Virus record (IMG/VR): IMGVR_UViG_3300046715_000038
Location: 1-38,140 of that record
DNA: 38,140 nucleotides
Origin: a virus
Reading direction: 5' to 3' (one strand)
Shown here: one piece after another, positions 1-38,140 of the stretch
Position numbering within the stretch: position 1 is the first letter of the stretch
Layout: each line of letters opens with the position of its first letter
Program-made: the position numbers and the translations under genes
The notes under the pieces: model-generated
The model's input: only the letters and a program-made list of their open reading frames with translations
What the model was told of the DNA's origin: nothing
The model's database searches: none

Positions 1-606
1 TTGGTAGGTTGCCGAATCTCTGACGGTCACGTATTCCGCGTCGGGGTGTGGCAGCGACCAGAAGGTCTTGATCCCAAGACGCGCTGGAACGTTCCGCGCT
101 ACGAGGTTGACACTCGCGTCGACGAGATCTTTGAGCTGTACAAACCTCTTGGATTCTTTGCTGACCCAGGGTCTGGTAACGATGAAGAAGGTGAGCGGTA
201 CTGGGATCGCTTCATCGATGGGTGGGGAGAGCGGTACGGCAAGAGACTCCTACTCCACGCGGCCAAGAGTGGCAGAGCACGGCACCCCGTGTTGTGGGAC
301 ATGCGTTCCTCAGACCACCAAGAACTGTTCACACACGCGTGTGAGCGCACCCACGCAGATATCCTTGAGCGTCAATTGACACATGACTGCGACAAGATGC
401 TCACCAAGCACGTCAACAACGCTCGTCGACGAACGAACAAGTGGGGCATCACGATCGGTAAGGAGCACCGTGAGTCTGCTAGAAAGATCGACTTGGCGGT
501 GTGCATGGTCGGCGCGCGAATGATCAGACGAATGCTCATGACGAGCCCCGAGTGGCAGAAACGTAGAAAGAGCTCCGGAAAGGGAAGGGTGGTTGTACTC
601 CGATGA
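1..606 (+). CDS. terL: Terminase large subunit, C-terminal nuclease part (5' truncated)
   Basis: This is the 3' part of the packaging motor/nuclease subunit; the ATPase domain lies upstream of the window, and the TTG at position 1 is only the window edge. What is seen is the RNase H-like nuclease end: an ADPGSG segment following a hydrophobic strand, a Trp/Tyr-rich helix, a THDCDKML...KHVNNARRR segment, and the closing KEHRESARKIDLAVCMVGA segment. The last matches the 'K-x-SPRKIDAAVAAVMA' ending common in actinophage terminases, where the Asp is a metal-binding residue. The gene overlaps the portal start by four bases (ATGA), so the two are translationally coupled. The family call is firm; the N-terminal limit is unknown. 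Confidence 0.88.
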   Translation: MVGCRISDGHVFRVGVWQRPEGLDPKTRWNVPRYEVDTRVDEIFELYKPLGFFADPGSGNDEEGERYWDRFIDGWGERYGKRLLLHAAKSGRARHPVLWDMRSSDHQELFTHACERTHADILERQLTHDCDKMLTKHVNNARRRTNKWGITIGKEHRESARKIDLAVCMVGARMIRRMLMTSPEWQKRRKSSGKGRVVVLR

Positions 607-2072
607 CGTTGACCATACCCGAGCTTCCGCTGCTCACGCTGTCTGACGACGAAAAGAACCTGCTCGGCGCGCTCAAGAGTGAGTTGATGTCGTGTCGCTT
701 TGACCTCGAGCTTCGTGACTGCTACTACAACGGCGAACAGATCATCCGTGACCTGGGGATCGCGATCCCGCCACAGTTGAAGGGTCTGCATACCGTCATC
801 GGGTGGCCGATGATCGGCGTTGACGCGCTCGAGCAGCGACTTGACATCGAGACGTGGCGATACACGAACAGCGCTGGTTCATCTCAAGAACTTATGGACA
901 TCGCCGAGGCCAATCAGCTTATCGCTGAGTCTGGTCTGGCACACCTCGACACGTTCATCTACGGTCGGGCGTATGCCGCTGTTGGCGCCGGCGATTGCGG
1001 GACCAGCGACTGCCCACCACTGATCTCCGTCGAATCTCCGATGGATATGACGGTGTTCTACAACGCGCGGGCGCGACACACCACGTCAGCTCTTCGGCTC
1101 TACAAACTCGGAGACGACAACGCCGCGGTTCTGTATCTGCCGGACCAGACGATCCACGTGGTAGAGAGTTCAACCGGCTGGGAGGTCATCGACCGAGATA
1201 TCCACGACCTCGGCGTGGTGCCCGTCGTGCGGATCTCGAATCGACAGCGAACGGCGAACCGAGTCGGCAAGTCAGAGATCACGGCGTCGGTCATGAGCAT
1301 CACAGACGCCGCGTGCCGGACACTGCTCGGCATGGAGGTCGCCCGGGAGTTCTACGGAGCGCCGCAGCGGTACATTCTGGGAGCATCCGAGTCGGCGTTC
1401 CAGGACGCCGAGGGCAACCCGCTCGGGGCGTGGGAGACGTACATCGGCCGCGTTCTGGCACTTGAGCGGGACGAGAACGGTGACATCCCGACCGTCGGAA
1501 CGTTCGCCGCGTATGACCCAAGCGCGTACACGAAGATCGTAGATCTGTACGCGCGGATCATGGCCACCCAGCTTGGCCTTCCCCCTCACTACCTTGGGTA
1601 CGCGACAGACAACCCCGCGAGTGCCGACGCGATCAGGTCAACCGAGGCTCAGCTCATCAAGCGCGCCGAGCGGAAGCAGACGATGCTCTCCTCGGCATGG
1701 GCGCAGATCTTCCGTCTCAGCCTCTTGATCCAGACCGGCGACATCCCTGATCGGGCAAAGCAGATCGAGACGGTGTGGCGAAACCCCGCTACTCCCACGA
1801 TCGCCGCGCAGACGGACGCCGCCGTGAAGCTCGTTCAAGCGGGTGTCTTGCCGCCGGACAGTGACGTCACCCTCGAGATGGTCGGACTCACCGAGTCGCA
1901 GCGTCAGCGTGTGAAGACTGACCGAGCGCGCTCTCAAGCACGAGAGCAGCTGAGCCAGCTAGGTCAGCAGATCTCGGCGCTCGGTCAGCAACCGCAGCAG
2001 GCGCCGCCGCCTCAGCAGGCATCCGCACAAGCTAAGGTGACCGCCGGTGACAACGGCCCAAACCAAGGCTGA
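603..2072 (+). CDS. Portal protein (SPP1 gp6-like family)
   Basis: 489 residues, the usual size for this portal family. It forms the dodecameric ring at the capsid vertex through which DNA is pumped. Recognisable parts are the N-terminal helical wing (YYNGEQ, then GWPMIGVDALEQRL), the central segment with VPVVRISNR and a GKSEI...VMSITDAACRTLLGMEVAREFYGAPQR stretch (quoted in parts), and the stem/crown segment LGLPPHYLGYATDNPASADAIRSTE. The last 45 residues are Gln-rich low complexity (QQPQQAPPPQQ) and probably disordered. The ATG overlaps the terminase stop and the 3' end overlaps the MuF-like gene by 26 bases. Position directly after terminase supports the call. Confidence 0.92.
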   Translation: MTLTIPELPLLTLSDDEKNLLGALKSELMSCRFDLELRDCYYNGEQIIRDLGIAIPPQLKGLHTVIGWPMIGVDALEQRLDIETWRYTNSAGSSQELMDIAEANQLIAESGLAHLDTFIYGRAYAAVGAGDCGTSDCPPLISVESPMDMTVFYNARARHTTSALRLYKLGDDNAAVLYLPDQTIHVVESSTGWEVIDRDIHDLGVVPVVRISNRQRTANRVGKSEITASVMSITDAACRTLLGMEVAREFYGAPQRYILGASESAFQDAEGNPLGAWETYIGRVLALERDENGDIPTVGTFAAYDPSAYTKIVDLYARIMATQLGLPPHYLGYATDNPASADAIRSTEAQLIKRAERKQTMLSSAWAQIFRLSLLIQTGDIPDRAKQIETVWRNPATPTIAAQTDAAVKLVQAGVLPPDSDVTLEMVGLTESQRQRVKTDRARSQAREQLSQLGQQISALGQQPQQAPPPQQASAQAKVTAGDNGPNQG

Positions 2073-2769
2073 AGAGCAGCAGGCCGCACAGATCGCTCTC
2101 ATCGCGTTGATGCTCAAAGACTTCGCTAAGATCTGGCACCTGCTCACGCCGAGCGAGCTCGACAGGTCACTGCCCGCCTGGGTCACGGCTATCCACGCGA
2201 TCGTTGCTCGGTACGGTTCGATGTCTGCCGCACTCGCTGCAGACCACTATGAAGAGGCGCGGCTCGCTGCAAAGGCTCGCGGACAGTTCACTGTGCAACT
2301 TCCTGGCGATCCTGCAGAGGGCCTCGTTGACACCGGAATGCGGTGGGCGACGCGAGACGTGTGGAGTCGTGACCCCGAGACACTCCCTGACCGTGTGAAG
2401 AGTGCACGGACGATGGCAGAGAATGTGGCGATCAAAGAGGTCATCGACATGGCTCGGATCACCACCGTCGACGCCGTTCACGAGGACCCGGAGGCCGTCG
2501 GCTGGGCGAGAATCGCGCGGCCAAACGCCTGCTACTTCTGCCGGATGCTTACGACTCGTGGCGGCGTCTACACTGCCGAGACGGTCAAGTTCCGCGCGCA
2601 CAACGGATGTCACTGCACTGCTGAGCCCGTGTTCAGAGGGCAGCTCTGGGAGCCGTCGGCGCGTGTTCGAGAGTGGAACGCACAGTATCAACGTGCATCC
2701 AAGATGAAGGGTGACACGCTCAAGAACCTCCGGCGCATCGTTGAGGGTCGCGAGACCCCCGCCACGTAG
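2047..2769 (+). CDS. MuF-like minor capsid protein / putative capsid maturation protein
   Basis: 240 residues from a GTG inside the 3' end of the portal gene; AAGGTG seven bases upstream can act as ribosome binding site. The N-terminal half is helical (virion-associated, portal-interacting in this family). The C-terminal half carries ARPNACYFCRMLTTRGG and AHNGCHCTAEPVF, a C-x2-C plus H-x3-C-x-C arrangement typical of the actinophage VG15/MuF-type proteins found between portal and scaffold. Actinophage annotations call this either MuF-like or capsid maturation protease. No Ser/His/Asp protease triad is obvious here, so protease activity is not supported by sequence alone. The 66 bases after it hold only the scaffold leader. 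Confidence 0.8.
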   Translation: MTTAQTKAEEQQAAQIALIALMLKDFAKIWHLLTPSELDRSLPAWVTAIHAIVARYGSMSAALAADHYEEARLAAKARGQFTVQLPGDPAEGLVDTGMRWATRDVWSRDPETLPDRVKSARTMAENVAIKEVIDMARITTVDAVHEDPEAVGWARIARPNACYFCRMLTTRGGVYTAETVKFRAHNGCHCTAEPVFRGQLWEPSARVREWNAQYQRASKMKGDTLKNLRRIVEGRETPAT

Positions 2770-2835
2770 CACCGGAACAGTACTCCGCCTGGTGCGGGGT
2801 TATTCAACAACACGACCCCTGGAGGGTTTCTAACC

Positions 2836-3510
2836 ATGTCCGAAAACGAGCAGCAGACCGAGTCACAGGAGCAGGAGACGGTCGAGGTCGAGAAGACCGA
2901 TGACACCAGCGCTGACTCCAACGACACGAACGAAAACAACGGCAACTCCGATGAACAGGTCCAGGAGACTGAGAAGTCGGACACCGAGGAGTTCGACGCC
3001 GATCGTGCTAAGGCAAAGATTCACAGCGCGAACAACGAGGCGGCGAACCTCCGTAAGCGGTTGAAGGCGCTTGAGAAGCAGAACAGCGAGCTCAAGCCGC
3101 TCGCTGAGAAGGCGCGCAAGGCCGAGCAGGAGAACATGACCGAGGTCGAGCGTCTGCGCGCCGAGCTCACCCAGCGCGACGAGCGCGAGGCAAAGACCTC
3201 AGCGCGCGCCGTGAAGAGTGAGATCAGGGCCGCTGCCGCTGATCTTTTCGCGGACAAGACAGACCCCGAGTCGTACCTGACGTTGTCGAGTTACGTGGAT
3301 GACGAGGGCGAGATCGACACCACCCAGATCGAGACTGATCTCACAGAGCTGCTCGAACGGAAGCCACACCTGGGAAAGCCCAAGGCTGACCCTCCAAGGA
3401 AGCGTCCGGCCCCTGACCCGACTCAGGCGTCGAGCGCGAATAACCACCGCGCCAGTGATCCGTCGGAAGAGTTCGCCGGCTTCATTACGTCCAAACTCGG
3501 ACGTCGTTAA
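2836..3510 (+). CDS. Scaffolding protein
   Basis: 224 residues with a strong ribosome binding site (GGAGGG, about nine bases before ATG). The first 55 residues are extremely acidic and Glu/Gln/Asn/Thr-rich. A long charged coiled coil follows (AANLRKRLKALEKQNSELKP and similar heptads, residues about 55-130), and the C terminus is basic and Pro-rich (KADPPRKRPAPDP) ending in KLGRR. This acidic/coiled-coil/basic-tail layout, directly before the capsid gene, is the standard look of siphovirus scaffolds. The protein is expected to fill the procapsid and leave during maturation. The capsid protein lacks an N-terminal delta-domain, which fits a separate scaffold. Confidence 0.88.
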   Translation: MSENEQQTESQEQETVEVEKTDDTSADSNDTNENNGNSDEQVQETEKSDTEEFDADRAKAKIHSANNEAANLRKRLKALEKQNSELKPLAEKARKAEQENMTEVERLRAELTQRDEREAKTSARAVKSEIRAAAADLFADKTDPESYLTLSSYVDDEGEIDTTQIETDLTELLERKPHLGKPKADPPRKRPAPDPTQASSANNHRASDPSEEFAGFITSKLGRR

Positions 3511-3525
3511 CAACAGGAGATAACA

Positions 3526-4482
3526 ATGGTGGCTACGCCCCCGATTACGCTTTCGGGCATCGATGATGCCCTTCTTCCCCGCACCATCACGGGGCCGATC
3601 TTCGAGAAGTCCGTCGAGCAGTCGGCGGTCATGTCGCTCGCCAAGCGGGCGCCGCTCGCGATCGACGCCACCACCTCGATTCCGATCCCGCTGGACGTTC
3701 CCACCGCTGACTGGGTCGGCCAGGGCGCGCGGAAGCCGCTGAGCACCGGTGGTATCGACGTCAAGCAGATGACCCCCAAGAAGCTCGCCGTCCTCATTCC
3801 GGTCGCGGAAGAGGTCGTCATGACCAACGCCGCCGGCCTGTGGACTCAGTTGCAGAGCGACCTGCCGACCGCGTTCGCGCGGGCGTTCGACCACGCTGCG
3901 ATCCACGGCAAGACGATGAAGGGGGCCAACGGTCCCTTCGAGGATCACCTGACCGAGACCACGCACAGCGTTAGCCTCGGTACCGCCAGTCAGACCACCG
4001 GCGGGATCTACGCTGACCTGGTCAACGGTATGTCTGAGGTCGTTGACGCCGACTGGGACTTCACCGGTTTCGCCGCGGACCCGCGTCTCAAGCCGCGTCT
4101 GCTGCTCGCCACTGACGCTAACGGTCGTCCGATCTTCGTGGACACCACGACCGCCGGCACGAACGCCGCGTCGGCTGGTACCCTGATCGGTGAGCCGCTT
4201 GCCTACTCGCGCTCGGTGTCTGGCAAGCAGCGTCGGCAGTCGACCTCGACCGACTCTGGCCTTCGCGCCATCGGTGGCGACTGGTCGCAGGCCGCGTTCG
4301 GTGTCGGTATGGACATCACCGTGCGCGTCTCCAAGGAGGCGACCTACGTCGACGAGGACGGCGGAGTGCACTCCGCGTTCCAGGAGAACCTGGTCCTGCT
4401 GCTCGCCGAGGCCTACTACGGATACGTTCAGGGCGACCCGAACGCGTTCGTTCTGTACACCTCGACCGGCGGCGGTTCGTGA
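3526..4482 (+). CDS. Major capsid protein (HK97 fold)
   Basis: 318 residues, with AACAGGAGATAACA directly before the ATG, the best ribosome binding site in this part. Family features include the N-terminal SVEQSAVMSLAKRAPL segment, the TADWVGQGARKP loop, KKLAVLIPVAEEVV (E-loop/spine), a run of A-domain strands with GGDWSQAAFGVGMDITVRVS, and a C-terminal segment with QENLVLLLAEAYYGYVQ. All are characteristic of actinophage HK97-type capsid proteins. Codon use is markedly biased toward C/G-ending codons compared with neighbours, as expected for the most abundant product. Its stop overlaps the start of the glycosyltransferase gene by four bases (GTGA), which implies co-translation. Confidence 0.94.
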   Translation: MVATPPITLSGIDDALLPRTITGPIFEKSVEQSAVMSLAKRAPLAIDATTSIPIPLDVPTADWVGQGARKPLSTGGIDVKQMTPKKLAVLIPVAEEVVMTNAAGLWTQLQSDLPTAFARAFDHAAIHGKTMKGANGPFEDHLTETTHSVSLGTASQTTGGIYADLVNGMSEVVDADWDFTGFAADPRLKPRLLLATDANGRPIFVDTTTAGTNAASAGTLIGEPLAYSRSVSGKQRRQSTSTDSGLRAIGGDWSQAAFGVGMDITVRVSKEATYVDEDGGVHSAFQENLVLLLAEAYYGYVQGDPNAFVLYTSTGGGS

Positions 4483-5654
4483 CCGCGGAGAACCCGCCTG
4501 CACGAAAGCCCGCGACACGCAAACCGCCTGCCAAGCCGGTAGCGCGTAAGCCTCGGGCGAAGAAGGAACCGGTAGAGGCGTCTGTAGAAGCGGCTAAGCC
4601 AACTGAACAGGCGCCTCGGCCGAGTCCGTCCGCATCACCTAAGGCGAACGCGAAGATCGCTAAGCCGATGCGGATCGTCGTGCGGGTGCACGGTTACCCG
4701 CCTCGTCACAACGCGGGTAGCGAGTGGATGGTTCACTCGATGCTCAGGTCTCTTGTGGCCCGCGGGCACGAGTGCATCGTTTGGTTGTCACGGTACACGA
4801 CAGATCGTGAACCGTACGAGCTCGACGGAATTAAGGTGATTCCGTTCGCGGCTCGTATGGACTTCGCTGTCGCTGCAAAGAACGCCGACGTGATCGTGTC
4901 GTATTGGGAGAACGTCCCTGCCGCCGGCGCTCTTGCTCGTGGGTTCGGGAAGCCGTTCGTGGTCGTGGCGCACAACGCGTCTCGTCTTGCGTTGCGGAAC
5001 CTCGGCGGCGCGTCTACGTCGCTGACCGTCTACAACAGTCAGTATGTGCAGGCGGAGGCTGACCAGTTTTTCGCTGAGTACCCGATGTCATCGCGTCCAG
5101 CGAGATCGATCGTGGTTCGTCCCCCGGTGTTCGCCGACGAGTACAAGACGACGCCTGGCGACTGTGTCACTCTGATCAATCTCAATGCTGACAAGGGTGG
5201 AAACCTGTTCTGGAAGATCGCAGAGCAGATGCCCGACAGAAAGTTCCTCGCGGTGAAGGGCGCCTATGGCGACCAGATCGTTAGGGATCTGCCGAACGTG
5301 ACCGTGGTTGAGCAGATGAACGGCCACCGAATGCGTGACGAGGTGTACACCAAGACAAAGGTCCTACTGATGCCATCGGCTCACGAGTCGTGGGGTCGCA
5401 CCGCCGTTGAGGCGATGTGCTCTGGTATTCCGGTTGTTGCTCACCCGACAGAGGGTCTGTCAGAGTCGCTTGGCGAGGCCGGGATCTTTGCGGATCGTGG
5501 CGACACGAACGCCTGGGTCAGTGTCCTCGAGCGACTCGCTGACGACGAAGAGTGGTCCACCGCGTCGAAGCGTGCGACTGCCCGCGCGAAGGCGCTCGAC
5601 CCAACTGATGATCTCGCCGCGTGGTGTGAGGCGATCGAGTCGCTAGAGGGGTGA
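4479..5654 (+). CDS. GT-B glycosyltransferase with Lys/Pro/Ala-rich N-terminal extension, located in the head gene cluster
   Basis: 391 residues starting at the GTG that overlaps the capsid stop. Residues 1 to about 65 are a Lys/Pro/Ala tail (RKPATRKPPAKPVARKP) unlike any catalytic domain and probably disordered. From about residue 68 a GT-B fold begins (MRIVVRVHGYPP...NAGSEWMVHSMLRSLVARGHE), close to the start of GT4/GT1 enzymes. The C-terminal nucleotide-sugar half contains HESWGRTAVEAMCSGIPVV followed by AHPTEGLSESLGEAG, the classical E-x7-E donor-site region near residues 300-330. It should transfer a hexose-type sugar from a nucleotide donor. Placement between capsid and connector genes, with coupled translation, suggests a virion protein as acceptor; this is inference. 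A role in host-surface or DNA modification is the alternative. Confidence 0.85.
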   Translation: MTAENPPARKPATRKPPAKPVARKPRAKKEPVEASVEAAKPTEQAPRPSPSASPKANAKIAKPMRIVVRVHGYPPRHNAGSEWMVHSMLRSLVARGHECIVWLSRYTTDREPYELDGIKVIPFAARMDFAVAAKNADVIVSYWENVPAAGALARGFGKPFVVVAHNASRLALRNLGGASTSLTVYNSQYVQAEADQFFAEYPMSSRPARSIVVRPPVFADEYKTTPGDCVTLINLNADKGGNLFWKIAEQMPDRKFLAVKGAYGDQIVRDLPNVTVVEQMNGHRMRDEVYTKTKVLLMPSAHESWGRTAVEAMCSGIPVVAHPTEGLSESLGEAGIFADRGDTNAWVSVLERLADDEEWSTASKRATARAKALDPTDDLAAWCEAIESLEG

Positions 5655-6067
5655 CACCGGTGGACGTCACCGCTGAAGAGCTCGGTATGTACCTGGGGAT
5701 GGCGGAGATCGATGGTAGCCGAGCGGACTTCCTGCTCGCGCAAGCCTTGACACTCGCGGCGTCGATCGTGTCCCCGGTGCCTGACACCGCAAAGCCAGTC
5801 ATCCTCGCCGCAGCCGGTCGCGCGTACGCGAACCCGCAGGGCGTTTCTCAAGAGGTCGTCGGTCCGTACCAGGTGCAGCGGCCACAGGCCGGCCTGTACT
5901 TCACGCGGGCGGAACAGGCGATATTGAAGCGTCTTGCGGGTCGCGGCGGTGCGTTCACTGTTGATCCGACGCCCGCCGGCGTCAACCCGCTCATCACGTG
6001 GCCGTGGGATCCAGACAACCCGTTCGCACCGACACAAGACGCGGAGCTCTGGGAGGAAGAATGGTGA
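5651..6067 (+). CDS. Head-to-tail connector (gp6/gp15-type adaptor)
   Basis: 138 residues. The GTG at 5651 overlaps the preceding stop (GTGA). A second GTG at 5660 lies eight bases after GAGGGG and may be the real start, giving a protein beginning MDVTAEELG. The pattern is that of phage adaptor proteins: a short N-terminal strand, VTAEELGMYLG...DFLLAQALTLAASIV as a helix pair, then AAGRAYANPQGVSQEVVGPYQV. In actinophages this 'L..A..A...Y.NP.G...E..G.Y' pattern marks the connector immediately after capsid genes. It would sit under the portal ring. The C terminus is acidic and Trp-rich (ELWEEEW). The next gene starts inside its last codons. Confidence 0.75.
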   Translation: MTPVDVTAEELGMYLGMAEIDGSRADFLLAQALTLAASIVSPVPDTAKPVILAAAGRAYANPQGVSQEVVGPYQVQRPQAGLYFTRAEQAILKRLAGRGGAFTVDPTPAGVNPLITWPWDPDNPFAPTQDAELWEEEW

Positions 6068-6399
6068 GCTTTCCAGCGGGAGAGACTTGTACGGTCCTTC
6101 GCGCTGGGGCACCAACACGAGATCCGTACGGCAACGACGTACCCGGCGCAGACACTGAGACGAGTTACGGCGGCTGCGCGGTGTGGCCACGCTTCTCGAG
6201 TGAGAACGTTCAGACCCGAGATCAAGTCATCGAAGGACTGTACGTGGTCTTTCCAACCGGGGCGAACGTGCTCGCCACAGACCGAGTACGGACTCGCGGT
6301 CAGGTGTACTTGGTCGATGGCGAACCGGGTACCTTTCAATCTCCGCTCACCGGAACCACGCTTGGCCCGCAGGTTTCTTTGACAAGAATCACCGGTTGA
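6061..6399 (+). CDS. Head-to-tail stopper / connector protein
   Basis: 112 residues from the ATG at 6061, chosen because GGAGGAAG lies just upstream and the preceding gene ends at 6067. A longer reading from 5998 would overlap its neighbour by 70 bases and lacks a ribosome binding site. The sequence is beta-rich: TCTVLRAGAPTRDPYGNDVPG, YGGCAVWPRFSSE, VIEGLYVVFPTGANVLATDRV, GQVYLVDGEPG. This resembles the small beta-barrel stopper proteins (lambda gpFII / SPP1 gp16 type) normally found second or third after the capsid gene. The assignment rests on size, fold impression and gene order; no catalytic residues are expected. Confidence 0.68.
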   Translation: MVSFPAGETCTVLRAGAPTRDPYGNDVPGADTETSYGGCAVWPRFSSENVQTRDQVIEGLYVVFPTGANVLATDRVRTRGQVYLVDGEPGTFQSPLTGTTLGPQVSLTRITG

Positions 6400-6413
6400 G
6401 TTGGAGGTGAAGA

Positions 6414-6743
6414 ATGGCGTCTAAGTTTCGTGGTGACTACTCTGGTATCGGCGAGATGATCCGGTCACCTGAGATGGTGAGAGTAATGGAAAACCTCGCT
6501 GGGAAGATCAAAGCAGAGGCTGAGGCCACCGCGCCGGTGGGTGATCCAAAACGAGATCGACACTCTGGCAGATATCGCGCTTCATTCTCTGTCTCGTCTG
6601 GTTCTGACGGTGGCTTCAGGAAGAACAGGGCCTATGGCCGCGTCACGAACATCTCGCCAGAGGCGTTCTACGTTGAGTATGGGACGTCAAAGATCCCCGC
6701 TAGACACATCCTCCTCAACGCCGCAAAGAAGGCGGTGAGGTAG
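6414..6743 (+). CDS. HK97 gp10-like neck/minor tail component
   Basis: 109 residues behind TTGGAGGTGAAG. The central basic stretch (APVGDPKRDRHSGRYRASF) followed by AFYVEYGTSKIPARHILLNAA is the hallmark of the HK97 gp10 family, in which 'VEYGT...P.RP.L..A' closes the domain. These proteins sit at the head-tail junction or tail completion site. It lies four bases before the following gene and is part of the tight connector operon. The hallmark motif makes the call reliable; its exact position in the neck is inferred from the family. Confidence 0.8.
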   Translation: MASKFRGDYSGIGEMIRSPEMVRVMENLAGKIKAEAEATAPVGDPKRDRHSGRYRASFSVSSGSDGGFRKNRAYGRVTNISPEAFYVEYGTSKIPARHILLNAAKKAVR

Positions 6744-6747
6744 TGAG

Positions 6748-7134
6748 ATGTTCCCCGACATCGAAGAGCTTCTTGTTGAGTACCTGAGTGGCGTTATAAC
6801 AGAACGCGTCTTGACAGATCTACCGTCGAACCTTGACGAGATCGTTCCTGTCGTGCGCCTGTACAGGGTGTCGGGCGCCGATGACGACTATAAGCTCGAC
6901 CGGCCGATCGTTGACGTCGACGTGTTCGCCGTCGATCGCGCTGGCGCGTTCACTCTCGCTCGTCGCGTGCAAGCACTGCTGCGATTCGAGCTTCCAACGG
7001 TCACCTGCCCCGGTGGTGTGGTGACAAACGTCTCCACGATCGTTGGCCCTCGGTGGCTACCGGATGACAATACGAATCTTCGTAGAGTTCAGGCGACCTA
7101 CGAGCTCATTGCGCATGCGCCGATCGGTGCTTAG
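6748..7134 (+). CDS. Tail terminator protein
   Basis: 128 residues. It shows an N-terminal helix (FPDIEELLVEYLSGVI), a VPVVRLYRVSG strand, the DDDYKLDRPIVDVDVFAVDR core and a long helix with FTLARRVQALLRFELP, ending with strands VRRVQATYELIAH-like. This alpha-beta-alpha pattern with a central 'D.P.V.VDVFA' strand is the usual actinophage tail-terminator signature, found directly before the tube gene. It would cap the tail at its final length and join it to the connector. No strong ribosome binding site is seen (AGGTAGTGAG), but the three-base spacing from the previous stop suggests re-initiation. Confidence 0.75.
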   Translation: MFPDIEELLVEYLSGVITERVLTDLPSNLDEIVPVVRLYRVSGADDDYKLDRPIVDVDVFAVDRAGAFTLARRVQALLRFELPTVTCPGGVVTNVSTIVGPRWLPDDNTNLRRVQATYELIAHAPIGA

Positions 7135-7159
7135 CGCCGTTCACTAGAGAGGGATTTTC

Positions 7160-7762
7160 ATGACCACGATCGAGCGTTCCGCCGACCTTGCGGTCGTTGG
7201 AGCCAATGGTGGCGCCTGGGCAGTCGACCTCGGCGTCACCACCCCGACCATGCCGACGACCATGGACGCCCCGAGCACTCCTTGGTTCGCGATCGGCGCT
7301 ATCAGCGACGACGGTCTCACCTATGGCTTCGATGAGGACAGCCAAGAGTTCACGCCCTGGGGCTTGAGCACTCCGTTCCGTACCGAGGTCACCAAGTCGA
7401 TTCGTACCTTTGGCCTGACCGCCTGGGAGACCAACCGACGGATCGTCAAGAGCCTGCAGTACCGGCTCCCGGTCGCGTCGTTCGACCCGGACGTCGTCGG
7501 CGGACTGTACTCGTTCGCCGAGAACGCGTCGCCGCAGCCCGACCGACGCGGGTTCATCTTCGATGTCTACGATGGCACCCGGATGGAGAGGTTCTTCGTT
7601 CCGTCTGGTGAGGTCACCGACCGAAGCGACGTGAAGTTCGCATCTAAGGAGATGTCGGGCTACCAGTGGACGATTACCGCCTACCCCGATGCCGCTGGCA
7701 ACAGTGTCTATCACCTCGGTGTTGGTACCTCCAACACTGACGGTACTGGAGGTGCCTCCTGA
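7160..7762 (+). CDS. Major tail (tube) protein
   Basis: 200 residues with AGAGAGGGA as ribosome binding site. The beta-rich sequence begins STIERSADLAV-like and contains WFAIGAISDDGLTYGFDEDS, EFTPWG, VTKSIRTFGLTAWETNRRIV and a Gly-rich C terminus. 'GxISDDGLTYGFDEDSQ' and 'WG...P.RT.VT.S..TF' are recurrent in actinophage tube proteins. Many copies would form the tube around the tape measure. Gene order (terminator before, chaperones after) confirms it. Codon use is again biased to C-ending codons, as in the capsid gene. The stop overlaps the chaperone start (TGATG). Confidence 0.9.
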   Translation: MTTIERSADLAVVGANGGAWAVDLGVTTPTMPTTMDAPSTPWFAIGAISDDGLTYGFDEDSQEFTPWGLSTPFRTEVTKSIRTFGLTAWETNRRIVKSLQYRLPVASFDPDVVGGLYSFAENASPQPDRRGFIFDVYDGTRMERFFVPSGEVTDRSDVKFASKEMSGYQWTITAYPDAAGNSVYHLGVGTSNTDGTGGAS

Positions 7763-8142
7763 TGACGATGCCTTACACGACTAACAACGAGCTCGACAGG
7801 CCGTTGACTCTCGCTGAGCCTCTTGAGCTCCCGGAGGCCGCGAAGCAGGAGCTTGAGGCGCTCAACGTCTACATCTCAGTTCCCGTCTCCGCTGACGTGA
7901 AGGTTCGTGTGAAGCCGCAGATTGAGTGGCGCATGTCCACCATGCGGCTTCTCAACGCGGGTGACCTCGACGGCTGGGCCGAGTCGGTTATTCACCCCGA
8001 CGACCTTGACACGTTCATCGAGTGTGACCTCACGATGGGTGAGTTCGGGAAATTCTCTGAAGACGCGGCGCGTCTTGCCGGTGATGGCCTGGGGAAATCT
8101 TCGGAACGCTCGCGATCCTCGAAGAGTACGCGGGCGCGCTAG
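7762..8142 (+). CDS. Tail assembly chaperone, short (unshifted) product
   Basis: 126 residues in the zero frame (gpG-type). The sequence ([24 protein letters not shown], then [19 protein letters not shown] and [19 protein letters not shown]) matches the small acidic chaperone that precedes the tape measure in nearly all siphoviruses. It binds the tape measure and helps tube polymerisation but is absent from virions. The gene starts at an ATG overlapping the tube stop. The last 14 residues after the slippery site at 8091-8097 are Ser/Arg-rich and look like ordinary out-of-frame read-through rather than a conserved ending. Confidence 0.82.
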   Translation: MTMPYTTNNELDRPLTLAEPLELPEAAKQELEALNVYISVPVSADVKVRVKPQIEWRMSTMRLLNAGDLDGWAESVIHPDDLDTFIECDLTMGEFGKFSEDAARLAGDGLGKSSERSRSSKSTRAR

Positions 8143-8582
8143 AAGCAGATCTCAAGGGTCAGGTTGATCTTCTCGATATCCATCGAGGAAAGCTGTCGTG
8201 GCGTGGGTTGCGGGTGCTCATCGAGCACCTGCCACCCGAGTCAGCCACGATGACAGCACTTCGTAACAACAACCCCGAGATCGTCACAGAAGACGGTCCC
8301 GATCCCCGTGAGGGTCGTTGGTCTCAGATCGAGATGTTGCTCGCCTCTGTGGTAGACGAGCTCAGGCTTCTCAGACACGACTACCGGACAGCCAATGGTG
8401 ACCAGAAGGGCAAGACACCGGACCCCGTAGTGCGTCCGGGCGTTGAGAAGCCGAAGAACGAGCCCAAGCTGACAGATACGCAATACGACTGGCTCTACAA
8501 GCACATCAATGGAGAGCTTCCTCAGGGAGCTGGATTCGTTGAGATGACAATCGACGCACAACCGTACAAGAAGACCACTTGA
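7762..8582 (+). CDS. Tail assembly chaperone, -1 frameshift fusion product (gpGT-type)
   Basis: A -1 shift at GGGGAAA (8091-8097) joins the first 112 residues to a 161-residue extension read from 8097 to 8582, giving about 273 residues. The extension continues with sense immediately after the shift ([19 protein letters not shown], then [20 protein letters not shown] and [14 protein letters not shown]), which is the conserved actinophage downstream chaperone signature. This part has no good start codon of its own: the first ATG is deep inside, at 8250, and the possible GTG at 8208 lacks a ribosome binding site. Frameshifting is therefore the natural way to express it. The C terminus is charged and Lys-rich. 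Confidence 0.85.
8091..8097 (+). promoter_or_regulatory. Programmed -1 frameshift slippery site GGGGAAA
   Basis: In the zero frame the codons are CTG GGG AAA TCT. Slipping back one base re-pairs the glycine tRNA perfectly and the lysine tRNA at two of three positions. GGGGAAA is not a perfect X-XXY-YYZ heptamer but is a variant I recall from tail chaperone genes. It is the only purine run of this kind in the overlap, and conserved downstream chaperone sequence begins in the -1 frame directly after it. The short frame stops 45 bases later at 8142. Confidence 0.75.
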
Positions 8583-8604
8583 GCATCCGATCGGAGGTGT
8601 CCGG

Positions 8605-11600
8605 GTGGCTGGTATCAGCGTTGGCTCTGTATCGGTTGACGTCGTCCCGTCCGTAGAGAACTTTACGAAAACCCTGCGCGCGAAGCTCGTTCCTCAAGCG
8701 GCGAGTCTCGGGGCAGAAATCGGCAAGTCGATCAGTGCGGGGATCACCAAGGGAATCGGTGATCCGGTCTCTGACCCGCTCGACAAAGCGATAAAGAAGC
8801 AGCAGGGGAAAGCGCCGGCGCAGGGCGCGCAGGTCGCAGGCGCTTTCGCAAAGGGCTTTCAAGATCGATTGAAGGCGGCGTTCGCTGCTCTTCCGAAGGC
8901 GAACATCACTGCTGACTCGTCAGACGCTGATCGCGAGATCGAGTCAGTTAGAGCGCATCTTGAGACGCTCAGCAAAAGAACGATCGGCATCGACATCGAC
9001 GAGGCCACGGCTCTCGCCGAGATTGAACTGATCCAGCGTGAGTTGGACAGGCTCAGTAACACCAAGAACGTGCAGATACGCGCGGACACGGCGACGGCGT
9101 CTGCGGAACTTGCCAAGATCGAGGCAGAGGTCGATCGTCTCGACGGACGTGACGCTCAGTTCAAGGTGACCGCGGACACTCGAAACGCCGGTAACGCGTT
9201 TCAGGTCTTGGCGATATCAATCGGGGCCGTGGCGGCGATTCCCCTAGGCGCGGTGCTCGGCGCGGGAGTCTTGTCGTTGGCCGCGCCGCTTGCTGCCGCT
9301 GGCATCGGGTTTGTTGGTTTGGCAGCCGTCGCGGTGCCCGCTATCACGCGCATCAAGACCGCTCTGGACGCACAGAAGGCCGCCACCATGCGGAACAGTG
9401 CGATCACAGCGGAGGCAAAGGGTAGAGCTCTCGCGGAGGCTGGTGCCCAGCAGCAGTTGGCGGCGGCCGTTCGGAACGCCGCGTTCGCGCATCAGCAGGC
9501 GCTTGACCAGGTGCGGTCAGCCGAGCAGCAGCTTACACAGTCTCAGATCGCGGCCACGAGCGCGCAGAAGGCGCTCACGCAGGCGCGAATCGACGCGAAG
9601 CAGCACGAGCAGGACCTCGCGAACAGTGTGATCGACGCCGGGTTGGCGTACCGGCAAGACCAGTTGAACGTCGACGCGGCGCGGATCGCGCTTCAGAAGC
9701 TGGGGTCAGCGCAGCAGGACGCCACCAGGATCCAGCAGGCGCAACAGAATCTATCGCAGGCGCAGACCGGGCAGGCCGCGATTTCGGCAGACCCGGGGTC
9801 ATCTGATCTGTCGAAAGCGATGGCCGCGGCGCAGGTTCAGCAGGCTCAATCCGCTGTGAAGGCCGCTCAAGACCAGGCAAAAGCCAATGACCTTGCGCGT
9901 AAGCAGGCGCAACTCGCCTACCAGCAGGCGATTCAACAGCTCAAGGAGCAGCAGCTCCAGTTGAAGCGTCTCACCGTCGAGCAAAAGGCCGCGGCGAAAG
10001 CCGGAGTTGATGGCTCAGACCAGGTCATTCAAGCGCGACAGCGACTCACACAAGCGACTCAGCAGCTCCAAGATTCCGAGCTTGCTTTGTCACGTGCCAG
10101 GCAGAACGTCGGCAGAACAGACCAGAGCTCGGCAGACCAGATAGCCGCTGCTCAGCGAGCGATGGCGAGCGCGAGTCTTCAAGGCGCGAGCGCGACGAGC
10201 AGACTAACCGCAGCGATGGCGGCTCTGTCTCCTCAAGAACGCGGGCTACTACGTGATTGGAAGGGCCTGACCACCGCGTTCAGGGGCTGGGCGAAGTCGT
10301 TGGAACCAGACGTGTTGCCGATCTTCACGCACGGAATCAACTTGGTGAAGAGCGCCCTGCCAGGTCTAACGCCGATCGTGAAGGGCGCCGCTGGCGCCGT
10401 TGACGGGCTCTTGACAGACGTCGGTAACTCCGCCAAGTCGCCGTTCTGGGCTAAGTTCCGTCAGAACGTGACGAACCTCGTTCCGACTGCGATCACGGGG
10501 CTTGGGAAATCAACGGGGAACGTCGTCACGGGCGTTGCGGGAATCGTTAACGCGTTCATCCCATACGCACCACAGTTCCTGTCTTGGCTTATTAAGATCA
10601 CCGGTCAGTTCGCAAACTGGGGTAAGAACCTGGGGGCTACAGACGGGTTCAAGGACTTCATGGCGTATATCGCCAAGGCTGGCCCGCAGGTCTGGAAGAC
10701 GTTGATTGACCTCGGAAAGGCCGTCGTTGACATCGTAACGTCTCTGTCCGGGTTTGGACTAGGCTCGTTGAGTGGGATTCGTGGTCTCGCCAGTATCGTA
10801 TCTGGGATGTCCCCCGGAGAGATTCAGGCGGTCGCCGCTGCATTCATCGCGGTCCGTGGTGCGATCGTGTTGAACATCGCCGCGACCAAGACCGCGCGTG
10901 TGATCCAAGGCGTCAACGACGCGATAAGTAGTGGAGGTACGAAGGGCCCGGTTCTTGCTCGTGGACTCGTGCTCGTCAGCAAGGGGCTCAAGTCGGTCAC
11001 GGTCACGGCGGCTTCCACCGCCAAGTCGATGGCCACCGGGCTGGTTGGCGGTTTCCGTAACGTCAACACCGCGATGAGTGATAACGCGTCTCTGTCGACT
11101 CGTGTTGGCGCCGGCATCAAGTCTCAGCTAACCCTGTGGAAGCAGCAGGCGGGCGCGGTAGCCCAGTCCACCAAGGCGATGGTGGCGCAAACGGCGGCGA
11201 CCGGCAAGGCAAAGGCCGCTGCGGCTGGAGCCTGGATCAAGAACCAGGCGATCGCGCTGAAGTCTGTCGCTGCCGCCCAATGGACGAACGTACGGGCGAC
11301 CACGGCGTCCATCGTAGCCACCGTGCGCCAGAAGGTCGCAACGGTGGCGTCTACGATCGCGCAGTACGCAGTTCGCGCCGCGACCGCGACGTGGGCCGCA
11401 GTGCAGTGGCTCTTGAACGCGGCCATGGACGCCAACCCGATCGGTTTGGCCGTCGTTGCGATCGCGGCACTCGTCGCCGCAGTGATCTACGCGTACACCC
11501 ACTTTGGTTGGTTCCGCACGGCGGTTCAGGCAACGTGGGACGCGATCAAGGTCGCGGCGCAGTTCGTCTGGAACTACGTCCTCAAGCCGATCTTTGATCT

Positions 11601-13587
11601 TATCAAATTCTACATCGTCAACATTCTCATTCCGTACTACAAGCTCCTGTGGTCTGTTGTGGTCGCCACCTTCAAGGGGATCGGCACGATAGCGCTGTGG
11701 CTGTGGCACCACGCCATCCACCCCGCCTGGACTGGCATTAAGGCCGTCATCAGTGTCGCTTGGACAGGCATCAAGCTATTCTTGAAGGCACTCGAGGCAA
11801 ACTTCCAACGAATCGCAACGGTGGCCAAGTGGTTGTGGCACAACGTCATGACACCGGTCTGGAACGGCATCAAGACCGCGATCTCAGTGGTTTGGAATAC
11901 GGGTATCAAGCCGGTGTTCAACACGCTTCGCAGTGCAATCGGCAAGGTTGGGGATGCGTTCCACGCTGGCGCGTCTGCCATCAAAACCGCCTGGAACAAG
12001 ATCCGCGACTACACGAAAACACCAGTCAACTTCGTGATCGGGACGGTGTACAACAAGGGCATCGTCGGTATGTGGAACAAGGTCATGGGTTGGCTCCATC
12101 TGCCGAAGAGTTTGCAGTTGGGAACTGTTCCTCTGCTCGCAGCAGGTGGCGAGCTGTCAGCCGCCCAGTCGATACAGCCGATGAAGACGAACGGACCCGC
12201 GGCGATCGTAGGTGAGGGCAACCCGCGCTATCCAGAGTACGTCATTCCGACGGACCCGAAGTTCCGCGGTCGCGCCCAGAGTTTGTGGTCAGCCGCAGGC
12301 AGCGACATGCAGATGCTCGCTGGCGGCGGCGTCCTTGGAAGTGTCTTGAAGGACGTAAAGGGTGTGGCCGGAAAGGTCGTCGGTATCGGTAAGGACGCCC
12401 TCAGTCTAATAGCTGACCCAAAGAAGATCTGGGACAAGCTCGCCGCCCCGATCTTGAACAAGGCGAAGGGTCTGGGGACCAGCTCGTGGGGTAAGGGCGT
12501 CGCGGCGATTCCGCCGAAGATGATGGACGAGGCGTGGTCTGCGGCGAAGCAGCTCATCGACACGTTCAAGTCGGCGTTCGGTGGCGGCGGCTCTGCCATG
12601 GTGGAGTTGGCTAAAACCCAGCTCGGCTATCACGAAGGCGCTGGCAACTCGAACAAGTACAGTCACGCGCTTGGCCGGCCATCTGAGGAGTGGTGCGCGG
12701 ACTTCATTGACTGGCTCGCGGTACAAACAAAGAACAAGAGCGCTGTACCGATGACGGCCAGTGCTCCGGGTATGGCTCGGGCATTCGGTAGCAAGTACCA
12801 CTCGGGAACCGCCGGGGCAGTCGCTGGAGACATCCTGTTCTTTGGCCCGTCCAAGGCAGGGATCTACCACGTCGGTCTCGCGTCGGGGTCTGGCAAGGGT
12901 GGATCGGTTCCCACGATCGCTGGTAACTCATCCAACCAGGTCCGGGCCTACTCTGGTACGGGCATCGCTGGTTACGCGGCGCCAGCGTACCCGAACCCGG
13001 GTAACAGCGCCTTGGCCGTTCCTGGAAGCCTCGTCCACGCGTCGCCGACTTCGGCAAAGGCCTGGGCTCGACAGAGTCTCAAGACCAAGGGCTGGGGACA
13101 GGATCAGTTCTCGCCACTTGAGCGACTGTGGACGAGAGAGTCTGGGTGGCGCTGGAACGCCCTCAATCGGGGGAGCGGTGCCTACGGAATTCCGCAGAGT
13201 CTCCCCGCCTCAAAGATGCGCAGCGCCGGCGCGGATTATCACGACAACGCCGGTACACAGATCAAGTGGGGTCTCGGCTATATCAAGGATAGGTACGGGT
13301 CGCCTGCGGGTGCCTGGGCGCACTCGCAACGGACGGGCTGGTATGACAACGGCGGCTGGCTGCCGACCGGGCCTAGCCTGGTCTACAACGGCACTGGACG
13401 GCCTGAGCCGGTGTTTACCGGCAATCAGTTCGACCAGTTCGTTGAGGGAAGGTCTGGAGGTGGTGTGGAGTACCACGCCCACTTCGACGGGTTGACCCAG
13501 GCCGCTTATCAAACGCAGGTTCGCTCGTCGTTCCACTCCATGGCGGTGTCAGAAGCAAACCGTGAACGTATCGGCCGGAGAAAGTAG
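8605..13587 (+). CDS. Tape measure protein with C-terminal CHAP and lytic transglycosylase-like domains
   Basis: 1660 residues from GTG, with GGAGG eight bases upstream. Residues about 90-180 are heptad-like. A hydrophobic patch spans about 195-250, and a very long Ala/Gln coiled coil follows ([16 protein letters not shown] and similar, about 270-535). Another hydrophobic segment lies near 943-965, with Trp-spaced repeats ([29 protein letters not shown]) near 1030-1110. Residues about 1332-1455 form a CHAP-type domain (WCADFIDWL cysteine, HVGLA histidine, AGNSSN). Residues about 1475-1580 resemble soluble lytic transglycosylase ([11 protein letters not shown] with the catalytic Glu, [23 protein letters not shown]). 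The protein sets tail length; the two domains should open peptidoglycan during DNA entry. By rule of thumb (about 1.5 angstrom per residue) the tail would be roughly 240-250 nm. Confidence 0.93.
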
Positions 13588-13597
13588 GAGGTAGCAC

Positions 13598-14530
13598 GTG
13601 CCTCTGATCGTAAAGCCGGCGATATCACGAACGCCGCTGCCTGTTCGTCCGGTTCCACCTGGTCTAACCTACGTGGATCCGGATGGGCAGGCGTGGTCGC
13701 TCACGGACCGGAATAGCGGTGTGGTCGCGACCGCATGCGCCGGGATCTCCGGTCCCCCGGTGTCTGCCACCAGCTCACCACTGCCTGGTGGTGGGGCGTT
13801 GCCGCGTTCGTATCAGGCGGCGTCGCGTATCATCATACTCGGTCTTTTCGTTGACTCACCCACTCAAGCAGATTATCTCAGACTGTCAGACAGGTGGGCC
13901 AGAGCGATCTGGAACGAACGTCTTGGTGAACCTGCGCCCGGACTTCTCGTGTTGGCGCGACCTGACGGAACGTCTCGTCAGATCGAGGTTAGTTGTGTTG
14001 ATGGCGGCGATCAGTCAGACGCTGACGCGACTAAGAGCGGACTGACCTGGTCCACATACTCGTTGACGTTCACTGCTGACGACCCGATGTGGTCTGACTC
14101 GGACGCGATCGAACTTTCGTTCGGGTCAAGCTCAGCCCCTGGTGTCCCCGCGATGCCGCCGATCGTGTTGGCTCCCGCCACACTGCTCGGTGAGAACACC
14201 GTCGTCAACAGTGGAGACGCAGACGCGTACCCGGTGTGGACGATTCATGGTCCGGGACAACCGACGATAACCAACCAGACGACAGGTCGGTCATTCGGTT
14301 TGAACGTGACGCTGAGTTCAGATGAAGTCGTTGTGGTAGACACGCGACCGACGTTTCAATCAGCGATCGATCAAGACAACAACGATCGATGGAATGATCT
14401 GTTGAAGTCTAGTCCACGCGATCTGTGGTCACTTGCACCTGGAACGAACGATCTAAGCCTGTCATTGACAGGTTCAGACGCTGAATCCAAGATCGTGTTG
14501 TCGTATACCCGACGCTGGTTGAGGTCGTGA
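13598..14530 (+). CDS. Minor tail protein, distal tail (Dit)-like
   Basis: 310 residues from GTG with GGAGGTAG just upstream. After a short Pro-rich start, the text TYVDPDGQAWSLTDRNSGVVAT, LPGGGALPRSYQAASRIIILGLFVDSP, then DLWSLAPGTNDLSLSLTGSDAESKIVLSYTRRWL (quoted in parts) has the two-domain beta layout of siphovirus distal tail proteins. The ending 'LxPGxNxLxL...S.v.lsyr.rw' is typical of the galectin-like C-terminal domain. The first gene after the tape measure is almost always this hub component, which joins the tube to the receptor-binding apparatus. It sits one base before the next gene. Confidence 0.8.
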   Translation: MPLIVKPAISRTPLPVRPVPPGLTYVDPDGQAWSLTDRNSGVVATACAGISGPPVSATSSPLPGGGALPRSYQAASRIIILGLFVDSPTQADYLRLSDRWARAIWNERLGEPAPGLLVLARPDGTSRQIEVSCVDGGDQSDADATKSGLTWSTYSLTFTADDPMWSDSDAIELSFGSSSAPGVPAMPPIVLAPATLLGENTVVNSGDADAYPVWTIHGPGQPTITNQTTGRSFGLNVTLSSDEVVVVDTRPTFQSAIDQDNNDRWNDLLKSSPRDLWSLAPGTNDLSLSLTGSDAESKIVLSYTRRWLRS

Positions 14531-14531
14531 C

Positions 14532-15779
14532 GTGGCCGTCTCAATAGAGCCGCTACAGCGGTCGAACTTGTCCAAGCTCAAGCCGATGACGTGGTCAAAG
14601 ATCGACATTGGACCGATCTCATATAATGAGGTTGGAACGTTCTCAGTCACGGTGCCAGCTACCCAAGCGGTGTGGGACTTGATCGCGTTTGATACAGACG
14701 GCGAGTATCTGCCGAACCTGTTCTTCGTAGACTGGAACGGCGTCTATCAAGTTCCGTTGATATCTGAGTCGTACAACCCGGTCATGAGCATTGATGACAA
14801 CGGCGTGGTCACTGAGACGATCACGTTCGCCGGCGCTGACATGCTCGCGCTGTTGGCAAACCGCTTGGTGTACCGAGACTCGACTCAACTCTGGTCTGGT
14901 CAAACCGCCGGAACCACGACGGTGACCGGCAAGGCCGAGACCGTGATCAAGCAGCTCGTCTCTGGAAATATGGTCACTGCGGCGGAAACGGTAAGACGAG
15001 TTCCAAACTTCGTCGTCGCTCCTGACTTGGGGCGTGGCGGAACCGTCACGTACCAGATCGTCATTAAAAACGCGTCTACTACGGACACGGTAGCGGCGAC
15101 CGGCGGTCAAACCTTGATGGATATGGTGCGAGCGGTAGCCATGCAGTCAAACATCGGTGTTCGCATTGACTTGATCGATGGCCAACTGGTGTTCGACACG
15201 TATATTCCGCGTGACTTGAGTAAACGCGTCGTGTTCAGTGAAGCGCTATGGAGTCTTCGCGGATACAGCCTCACTGACCCGACACCCACCGGCAATGCGA
15301 TTTTGATGCAGACTGCTGCCACCTCTGACGCGTTCGTCACGTCGACGGGAGTAGGTAGCACGGACCCGTGGCGCAGAGTCGAGGTGTGGTCAGACCAGAC
15401 CTCTACAACTGACGTTGCCCAGATCGCGCAGGCGCAGACAGACGCGATCGCGCAAGGAGCCGGTTCACCAAAGATCTCTGTGACTGTAGTTGATCTACCT
15501 AAAGTTCGGTTCGGCGCCGACGATCTTACCAACAAAATTCAAGGGTATCGTGAAGGTGACATCGTTGCGGCTGAGATCAAAGACGGGGTCATCTACACAG
15601 ACGTCGTCGGTTCGATCGCGTTGTCAGCCGACACGACGCAGCAGTCGTACACAGAGACGGTAACCCCGACGATCGGCGCCGGCGACACGGACATCGGAAC
15701 AGATCAAACCGTGACCGCTAAACTCGCCGCTCAAGTACGAGCGCTCGAGCAAAAGATCAAACAACTTCAAAGGAGGTAA
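14532..15779 (+). CDS. Minor tail protein, ReqiPepy6 gp37-like (tail hub/Tal)
   Basis: 415 residues from GTG. The beginning (LSKLKPMTWSKIDIGPISYNEVGTFSVTVP split over the first 45 residues) and the LLANRLVYRDSTQLW segment correspond to the 'Siphovirus ReqiPepy6 gp37-like' family of actinophage tail-tip proteins, which form the gp27-like hub closing the tube. The middle (DLIDGQLVFDTYIPRDLSKRVVFSEALWSLRGYSL in parts) and IQGYREGDIVAAEIKDGVIY are also characteristic. The last 30 residues form a coiled coil (KLAAQVRALEQKIKQLQRR) that could seed a trimeric fibre. It is coupled to Dit (one-base gap) and to the next gene. Confidence 0.8.
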   Translation: MAVSIEPLQRSNLSKLKPMTWSKIDIGPISYNEVGTFSVTVPATQAVWDLIAFDTDGEYLPNLFFVDWNGVYQVPLISESYNPVMSIDDNGVVTETITFAGADMLALLANRLVYRDSTQLWSGQTAGTTTVTGKAETVIKQLVSGNMVTAAETVRRVPNFVVAPDLGRGGTVTYQIVIKNASTTDTVAATGGQTLMDMVRAVAMQSNIGVRIDLIDGQLVFDTYIPRDLSKRVVFSEALWSLRGYSLTDPTPTGNAILMQTAATSDAFVTSTGVGSTDPWRRVEVWSDQTSTTDVAQIAQAQTDAIAQGAGSPKISVTVVDLPKVRFGADDLTNKIQGYREGDIVAAEIKDGVIYTDVVGSIALSADTTQQSYTETVTPTIGAGDTDIGTDQTVTAKLAAQVRALEQKIKQLQRR

Positions 15780-15780
15780 C

Positions 15781-16704
15781 GTGGCATTCAACGAGGCGAT
15801 GCCGACGCCAGACGGTAACACCATCGCGACCATGCCTGACTGGGAGGCGTACTGGGTCGGAGGCCTGGGAGGCGCCACAGGCGTGATCGCAGGCACCGGC
15901 GGCGAACTCGCTCCGTCGATCAACTCTGGCGCCAGAACGGTATCAACTGCGACTGGTGCGGCACTCATTCGTGGCTTTTATGTGAACAACCCGAGCGCCA
16001 CATTCACGGCATCTGTGCCCGCTGTGTCTGCTGCTGATCGTGTAGATCGTCTTGTGCTTCGGCTCGATAGGACGGCGTCTGTCGCGTCTGACTGGTTGAA
16101 GCCGTTGATCGTTCAAGGTACGTCAGGGTCACTAACGCCACCGGCGCTTCAATCGAGCGCGACGGGATCGTGGGATCTGCCGATCGCGCGGTGGACGACC
16201 AAAGCGGACGGTTCCCTCACCGGGTTTGTTGATGAGCGGCAGTCGCTGGGCGGTTCGTTCATGGTGTTTCGATCGACACAACGTCCGTTGGCGTCTCCAC
16301 CTCGGCTCGGTTATGAGACGGATACTGGCCGGCTGCTGCTTGCTAACGGTTCGTCTTGGTCTGCTATTACCGCCGACACTGGATTCAGCGACATCGACAT
16401 CACAGGCAACTGGAATCCAGGTGGATTCAACCTCATAATTCGTATGGTCGGACCCGTCGTGTATCTGCGTGGAAGCATCGTTCGAACGACCAACACACTC
16501 CAGTCGACCGATACAGACAGCCCGTTCGCGACGATTGCGGCACAGTATCGTCCGGTTGGTAACCACACGTGGTCAAGCGTCACGAGCACCTGCTCGCCGG
16601 TGCGGATATGGGTGACTACGGCCGGTGTGCTGTCTATCGTGGACCTTGCCACAGATGTTCCTGTTGGTCGGCAGATCTACGTAGACACCGTGTGGATGGT
16701 GTGA
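15781..16704 (+). CDS. Minor tail / baseplate-fibre protein
   Basis: 307 residues from GTG directly behind AAAGGAGGTAAC. Residues about 1-110 (FNEAMPTPDGNTIATMPDWE, then GALIRGFYVNNPSATFTA and DRVDRLVLRLDRTAS) match an actinophage baseplate module in which 'v.D.vVLrlD....' and a later 'WDLPIARWTTKADGSLTGFVDER' recur. The second half from about 200 is a predicted beta-sandwich (FNLIIRMVGPVVYLRGSIVR) resembling head domains of fibre proteins. Function is inferred as a structural link between hub and fibres or as a receptor-binding piece. No enzyme motif is seen. Confidence 0.72.
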   Translation: MAFNEAMPTPDGNTIATMPDWEAYWVGGLGGATGVIAGTGGELAPSINSGARTVSTATGAALIRGFYVNNPSATFTASVPAVSAADRVDRLVLRLDRTASVASDWLKPLIVQGTSGSLTPPALQSSATGSWDLPIARWTTKADGSLTGFVDERQSLGGSFMVFRSTQRPLASPPRLGYETDTGRLLLANGSSWSAITADTGFSDIDITGNWNPGGFNLIIRMVGPVVYLRGSIVRTTNTLQSTDTDSPFATIAAQYRPVGNHTWSSVTSTCSPVRIWVTTAGVLSIVDLATDVPVGRQIYVDTVWMV

Positions 16705-16709
16705 CCTTT

Positions 16710-16829
16710 ATGCCGCTTCTGTGCAGACCTTCAACTCCGCCTGCATTGCTTAGACCGGTACCCCCGATGCCACCGATCTGCGGTGTTCGTAATGATAACG
16801 ATTCAGAAACGGAGACAGAAACGACGTGA
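16710..16829 (+). CDS. Small Cys/Pro-rich tail-region protein
   Basis: 39 residues from ATG at 16710, filling the gap between two tail genes almost exactly. It starts five bases after the previous stop and its own stop overlaps the next GTG (GTGA). The N-terminal half is Pro/Leu/Arg-rich with two cysteines (MPLLCRPSTPPALLRPV, then PPMPPICG). The C-terminal half is acidic with a Glu-Thr repeat (DSETETETT). No strong ribosome binding site is visible, so translation by coupling is likely. I recognise no family. The tight fit and coupling argue that it is translated, but the composition could also be chance in GC-rich DNA. Confidence 0.5.
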   Translation: MPLLCRPSTPPALLRPVPPMPPICGVRNDNDSETETETT

Positions 16830-17383
16830 GGCACACATTCGGTGGCGATCTGTCGGCATGGTCAACTGATCTGGGAGACACGGCCACGAGTCAGTCTGGG
16901 CAGACAGGCAAACTGGCGCTGTTCATTCCGGGCGCCGTGATCGAGTTTTGGGACTCAGTGTCTGGTGGAACGACGTACACAGACCTTATTGATCACTTGG
17001 GCACCGCGACGGTATCGATTACTACAGACGCGAACGGCGAGTTTCCGCAGTTCAGTGGTCCGGATGACGTCGTTACGATGTGGGCGGACGGATCTGGCGA
17101 TGGTTCCGGCCCACGACGTTTGATCATTACGACTGACGCTGCTGACACCACTATCTCTAACCGAGCCGCGATCGATGACTTGACGAACGCCGTGTCAGAT
17201 CTACAGAATCTGACCGCGTCGTCTCTTGGAATCGTTGAGTACGACTCCGAATCTTCGTCGTGGCCAGAGCGACCCGCGGACTCACGAATCTACGTGTGGG
17301 TCGGTCCCACTGCTCCATCTGTCGGTGCACCGTACATGCAAAACGGCAGGGACTTCTGGCTCAACCCGGTTCCGGTGAGCTGA
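16826..17383 (+). CDS. Minor tail protein (fibre/adaptor)
   Basis: 185 residues from GTG, preceded by GGAGACAG. The sequence FIPGAVIEFWDSVSGGTTYTDL, ATVSITTDANGEFPQFSGPDDV and MWADGSGDGSGPRRLI is like the 'vpga.v..wd...Gt..tdL.......dadG....f.gPdgv..lw.d' domain that recurs in actinophage minor tail proteins, often before a fibre or a hydrolase domain. A helix follows (ISNRAAIDDLTNAVSDLQNL), then a C-terminal beta part. A structural role linking the tail tip to the enzyme encoded next is inferred. The following gene begins one base after the stop. Confidence 0.7.
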   Translation: MRHTFGGDLSAWSTDLGDTATSQSGQTGKLALFIPGAVIEFWDSVSGGTTYTDLIDHLGTATVSITTDANGEFPQFSGPDDVVTMWADGSGDGSGPRRLIITTDAADTTISNRAAIDDLTNAVSDLQNLTASSLGIVEYDSESSSWPERPADSRIYVWVGPTAPSVGAPYMQNGRDFWLNPVPVS

Positions 17384-17384
17384 C

Positions 17385-18317
17385 ATGCCTTACGCTCGTC
17401 TGTACACGGCGTCTGGCGGTCGACTGCTCCCGTTGGACGGCGGCACCGTAGTCATCCCTGGACAGCCTGGTGGCGGAGGAGGCGACAACCCACCACCGAC
17501 CGGAAACAGAAACGCGATGCTCGTTGGCGGAGCTGGTGTAGCGCTGAGCGGGTCTGATTTCCCAGCGCTTGACACCGCTGCGGGACCGTTTACGGTTCGC
17601 CGATCTTATGACACGAATCTGCCTGCGACGTGGTCGGCAAGCGTCGCGTGGGTCGACGTTGGTGTTCGCGCATCGGTGTGGTCCTGTAAGCCTGACCTCG
17701 CTCAACTCGCGTCTGGAGCACTGGATTCTGCTATCAAAGCGTTTGTTGCGAGTATCCCGGACACGCACGTCTGCTGGCTGACGTGTTGGCACGAACCAGA
17801 TGGAAAGATCCGCAAGGGCCAGTTCACACTCGCCCAGTACCTGCCTGCTTTTCAGAGGTTCTGTAGCGTCGTCAAGTCGGTCGGTAAACCTCACGTCTAT
17901 ACGACGCAGATACTTGAGGCGTGGTCTGGTCAGAACCCGTCAACTGGAACTACGTTCTCAGATCTGTGGCCTGGTGATGGTCTCGTAGATTGCTTCGCGG
18001 TTGATGGTTACAGCAATACCGGTACTGGTGCGGCGCTCTGGGGCCCGGCCTTGACGTTCGCTACCAGTAAGGGCATTCCATGGGCGATCGCTGAGATCGG
18101 CTGCGCTGGGACGATGGACACGTCGTGGATGCAAACCCAAGCGGACTACGCAGGCACGCACGCAGCTGGCGGGCACGGTAAGGCGGCGTTCTTCTGTTGG
18201 TTCTCGAACACAACCGGTGGAGTGCTCGCCACGCCAGGAACGGACTCATTGGCGGTTTCAAAGGCCAAGTCGATCAGCCAGACGTACTACACGGACGTCA
18301 ACGGTTATCTGCTCTGA
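17385..18317 (+). CDS. Tail-associated putative glycoside hydrolase (TIM-barrel, GH26/GH5-like)
   Basis: 310 residues. Residues 1-50 are a virion-anchor-like segment with a glycine/proline hinge (GQPGGGGGDNPPP). From about residue 85 the protein reads as a (beta/alpha)8 glycosidase: a buried strand ending WLTCWHEPD places Glu137 where the acid/base Glu sits ('HE' or 'NEP' motif), and WAIAEIGC places Glu237 where the nucleophile sits, 100 residues later. Other strands are LVDCFAVDGYS and KAAFFCWFSN. It would cut a cell-surface or capsular polysaccharide during adsorption. Substrate is unknown. The ATG is preceded only by a weak GGTGAG, so translation is probably coupled to the upstream gene. 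Confidence 0.7.
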   Translation: MPYARLYTASGGRLLPLDGGTVVIPGQPGGGGGDNPPPTGNRNAMLVGGAGVALSGSDFPALDTAAGPFTVRRSYDTNLPATWSASVAWVDVGVRASVWSCKPDLAQLASGALDSAIKAFVASIPDTHVCWLTCWHEPDGKIRKGQFTLAQYLPAFQRFCSVVKSVGKPHVYTTQILEAWSGQNPSTGTTFSDLWPGDGLVDCFAVDGYSNTGTGAALWGPALTFATSKGIPWAIAEIGCAGTMDTSWMQTQADYAGTHAAGGHGKAAFFCWFSNTTGGVLATPGTDSLAVSKAKSISQTYYTDVNGYLL

Positions 18318-18350
18318 CGAGCTAATTTTCTCAACACTCAAAGGAGCGGC

Positions 18351-19400
18351 ATGGCTATTGCATTTCGCGCGTCCGCAGAAAGCCACGTGACGAGCGGATC
18401 ACTCACTATCACTGTTCCCACTAACGTTCAAGCTGGCGATCTGCTCGTGCTCGCTGCTGGCCTCAACAATGGCGGGAACGCGGCGTACGACTGGGTCACC
18501 CCTAGCGGTTGGACGCGTCGTGACGACCGGAGTGTCGGAAGTAACCTGTACGCCGCGCTCTACGTGAAAACGGCGGTATCAGGAGATGTTGGTTCTACTA
18601 TCACTCTTGCCTCTGCTACCACAGGCAAAAGTTGTGTCATACTCGCTGCCTACTCTGGTGTTGATCAGTCCGCCCCGGTTGACGTCGTCAGTGGCCTCTC
18701 GGAAACGACCACCACCGTCTCCCACACGACTCCGACCGTGACGACCACACAAGATCAAGATTGGGTTGTCATCGCCGCGGTTCAGTCCGACAGTGTCGCC
18801 GAGTCATGGTCGACGGCGACCGGCTTCACCAAACGACAGGACAGTCTCGACAATGACGTGCCCAGTGGACACGTTACTGCCACGCTGCAGGACAAGGGCC
18901 CGGAGCCGGTTGGCACCTACGGCGGCGATGTTCTCACCGCTGCCGCCGCGTCACCGAAGGCCGCGATGTGGACCATCGCGATCAGCTCGCAGCAGACCAC
19001 GCAGACTGCCCGGCCTGTCTCAGACGTGGACGTCACCAACACCGTTGGCGTGCCGACTCCCGGCGTTGGTTCTGGCGTGTACGGGAACCTCGCTGCGAAC
19101 GCTGACACGTCATACGCGGAAATCTCCAATACCGGCGACGTCGAGGTCGCGTTCTCCTCACTGATCGACCCACTGTCCGCGACCGGACACACGCTCAACT
19201 ATCGTGCCGAATATGCGGGCGGTGCGACATCTGGAACACTTACGGTCACTCTCAAACAGGGCACGACGACGATCGCGAGTTGGACGGACACTCTCACCAG
19301 CGCGTTCCAGGTCTTCTCACACACGCTGACGTCCACACAGGCGAACGCGATCACCGACTACTCACAACTTCGGGCGAGATTTGCTGCGGCAGTGAGCTGA
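18351..19400 (+). CDS. Tail fibre-like minor tail protein A
   Basis: 349 residues behind AAAGGAGCGGC. Residues about 1-215 form one beta-sandwich-like domain (SLTITVPTNVQAGDLLVLAAGL, WTRRDDRSVGSNLYAALYVKTA, VILAAYSGVDQSAPVD, WVVIAAVQ, AAMWTIAIS). 'G..vTvp.gvqaGDLlvl......w..p.gWt' is a recurrent actinophage fibre module. A short linker leads to a C-terminal sandwich (YAEISNTGDVEVAFSSLIDP, TLTVTLKQGTTTIASWTDTL, ITDYSQLRARFAA) like lectin-type fibre ends. Thr/Ser content is high. It is probably receptor-binding or a decoration. The next gene encodes a protein with the same type of N-terminal domain. Confidence 0.72.
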   Translation: MAIAFRASAESHVTSGSLTITVPTNVQAGDLLVLAAGLNNGGNAAYDWVTPSGWTRRDDRSVGSNLYAALYVKTAVSGDVGSTITLASATTGKSCVILAAYSGVDQSAPVDVVSGLSETTTTVSHTTPTVTTTQDQDWVVIAAVQSDSVAESWSTATGFTKRQDSLDNDVPSGHVTATLQDKGPEPVGTYGGDVLTAAAASPKAAMWTIAISSQQTTQTARPVSDVDVTNTVGVPTPGVGSGVYGNLAANADTSYAEISNTGDVEVAFSSLIDPLSATGHTLNYRAEYAGGATSGTLTVTLKQGTTTIASWTDTLTSAFQVFSHTLTSTQANAITDYSQLRARFAAAVS

Positions 19401-19403
19401 CCT

Positions 19404-20309
19404 ATGGCACACATCTCCAGCATCACCAAAGTCCAGTCCTCGTCGGCCACATCAGTCACGATCACACTCACTGCAGGCATCGCCGCCGGCCACACCTTGA
19501 TCGGTGGGATCTGCTGGGAAGCTGCGGCCGGGACCGTCCCCACGATCTCCTCGATCGTCGACTCCCGAGGCAACACCTGGACGACCACGCCAGATGACTC
19601 GGTCGTCAACGGGGTCACCCTTGCGGTGGCGGTAATCCGCGCCAGAGCTACGACTGCACTGCAAGTCGGGGACACGGTCACCATCACGGTCAGCATCGCT
19701 CGATCCAAGTGGGCGATCCAGATTGATGAGTTCGATGACGTCAACGCCTCATCACCGAAGGATCAGGTAGCGCACAACGCGCCCGCCTCCGCGACGGCCT
19801 TGACGACTGGGACCACGGCGACCACGGCACAGAACTACGAACTCATGTACGTCGCCTTTGGATTTGGCTCGGGGCGAACGATAACAATCCCCGGCGGATG
19901 GTCCGGCGGTGCGTCTGTTGAAACGACCGGCGGCACCGACCGGGCCTTGCAAACGATCTGGAAGTACCAGACCACAGCGGCTGTGGAATCCGGGAGTTTG
20001 ACACTCAACACTACTAGCACCTACGGCGGTGTGATTGTCACGTACAAAGCGACGTCAGCTTCGCCAGCCGTAGGGCGCGTTTCACAAGTGAAGTTCACCA
20101 CCCCACAAGGCGCCGCGTCTCCCGTCGCAAGAGTGACAAGAGTGTCGATGCAGGCGCCGATCGGATCAGTGGGAACCGTTCGCGTCACTCAAGTGAAGAT
20201 GCGCGTACCTGCCGTAGACGATCAAACGCCATACTCGGGTATCAAGGCTATCGTCAATGGTTTCTTCAATGATGCGTCGATCTCGGCTGCCTCGCACGGC
20301 GCGGTGTAA
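19404..20309 (+). CDS. Tail fibre-like minor tail protein B with C-terminal short repeats
   Basis: 301 residues, starting three bases after the previous stop. The first ~215 residues repeat the fibre module of the upstream protein in diverged form (VTITLTAGIAAGHTLIGGICWE, DTVTITVSIARSKWAIQIDEFD, DQVAHNAPASATALTTGTTA, LTLNTTSTYGGVIVTYKAT). After this come three short tandem segments of 17-20 residues: GRVSQVKFTTPQG, ARVTRVSMQAPIG and VRVTQVKMRVPAV. These share the pattern [GAV]-R-V-[ST]-[QR]-V-[KS]-[FM]. The C terminus (YSGIKAIVNGFFNDASISAA) is short. A structural or receptor-binding tail role is inferred. Confidence 0.7.
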   Translation: MAHISSITKVQSSSATSVTITLTAGIAAGHTLIGGICWEAAAGTVPTISSIVDSRGNTWTTTPDDSVVNGVTLAVAVIRARATTALQVGDTVTITVSIARSKWAIQIDEFDDVNASSPKDQVAHNAPASATALTTGTTATTAQNYELMYVAFGFGSGRTITIPGGWSGGASVETTGGTDRALQTIWKYQTTAAVESGSLTLNTTSTYGGVIVTYKATSASPAVGRVSQVKFTTPQGAASPVARVTRVSMQAPIGSVGTVRVTQVKMRVPAVDDQTPYSGIKAIVNGFFNDASISAASHGAV

Positions 20310-20358
20310 TTGGACGCGCCAACCTCATGGATGACAGTTCAACTTAGAAAGGTAGCGC

Positions 20359-21192
20359 ATGACCTTCATTAGACACATCAATGAAGCACGAGTAAATGGA
20401 AAGCGTCTCGGCCGGCACGTTCGCCACGACCCCCGATCTTTGTCATACCTCTACCCGGCGGACAAGGTCGGGGACCTTGTCAGCGTAAAGCATGAGCGGC
20501 ACATTCCCGTTCTTGACCAGGGTGACCTAGGAAGCTGCACTGGCAACGCGGCTGAGGGCTGCGTTGGCAGCGCGATGTTTCTCTCTGCGGTTCCCGACGA
20601 AAACAGAGCAAAGCCGACCGGCAACAAGATCGGAGACGAGAGCCAAGCGGTCGTGCTGTACTCTGCCGCGACCAAGCTGGACGACGTTCGTGGCTACTAC
20701 CCTCCGACCGACACTGGGTCAGACGGGCTATCGGTCGCCAAGGCCGCCAAGAAGGCCGGTCTGATCAGTGGGTATCAACACTGCACGAGCCTCGACGCGA
20801 CCCTTAAGGCGTTGTCTCAGCGACCCGTGATCTGCGGTGTGAATTGGTATGAGGGCATGGATGAGCCCGATGAAAACGGACTCGTGAAGATTGCCGGGCA
20901 GGTGCGTGGCGGTCACGAGTTCGTCCTCGACGAGCTTGACGTCGAGAACAAGCTGATTGGCGCCACCAACTCGTGGGGCGAGAGCTTCGGTGTCAATGGA
21001 CGATTCTACATCTCATGGGATGACTTCGAGAAACTGCTATCCGAGGATGGAGATGTGACGGTGTTCGTGCCGATTTCCCAGCCTGCCCCTACTCCTACTC
21101 CCACTCCGAGTGACCAGTTCACAGAATTCACCGCCATGCTCAAGACCTTTGTTACTGAAGTGCAGTCATGGCTCAGGAAGCACGGTATGTAA
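20359..21192 (+). CDS. Papain-like cysteine peptidase (C1A fold)
   Basis: 277 residues with GAAAGGTAGC upstream of ATG. The catalytic set of family C1 is complete. Gln54 and Cys60 lie in VLDQGDLGSCTGNAA (spacing of six, as Gln19/Cys25 in papain). His186 is in RGGHEFVL and Asn204 in TNSWGESFGVNGRFYISW. The first 45 residues (NGKRLGRHVRHDPRSLSY) may be a short propeptide or an anchor. A PTPTPTP linker (about 238-247) leads to a short C-terminal helix. There is no signal peptide. The gene lies between fibre and lysis genes, so it could be a tail-borne enzyme that cuts surface proteins, or act in virion maturation or host lysis. Enzyme class is firm, target unknown. Confidence 0.85.
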   Translation: MTFIRHINEARVNGKRLGRHVRHDPRSLSYLYPADKVGDLVSVKHERHIPVLDQGDLGSCTGNAAEGCVGSAMFLSAVPDENRAKPTGNKIGDESQAVVLYSAATKLDDVRGYYPPTDTGSDGLSVAKAAKKAGLISGYQHCTSLDATLKALSQRPVICGVNWYEGMDEPDENGLVKIAGQVRGGHEFVLDELDVENKLIGATNSWGESFGVNGRFYISWDDFEKLLSEDGDVTVFVPISQPAPTPTPTPSDQFTEFTAMLKTFVTEVQSWLRKHGM

Positions 21193-21242
21193 CTAAAGAA
21201 ATACCCCCGTAAACTGTGAATAAGAGGTAACGGTAAGACTCG

Positions 21243-21292
21243 CCTGCATCTGCTCCCCGCTAGATGCTCGCGATCTCGTTAGCAGACGCAGG
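21243..21292 (+). promoter_or_regulatory. Inverted repeat overlapping the ribosome binding site of the first lysis-cassette gene
   Basis: CCTGCATCTGCT (21243-21254) pairs with AGCAGACGCAGG (21281-21292) with one A-C mismatch, around a 26-base loop. The right arm runs into GCAGGGG, the apparent ribosome binding site six bases before the ATG at 21301. If the RNA folds this way, translation of the membrane protein gene would be lowered until the hairpin opens. No T-run follows, so it is not an intrinsic terminator. The rest of the 108-base gap shows no convincing promoter. Confidence 0.5.
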
Positions 21293-21300
21293 GGTACCCT

Positions 21301-21666
21301 ATGACAGATAAAGATGAAATCGAAAACGTTCCTGACAGGACTGTTATACGCGGTCTGAGCGATATAGCGGCGACGATGATAAGGGAAAGCGTGGGACGTT
21401 ACGAGTACGTTGCCGATCAGCGCTACACAGAGCGTCGGTTCCATGATCTGGAAAGCGACGTAACTGACCTCAAGGATACGCACGCCTCGGACGTCAAAGA
21501 GATAAAGGCGAATATCGCATCACATATTAAAGATCATTCTGATAGCCAGACACGTGAACGCGCGAACTGGCGTCAGTTCTTCTACGCGGGGATCATACCG
21601 TTTGGAATCGCCATCGCCGTGGCACTCTTTTCGGCGTGGATCGCCGCGAAGGGAAGCGGAAAGTGA
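21301..21666 (+). CDS. Small membrane protein with coiled coil and C-terminal TM helix (holin/XhlA-like)
   Basis: 121 residues from ATG behind GCAGGGG. The first ~90 residues are hydrophilic and heptad-rich (YTERRFHDLESDVTDLKDTH and following). A single transmembrane helix near residues 92-115 (FFYAGIIPFGIAIAVALFSA) ends in GSGK. This arrangement resembles XhlA-type lysis helpers and some actinophage lysis-region membrane proteins. Together with the next gene (GTGA overlap) it stands directly before the muramidase, so a holin, pinholin-modulating or spanin-like role is inferred. Homology was not established. Confidence 0.65.
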   Translation: MTDKDEIENVPDRTVIRGLSDIAATMIRESVGRYEYVADQRYTERRFHDLESDVTDLKDTHASDVKEIKANIASHIKDHSDSQTRERANWRQFFYAGIIPFGIAIAVALFSAWIAAKGSGK

Positions 21667-22124
21667 TACACATTACGCGACGACACGTTGGCGTTTTTGC
21701 TGCTTCGAGTAGCTACGCGTTGATCGCGCTCATTGGGATCATAGGGATAAGTCGGGTTCTTGGAAACACGTCGTCTCCAGAGATCGCGGCTCCGGCCCCG
21801 ACAGTGACACCGTCGAGTGACACGCCAACGCCGCCGACAGACAGAACCCCCACCATCAAACCGTCTGCAAAACCGCCGTCTGATTCTAACCCCAGAGACG
21901 GCGGTAGAGGCGTCATGGCGGCGCCGCTGGTGTCTGTCAAGCCAGTTGGCCACGGTGGCTCTAGACCCACCTCCGGCACGTCTAGCCCCATCACTCAACC
22001 GACGCCACCGTCGACCCCCGTGTCTCCGAGTCAAGCCATCGTTGCGGTGCGCGTTTCACTAAGAGCTATTCAGTGTGACGCGGTTCGCGTCGGAAATGTA
22101 GTCTCGGCTGGAGGGGCCTGTTAA
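21663..22124 (+). CDS. Signal-anchored Pro/Thr/Ser-rich membrane protein of the lysis cassette
   Basis: 153 residues from the GTG at 21663, chosen because it overlaps the previous stop (GTGA) and follows GGAAGCGGAA. A longer reading from 21636 has no such site. Residues 9-33 form one hydrophobic helix (VGVFAASSSYALIALIGIIG). The remainder is Pro/Thr/Ser-rich low complexity (SSDTPTPPTDRTPTIKPSAK), followed by a short hydrophobic piece with two cysteines near the end (AIQCDAVRV...GGAC). The helix would anchor it in the membrane with the tail in the cell wall, as in spanin-like or wall-spanning lysis proteins; this is inference. No lipobox is visible. Confidence 0.6.
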   Translation: MIHITRRHVGVFAASSSYALIALIGIIGISRVLGNTSSPEIAAPAPTVTPSSDTPTPPTDRTPTIKPSAKPPSDSNPRDGGRGVMAAPLVSVKPVGHGGSRPTSGTSSPITQPTPPSTPVSPSQAIVAVRVSLRAIQCDAVRVGNVVSAGGAC

Positions 22125-22126
22125 CC

Positions 22127-23074
22127 ATGCTTCATGGATTTGACGTGAGCGCCTACCAAGGTACCGGCGTGCCAACGTGTGACTTCATTATCATCAAAGC
22201 GACCGAAGGCAAGAGCTACACCAGCTCCAAGTTCAAAGCTCAATACACAAGCGCCAAGACCAACGCGAAGCATCGTGGCGCGTACCACTTCGCTCGGCCT
22301 GAAGAATCTTCATACAAGGACCAGGTGAAGCGGTTCCTCGACACCGCGCAGCCTAAGGTCGGCGAGTCGGTGTGGCTGGACCTTGAAGCCTCGAAGCTCA
22401 CCCAAGCGGAGACGAACGCGTGGGCGCGCGGCTGGGGTGACACCATGTGGGACCAGGCGCCCGGTGTCACCTCGGGCAGTTACCTCGGCTCCGGATACGT
22501 GTCCAACAACACCGGCCGCGACCTTAGCAAGCACTTTGATTTGTGGTGGTATCCGCAGTATTCGGGCGCGTATCAAGTGGCCCCGTTCGGCGTAGATCTC
22601 GAGGAGCTCCGCGCCGAGAACAGGTCGTCGCTAATCCCTGAGCGTCGCCTCATCACCACGACCACCACGGCGTGGCCGCCCACGGTGACACCGTGGCTGC
22701 CGTCCACGAACAACACCGGTTGGAAGAAGCCAGACCTGTGGCAGTTCACAGACAACTGGCGGGGCCTCGACGCCTCCATCACGACCCTCACGATTGCCCA
22801 GCTCGCCGGCGGCCAACCCGCGCCAATCCCGAAGCCGATTCCGGCTCCGAAGGTGTGGCCGGGCCGATACCTGAAGCTCGCGTCCCCGCTGATGCACGGC
22901 AGTGACGTGACGTGGACACAGCAGCACCTCAACACGCGCGGTTCGAAGCTCACTGCTGACGGCCAGTACGGGCCGAAAACCCGCGACGCCGTGAAGGCGT
23001 TTCAGAAGGCCAAGCGCCTCACCGTCGACGGGATCGTCGGCAAAGCCACGTGGACGGCCCTCGGCAAGTCCTGA
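22127..23074 (+). CDS. Endolysin: GH25 muramidase with C-terminal peptidoglycan-binding domain
   Basis: 315 residues. GH25 features are GFDVSAYQG at the start (first catalytic-region Asp), DFIIIKATEG, RGAYHFARPE, VWLDLEAS (catalytic Asp/Glu pair in the beta-barrel) and DLWQFTDNW near the end of the barrel. The enzyme cuts the MurNAc-GlcNAc bond. Residues 155-185 (VDLEELRAENRSS...) look inserted compared with compact phage GH25 enzymes, before PPTVTPWLPS. A Pro-rich linker (APIPKPIPAPK) leads to a PF01471-type wall-binding domain (DGQYGPKTRDAVKAFQKAK). No signal peptide is seen, so release needs a holin. GAGGGG lies upstream of the ATG, two bases after the previous stop. Confidence 0.92.
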   Translation: MLHGFDVSAYQGTGVPTCDFIIIKATEGKSYTSSKFKAQYTSAKTNAKHRGAYHFARPEESSYKDQVKRFLDTAQPKVGESVWLDLEASKLTQAETNAWARGWGDTMWDQAPGVTSGSYLGSGYVSNNTGRDLSKHFDLWWYPQYSGAYQVAPFGVDLEELRAENRSSLIPERRLITTTTTAWPPTVTPWLPSTNNTGWKKPDLWQFTDNWRGLDASITTLTIAQLAGGQPAPIPKPIPAPKVWPGRYLKLASPLMHGSDVTWTQQHLNTRGSKLTADGQYGPKTRDAVKAFQKAKRLTVDGIVGKATWTALGKS

Positions 23075-23093
23075 TTTGCACAAACCACCTGAC

Positions 23094-23117
23094 GCCCCGG
23101 CCAGCGCGCCGGGCCTT
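23094..23117 (+). terminator. Short GC-rich hairpin between the two endolysin genes (weak terminator)
   Basis: CCCGGC (23096-23101) pairs with GCCGGG (23108-23113) over a six-base loop, followed by CCTTTC. The T-run is only three bases, so it would end transcription poorly. It may reduce read-through or protect the upstream message, and it precedes the GGAAGGGG ribosome binding site of the CHAP lysin. Confidence 0.35.
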
Positions 23118-23135
23118 TCGCATGGAAGGGGCACC

Positions 23136-23984
23136 ATGCCCGAGCTTGACGAGCAGCTCTACGCGCTACCGAACGAGCCGACACCGATCCAGCCGACCAA
23201 CGCCGCTGGCACCATGCCCGACGACCCCGACCAGGCCGACGTCTCCCAAGACCCCACGCCTGACCTCGACGAGACTGAGCATGCCGCGCTTCTGGCCACC
23301 GCCGGCGGTGTCACCGCGCACACGATCTTGACACTCGCGGCCTCACAGATCGGCACGGGGGAGTCCCCAGCGGGGAGCAACAAGAACAAGTACTCGAAGT
23401 GGTACGGGACGACCGGCGCCTGGTGCTGGATGTTCCTGTGCTGGCTCTTCGACCAGAAGGGCGCGCTCGCGCTCGTCTTCGGGAAGCACGCGTACGTCCC
23501 CTACTTCAAAGCCGTCTTCTCGGCGCACGGCGAGTTCCACACCAGCAGCCCGAAGCCTGGTGACCTTGTCGCCTTCGACTTCAACCGGTCTGGCGACCCG
23601 GAGCACATCGGCATCGTGGAGAAGGTCATCTCCGGGTCTACGATCCAGACGATCGAGGGCAACACCAGCGACCACGTCATGCGCCGCACCCGTAGCCGCT
23701 CCTACGTGTACGGCTACGCCACCCCGAAGTACGCTGCCGCGCCACCCGCCAGTCCGAACGCCTACCCGGGCACGGTCTACAGATACGTCAATGGCAAGAC
23801 ACTGATGTCCGGTTCCCACGTGAAGTGGATCCAGACTAGGCTCGCCGCCCACAAGCACGCGGTCAGCGTCGACAGCCAGTACGGGCCGAAGACGGCGGCC
23901 GCGGTGAAGAGCTTCCAGAAGGATGCCAAGCTCACCGCCGATGGCGAGGTCGGCCCGAAGACGTGGGCCGCGTTGGCCAAGTGA
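23136..23984 (+). CDS. Second endolysin: CHAP amidase/endopeptidase with C-terminal peptidoglycan-binding domain
   Basis: 282 residues from the ATG at 23136, chosen for the GGAAGGGG site; a longer reading from 23076 crosses the intergenic hairpin. After an acidic N terminus (DDPDQADVSQDPTPDLDE), residues about 70-185 are a CHAP domain: ASQIGTGESPAGSNKNKYS, AWCWMFLCW (catalytic Cys), PKPGDLVAFDF, EHIGIVEKV (His) and IEGNTSD (Asn). A Pro/Ala linker joins a PF01471-type domain (DSQYGPKTAAAVKSFQKDAK) clearly related to that of the upstream muramidase. It should cut peptide or amide bonds of the wall, complementing the GH25 enzyme. The CHAP part also resembles the one in the tape measure. Confidence 0.9.
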   Translation: MPELDEQLYALPNEPTPIQPTNAAGTMPDDPDQADVSQDPTPDLDETEHAALLATAGGVTAHTILTLAASQIGTGESPAGSNKNKYSKWYGTTGAWCWMFLCWLFDQKGALALVFGKHAYVPYFKAVFSAHGEFHTSSPKPGDLVAFDFNRSGDPEHIGIVEKVISGSTIQTIEGNTSDHVMRRTRSRSYVYGYATPKYAAAPPASPNAYPGTVYRYVNGKTLMSGSHVKWIQTRLAAHKHAVSVDSQYGPKTAAAVKSFQKDAKLTADGEVGPKTWAALAK

Positions 23985-24013
23985 CTGCACAACTACACAT
24001 TCAAGGAGACTAA

Positions 24014-24355
24014 GTGAAGATCTTTGGCTACGAGCCGGCCACCATCCTCTACGCGGTGAACGCCGCAGTGGCGCTGCTCGTCTCGTACGGCCTGCCGCTG
24101 AACCATGACATGGTCGCGGCGATCACCGTCATCGCGACGGCAGTGCTCACCATCGCTACCGCCGTGATGACGCGCCCGTTCGTGGTGTCGTCAGTGACAG
24201 CGGCCGTCGGCTCGCTGCTCGCCGCAGTGGCGGCGTTCGGCCTGCACCTGTCTGGCAACCAGATCGGTACGGCGGTGACGGCCCTGTCGGTGGTACTGAT
24301 GCTGCTGCTCCGTCAGAACGTGACTCCGGCGCCAGCGGTAGCTGTTCGGCGATAG
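24014..24355 (+). CDS. Holin-like membrane protein (four predicted TM helices)
   Basis: 113 residues from GTG with AAGGAGACTAA upstream. Four hydrophobic stretches follow one another: ATILYAVNAAVALLVSYGLP, MVAAITVIATAVLTIATAVM, VVSSVTAAVGSLLAAVAAFG and GTAVTALSVVLMLLL. The C terminus is short and basic (VAVRR). Small size, multiple helices and position right after the second endolysin fit a holin that lets the lysins reach the wall. Similar proteins after lysins in actinophages are annotated as holin or membrane protein. It is the last gene before a strong terminator. Confidence 0.72.
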   Translation: MKIFGYEPATILYAVNAAVALLVSYGLPLNHDMVAAITVIATAVLTIATAVMTRPFVVSSVTAAVGSLLAAVAAFGLHLSGNQIGTAVTALSVVLMLLLRQNVTPAPAVAVRR

Positions 24356-24384
24356 TCTGCTTGCGTATCAATTAGCTCCAACGA

Positions 24385-24428
24385 AGCCCCGCTCTCTTCC
24401 GGTTCGCCGGGAGAGGGCGGGCTTTTTT
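24385..24428 (+). terminator. Strong intrinsic terminator with UUCG tetraloop
   Basis: CTCTTCCGG pairs with CCGGGAGAG around TTCG (24403-24406), with one G-T pair. The stem extends outward by CCCGCT/GGCGGG to about 15 pairs and is followed by T6 at 24423-24428. This is a textbook Rho-independent terminator closing the structural/lysis transcript after the holin-like gene at 24355. Confidence 0.9.
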
Positions 24429-24501
24429 GCGTGTTCTAGCCAACACCACTAAGTAGCAGCACAGACTACACTCGAATCAACATCTATGAAAGGACTGGTA
24501 C

Positions 24502-24840
24502 ATGGCCACAAAGTTCAATGAATTTGTCAACTCGATCATCAGAACAGGAACCGCTGTTTTCGTTGGCGGGATCATCACGTACCTGGTCGCGCGCGGACTC
24601 AACCTCAACGAGTCGTTGAAGACGCCGTCAACTGAGGTTCTCTTCGGGATCACATCTGTTGGCTACTACGCCGTGGTACGTGTCCTCGAGCACTTCGTCA
24701 ACGAGCGCTTCGGCTGGCTACTGATGTCATCTGGAAACCCCACCTACCCGTCGGTGACGTGGATCGAGCAGAAGGAAAAGAAGCGCTTCGTCCGTCGACC
24801 TCACGCGTCTGCAGTGTCTCGCGCGCACGGCGAAGAGTAA
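24502..24840 (+). CDS. Small membrane protein with two TM helices (holin-like)
   Basis: 112 residues from ATG with GAAAGGA upstream. Two hydrophobic helices, about residues 14-33 (GTAVFVGGIITYLVARGLNL) and 44-66 (VLFGITSVGYYAVVRVLEHF), are followed by a basic C-terminal tail (EKKRFVRRPHASAVSRAHGE). Actinophages often have such a two-helix protein at the end of the rightward block, annotated membrane protein or holin. It lies between two terminators and so needs its own promoter; TACACT near 24468 could be a -10 but no good -35 is seen. It could be a second holin, an antiholin, or a superinfection-related membrane protein. Confidence 0.65.
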   Translation: MATKFNEFVNSIIRTGTAVFVGGIITYLVARGLNLNESLKTPSTEVLFGITSVGYYAVVRVLEHFVNERFGWLLMSSGNPTYPSVTWIEQKEKKRFVRRPHASAVSRAHGEE

Positions 24841-24851
24841 CCCATAACGTA

Positions 24852-24898
24852 GAAACGCCCGGTCTCACTTTACGCGAGGCCGGGCGTTTCTTTCTTGT
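24852..24898. terminator. Terminator between convergent gene blocks
   Basis: GAAACGCCCGGTCTC (24852-24866) pairs with GAGGCCGGGCGTTTC (24876-24890) over nine bases, 15 pairs with a single G-T. TTTCTTTCTTG follows on the + strand, and GTTTCTAC follows in the leftward direction, so it can act both ways but better rightward. It lies 11 bases after the last rightward gene and 10 bases before the stop of the last leftward gene, as expected for a shared terminator. Confidence 0.88.
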
Positions 24899-24900
24899 TC

Positions 24901-25161
24901 CTACCGGGTGTCTACATTCTGCTTCCTGGGGCGGCCGCCTCTGTTGGGGACGTACTTCGATCGCCAAGCCAACGCCGCTGTGACGTCAAACTTCCGTCGC
25001 CCGTTCACGAGCTCACCAGTCTGGAAGCCCGTCTTGTTACGTCGTTTCCACCAGGCGTAGACAGCCTGTCGTGTCACCGTGCCGTACCCAGCTTTGGTGA
25101 GAGCATCCGCGACGGTCTGCCACCCACCCGTTTCCTGCTTCACCTTATTCTCTTCACTCAT
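24901..25161 (-). CDS. Small helix-turn-helix DNA-binding protein with AT-hook-like C terminus
   Basis: 86 residues from the ATG at 25161, chosen because AGGAGG stands six bases upstream; a 17-residue longer reading lacks such a site. The segment ADALTKAGYGTVTRQAVYAW followed by WKRRNKTGFQTGELVNGRRKF is the winged-helix/HTH pattern common in small actinophage DNA-binding proteins. The end NRGGRPRKQNVDTR contains the G-R-P core of an AT-hook flanked by basic residues, giving a second DNA contact in the minor groove. As the last leftward gene, next to a candidate promoter, it may regulate transcription of this junction; that is inference. Confidence 0.82.
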   Translation of the reverse strand: MSEENKVKQETGGWQTVADALTKAGYGTVTRQAVYAWWKRRNKTGFQTGELVNGRRKFDVTAALAWRSKYVPNRGGRPRKQNVDTR

Positions 25162-25248
25162 CGTGTCCTCCTGTCTTATCTCCTCACGTACGCAGGTCTC
25201 AGAGGCCGTCACTTTGCCTCCCCTCTGCCTCTTACGTCTATGTGCACT

Positions 25249-25277
25249 ACTCTACCTGTTTGTTCACCAAAAGTAAA
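25249..25277 (-). promoter_or_regulatory. Candidate sigma-70-type promoter for the HTH gene
   Basis: Read leftward, TTTACT (25277-25272) and TAGAGT (25254-25249) are separated by exactly 17 bases; each matches the consensus hexamer at four of six positions. Transcription would begin near 25242, leaving a leader of about 80 bases before the ATG at 25161. It lies in the 181-base gap between the small gene at 25343 and the HTH gene, the longest gap in the leftward block. Support is by sequence only. Confidence 0.45.
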
Positions 25278-25294
25278 CACCTTACACACGATCG

Positions 25295-25326
25295 CCGCCC
25301 AACACTCTTGAGGGGAGTGTGGGCGG
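25295..25326. repeat. Inverted repeat (hairpin) in the HTH upstream region
   Basis: CCGCCC-A-ACACTC (25295-25307) pairs with GAGTGT-GGGCGG (25315-25326), 12 pairs with one bulged A and a seven-base loop. No T-run follows in the leftward direction and only TTTG follows rightward, so it is a poor terminator. It sits just upstream of the candidate promoter at 25249-25277 and could be an operator, an attenuator of read-through from upstream genes, or an RNA-stability element. Confidence 0.5.
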
Positions 25327-25342
25327 TTTGTCGCGCGTCTGG

Positions 25343-25558
25343 CTAGGCGAGGCCGTGCGGCTCGAGGATCGCGTGGATGTCACTTGAAAGATCGTCGACC
25401 GTGCGTTGTGCCTTTTCAAGCTTGGACCACAGCTTCTCGAGTTCCGGGTGACCGTCGGGCATGTCCTTGGCCTTGATCCCGTAGCTGGCGGATTCCGCGA
25501 TCCCGCCCTCCCACTCGATCTTGTTAACAAGATCTTCGAGTGAAGCAAACCTAACCAC
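25343..25558 (-). CDS. Small unknown protein
   Basis: 71 residues from GTG with AGGAGAAAAA directly upstream. The sequence (VRFASLEDLVNKIEWEGGIA, then YGIKAKDMPDGHPELEKLWS and a helix LEKAQRTVDDLSSDIHAILE) is helical and acidic. I recognise no family. It begins 20 bases after the methyltransferase stop and is probably co-transcribed with it. The final residues HGLA end close to the inverted repeat at 25295. Confidence 0.7.
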   Translation of the reverse strand: MVRFASLEDLVNKIEWEGGIAESASYGIKAKDMPDGHPELEKLWSKLEKAQRTVDDLSSDIHAILEPHGLA

Positions 25559-25577
25559 TTTTTCTCCTATCTGTTCT

Positions 25578-26921
25578 TCAGGCTACGAGTTGAGATGAAG
25601 CAGCGTTCTCGGCGCGCTGCTTCGGTTCACGCTTGGTCGCTTCGGCGGCGTTAGGCGCGGTCTTCCAGTGCTTGGACACGTCGTGCAGGTACTCACGCTC
25701 GACGTCTTCTGCGCCCTTGACGAAGTCGCTGACCCTGCGACCGCGTTCGAACTCACCGGGGTTGCCCTCGAGACTCCGCTTGGCCCACGTCGAGATCCAC
25801 TCGCCACAGTGAACGGAGACTCCCTTGCCCCACCCGTTCTGAAGGGTCTTTTCGTCCTTCAGCGGTTCAACGAGCCAGTTGTCGGGGAAGCCCATGATTC
25901 GCGCGATCTCACGGTGCGTGAAGAACCGTGGGAGCTTCGGGTGAATGGCGATCAGCGGACCGGCCCCGGTGACCACGTACGCCGGTTTGTTCCAGCGCCA
26001 GCGACCGACCTGGAACATGCCGAAGTCGAACTCCTTGTCAAGTGCCCACTTGTCGAGTGTGCGCACCTCACCGGTGGCCATCGTCTTGCGCTTCTTCGTC
26101 TTCCACCGCTCGGGGAATGTCCCGGTCGACTCGTAGTAGTGGCGCGCCGCGTCACCCTCGGACTCGCCCTCGGCCCAGAACTCATTGTTGTCGCGGATGA
26201 GGTCGATGACGATGTGTGCGTCACCCTCGGGCATCGTTTCGTGTCCGTCGACGAGTCCGTCCTCACGGCGGAACTGCTTGCTCCACCAGGTAGGTTCGGC
26301 CACGTACGGGAGCTCTTCCATCGAGAGCGGCTGGTCGATGAGGTCGCCGATGGCGTCCGCGAGTACCGGAACCTGTTCGAGATTCGGAACGTCGACGCCG
26401 AACGGAACGCGACTGCAGACCATGAAGTATCGCGCCCGTTTGGAACAGCCGCCGAGAGAGTAGTTGTCCTGGAGCACGTGGTGAAGCTCGTACTGGTGCC
26501 CGGTCAGGCGCTCGAGCTCATCGCGGAGTTTCCGCATGAGCGGGAGCCCCTTGCTGAACGCGGAGCGAACCGACTCCATGATGTAGATGTCGGGGTTACT
26601 CTTAGCGGCAAAGCGCACAGAGTCCCACATACACGAGTTGATCTTACTGTCCATCCCACGGAATCCGGGGTTTGACAGAACAGAAAAACCAGCGCAAGGA
26701 GGATTTGCGATGACGATGTCAACCTTCTCTGCTGCCCAGTCTTCGGGGGCTGCGACCTGAGCAGTCCACGAGTGTCCGAGGAGGTGTCGGTTCGCCTCAC
26801 ACTGAGGCATACCGAAACCGCCCAACGCAGAGCTCTCACACTTGGTTACGAGTTCAAGACCAGCCTGTACGGCGCCGAGGGTGAACCCCCCGGCGAAGCC
26901 GTGAACATCACTGAAACGCAT
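25578..26921 (-). CDS. Divergent DNA cytosine-C5 methyltransferase
   Basis: 447 residues from the ATG at 26921, which has AAGGAAGG five bases upstream. C5-MTase motifs are in order. Motif I is DVHGFAGGFTLG (residues 5-16). Motif IV is NPPCAGFS with catalytic Cys76. Motif VI is MESV (116-118), motif VIII CSKRARYF (about 149-156), a variable target-recognition region follows, motif IX is THREIARIMGFPDNW, and motif X is GWGKGVSVHCGEW. Several usual residues differ: PCQ is PCA, ENV is ESV, and the motif X Gly-Asn is Gly-Lys (Lys366). The core chemistry (Cys attack on C6) is kept. No restriction gene is adjacent. It may protect phage DNA or start cytosine hypermodification with the neighbouring glycosyltransferase-like gene. 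Confidence 0.85.
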   Translation of the reverse strand: MRFSDVHGFAGGFTLGAVQAGLELVTKCESSALGGFGMPQCEANRHLLGHSWTAQVAAPEDWAAEKVDIVIANPPCAGFSVLSNPGFRGMDSKINSCMWDSVRFAAKSNPDIYIMESVRSAFSKGLPLMRKLRDELERLTGHQYELHHVLQDNYSLGGCSKRARYFMVCSRVPFGVDVPNLEQVPVLADAIGDLIDQPLSMEELPYVAEPTWWSKQFRREDGLVDGHETMPEGDAHIVIDLIRDNNEFWAEGESEGDAARHYYESTGTFPERWKTKKRKTMATGEVRTLDKWALDKEFDFGMFQVGRWRWNKPAYVVTGAGPLIAIHPKLPRFFTHREIARIMGFPDNWLVEPLKDEKTLQNGWGKGVSVHCGEWISTWAKRSLEGNPGEFERGRRVSDFVKGAEDVEREYLHDVSKHWKTAPNAAEATKREPKQRAENAASSQLVA

Positions 26922-26983
26922 GAACACCTTCCTTCGGTGTAGTCACCTGGCTCATCAGTGCGAAGGAAGTGATCCCCTCACAA

Positions 26984-27001
26984 ACGACGCCGAAGCGTCG
27001 T
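26984..27001 (-). terminator. Perfect short hairpin with UUCG loop (weak terminator or RNA-stability element)
   Basis: On the leftward transcript ACGACGC-TTCG-GCGTCGT forms seven perfect pairs closed by a UUCG tetraloop, followed by TTGTGAGG. The T-run is too short for efficient termination. It lies in the 86-base gap between the MazG-type gene and the methyltransferase gene and may tune the expression of the latter or protect the upstream message from degradation. Confidence 0.5.
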
Positions 27002-27007
27002 TTCGCC

Positions 27008-27496
27008 TTAGGCGGCCGGAGCGGCCGCAACGACACATGACGTAGAGCAGTAGAGACGCTCATTGGCGCGAACCGGCTCTGGCGCGTTCGGCTCGTCGAG
27101 CGCACGCGCGCACGTGGCGCACTTGGTGGACCGAGCGTCGTACCCGTCACGCTGACGGTTCTGGTTGACGGTCATCTTCGCGAGGTATCGCTGCTCGAGC
27201 TCGTCGTCCGTGACCTTGGCGGCGGTCAAGGCGTTGGCGGCAAAGAACAGAACGTCGATCAACTCCTTGACGTACCGGTCACGACCGTCGTCGAAGTGCG
27301 CCTTCTTGTCTCCACTCGCCCACGGCTTCCACGGGGTCTCGTCGAGTGCCTCGATGATCTCGCTCTGCATACCGAGAGCGTTGGTCTTGATATAGTCGAG
27401 ACGATACTCGATGTCCGTCTCCATCCGGCGATAGTCCACGCCGAAGTGGGTGCTCTGGTACCCGTAGGTCTTGGACAGCCACTCGTTGTTCAGCAT
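27008..27496 (-). CDS. MazG-type / all-alpha nucleotide pyrophosphohydrolase with C-terminal zinc knuckle
   Basis: 162 residues. The all-alpha NTP-PPase signature is present: EIIE in MQSEIIEALDE followed by ELID in YVKELIDVLFFAANALTAAK, i.e. the E-x2-E and E-x2-D metal-binding pairs, with a trailing Asn helix. Enzymes of this family hydrolyse dUTP or other (non-canonical) dNTPs to the monophosphate and PPi. The ending QNRQRDGYDARSTKCATCAR...LYCSTSC adds a C-x2-C and C-x3-C zinc knuckle, not part of the usual domain. The start overlaps the upstream methyltransferase gene by seven bases. Role inferred: nucleotide pool control, possibly linked to DNA modification. Confidence 0.78.
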   Translation of the reverse strand: MLNNEWLSKTYGYQSTHFGVDYRRMETDIEYRLDYIKTNALGMQSEIIEALDETPWKPWASGDKKAHFDDGRDRYVKELIDVLFFAANALTAAKVTDDELEQRYLAKMTVNQNRQRDGYDARSTKCATCARALDEPNAPEPVRANERLYCSTSCVVAAAPAA

Positions 27497-28260
27497 CTTC
27501 CTGCTTCCTCCTTCTCACAGACCCACATGATGTTACGTGAGTATTCCGGATACAGCGGCGCGATGAAACACGCCATGACCTCGTCTGAATAGTACTCACG
27601 GAGCCGATCGAAGAGTGCGAGCTCAGCTACCGGAAGTACCTTTTTCAATACGGGGTACGAGGCAAATGTACCATACTGTTTTACAATTTTGAAGCCCGCA
27701 CCCTCGAGTGTCTCACGAAGCTCGTCTTCCTCATACTCGTGGATGTGGTTCACGGCGGCCTTGCCATTGAACACCGGCGTCGAGATGAGAAGCGTCCCGC
27801 CAACGGCGAGACACTCATGAATCCCACGAAGCATCTCGAGACCATCAACCTTGTTCATGTGCTCGATGACCTCAATGCTTACCGCCTTAGTGAAATGCCC
27901 CTGCGGCAACTCGCGCCAACGATCAACGAAGTTGAACTCGCCAATGAACGTAGCGAACGTGGAGCTATTCGGAATCTTGATCTTATTGATGTCAACTCCG
28001 AGGTACTCCGCAGGCACGCATCGCCGAACACCAGCGAGCACGTTGGCGAGCGGGCGCTCCACACCACAGCCGACCTCAAGCACGCGGTCAGTCACATCGA
28101 TGAGACGGTGTGCGAAGCCCCACTTGAAGAAGTGCGCGCCATAGTCACGGTGAACGAGCTTGCCCGTCTTGTCACCGCGCAGGTGCGTCGTGTCGAAGCG
28201 TCGGTCACCACGACGAGCATCCTCGCGGTGGATCGGTTGAACGTCGTGGTCACCGGTCAC
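27490..28260 (-). CDS. Class I SAM-dependent methyltransferase
   Basis: 256 residues from GTG, overlapping the upstream stop by one base (TAGTG). The Rossmann-type SAM site reads RVLEVGCGVERPLANVL (motif I, residues about 59-75), with LGVDINK (acidic end of strand 2), then VSIEVIEHMNKVDGLEML and LAVGGTLLISTPVF (post-I/III region), all typical of methyltransferase family 11/12/23 proteins. Small-molecule, sugar and protein targets are all possible. No DNA-MTase (D/N)PPY motif is seen, so it is probably not an adenine methyltransferase. Its position between the glycosyltransferase-like and pyrophosphatase genes suggests part of a modification pathway. Confidence 0.75.
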   Translation of the reverse strand: MTGDHDVQPIHREDARRGDRRFDTTHLRGDKTGKLVHRDYGAHFFKWGFAHRLIDVTDRVLEVGCGVERPLANVLAGVRRCVPAEYLGVDINKIKIPNSSTFATFIGEFNFVDRWRELPQGHFTKAVSIEVIEHMNKVDGLEMLRGIHECLAVGGTLLISTPVFNGKAAVNHIHEYEEDELRETLEGAGFKIVKQYGTFASYPVLKKVLPVAELALFDRLREYYSDEVMACFIAPLYPEYSRNIMWVCEKEEAGRC

Positions 28261-29288
28261 TACTTCACCTTCTCAATCTCCGTGTTGAGGGCGTTCTCAA
28301 GCTCGATGATGAGCCGATTGGCGCTCCAGGTGTGCGTTCGTAGCGCGTCTGCCTGGGCGTCAGCAAGCTCCGTGAGCTGGGTATTGGTCATACCCTCGAC
28401 CTCAGACGGCTTGACAAGGTAGGGGTCTCCGAGACCGCGAACCTCGTCGTGATCCGCGAACATGATCGAACGCGCCGCAGCGGAGTAGACGTACCGGCAA
28501 CGCCACCAGCCACCGCCAGCGTGCGGGTATCTTGGGCAAAGGTTGCCCCACGACTTCGCGATGACCTGCACTAGCTCACTCTCTTTGAGCTGCTGCTCTG
28601 CCTTTGACGGCTTGGTCCCGTAGTAGTCAACGTCCCACGAGAGATCGAGCTTCTCGACCCACGAGCGCTGGTCTGAAAGGGTCCCCAGCACCCACGTCCG
28701 CTTGCGTTCATCTGCGGGCGCGCGGTCACACTCGTACTGTTGGAAGATCGTCGGGTCCATGTACCGAATCTCACGCGCCGGGATACCATCGGGCTTGAGC
28801 AGTGCGTGGTCACCCCACTCAAACGCTGGTACCAGTGTCAATGGCCACGGTCGTGTCGCCATCGCGTTGAGCACCGCGTCAACCATAGGTCGGCCAGGCC
28901 CGAACTCAGCCCACTCTCGGCTGGTGCGACCCTTGACTGACGTGAACAGTCGGTTGGAGTCCTTGTTGAGCGACTTCACTGACTGGTAGATCCCGCGGAA
29001 CTGCCAGTCGTCAACCATGAACACAAGCGCCATACCGGACTCACGAGCGCGGCCGATGACGTCACACACCGTGTAGACGTGGCGAGCGTTGATGCTGTTC
29101 CAGGGGATGTGACCGATCAACGCGACGTCGTACTTCGTCAGATCGTCGCCTACGGTCCACTCTCGGTGGTCAACCTCGTGGCCGGCCCACTCGAGACATT
29201 TCACGTAGAGGTCTAGGACGGAACTGTACTTCAGCCTGTTGCCACGGTTGCACTGCATGGGGGAGAGCCCCGTCACGAGAACTCGCAT
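28260..29288 (-). CDS. Putative GT-B glycosyltransferase (possible DNA-modification enzyme)
   Basis: 342 residues from the ATG at 29288, with AAGGAG six bases upstream; the longer reading lacks a site. The start MRVLVTGLSPMQCNRGNRLK and following helix (YVKCLEWAGHEVDHREW) look like the N-terminal Rossmann half of a GT-B enzyme. VALIGHIPWNSINARHVY and MALVFMVDDWQF are further strands. The second half has a Ser/Ala-rich helix (YVYSAAARSIMFADHDEVRG) and the closing DALRTHTWSANRLIIELENA, as in many phage glycosyltransferases whose C-terminal helix ends with a Trp and a long amphipathic helix. The donor-site E-x7-E is not obvious. The enzyme class is therefore a fold-based guess. It is translated with the methyltransferase downstream. 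Confidence 0.5.
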   Translation of the reverse strand: MRVLVTGLSPMQCNRGNRLKYSSVLDLYVKCLEWAGHEVDHREWTVGDDLTKYDVALIGHIPWNSINARHVYTVCDVIGRARESGMALVFMVDDWQFRGIYQSVKSLNKDSNRLFTSVKGRTSREWAEFGPGRPMVDAVLNAMATRPWPLTLVPAFEWGDHALLKPDGIPAREIRYMDPTIFQQYECDRAPADERKRTWVLGTLSDQRSWVEKLDLSWDVDYYGTKPSKAEQQLKESELVQVIAKSWGNLCPRYPHAGGGWWRCRYVYSAAARSIMFADHDEVRGLGDPYLVKPSEVEGMTNTQLTELADAQADALRTHTWSANRLIIELENALNTEIEKVK

Positions 29289-29333
29289 TTTCATCTCCTT
29301 CCTGTTGGTTCTAACGTCATAGAAGATCACGCC

Positions 29334-29368
29334 CGGGAGCGGGGGCCACCATCTAGCCCCCGCGCCCG
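29334..29368. repeat. GC-rich inverted repeat between the SSB-like and glycosyltransferase-like genes
   Basis: GCGGGGGC (29339-29346) pairs perfectly with GCCCCCGC (29356-29363) over a nine-base loop, and the stem continues as CGGG/CCCG after one A-G mismatch. No T-run follows on either strand. It fills most of the 91-base gap between the two leftward genes and may be a processing or stability hairpin, or cause partial termination. Confidence 0.55.
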
Positions 29369-29379
29369 AGCGTCAACCT

Positions 29380-30066
29380 CTAGAACGGGCTGACGGGAGG
29401 CGCCGGACGCTCCGCCGGAGCGGGTGCGACCGGGGCCGGAGCCGGAGCGATGGGAGCTGCCGCCTGGGCGGGAGCCGGAGCCTGAACAGCCTCGGCAACC
29501 GGAGCGACGGGCTGAGCCGGAACCTCGGCGACGGGCTGCGGAGCAACCGGAGCAGGAGCAGGAGCAGGAGCAACCGGAGCAGGAGCCGGCTGAGGCTGCG
29601 CGACCGGGGTCGGCTGCGGCAGAGGAGACGCAGTCGGCGCGGGAGCCGCGGTGCCGCCGGGGATCGGCTTCATGCTCTTCACATCCATCTGCGTCTGCCC
29701 GTTCCACTCGCGGTGGGCGATCTGGATACGAGCCGTACGGCCGACCATGTCCGTGGCGACCTTGGCGAGAGACGGCTTGGCCGCGAAGTAGTTCCGGTCC
29801 AGGCCGAAGGTACCCATGTTGCGGAAGAAGAATCCAACCGCCTGCGGGTTCTCCGGGCTGAGGACGAAGTTGTTGAAGATCCCGCCGCGACCCTTGCTCG
29901 GGCCGGCGATGACCTCCATGTTGGTCTTGATACCGTCCCTGCCGGAACCGAACCTGATCGCCTCAGCGGTCTTGATCCGGACGTCGTACTCACCGGGGTC
30001 GAGAACGGAGAAGCCGGCCTCGTCAGCGGTCTTGAGCAGGTCGTCCCAGGAGTAAGTGTCAGTCAT
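29380..30066 (-). CDS. DUF669-like single-strand DNA-binding protein with long Pro-Ala tail
   Basis: 228 residues from ATG behind GAAAGAGG. Residues about 1-135 read as an OB-type domain (VLDPGEYDVRIKTAEAIRF, IKTNMEVIAGPSKGRGGIFN, NFVLSPENPQAVGFFFRNMG), fitting the DUF669 phage family linked to SSB function and found with Sak4-type ATPases. The remaining ~90 residues are a Pro/Ala/Gln/Val tail without any acidic stretch, but the protein ends in -Pro-Phe (PPVSPF), like the partner-binding tip of bacterial SSB. The gene lies next to the RecA-fold ATPase gene. The OB domain is inferred from pattern, not aligned. Confidence 0.68.
   Translation of the reverse strand: MTDTYSWDDLLKTADEAGFSVLDPGEYDVRIKTAEAIRFGSGRDGIKTNMEVIAGPSKGRGGIFNNFVLSPENPQAVGFFFRNMGTFGLDRNYFAAKPSLAKVATDMVGRTARIQIAHREWNGQTQMDVKSMKPIPGGTAAPAPTASPLPQPTPVAQPQPAPAPVAPAPAPAPVAPQPVAEVPAQPVAPVAEAVQAPAPAQAAAPIAPAPAPVAPAPAERPAPPVSPF
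29400..29650 (-). repeat. Low-complexity Pro-Ala coding repeat
   Basis: A degenerate array of GGAGCC/GGAGCA-type hexamers (reading PA, AP, PV on the leftward strand) encodes the Pro-Ala tail of the SSB-like protein. The most regular part is GGAGCAGGAGCAGGAGCAGG near 29548-29570. Such arrays expand and contract by slippage, so tail length may vary between related phages. The open frames on the opposite strand here are a by-product of this composition. Confidence 0.7.
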
Positions 30067-30135
30067 TCTTGTACCTCTTTCTTACTTGATGTTACGGTTC
30101 TACGCTGTCACCTAGCGGTTGACTCGCGTTGTTCG

Positions 30136-30840
30136 TTACTGCTCGTTCGGTCCGAAAACCGTGTCCAACATCGCTGCGGCGTTTGGATTCTCGACATACG
30201 GTCCGAGTCTACCGCCGACGCGCTCTCCGGAGACATACTCGTCGGACGGCTGGATCATCATGTACCGATGCGGCGCGCCGGTCTCGTCGTTGATCACCTT
30301 CATATAACCGACGATGTCGAGGTAGTAGGGCAGCGTGGTGGCGAGCTGACCCTGGACATACGGAGTCTTCTTGCCGTCGCTGTCCCGCGACATCGCGATC
30401 ATGACTACGGACTCAAGCGGCTTGACGGGGTGCGTGACCAAGTCGCGGAACTTCCGCACCGTGCCACTCACCTCACGGAGCAAGGTGCCCCAGTCCTGCG
30501 TCTTCATGATGTCGGAGCCAGCGATGGCGTCCACACAGCGCTGCTGGATCTCAGAGATGGAGTCAAGAATGACTGAGTTGAACGGGTGTTTCCCGCTGTT
30601 CAGCCACTCGTAGGCGCGCTTGACGTCTTGGTAATCGCGAACGGAAACCATCGCGGTGTCCCAGGTTCCGTCGTACTCCGGGGGAGCGTCAGAAGCGACG
30701 TTCCAAGGAACCTTCTTACTCGGAGTGAACCGGCTGCCGGCCTCCGCGTCAAGCACGAGACGAGGTGCGGGAGTGGTGTCTCCGAACCAACTCTTACCAC
30801 TCTTGGAATCGCCGTGAACAAGAATAGTCAGGCCTCTCAC
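30136..30840 (-). CDS. RecA-fold ATPase, Sak4/phage NTP-binding (AAA_24) type
   Basis: 234 residues from GTG with AGGAAGGA upstream. The N terminus is a short strand into Walker A (LVHGDSKSGKSWFG, GxxxxGKS at residues 10-17), then APRLVLDAEAG as the next strand. FNSVILDSISEIQQR is Walker B with a following helix, and SVVMIAMSRDSDGKK resembles the sensor strand. The size and order match Sak4-like single-strand annealing ATPases found beside an SSB gene in many phages. Here the SSB-like gene follows after 69 bases and a Cas4-like nuclease gene precedes it. The likely role is recombination-dependent replication or repair. Confidence 0.8.
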   Translation of the reverse strand: MRGLTILVHGDSKSGKSWFGDTTPAPRLVLDAEAGSRFTPSKKVPWNVASDAPPEYDGTWDTAMVSVRDYQDVKRAYEWLNSGKHPFNSVILDSISEIQQRCVDAIAGSDIMKTQDWGTLLREVSGTVRKFRDLVTHPVKPLESVVMIAMSRDSDGKKTPYVQGQLATTLPYYLDIVGYMKVINDETGAPHRYMMIQPSDEYVSGERVGGRLGPYVENPNAAAMLDTVFGPNEQ

Positions 30841-30939
30841 GCTTCACATCCTTCCTGCTTCTTAGGCTTTGCTCGTAACACCTACAGTACCACATCGTGT
30901 TTACCTTTGGACAGTTGAGACGCATATTTTTACGTCTAC

Positions 30940-31881
30940 CTACTCGGTAGAATTCTTGTCTCTGAGCTTCACGAGATTCGGAATCTCACTAGGGAGATAG
31001 TAAGAATATGGGTCTGCCTTGACGTACTCTCCAGCGACCATGTCACGCCACCGAGACCCGTCGTCCATGAGTGGGCACATCGCGGCGAACTCACACTTCC
31101 ACGAGCAGTCTGCGCCGGGATTTGGGTAGGCGACGGTTCGGTGATCCTCACCTGTGTCAAGACGTCGGCGCGCCTCAACGATCTCACCGATCACGGCGTG
31201 GATCTTGAAGTAGACGGAGCGAAGCGTCTCGTCGTTGTAGTCGGTCTCGACTCGCGCGTAGAACGGCGGCTTCGCGCGGGCGGTTCGCTTACTACGCCTG
31301 ATCATGTTGTAGATGCCGCCCTCTGCGCGCTCATCTCTTTTCTCTTGGAGCGCCTCGAGCTTATCGACGAGAGCGTAGAACCGCATCTGCGGATCCTTCT
31401 CGAGCGTCGCTGCCTTTCCGTTCAAGTCGGCCAGAGTCTTGTGGTCGATGAACCTGATCGTGCCAGTTGACCGTTGACGGACCCGCATGTCGAGACGAGC
31501 TCTAAGTGTGACGCCGTGTGGTCCGTCCACCGCGACGTCACGCTCGGTACTTACGATCTCAATATCCTCATCAGCTCCGGTTTCGTCAAGCCACTCAAGG
31601 TATCCTTCGATCATCTTGACCGCGAGCTGATGCTCCTTAGTGAGCTCGTCTACTGTCTCCGGCGACTGATACTGCTTCTCGTGCTGGTAGATGACGCTGA
31701 GCACGTGGTACGGATCTGCGTTCCACCCGTACATGTACTCCAGCACGACGTGAAGTCTCGTGCCGAGCTTCATGACGCCCGTTGAGCTCTCTGACGATGG
31801 CGGGATGCTGAGCTGTTCGTAGTACTTGAGCATCCACTTTCTCTTGCACCACTGCCACGTCGTGAGCTCTGAGTTGCTCAT
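30940..31881 (-). CDS. Cas4/RecB-family PD-(D/E)xK exonuclease with iron-sulfur type cysteines
   Basis: 313 residues from the ATG at 31881; upstream sense in this frame would overlap a convincing small membrane-protein frame, so the shorter start is preferred. Nuclease motifs: LGTRLHVVLEYMY (motif I His), LRARLDMRVR (Asp), IRFIDHKTLA (D-x-K) and QMRFYALV (Q-x3-Y helix), the RecB/Cas4 set. Cysteines near the start (WQWCKRKW) and near the end (ADCSWKCEFAAMC) match the four-Cys iron-sulfur site of Cas4/AddB-type enzymes. It would process DNA ends for the annealing ATPase and SSB. No CRISPR array or other Cas gene is in the window, so the name Cas4 refers to the fold only. Confidence 0.85.
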   Translation of the reverse strand: MSNSELTTWQWCKRKWMLKYYEQLSIPPSSESSTGVMKLGTRLHVVLEYMYGWNADPYHVLSVIYQHEKQYQSPETVDELTKEHQLAVKMIEGYLEWLDETGADEDIEIVSTERDVAVDGPHGVTLRARLDMRVRQRSTGTIRFIDHKTLADLNGKAATLEKDPQMRFYALVDKLEALQEKRDERAEGGIYNMIRRSKRTARAKPPFYARVETDYNDETLRSVYFKIHAVIGEIVEARRRLDTGEDHRTVAYPNPGADCSWKCEFAAMCPLMDDGSRWRDMVAGEYVKADPYSYYLPSEIPNLVKLRDKNSTE

Positions 31882-31889
31882 CGAGATGT

Positions 31890-32048
31890 CTAGCCCCACT
31901 TGTTCACCGCCATCCAGATAACGAATATGACCTTGATAGACACCAACACGCCGTATAGAACGACGAACCACGTGTGGCGTTGCGCGAACTCAGCTACGTA
32001 GTTCTGTGCCTTCGAACGGCCCTTCAACTGTGTATCCACGTCGTTCAA
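31890..32048 (-). CDS. Very small single-TM membrane protein (overlapping reading frame)
   Basis: 52 residues from TTG at 32048 (TAAGGAGG three bases upstream), or 49 from GTG at 32039. The product is a basic N-terminal half (LNDVDTQLKGRSKAQNYVAE) and one clear transmembrane helix (WFVVLYGVLVSIKVIFVIWM) ending AVNKWG. A random frame rarely gives such a clean helix with flanking Trp. It overlaps the frame upstream by about 59 bases and ends nine bases before the nuclease start. The function is unknown; the start is uncertain. Confidence 0.5.
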   Translation of the reverse strand: MNDVDTQLKGRSKAQNYVAEFAQRHTWFVVLYGVLVSIKVIFVIWMAVNKWG

Positions 32049-32154
32049 GTGCCTCCTTACATATCTCCGCGTGTTTCAACGGATGAAGATTCTGCTCTTG
32101 TCTATCCCTGAACAGAATCTTCGCTCCATTAACGATCAGGTACGCGTCCACCAC
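31990..32154 (-). CDS. Very small soluble protein after the helicase
   Basis: 54 residues from the GTG at 32154 (a second GTG follows directly), two bases after the helicase stop. The sequence reads like a real protein: VDAYLIVNGAKILFRDRQEQ, then a helix KHAEICKEALERRGYTVEGP and EGTELRS. It looks like a short beta-hairpin followed by a helix. No strong ribosome binding site is present, so re-initiation after the helicase is likely. I recognise no family. It overlaps the small membrane-protein frame at its 3' end. Confidence 0.5.
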   Translation of the reverse strand: MVDAYLIVNGAKILFRDRQEQNLHPLKHAEICKEALERRGYTVEGPFEGTELRS

Positions 32155-32156
32155 AA

Positions 32157-33995
32157 TTACACTGCCCCAAGAAGTTTGAGCAGAAGTACTCGGTCGCGCA
32201 CGACCTCCTCGAGCCGCTCCAGCTTGCCACCGAGTGCCTCGCGCTGTCGCTCCTCTACAGTGTCCTTGCTGATGATGTCGATGATCTCCACAGAGTCGTG
32301 GATCTCACTGCCGATGCGGTGAACTCGGTCCTCTGCCTGGGCGTTCTTGAGCGCTGACCAGTGGCGGTTGAGGAACACGAGCTTGCTCGCTCGCGTCATC
32401 GTAAGCCCCTCTCCGGCCGCGTCGTGTGTGCACAGTAGTACGCGCTGCTTCCCCGCTTGGAACGCGTCCACGCGCCTCTGACGCTCGTCTGCGGCCTGGT
32501 CTCCGGTGACCAGCACCGGGTACTCCTTCTCGTCCACGATCTTGAGTTTGACGAGTCGCTCGTTGGCCAACTTGACGAGCTTCTTGCTGGCGGAGAACAC
32601 GACCAGTGGCTCATCATCGAGGTCTTCGAGCAGCTCAACCAACGCGTCGACCTTGTTGCTCGGGTCCGCGAGCTCGACGTGGATGTCCATCGTCTCACTA
32701 CCGGTAGCGTGCTGCTTGACGACCTCGACAAGCTGGGCGTAGGCGCTGGCGAACTGCATGAGTCGGCCGACCTTGACGAGCGGGTTCGCCGCCGTCAAGA
32801 TCTCCTCATCAAGACGTGCCGCCATGTACTCTTCCATCTCACGATACGCCTTCGCCTGCTTGGCCGCCATCTCGACCTCGATGGTCGTGTAGACCTTGTC
32901 GGGCAGCTGAGGCAAGATGACCTTCTTGGGTAGCCGGCGCATCCGCGGGTCGACGATCTTGAACAGCTCATCTTTGGTCGCGGGGTTGAGCCCGAGCATC
33001 TCCATGCCGCCGAAGAAGTTGAAGCTCGTCTCCACGTACCGATCCACGTACTTGGACTTTGTGGGAAACTCGAGAGGCGACACGAGGTGCATGAGCGCCC
33101 ACAGGTCCGCGGCGTTCTTCTCGGTCGGCGTTCCCGTGAGCGCGTACCGACGCTCTACCGTTGGACCGTGAGCGATCGACCAGACGGCGCGCGTCCACTT
33201 GGCTTTCGGCTCTTTGAGCCGGTGTGCCTCATCCGCGATCACGGTCTTGTACCCCGCGGTGTTCAGCTCTCGCGGGCACCACTCACAGCTCGTCTGCTTG
33301 ACCTTGGGGCAGAGCTCAGGCTCGCATACCTGGCACCTCTTCAAGGAGATCTGACCGTATGAGGCGAGTCGAGAGTGCAGCCGTACCGCGTCGTAGTTGA
33401 TGACGTAGACGTCCGCCTCTTCCGCGAGCGCCTTACGCCTTCCTGCCGCTCCACCGGACGCCACGCTGACCCGAATCCCGGGCCACCACTTGGCGAACTC
33501 ACGCTCCCAGGTGTACTTGATCCCGTTCGGGCAGACGACGAGCGCGGGAAAGACGTCCTTCTTGTCGACCTCTTGTATGATCTTCAACGCGCCGATGGTC
33601 TGGGCGGTCTTGCCGCTGCCCATGCTCTCGGCTAGGAGACCTTGGCCGGCGATCGCCATGAACAGCGCGCCTACCTGCTGGAACGGGTACAGGTTCTCGT
33701 TGACACCGCCGTCGATGCCGAGCTCTGGGATCTCAGTCAACTCACGGAGTTTCGCGCACGGGTCGACCCGGGCCTTGAACTCGTTCCACGACCAGTCGTT
33801 GAGCATCTCACCGACCTCGAGCTTGTCTCCGAACAGCGCGCGCAGCGCCACGCACGTGCCCCACGAGAGCGGGGCGTTCCACTTCTGGGTCTTACCGTTG
33901 TACTTCGAGCCCGGAAGCTGACGGATCAGGTGCCGGTCAACGTAGCTGGTCTCAACGATGATAGTGCCGTCTGTATCAAGATCGGCGTGGGGCAC
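32157..33995 (-). CDS. SNF2-type DNA helicase/translocase with cysteine-cluster insertion
   Basis: 612 residues from GTG with GAGGAAG upstream. The N-terminal 60 residues resemble a HARP-like substrate-binding piece (VETSYVDRHLIRQLPGSKYN, QKWNAPLSW). Motor motifs are ESMGSGKTAQT (Walker A, 124-134), IADEAHRLKEP (Walker B DEAH, 255-258), LTGTP (motif III, 286-290), VFSASKKLVKLANERLVKLK, and CTHDAAGEGLTM and QAEDRVHRIGS (motifs V/VI near 560). Between motifs Ia and II are Cys221, 224, 229, 237 and 240 (CQVCEPELCP...CEWC), probably a zinc site inserted into lobe 1. It likely remodels forks or recombination intermediates. SNF2 phage helicases commonly stand with PolA and RuvC-like genes, as here. 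Confidence 0.88.
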   Translation of the reverse strand: MPHADLDTDGTIIVETSYVDRHLIRQLPGSKYNGKTQKWNAPLSWGTCVALRALFGDKLEVGEMLNDWSWNEFKARVDPCAKLRELTEIPELGIDGGVNENLYPFQQVGALFMAIAGQGLLAESMGSGKTAQTIGALKIIQEVDKKDVFPALVVCPNGIKYTWEREFAKWWPGIRVSVASGGAAGRRKALAEEADVYVINYDAVRLHSRLASYGQISLKRCQVCEPELCPKVKQTSCEWCPRELNTAGYKTVIADEAHRLKEPKAKWTRAVWSIAHGPTVERRYALTGTPTEKNAADLWALMHLVSPLEFPTKSKYVDRYVETSFNFFGGMEMLGLNPATKDELFKIVDPRMRRLPKKVILPQLPDKVYTTIEVEMAAKQAKAYREMEEYMAARLDEEILTAANPLVKVGRLMQFASAYAQLVEVVKQHATGSETMDIHVELADPSNKVDALVELLEDLDDEPLVVFSASKKLVKLANERLVKLKIVDEKEYPVLVTGDQAADERQRRVDAFQAGKQRVLLCTHDAAGEGLTMTRASKLVFLNRHWSALKNAQAEDRVHRIGSEIHDSVEIIDIISKDTVEERQREALGGKLERLEEVVRDRVLLLKLLGAV

Positions 33996-34026
33996 GCTTC
34001 CTCACTTCCCTTCCTACGTTCGTGTC

Positions 34027-34485
34027 CTACTCAGGAACTATTTTACCACGGATGTGGGACGGTAGACACCTGCGGCGCTCGAGAAACTTGATCACGTGAC
34101 GGGCGGCGTCCATGCCGTGAGGCGTCTTCGGTTGGTACCAGCCGATCCGCTTCAGCCAGGCGTCCTTAACGAAGTGGAGCGCTGAGCTGGAGTTCTGGTC
34201 CCCGACGAACTCTACGGCTCCGTACTTGAGCGCGTACCAACGCGCGATGCCGTAGACCTGAATCGCGAGTCCGTCTGCGTCTTTTCGTGCTGACATCGGG
34301 GTGATAACGAACTTCTCAGCACCGAGTGTGGTAACCCCGCCGAACTCTCGCATCCACGACTCAAGTGCGATGCCGAGCTCAGCGAACTCGAACTGGTTGA
34401 CCGACACCTCATCGATCTCCCGGTCGTACAGTGCCCAGCCGGTGGTCTTGCCGCCATCGAGAAACAGCACATATCTAGCGTCCAT
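34027..34485 (-). CDS. RuvC-like Holliday junction resolvase (RNase H fold)
   Basis: 152 residues from the ATG at 34485, chosen for ACAGGAGGAAAT just upstream; the longer reading from 34500 has none. The first strand YVLFLDGGKTTGWALYD carries the first catalytic Asp, GAEKFVITP the Glu after strand 4, and GMDAARHVIKFLERRR the last acidic residue pair, which together match phage RuvC-type nucleases (often annotated crossover junction endodeoxyribonuclease). Intermediate positions include YGIARWYALKYGAVEFVG, as in this family's strand-helix unit. It would resolve branched DNA before packaging. The gene lies between the HNH endonuclease and the helicase. Confidence 0.8.
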   Translation of the reverse strand: MDARYVLFLDGGKTTGWALYDREIDEVSVNQFEFAELGIALESWMREFGGVTTLGAEKFVITPMSARKDADGLAIQVYGIARWYALKYGAVEFVGDQNSSSALHFVKDAWLKRIGWYQPKTPHGMDAARHVIKFLERRRCLPSHIRGKIVPE

Positions 34486-34496
34486 ATTTCCTCCTG

Positions 34497-34814
34497 TCAA
34501 ATAGAACCGATCGCGACGAACTGCCCACGTCCTCTGCCTTTCAAGATCATGTCACGCATGTTGTCACTCTTTGTCCCGGGGATGAGGTGTTCCTCTCGTA
34601 CGCACGCGGGAGTGTCACACTCGTGGAGGATCTCGGGCGGGAGCCACCCGTGCGTGACGAGGAAAAACCACCTGTGAGCGCGTCGATTTTTCCCGTCAGC
34701 CCAAAACCAGCCGTATCCGTCATCGTCGACGGCGGCGATCCAGATGTGACAACTCTCGTAACTGAGCTCCCACTTGGTGTTGAACCGGGCGAGTGAAGCT
34801 TCTATGTCTCTCAT
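34497..34814 (-). CDS. HNH endonuclease (HNH_3 type)
   Basis: 105 residues with AAGGGA upstream. The pattern CHIWIAAVDDDGYGWFWADG, RRAHRWFFLVTHGWLPPE, LHECDTPACVREEHLIPGT and KSDNMRDMILKGRGRGQ is the small HNH_3 domain of free-standing phage endonucleases: His in RAHRW, Cys-Asp-x-P-x-C, HL, GT and DNM. Such genes are mobile (homing-like) and often sit between replication genes, here between a zinc-ribbon gene and the resolvase. The domain looks complete, so activity is plausible. Its stop is placed 11 bases before the resolvase start, with the resolvase ribosome binding site in the gap. Confidence 0.85.
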   Translation of the reverse strand: MRDIEASLARFNTKWELSYESCHIWIAAVDDDGYGWFWADGKNRRAHRWFFLVTHGWLPPEILHECDTPACVREEHLIPGTKSDNMRDMILKGRGRGQFVAIGSI

Positions 34815-34819
34815 GACGG

Positions 34820-35089
34820 CTATCCCTTAGAGATCTCAACGATCAGTGTCGTGATCGCGTCCCACTGAGCTTCGGTGTAGTGATTGCCGAAGAAGTCGGG
34901 TCGCGCCTTCTCGTGAAGGTTGATTATCTCGACGAGATGCTTGGCCGTTTCCCTCGTAATCTCGATCATGGTAACTCCCCTATCTGGTAGTTGGTTAGTT
35001 TGCAGGTGCTCTTTACAGTTGAAGCACCTGGAGACACCTGGAACCCGTGGGTGCTGCTCCAACGTGGTGGGTCCGCAAGTGGGACACAT
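34820..35089 (-). CDS. Small zinc-ribbon protein with possible internal translation start
   Basis: 89 residues from the ATG at 35089, which has AAGGAG five bases upstream. The first 35 residues contain CPTCGPTTLEQHPRVPGVSR followed by CFNCKEHL, a clean two-pair zinc ribbon. A linker (TNQLPDRGVT) precedes a separate helical part, MIEITRETAKHLVEIINLHE...QWDAITTLIVEISKG. An in-frame ATG at 34969 has its own GGGGAG site, five bases upstream, and could produce the 49-residue C-terminal part alone. No family is recognised for the second part. Confidence 0.68.
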   Translation of the reverse strand: MCPTCGPTTLEQHPRVPGVSRCFNCKEHLQTNQLPDRGVTMIEITRETAKHLVEIINLHEKARPDFFGNHYTEAQWDAITTLIVEISKG

Positions 35090-35153
35090 ACGCTCTCCTT
35101 ACCGGGCGTCCGTCATCTCAGAACAGTGATATCGCGCGTTCATACTCGTTTTC

Positions 35154-35573
35154 TTAGAGTCTGAACGTCTCGTCCAGTGAGATGTACTTGAACATCACCG
35201 GTTCGCCGTCCCCGATACGCTCTGGTTCGGTAAGCCGGACGAGAAAGCTCTCCAATTCTTTTTCATCTTCTGCGTCTCGACGCTTGATCTCGGCGGGGCC
35301 ATCGTCAAGGTATAGGAACCCATCCGCTGTTGGGCGAAACCGGTCGAGTGTGACCTGTCGGACTCGACCGCGCATGTCCATCGGCTTGTTGCCACTGTTG
35401 ACGGCCACGTGTCGATCGACACAGCCTTGAAGAAGCCGTTCGTTGACCAAGGTCATGATCTCGGCGTGCGTGTCATCGACGGCCATGACCTTGACGACCC
35501 GGCCCCATCCGGGGCAATCCGCGTCTTCCCAATAGGTACCGAGCTTGACCTCGTGCGTCTGTTCGATTCTCAT
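35154..35573 (-). CDS. Unknown protein, mixed alpha/beta
   Basis: 139 residues from ATG with AGAGGAAGAA directly upstream. Visible elements: HEVKLGTYWEDADCPGWGRV, a VVKVMAVDDTHAEIMTLVNE strand-helix, RGRVRQVTLDRFRPTADGFL and an acidic helix (EIKRRDAEDEKELESFLVRL). The start, with Trp and Gly-rich turns, suggests a small beta-barrel such as a Tudor/SH3-like fold; this is only an impression. I do not recognise a family. It belongs to the run of small leftward genes between polymerase and HNH. Confidence 0.68.
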   Translation of the reverse strand: MRIEQTHEVKLGTYWEDADCPGWGRVVKVMAVDDTHAEIMTLVNERLLQGCVDRHVAVNSGNKPMDMRGRVRQVTLDRFRPTADGFLYLDDGPAEIKRRDAEDEKELESFLVRLTEPERIGDGEPVMFKYISLDETFRL

Positions 35574-35635
35574 TTCTTCCTCTCTTCTGGTCGTAAAGAC
35601 CCGACCGCCGCGTCGTGCGACGGCCGGCGAAGCTC

Positions 35636-35782
35636 TTACCTTCTGTGCCAGGGGACTTTCTTCTCGAGTCTAAGAACCTCGTTGTTCAGCTCGGTGTATG
35701 TCTCGTCTTCATCGCCGTTCGGCGGAACGTAGCTGTTCAGCTTTTTACGTGCTTCTTTCAACTTCTTTACGGCGTCACTCAT
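35636..35782 (-). CDS. Small charged helical protein
   Basis: 48 residues from ATG with GGGAG eight bases upstream. The composition is charged and helical: MSDAVKKLKEARKKLNSYVP, an acidic turn (PNGDEDETYT) and a second helix ELNNEVLRLEKKVPWHRR, which reads as a short helical hairpin or coiled coil. No family is recognised. It fits the 237-base space between the two neighbouring genes. The remaining 62 bases before the next gene hold an imperfect GC-rich hairpin near 35610-35630 and nothing else I can name. Confidence 0.6.
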   Translation of the reverse strand: MSDAVKKLKEARKKLNSYVPPNGDEDETYTELNNEVLRLEKKVPWHRR

Positions 35783-35810
35783 CTAATGCGCTCCCTTTGG
35801 TCGTGTGTCT

Positions 35811-36107
35811 CTAGTCTGCTTTGACCCACTTGATCGTATGAACCGTCTCCGGCCTGACCTGGTAGAAGATCCCGTCCTCGTCTTCGAACGGCCTGTGGTC
35901 TTGATACTCGGTTGATCCCTTGTCGTAGTGCGTTCCCCAATAACCGAGTTCGCCGATCTTCTTGATCACGAGGAAGTAGACAGTACTCCACCGTGTGGTG
36001 TCTACGATCTGGTTCTCGATAACCTCATAACCTTCATGCCACTCACCCGAAAGCCCATACGCGAGTTCACGCGCGACATCTTTGTCCAGCTTCAGCGTTT
36101 CGATCAT
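35811..36107 (-). CDS. Unknown small protein
   Basis: 98 residues from an ATG that overlaps the upstream stop by three bases (ATGA), so it is probably made by coupled translation. An N-terminal helix (IETLKLDKDVARELAYGLSG) is followed by a beta-rich part: EVIENQIVDTTRWSTVYFLV, IKKIGELGYWGTHYDKGSTE, FEDEDGIFYQVRPETVHTIK. The last strands, with Tyr/Trp, suggest a compact alpha+beta fold. Proteins of this size and pattern are frequent in actinophage early regions, but I cannot name the family or function. Confidence 0.7.
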   Translation of the reverse strand: MIETLKLDKDVARELAYGLSGEWHEGYEVIENQIVDTTRWSTVYFLVIKKIGELGYWGTHYDKGSTEYQDHRPFEDEDGIFYQVRPETVHTIKWVKAD

Positions 36108-36250
36108 TCCTTAACGCTTCTCATTGCTTCTTGAACTAGGTCCAGTAGCCTGTGCTTGAGCTTGTCTCGAGTCGAGAACATCGGGTTGACCTCGAAGTGA
36201 CTCAAGATCTGATCGAGCCTGTCGTCGATCTGCCACATCTCCATCGTCAT
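36104..36250 (-). CDS. Small helical unknown protein
   Basis: 48 residues from ATG with GAGGAGG four to five bases upstream, a strong site. The product (MTMEMWQIDDRLDQILSHFE, then NPMFSTRDKLKHRLLDLVQE and AMRSVKE) is two amphipathic helices. It starts on the A of the previous gene's stop (TGATG) and ends overlapping the next start, so it sits in a string of coupled genes behind the polymerase. No family is recognised. Confidence 0.65.
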   Translation of the reverse strand: MTMEMWQIDDRLDQILSHFEVNPMFSTRDKLKHRLLDLVQEAMRSVKE

Positions 36251-36453
36251 CAGACCTCCTCAAGGTAGCCGTTGAGAACGTCACGAAGTGCTCGCACATC
36301 CTCATTAGAGAGTTTGCAGATGCGGTTGCCGATCTCGAAGACTACACCCGTACGATCAGCTAGGTTGAACGTTCGAAGGTTCTCACCAAACCTGGGCTGA
36401 GGGTTCATCGAGTGAAGTGTGCGATCGAAGTTGACCTTGTAAGTTGATGTCAT
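36250..36453 (-). CDS. Small unknown protein coupled to DNA polymerase
   Basis: 67 residues from the ATG at 36453, which overlaps the polymerase stop (ATGA); a GTG at 36468 would be the alternative with a deeper overlap. Sequence: MTSTYKVNFDRTLHSMNPQP, NLRTFNLADRTGVVFEIGNR, then CKLSNEDVRALRDVLNGYLE. The first two-thirds appear to be beta strands and the end a helix, so a small alpha+beta fold is likely. The function is unknown; the coupling means it is made in proportion to the polymerase. Confidence 0.68.
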   Translation of the reverse strand: MTSTYKVNFDRTLHSMNPQPRFGENLRTFNLADRTGVVFEIGNRICKLSNEDVRALRDVLNGYLEEV

Positions 36454-38140
36454 CCCTTGGTACTCCACCTCTCGCCGAACATATCCGCGGACCAGGTCAG
36501 CGGGACTCGGTACGTGTCTGCATCGTTGAGTGTCGCCTCGATCAAGTTCTTCACTTCGATGGCGTCTTCCTTGGGCACGTCCGTCACGATCTCGTCGTGG
36601 ATCGGAACGACCATGTACGGGCCAAGACCCGCGGCGTCAAGGTCTACGAGACCCTTCTTGAGGATCTCGGCAGAGTGTCCCTGGATCTTGTAGTTCAACA
36701 GCGCGTACTCTCGATTGCCCTCGAGCGGGAGCCGACGACCATGCGGTGTGACGATGTACGCGACTCCGTGATCGCGCATATTGTCACGCGCTTCCTGCTT
36801 GGTCTGCTCCATGAGTTGAGCAAGACCGGGGAACGACTCGTCCATTCTGTCAATGAACATCTGCGCGACGTCGGTGGTGACCTTCGCCGTACGAGCGATA
36901 GTAGGAGCCTCTGCGCCGAAGAGACGACCGTAACTCGTATTCTTGATGATTTGCCGACGCTTGTCGCCCTTCTTGATGTCCTCATTGAGCATTCGACTGG
37001 CCATCGCGCAAAAGAAGTCCGTGTCGCCGAGGAAGGCGTCGATCAGCCCCTGGTCGCCTGAGAAGTGGGCGGCCATCCGCATCTCGATCTGGTCAGCGTC
37101 ACACGTCACGATCTCATGACCGGGCGACGCGATGAACGCCTCGCGGACCGTCGGGTCGTCACGCTGGAGCGTCTGCAGCGCCGGGTCGGTGACGCTCATC
37201 CGACCGGTCTTAGCGCCCATCGTGTTGATCGAGCAGTGGACGTATCCGTTCTCGTCGGCGCCATCGAGGAAGTTCTCAAGGTACGAGCCGCAGATCTTCT
37301 CGGCCTTGCGAACCTTGAGCACGGTGGACGCGACGACGGGAACGTCGTAGTGACCTCCCTGACGTACCAGCTGTCCAGACACATCTGTCACCTCATCGCC
37401 GAAGCTGGCGATCCAGTCAAGAACCTCCTTGTCGAGCGCGTAGCCCTTGCCGCTCTTCGAGAGCTTCGTGAAGTGAACGCCCTGACTCTGGAAGTACGCG
37501 AGGAGCTGCATATTCGACGTTGCGTTCTTGATCCCGAACGTCGACCGCAGCCAATCTCGCGCCTCGCCCGCGTAACCGCGAAGCTGCTTGATCTTCTCGT
37601 GGCAGTACTCCTCATCAATCCGCGCGCCGCGGAGCATCATGTTCGCGCAGACTCGAATCGTGCCCATCTCGAGGTCGTATGCAGACGTGGCACCAGAATC
37701 GATAACCTGCTGGTAGAACCTGTTGTCGATGTGTGAAGTGATCACGGGGTCAAGCGCGCCATACACCCAGTAATGCGGGTGGTCGATAGGAACCGTGGCC
37801 CAATCCCACCCGTTCGTCGCCATGGTGTCTTTCAACAGATCTTGGCCGGCCACCGCCTTGGCGTCAATGTACCGAGCACCAAGTGCCTTCAAGCCCTTCG
37901 GTCGCGTGGGGTCAAGTACGTGCGCCTGCGCCATGGTGTCACGGATACGCTCCCACGGCGGCTTCCAACCCTTCATCCAGGTCTGCGTGTGACGAACGTC
38001 ATGGGACGAGTTATGCATGGCGATCTCTTCCTCATACGAGGTAAGAGCCTCACGCGCGACACCGCCCCACTCCTCCCAGGGGATCGCCCACCCGTTCTGC
38101 ATGTCACCGAACTGGCATAGACGAAGCTTGTGACGCTCCG
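36450..38140 (-). CDS. polA: Family A DNA polymerase (PolA-like), 5' truncated at the window edge
   Basis: About 563 residues are visible; the frame stays open to 38140, so the Met at 38102 is internal and the true start lies outside. The N-terminal visible part is the 3'-5' exonuclease end (AQAHVLDPTRPKGLKALGAR, YGALDPVITSHI). Polymerase motifs are complete: motif A TCDADQIEMRMAAHFSGD, motif B RRQIIKNTSYGRLFGAEAP, and motif C VVPIHDEIVTDVP. Motif B has Tyr at the position of E. coli Phe762/T7 Tyr526. The gene would replicate the phage genome and leads the visible leftward block. It is translationally coupled to the small gene after it. Confidence 0.92.
   Translation of the reverse strand, partial: ERHKLRLCQFGDMQNGWAIPWEEWGGVAREALTSYEEEIAMHNSSHDVRHTQTWMKGWKPPWERIRDTMAQAHVLDPTRPKGLKALGARYIDAKAVAGQDLLKDTMATNGWDWATVPIDHPHYWVYGALDPVITSHIDNRFYQQVIDSGATSAYDLEMGTIRVCANMMLRGARIDEEYCHEKIKQLRGYAGEARDWLRSTFGIKNATSNMQLLAYFQSQGVHFTKLSKSGKGYALDKEVLDWIASFGDEVTDVSGQLVRQGGHYDVPVVASTVLKVRKAEKICGSYLENFLDGADENGYVHCSINTMGAKTGRMSVTDPALQTLQRDDPTVREAFIASPGHEIVTCDADQIEMRMAAHFSGDQGLIDAFLGDTDFFCAMASRMLNEDIKKGDKRRQIIKNTSYGRLFGAEAPTIARTAKVTTDVAQMFIDRMDESFPGLAQLMEQTKQEARDNMRDHGVAYIVTPHGRRLPLEGNREYALLNYKIQGHSAEILKKGLVDLDAAGLGPYMVVPIHDEIVTDVPKEDAIEVKNLIEATLNDADTYRVPLTWSADMFGERWSTKG

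What the first reader, a model, noticed from the sequence alone, without database searches (positions are those of the whole stretch)
20359..21192. Complete papain-like peptidase at the tail/lysis border
Seen: Gln54, Cys60, His186 and Asn204 are all present with papain-like spacing, and a Pro-Thr linker leads to a helix. Known: family C1 peptidases are rare in tailed phages, where most peptidases act on capsid proteins. With no signal peptide and placement after the fibre genes, it may be virion-bound and act on host surface proteins, or help break cross-linked wall proteins in lysis.
Basis: partly seen in the sequence, partly recalled or inferred. Interest (0 to 1): 0.66.

Follow-up and report, generated by a model that had tools for sequence, protein, structure and literature searches.

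The report
Phage papain-like protease in lysis cassette
This bacterial virus carries an intact papain-like protein-cutting enzyme of a kind already annotated in dozens of related viruses; its gene usually travels with the genes that burst the host cell, so it most likely helps in host break-up, but what it cuts is unknown.

Summary
ORF 20359-21192 encodes a full-length C1A (papain-type) peptidase with Gln54, Cys60, His186 and Asn204, no signal peptide, and a Pro/Thr linker to a C-terminal helix. Gln, Cys and His are invariant in 122 of 122 aligned family members (Asn is Gln in 5). The AlphaFold2 model (pLDDT 95) matches xylellain (3OIS, Z 21.9) best.

It is not a new kind. PHROG 16701 'peptidase' fits at 2e-54, 54 GenBank phages carry relatives, many annotated 'cysteine protease', and xylellain-type C1A genes in tailed phages are published (PMC10380794).

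New here: (1) 31 of 46 non-redundant phage/prophage loci have a peptidoglycan hydrolase within 3.5 kb; in Gordonia phages the gene overlaps a free-standing lysin A C-terminal domain gene. (2) The most conserved segment is N-terminal (16-30), where zymogen propeptides lie: probably a self-inhibiting plug. (3) A bacterial sister clade is paired with chagasin (I42) inhibitor genes. (4) Exceptions exist: tRNA arrays, terminase-portal, lone genes in jumbo phages.

Best reading: a latent protease co-expressed with lysis genes, leaving through the holin to cut envelope proteins (about 0.45). The virion-bound idea found no support. Ordinary family, open function.

The parts
20359..21192 (+). Xylellain-type C1A cysteine peptidase, 277 aa (catalytic Q54, C60, H186, N204)
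20404..20448 (+). Codons 16-30, RLGRHVRHDPRSLSY: most conserved segment, probable zymogen plug
   Evidence: entropy 0.99 bits; aligns within propeptides of proenzymes by range; plug role inferred
20449..20487 (+). Codons 31-43: variable linker, possible activation site
   Evidence: entropy 2.71 bits; role inferred
21067..21189 (+). Codons 237-277: Pro/Thr-rich linker and C-terminal helix (250-274)
21301..21666 (+). 121-aa protein, charged N-terminal part and one C-terminal TM segment, lysis-cassette neighbour
   Evidence: no Pfam hit over cut-off
21636..22124 (+). 162-aa ORF with one N-terminal TM segment and Pro/Thr-rich rest
   Evidence: mechanical ORF, gene status unsure
22127..23074 (+). 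GH25 endolysin with PG_binding_1
   Evidence: Pfam 6e-20 and 7e-19
23076..23984 (+). CHAP endolysin with PG_binding_1
   Evidence: Pfam 2e-11 and 1e-16
24014..24355 (+). Probable holin, 113 aa, up to four TM segments
   Evidence: clusters with L062 holin (phrog_9752, 1.5e-26)

Best explanation
The gene encodes an active xylellain-type C1A cysteine peptidase, made in the host cytoplasm as a latent zymogen. Its conserved N-terminal segment (residues 16-30) probably lies in the active-site cleft and is cut off or displaced on activation. The gene belongs to the lysis cassette and is expressed late with endolysins and holin. When the holin opens the membrane, the protease, which like an endolysin has no signal peptide, leaves the cytoplasm and cuts envelope or other host proteins, so that the actinobacterial envelope gives way or virions are freed. 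The variable Pro-rich linker and C-terminal helix would hold it to a membrane or partner. Shown: catalytic residues, fold, selection, association with lysis genes. Inferred: activity, latency, release by holin, substrates, role of the tail.
For: Identity (about 0.97 sure): PHROG 16701 2e-54; profile best match xylellain 3OIS 5e-16, then cathepsins; model pLDDT 95, 3OIS Z 21.9 over 211 residues; catalytic residues invariant; dN/dS 0.07-0.44. Lysis: 31 of 46 non-redundant loci have a peptidoglycan hydrolase within 3.5 kb (binomial 2e-9 against a rough 25% expectation of mine; relatedness weakens this). In the nearest relatives L014-L017 CHAP and/or GH25- or Rv2525c-type genes precede it and a 2-TM holin-like gene follows at once, with a 4-bp overlap in L016 and L017, while in the window it precedes the lysins: order changes, cassette membership stays. 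In 27 of 61 loci the next plus-strand gene starts within -12..+5 bases of its stop. In Gordonia phages it overlaps by 4 bp a ~123-aa gene homologous to the C-terminal domain of lysin A and is followed by a holin. Latency: segment 16-30 is the most conserved stretch, then a variable linker; mature C1A enzymes align from model residue 39, proenzymes from 9-10, inside their propeptides. Protein-cutting cleft: all five loci of a bacterial sister clade have an adjacent I42 chagasin gene.
Against: Not all members sit in lysis cassettes: tRNA arrays (L018/L022/L023, Shaeky, Sycamore, Muntaha), between terminase and portal (L060, L081 group), other regions (Saguaro, DrLupo), lone inverted genes in jumbo phages. 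Phages with similar cassettes do without it (OneUp, Fury). In the window 108 bases separate it from the next ORF, so no coupling there. No substrate or activity data.
Confidence: 0.45

Rival explanations
1. Host-directed cytoplasmic protease: an accessory gene whose product cuts host (or defence) proteins inside the cell during infection; lysis cassettes and tRNA arrays are merely places where accessory genes settle.
For: Patchy distribution; no signal peptide; insertion within or beside tRNA arrays in unrelated phages, in L018 also near a TROVE gene; lone inverted gene in jumbo phages; PMC7824862 argues that patchy jumbo-phage peptidases act on host proteins.
Against: 31 of 46 loci are beside peptidoglycan hydrolases, often abutting endolysin or holin genes, and in Gordonia phages the gene overlaps a lysin-domain gene.
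Confidence: 0.28
2. Virion-bound protease carried at the tail or in the head, acting on host surface proteins at entry.
For: In the window it follows tail-region genes; in some groups it lies by head genes or after a virion structural gene.
Against: No constant link to one structural gene; no tail or virion domain; tail module not shared with other proteins in the loci.
Confidence: 0.1
3. It is an endolysin that cuts peptidoglycan peptides with a papain fold, as CHAP and NlpC/P60 domains do.
For: Lysis location; coupled lysin A C-terminal-domain gene; GMA2 genes annotated 'putative lysin'.
Against: C1A, not CHAP or NlpC/P60, by sequence and fold; full C1A tetrad; bacterial relatives paired with chagasin, an inhibitor of papain-like proteinases; the window already has two endolysins.
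Confidence: 0.1
4. Maturation protease for phage structural proteins.
For: Terminase-portal location in one clade.
Against: Known prohead proteases are of other families; gene absent from most phages and mostly far from head genes.
Confidence: 0.05

Closest known systems
Xylellain (Xylella fastidiosa, 3OIS) and short bacterial C1A peptidases
   Same: Fold, Gln-Cys-His-Asn, short N-terminal segment before the catalytic domain; distant bacterial homologues have a comparable PDxPDxRD motif there
   Different: 19% identity over the aligned core; most phage proteins add a Pro-rich linker and helix; phage-borne
PHROG 16701 / actinophage 'cysteine protease' (Mufasa8 gp26, Forza gp111, Aleemily gp29, Lilbeanie gp40)
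   Same: Direct homologues, 38-46% identity over the matched part, same active site
   Different: These lack the C-terminal tail; the Gordonia ones follow an overlapping lysin A C-terminal-domain gene
Actinobacterial chromosomal C1A enzymes beside I42 chagasin genes (L118-L122)
   Same: Homologous peptidase with the same catalytic residues and N-terminal GR motif
   Different: Paired with an inhibitor gene; none found in 26 phage records
CHAP and NlpC/P60 endolysins
   Same: Papain-like clan fold (established knowledge) and lysis location
   Different: No CHAP or NlpC/P60 match in scans of this family

Membership tests
Peptidase family C1A (papain) | Gln (oxyanion hole), Cys, His, Asn in this order | tested here: met
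   Q54, C60, H186 in 122/122; N204 in 117/122, Q in 5
Peptidase family C1A (papain) | Papain fold | tested here: met
   pLDDT 95 model; best matches are C1A, 3OIS Z 21.9
Peptidase family C1A (papain) | Sequence profile match | tested here: met
   Family profile finds 154 PDB sequences at E<=0.01, the listed ones C1 peptidases; PF00112 in 34 of 74 members, not in the window copy alone
Peptidase family C1A (papain) | Proteolytic activity, E-64 sensitivity | not testable with these tools
   needs the expressed protein
Xylellain-type C1A | Short N-terminal segment instead of a long I29 propeptide | tested here: met
   Only about 45 residues precede the catalytic domain; no Pfam hit there; motif comparable to bacterial PDxPDxRD
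Xylellain-type C1A | N-terminal segment blocks the active site | tested here: inconclusive
   Overlay with propeptides inferred from alignment ranges only; coordinates not at hand
PHROG 16701 | Profile match over most of the length | tested here: met
   residues 15-238 against 3-231 of 234, E 2.3e-54
Endolysin (peptidoglycan hydrolase) | Known peptidoglycan-hydrolase or wall-binding domain in the protein | tested here: not met
   none in Pfam scans of the window copy and 74 members
Endolysin (peptidoglycan hydrolase) | Cuts peptidoglycan | not testable with these tools
   needs an assay
Virion protein | Present in purified particles | not testable with these tools
   needs proteomics

The most novel reading that the evidence does not exclude
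Actinophages use a self-inhibited papain-type protease as an extra, protein-cutting arm of lysis beside their endolysins, activated by loss of its N-terminal plug; bacterial kin of the enzyme are held in check by chagasin, so that host chagasin could act as an anti-phage factor.
Probability: 0.12. Interest if true: 0.65.

Novelty: new member of a known kind. Interest (0 to 1): 0.36.

Why it matters
The family is annotated but I found no tested function for it. If it is a lysis protease, actinobacterial lysis would include a proteolytic step aimed at proteins, beside the attack on peptidoglycan. The chagasin pairing in bacterial relatives offers a natural inhibitor for tests, and natural cassettes with the gene (Forza, GMA2, Lilbeanie, Aleemily) and without it (OneUp, Fury) make the question directly testable.

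Tried and rejected
Searching the collections with a 12-member diverse alignment gave no usable pattern. The C-terminal tail was sought in other proteins of the loci as a possible virion or wall tag: nothing convincing. Gordonia partner gene as a protease inhibitor: rejected, it is a lysin A C-terminal domain, and no I42 gene was found in 26 phage records. Intergenic hairpin 21193-21310 as a regulatory RNA: z -1.96, 10 of 200 shuffles as stable, not convincing. L091's tail with two TM segments looks holin-like by layout only; no Pfam support. My ORF caller failed on lower-GC loci (L018, L052, L067), so 'no context' counts are upper bounds; rechecked by tblastn, naive ORFs and ARAGORN. No functional paper on this phage family was found in the held library; the xylellain structure paper is not held.

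Full report
What is there. ORF 20359-21192 (+) encodes 277 aa. Gln54, Cys60, His186 and Asn204 are present as described. Pfam does not recognise the window copy, but PHROG 16701 'peptidase' does at 2.3e-54, and a profile of 74 relatives finds xylellain (3OIS, 5e-16) and then cathepsins and ficins. Across 122 aligned relatives Gln54, Cys60, His186, Ser205 and Trp206 never change, and position 204 is Asn in 117 and Gln in 5. Pairs of relatives have dN/dS of 0.07-0.44. AlphaFold2 with the 74-row alignment gives pLDDT 95.2 and pTM 0.88; Foldseek and VIA-align rank xylellain first (Z 21.9, 211 residues, 2.6 A), followed by C1A enzymes and their proforms. It is a complete and conserved C1A peptidase; activity itself is inferred.

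Known or new. tblastn finds relatives in 54 GenBank phage records, mostly of Mycobacterium, Gordonia and Streptomyces, many annotated 'cysteine protease' or 'peptidase', in 27 Streptomyces/Kitasatospora plasmid records (the plasmid-phage ZL12 is one carrier), and in 406 IMG/VR loci by pattern search. PMC10380794 reports that short bacterial xylellain-type C1A peptidases were acquired by Myoviridae and Siphoviridae. PMC4982276 describes a cysteine protease-like endolysin in the lysis cassette of Gordonia phage BetterKatz; whether it belongs to this family was not tested. So the family is known; its function is not.

Surroundings. In the window the gene lies between a tail-region gene (19404-20309, no family hit) and a lysis cassette: two TM ORFs, a GH25 endolysin, a CHAP endolysin and a probable holin at 24014-24355. 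In the nearest relatives (L014-L017) the order differs: CHAP and/or GH25- or Rv2525c-like genes come first, then the protease, then at once a small 2-TM holin-like gene, with a 4-bp overlap in L016 and L017. Of 46 non-redundant phage or prophage loci with enough flanking DNA, 31 have a peptidoglycan hydrolase within 3.5 kb. Against a rough 25% expectation, my own estimate, this is 2e-9; relatedness makes the number only indicative. On a tree of 88 members the lysis label needs 19 changes against 29.7 in shuffles. In 27 of 61 loci the next plus-strand gene starts within -12..+5 bases of the protease stop.

The Gordonia partner. In GMA2, Forza, Lilbeanie and Aleemily a ~123-aa gene overlaps the protease start by 4 bases. 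This small protein is homologous to the C-terminal part of lysin A of other Gordonia, Rhodococcus and Mycobacterium phages (OneUp 39% over 122 residues, 4e-23; Fury 2e-10; Phrux 1e-5), the part generally taken to bind the cell wall (established knowledge, not tested here). OneUp and Fury have similar cassettes without the protease: natural comparators.

Exceptions. In three large phages (L018, L022, L023) the gene sits inside arrays of 17-22 tRNA genes, in L018 also near a TROVE gene. Shaeky and Sycamore have it inside, Muntaha and BillNye at the edge of, a tRNA array. One group has it between terminase and portal. Saguaro and DrLupo have it away from lysis genes; jumbo phages XacN1 and RAS14 have it as a lone inverted gene. 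So the role need not be lysis in all phages, and a host-directed role stays a serious rival.

How it may work. Residues 16-30 (RLGRHVRHDPRSLSY) are the most conserved stretch of the protein (mean entropy 0.99 bits), followed by a variable linker (31-43, 2.71 bits). In the structural comparison mature C1A enzymes begin to align at about model residue 39, proenzymes at 9-10, within their propeptides. Distant bacterial homologues carry a comparable PDxPDxRD segment. I recall, but could not read here, that the xylellain paper reports its N-terminal segment blocking the active site. The simplest reading is a zymogen with a conserved plug. The atomic position of the plug was not checked, since coordinates are not at hand.

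Inhibitor in bacterial kin. Five actinobacterial chromosomal relatives (L118-L122, one clade, support 100/99) each have an adjacent gene of one cluster; three were tested and match the chagasin family I42 at 1e-18 to 1e-20. A distant relative, L164, has an I42-like motif about 500 bases away. No I42 gene was found in 26 phage records. This supports a papain-like, protein-cutting cleft.

Verdict. The peptidase interpretation is supported, the lysis idea is supported by neighbourhood, the virion idea is not supported. It is a new member of a known kind with an open, testable function.

Noticed in passing
L118-L122 (e.g. L121:5420-5740 -): Actinobacterial chromosomal C1A peptidases of this family are paired with chagasin-type I42 inhibitor genes in varied orientation; a possible protease-inhibitor module.
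   Followed up: partly
L018:3152-11424, also L022, L023: Arrays of 17-22 tRNA genes enclosing the protease gene; L018 also has a TROVE/vWA (Ro60-like) gene.
   Followed up: partly
L003:5639-6010, L005:4600-4968, L007:4618-4989, L004:5597-5980: Free-standing lysin A C-terminal-domain genes, annotated hypothetical or putative lysin, overlapping the protease gene by 4 bases.
   Followed up: yes
L091:6001-7212: Protease with a long Pro-rich tail and two predicted TM segments, whereas its close relative L088 has a different tail without them: the tail looks exchangeable.
   Followed up: partly
L081:3798-4253: 151-aa protein beside the protease with Cys and His motifs that look vaguely papain-like; no Pfam hit.
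   Followed up: no
window 21193-21310: Long imperfect hairpin between the protease gene and the next ORF, close to its start; stability only marginal against shuffles.
   Followed up: partly
window 25578-26927, 32157-33995, 36450-38102 (-): Leftward block with a C5 cytosine methylase, an SNF2-type helicase and a family A DNA polymerase.
   Followed up: no
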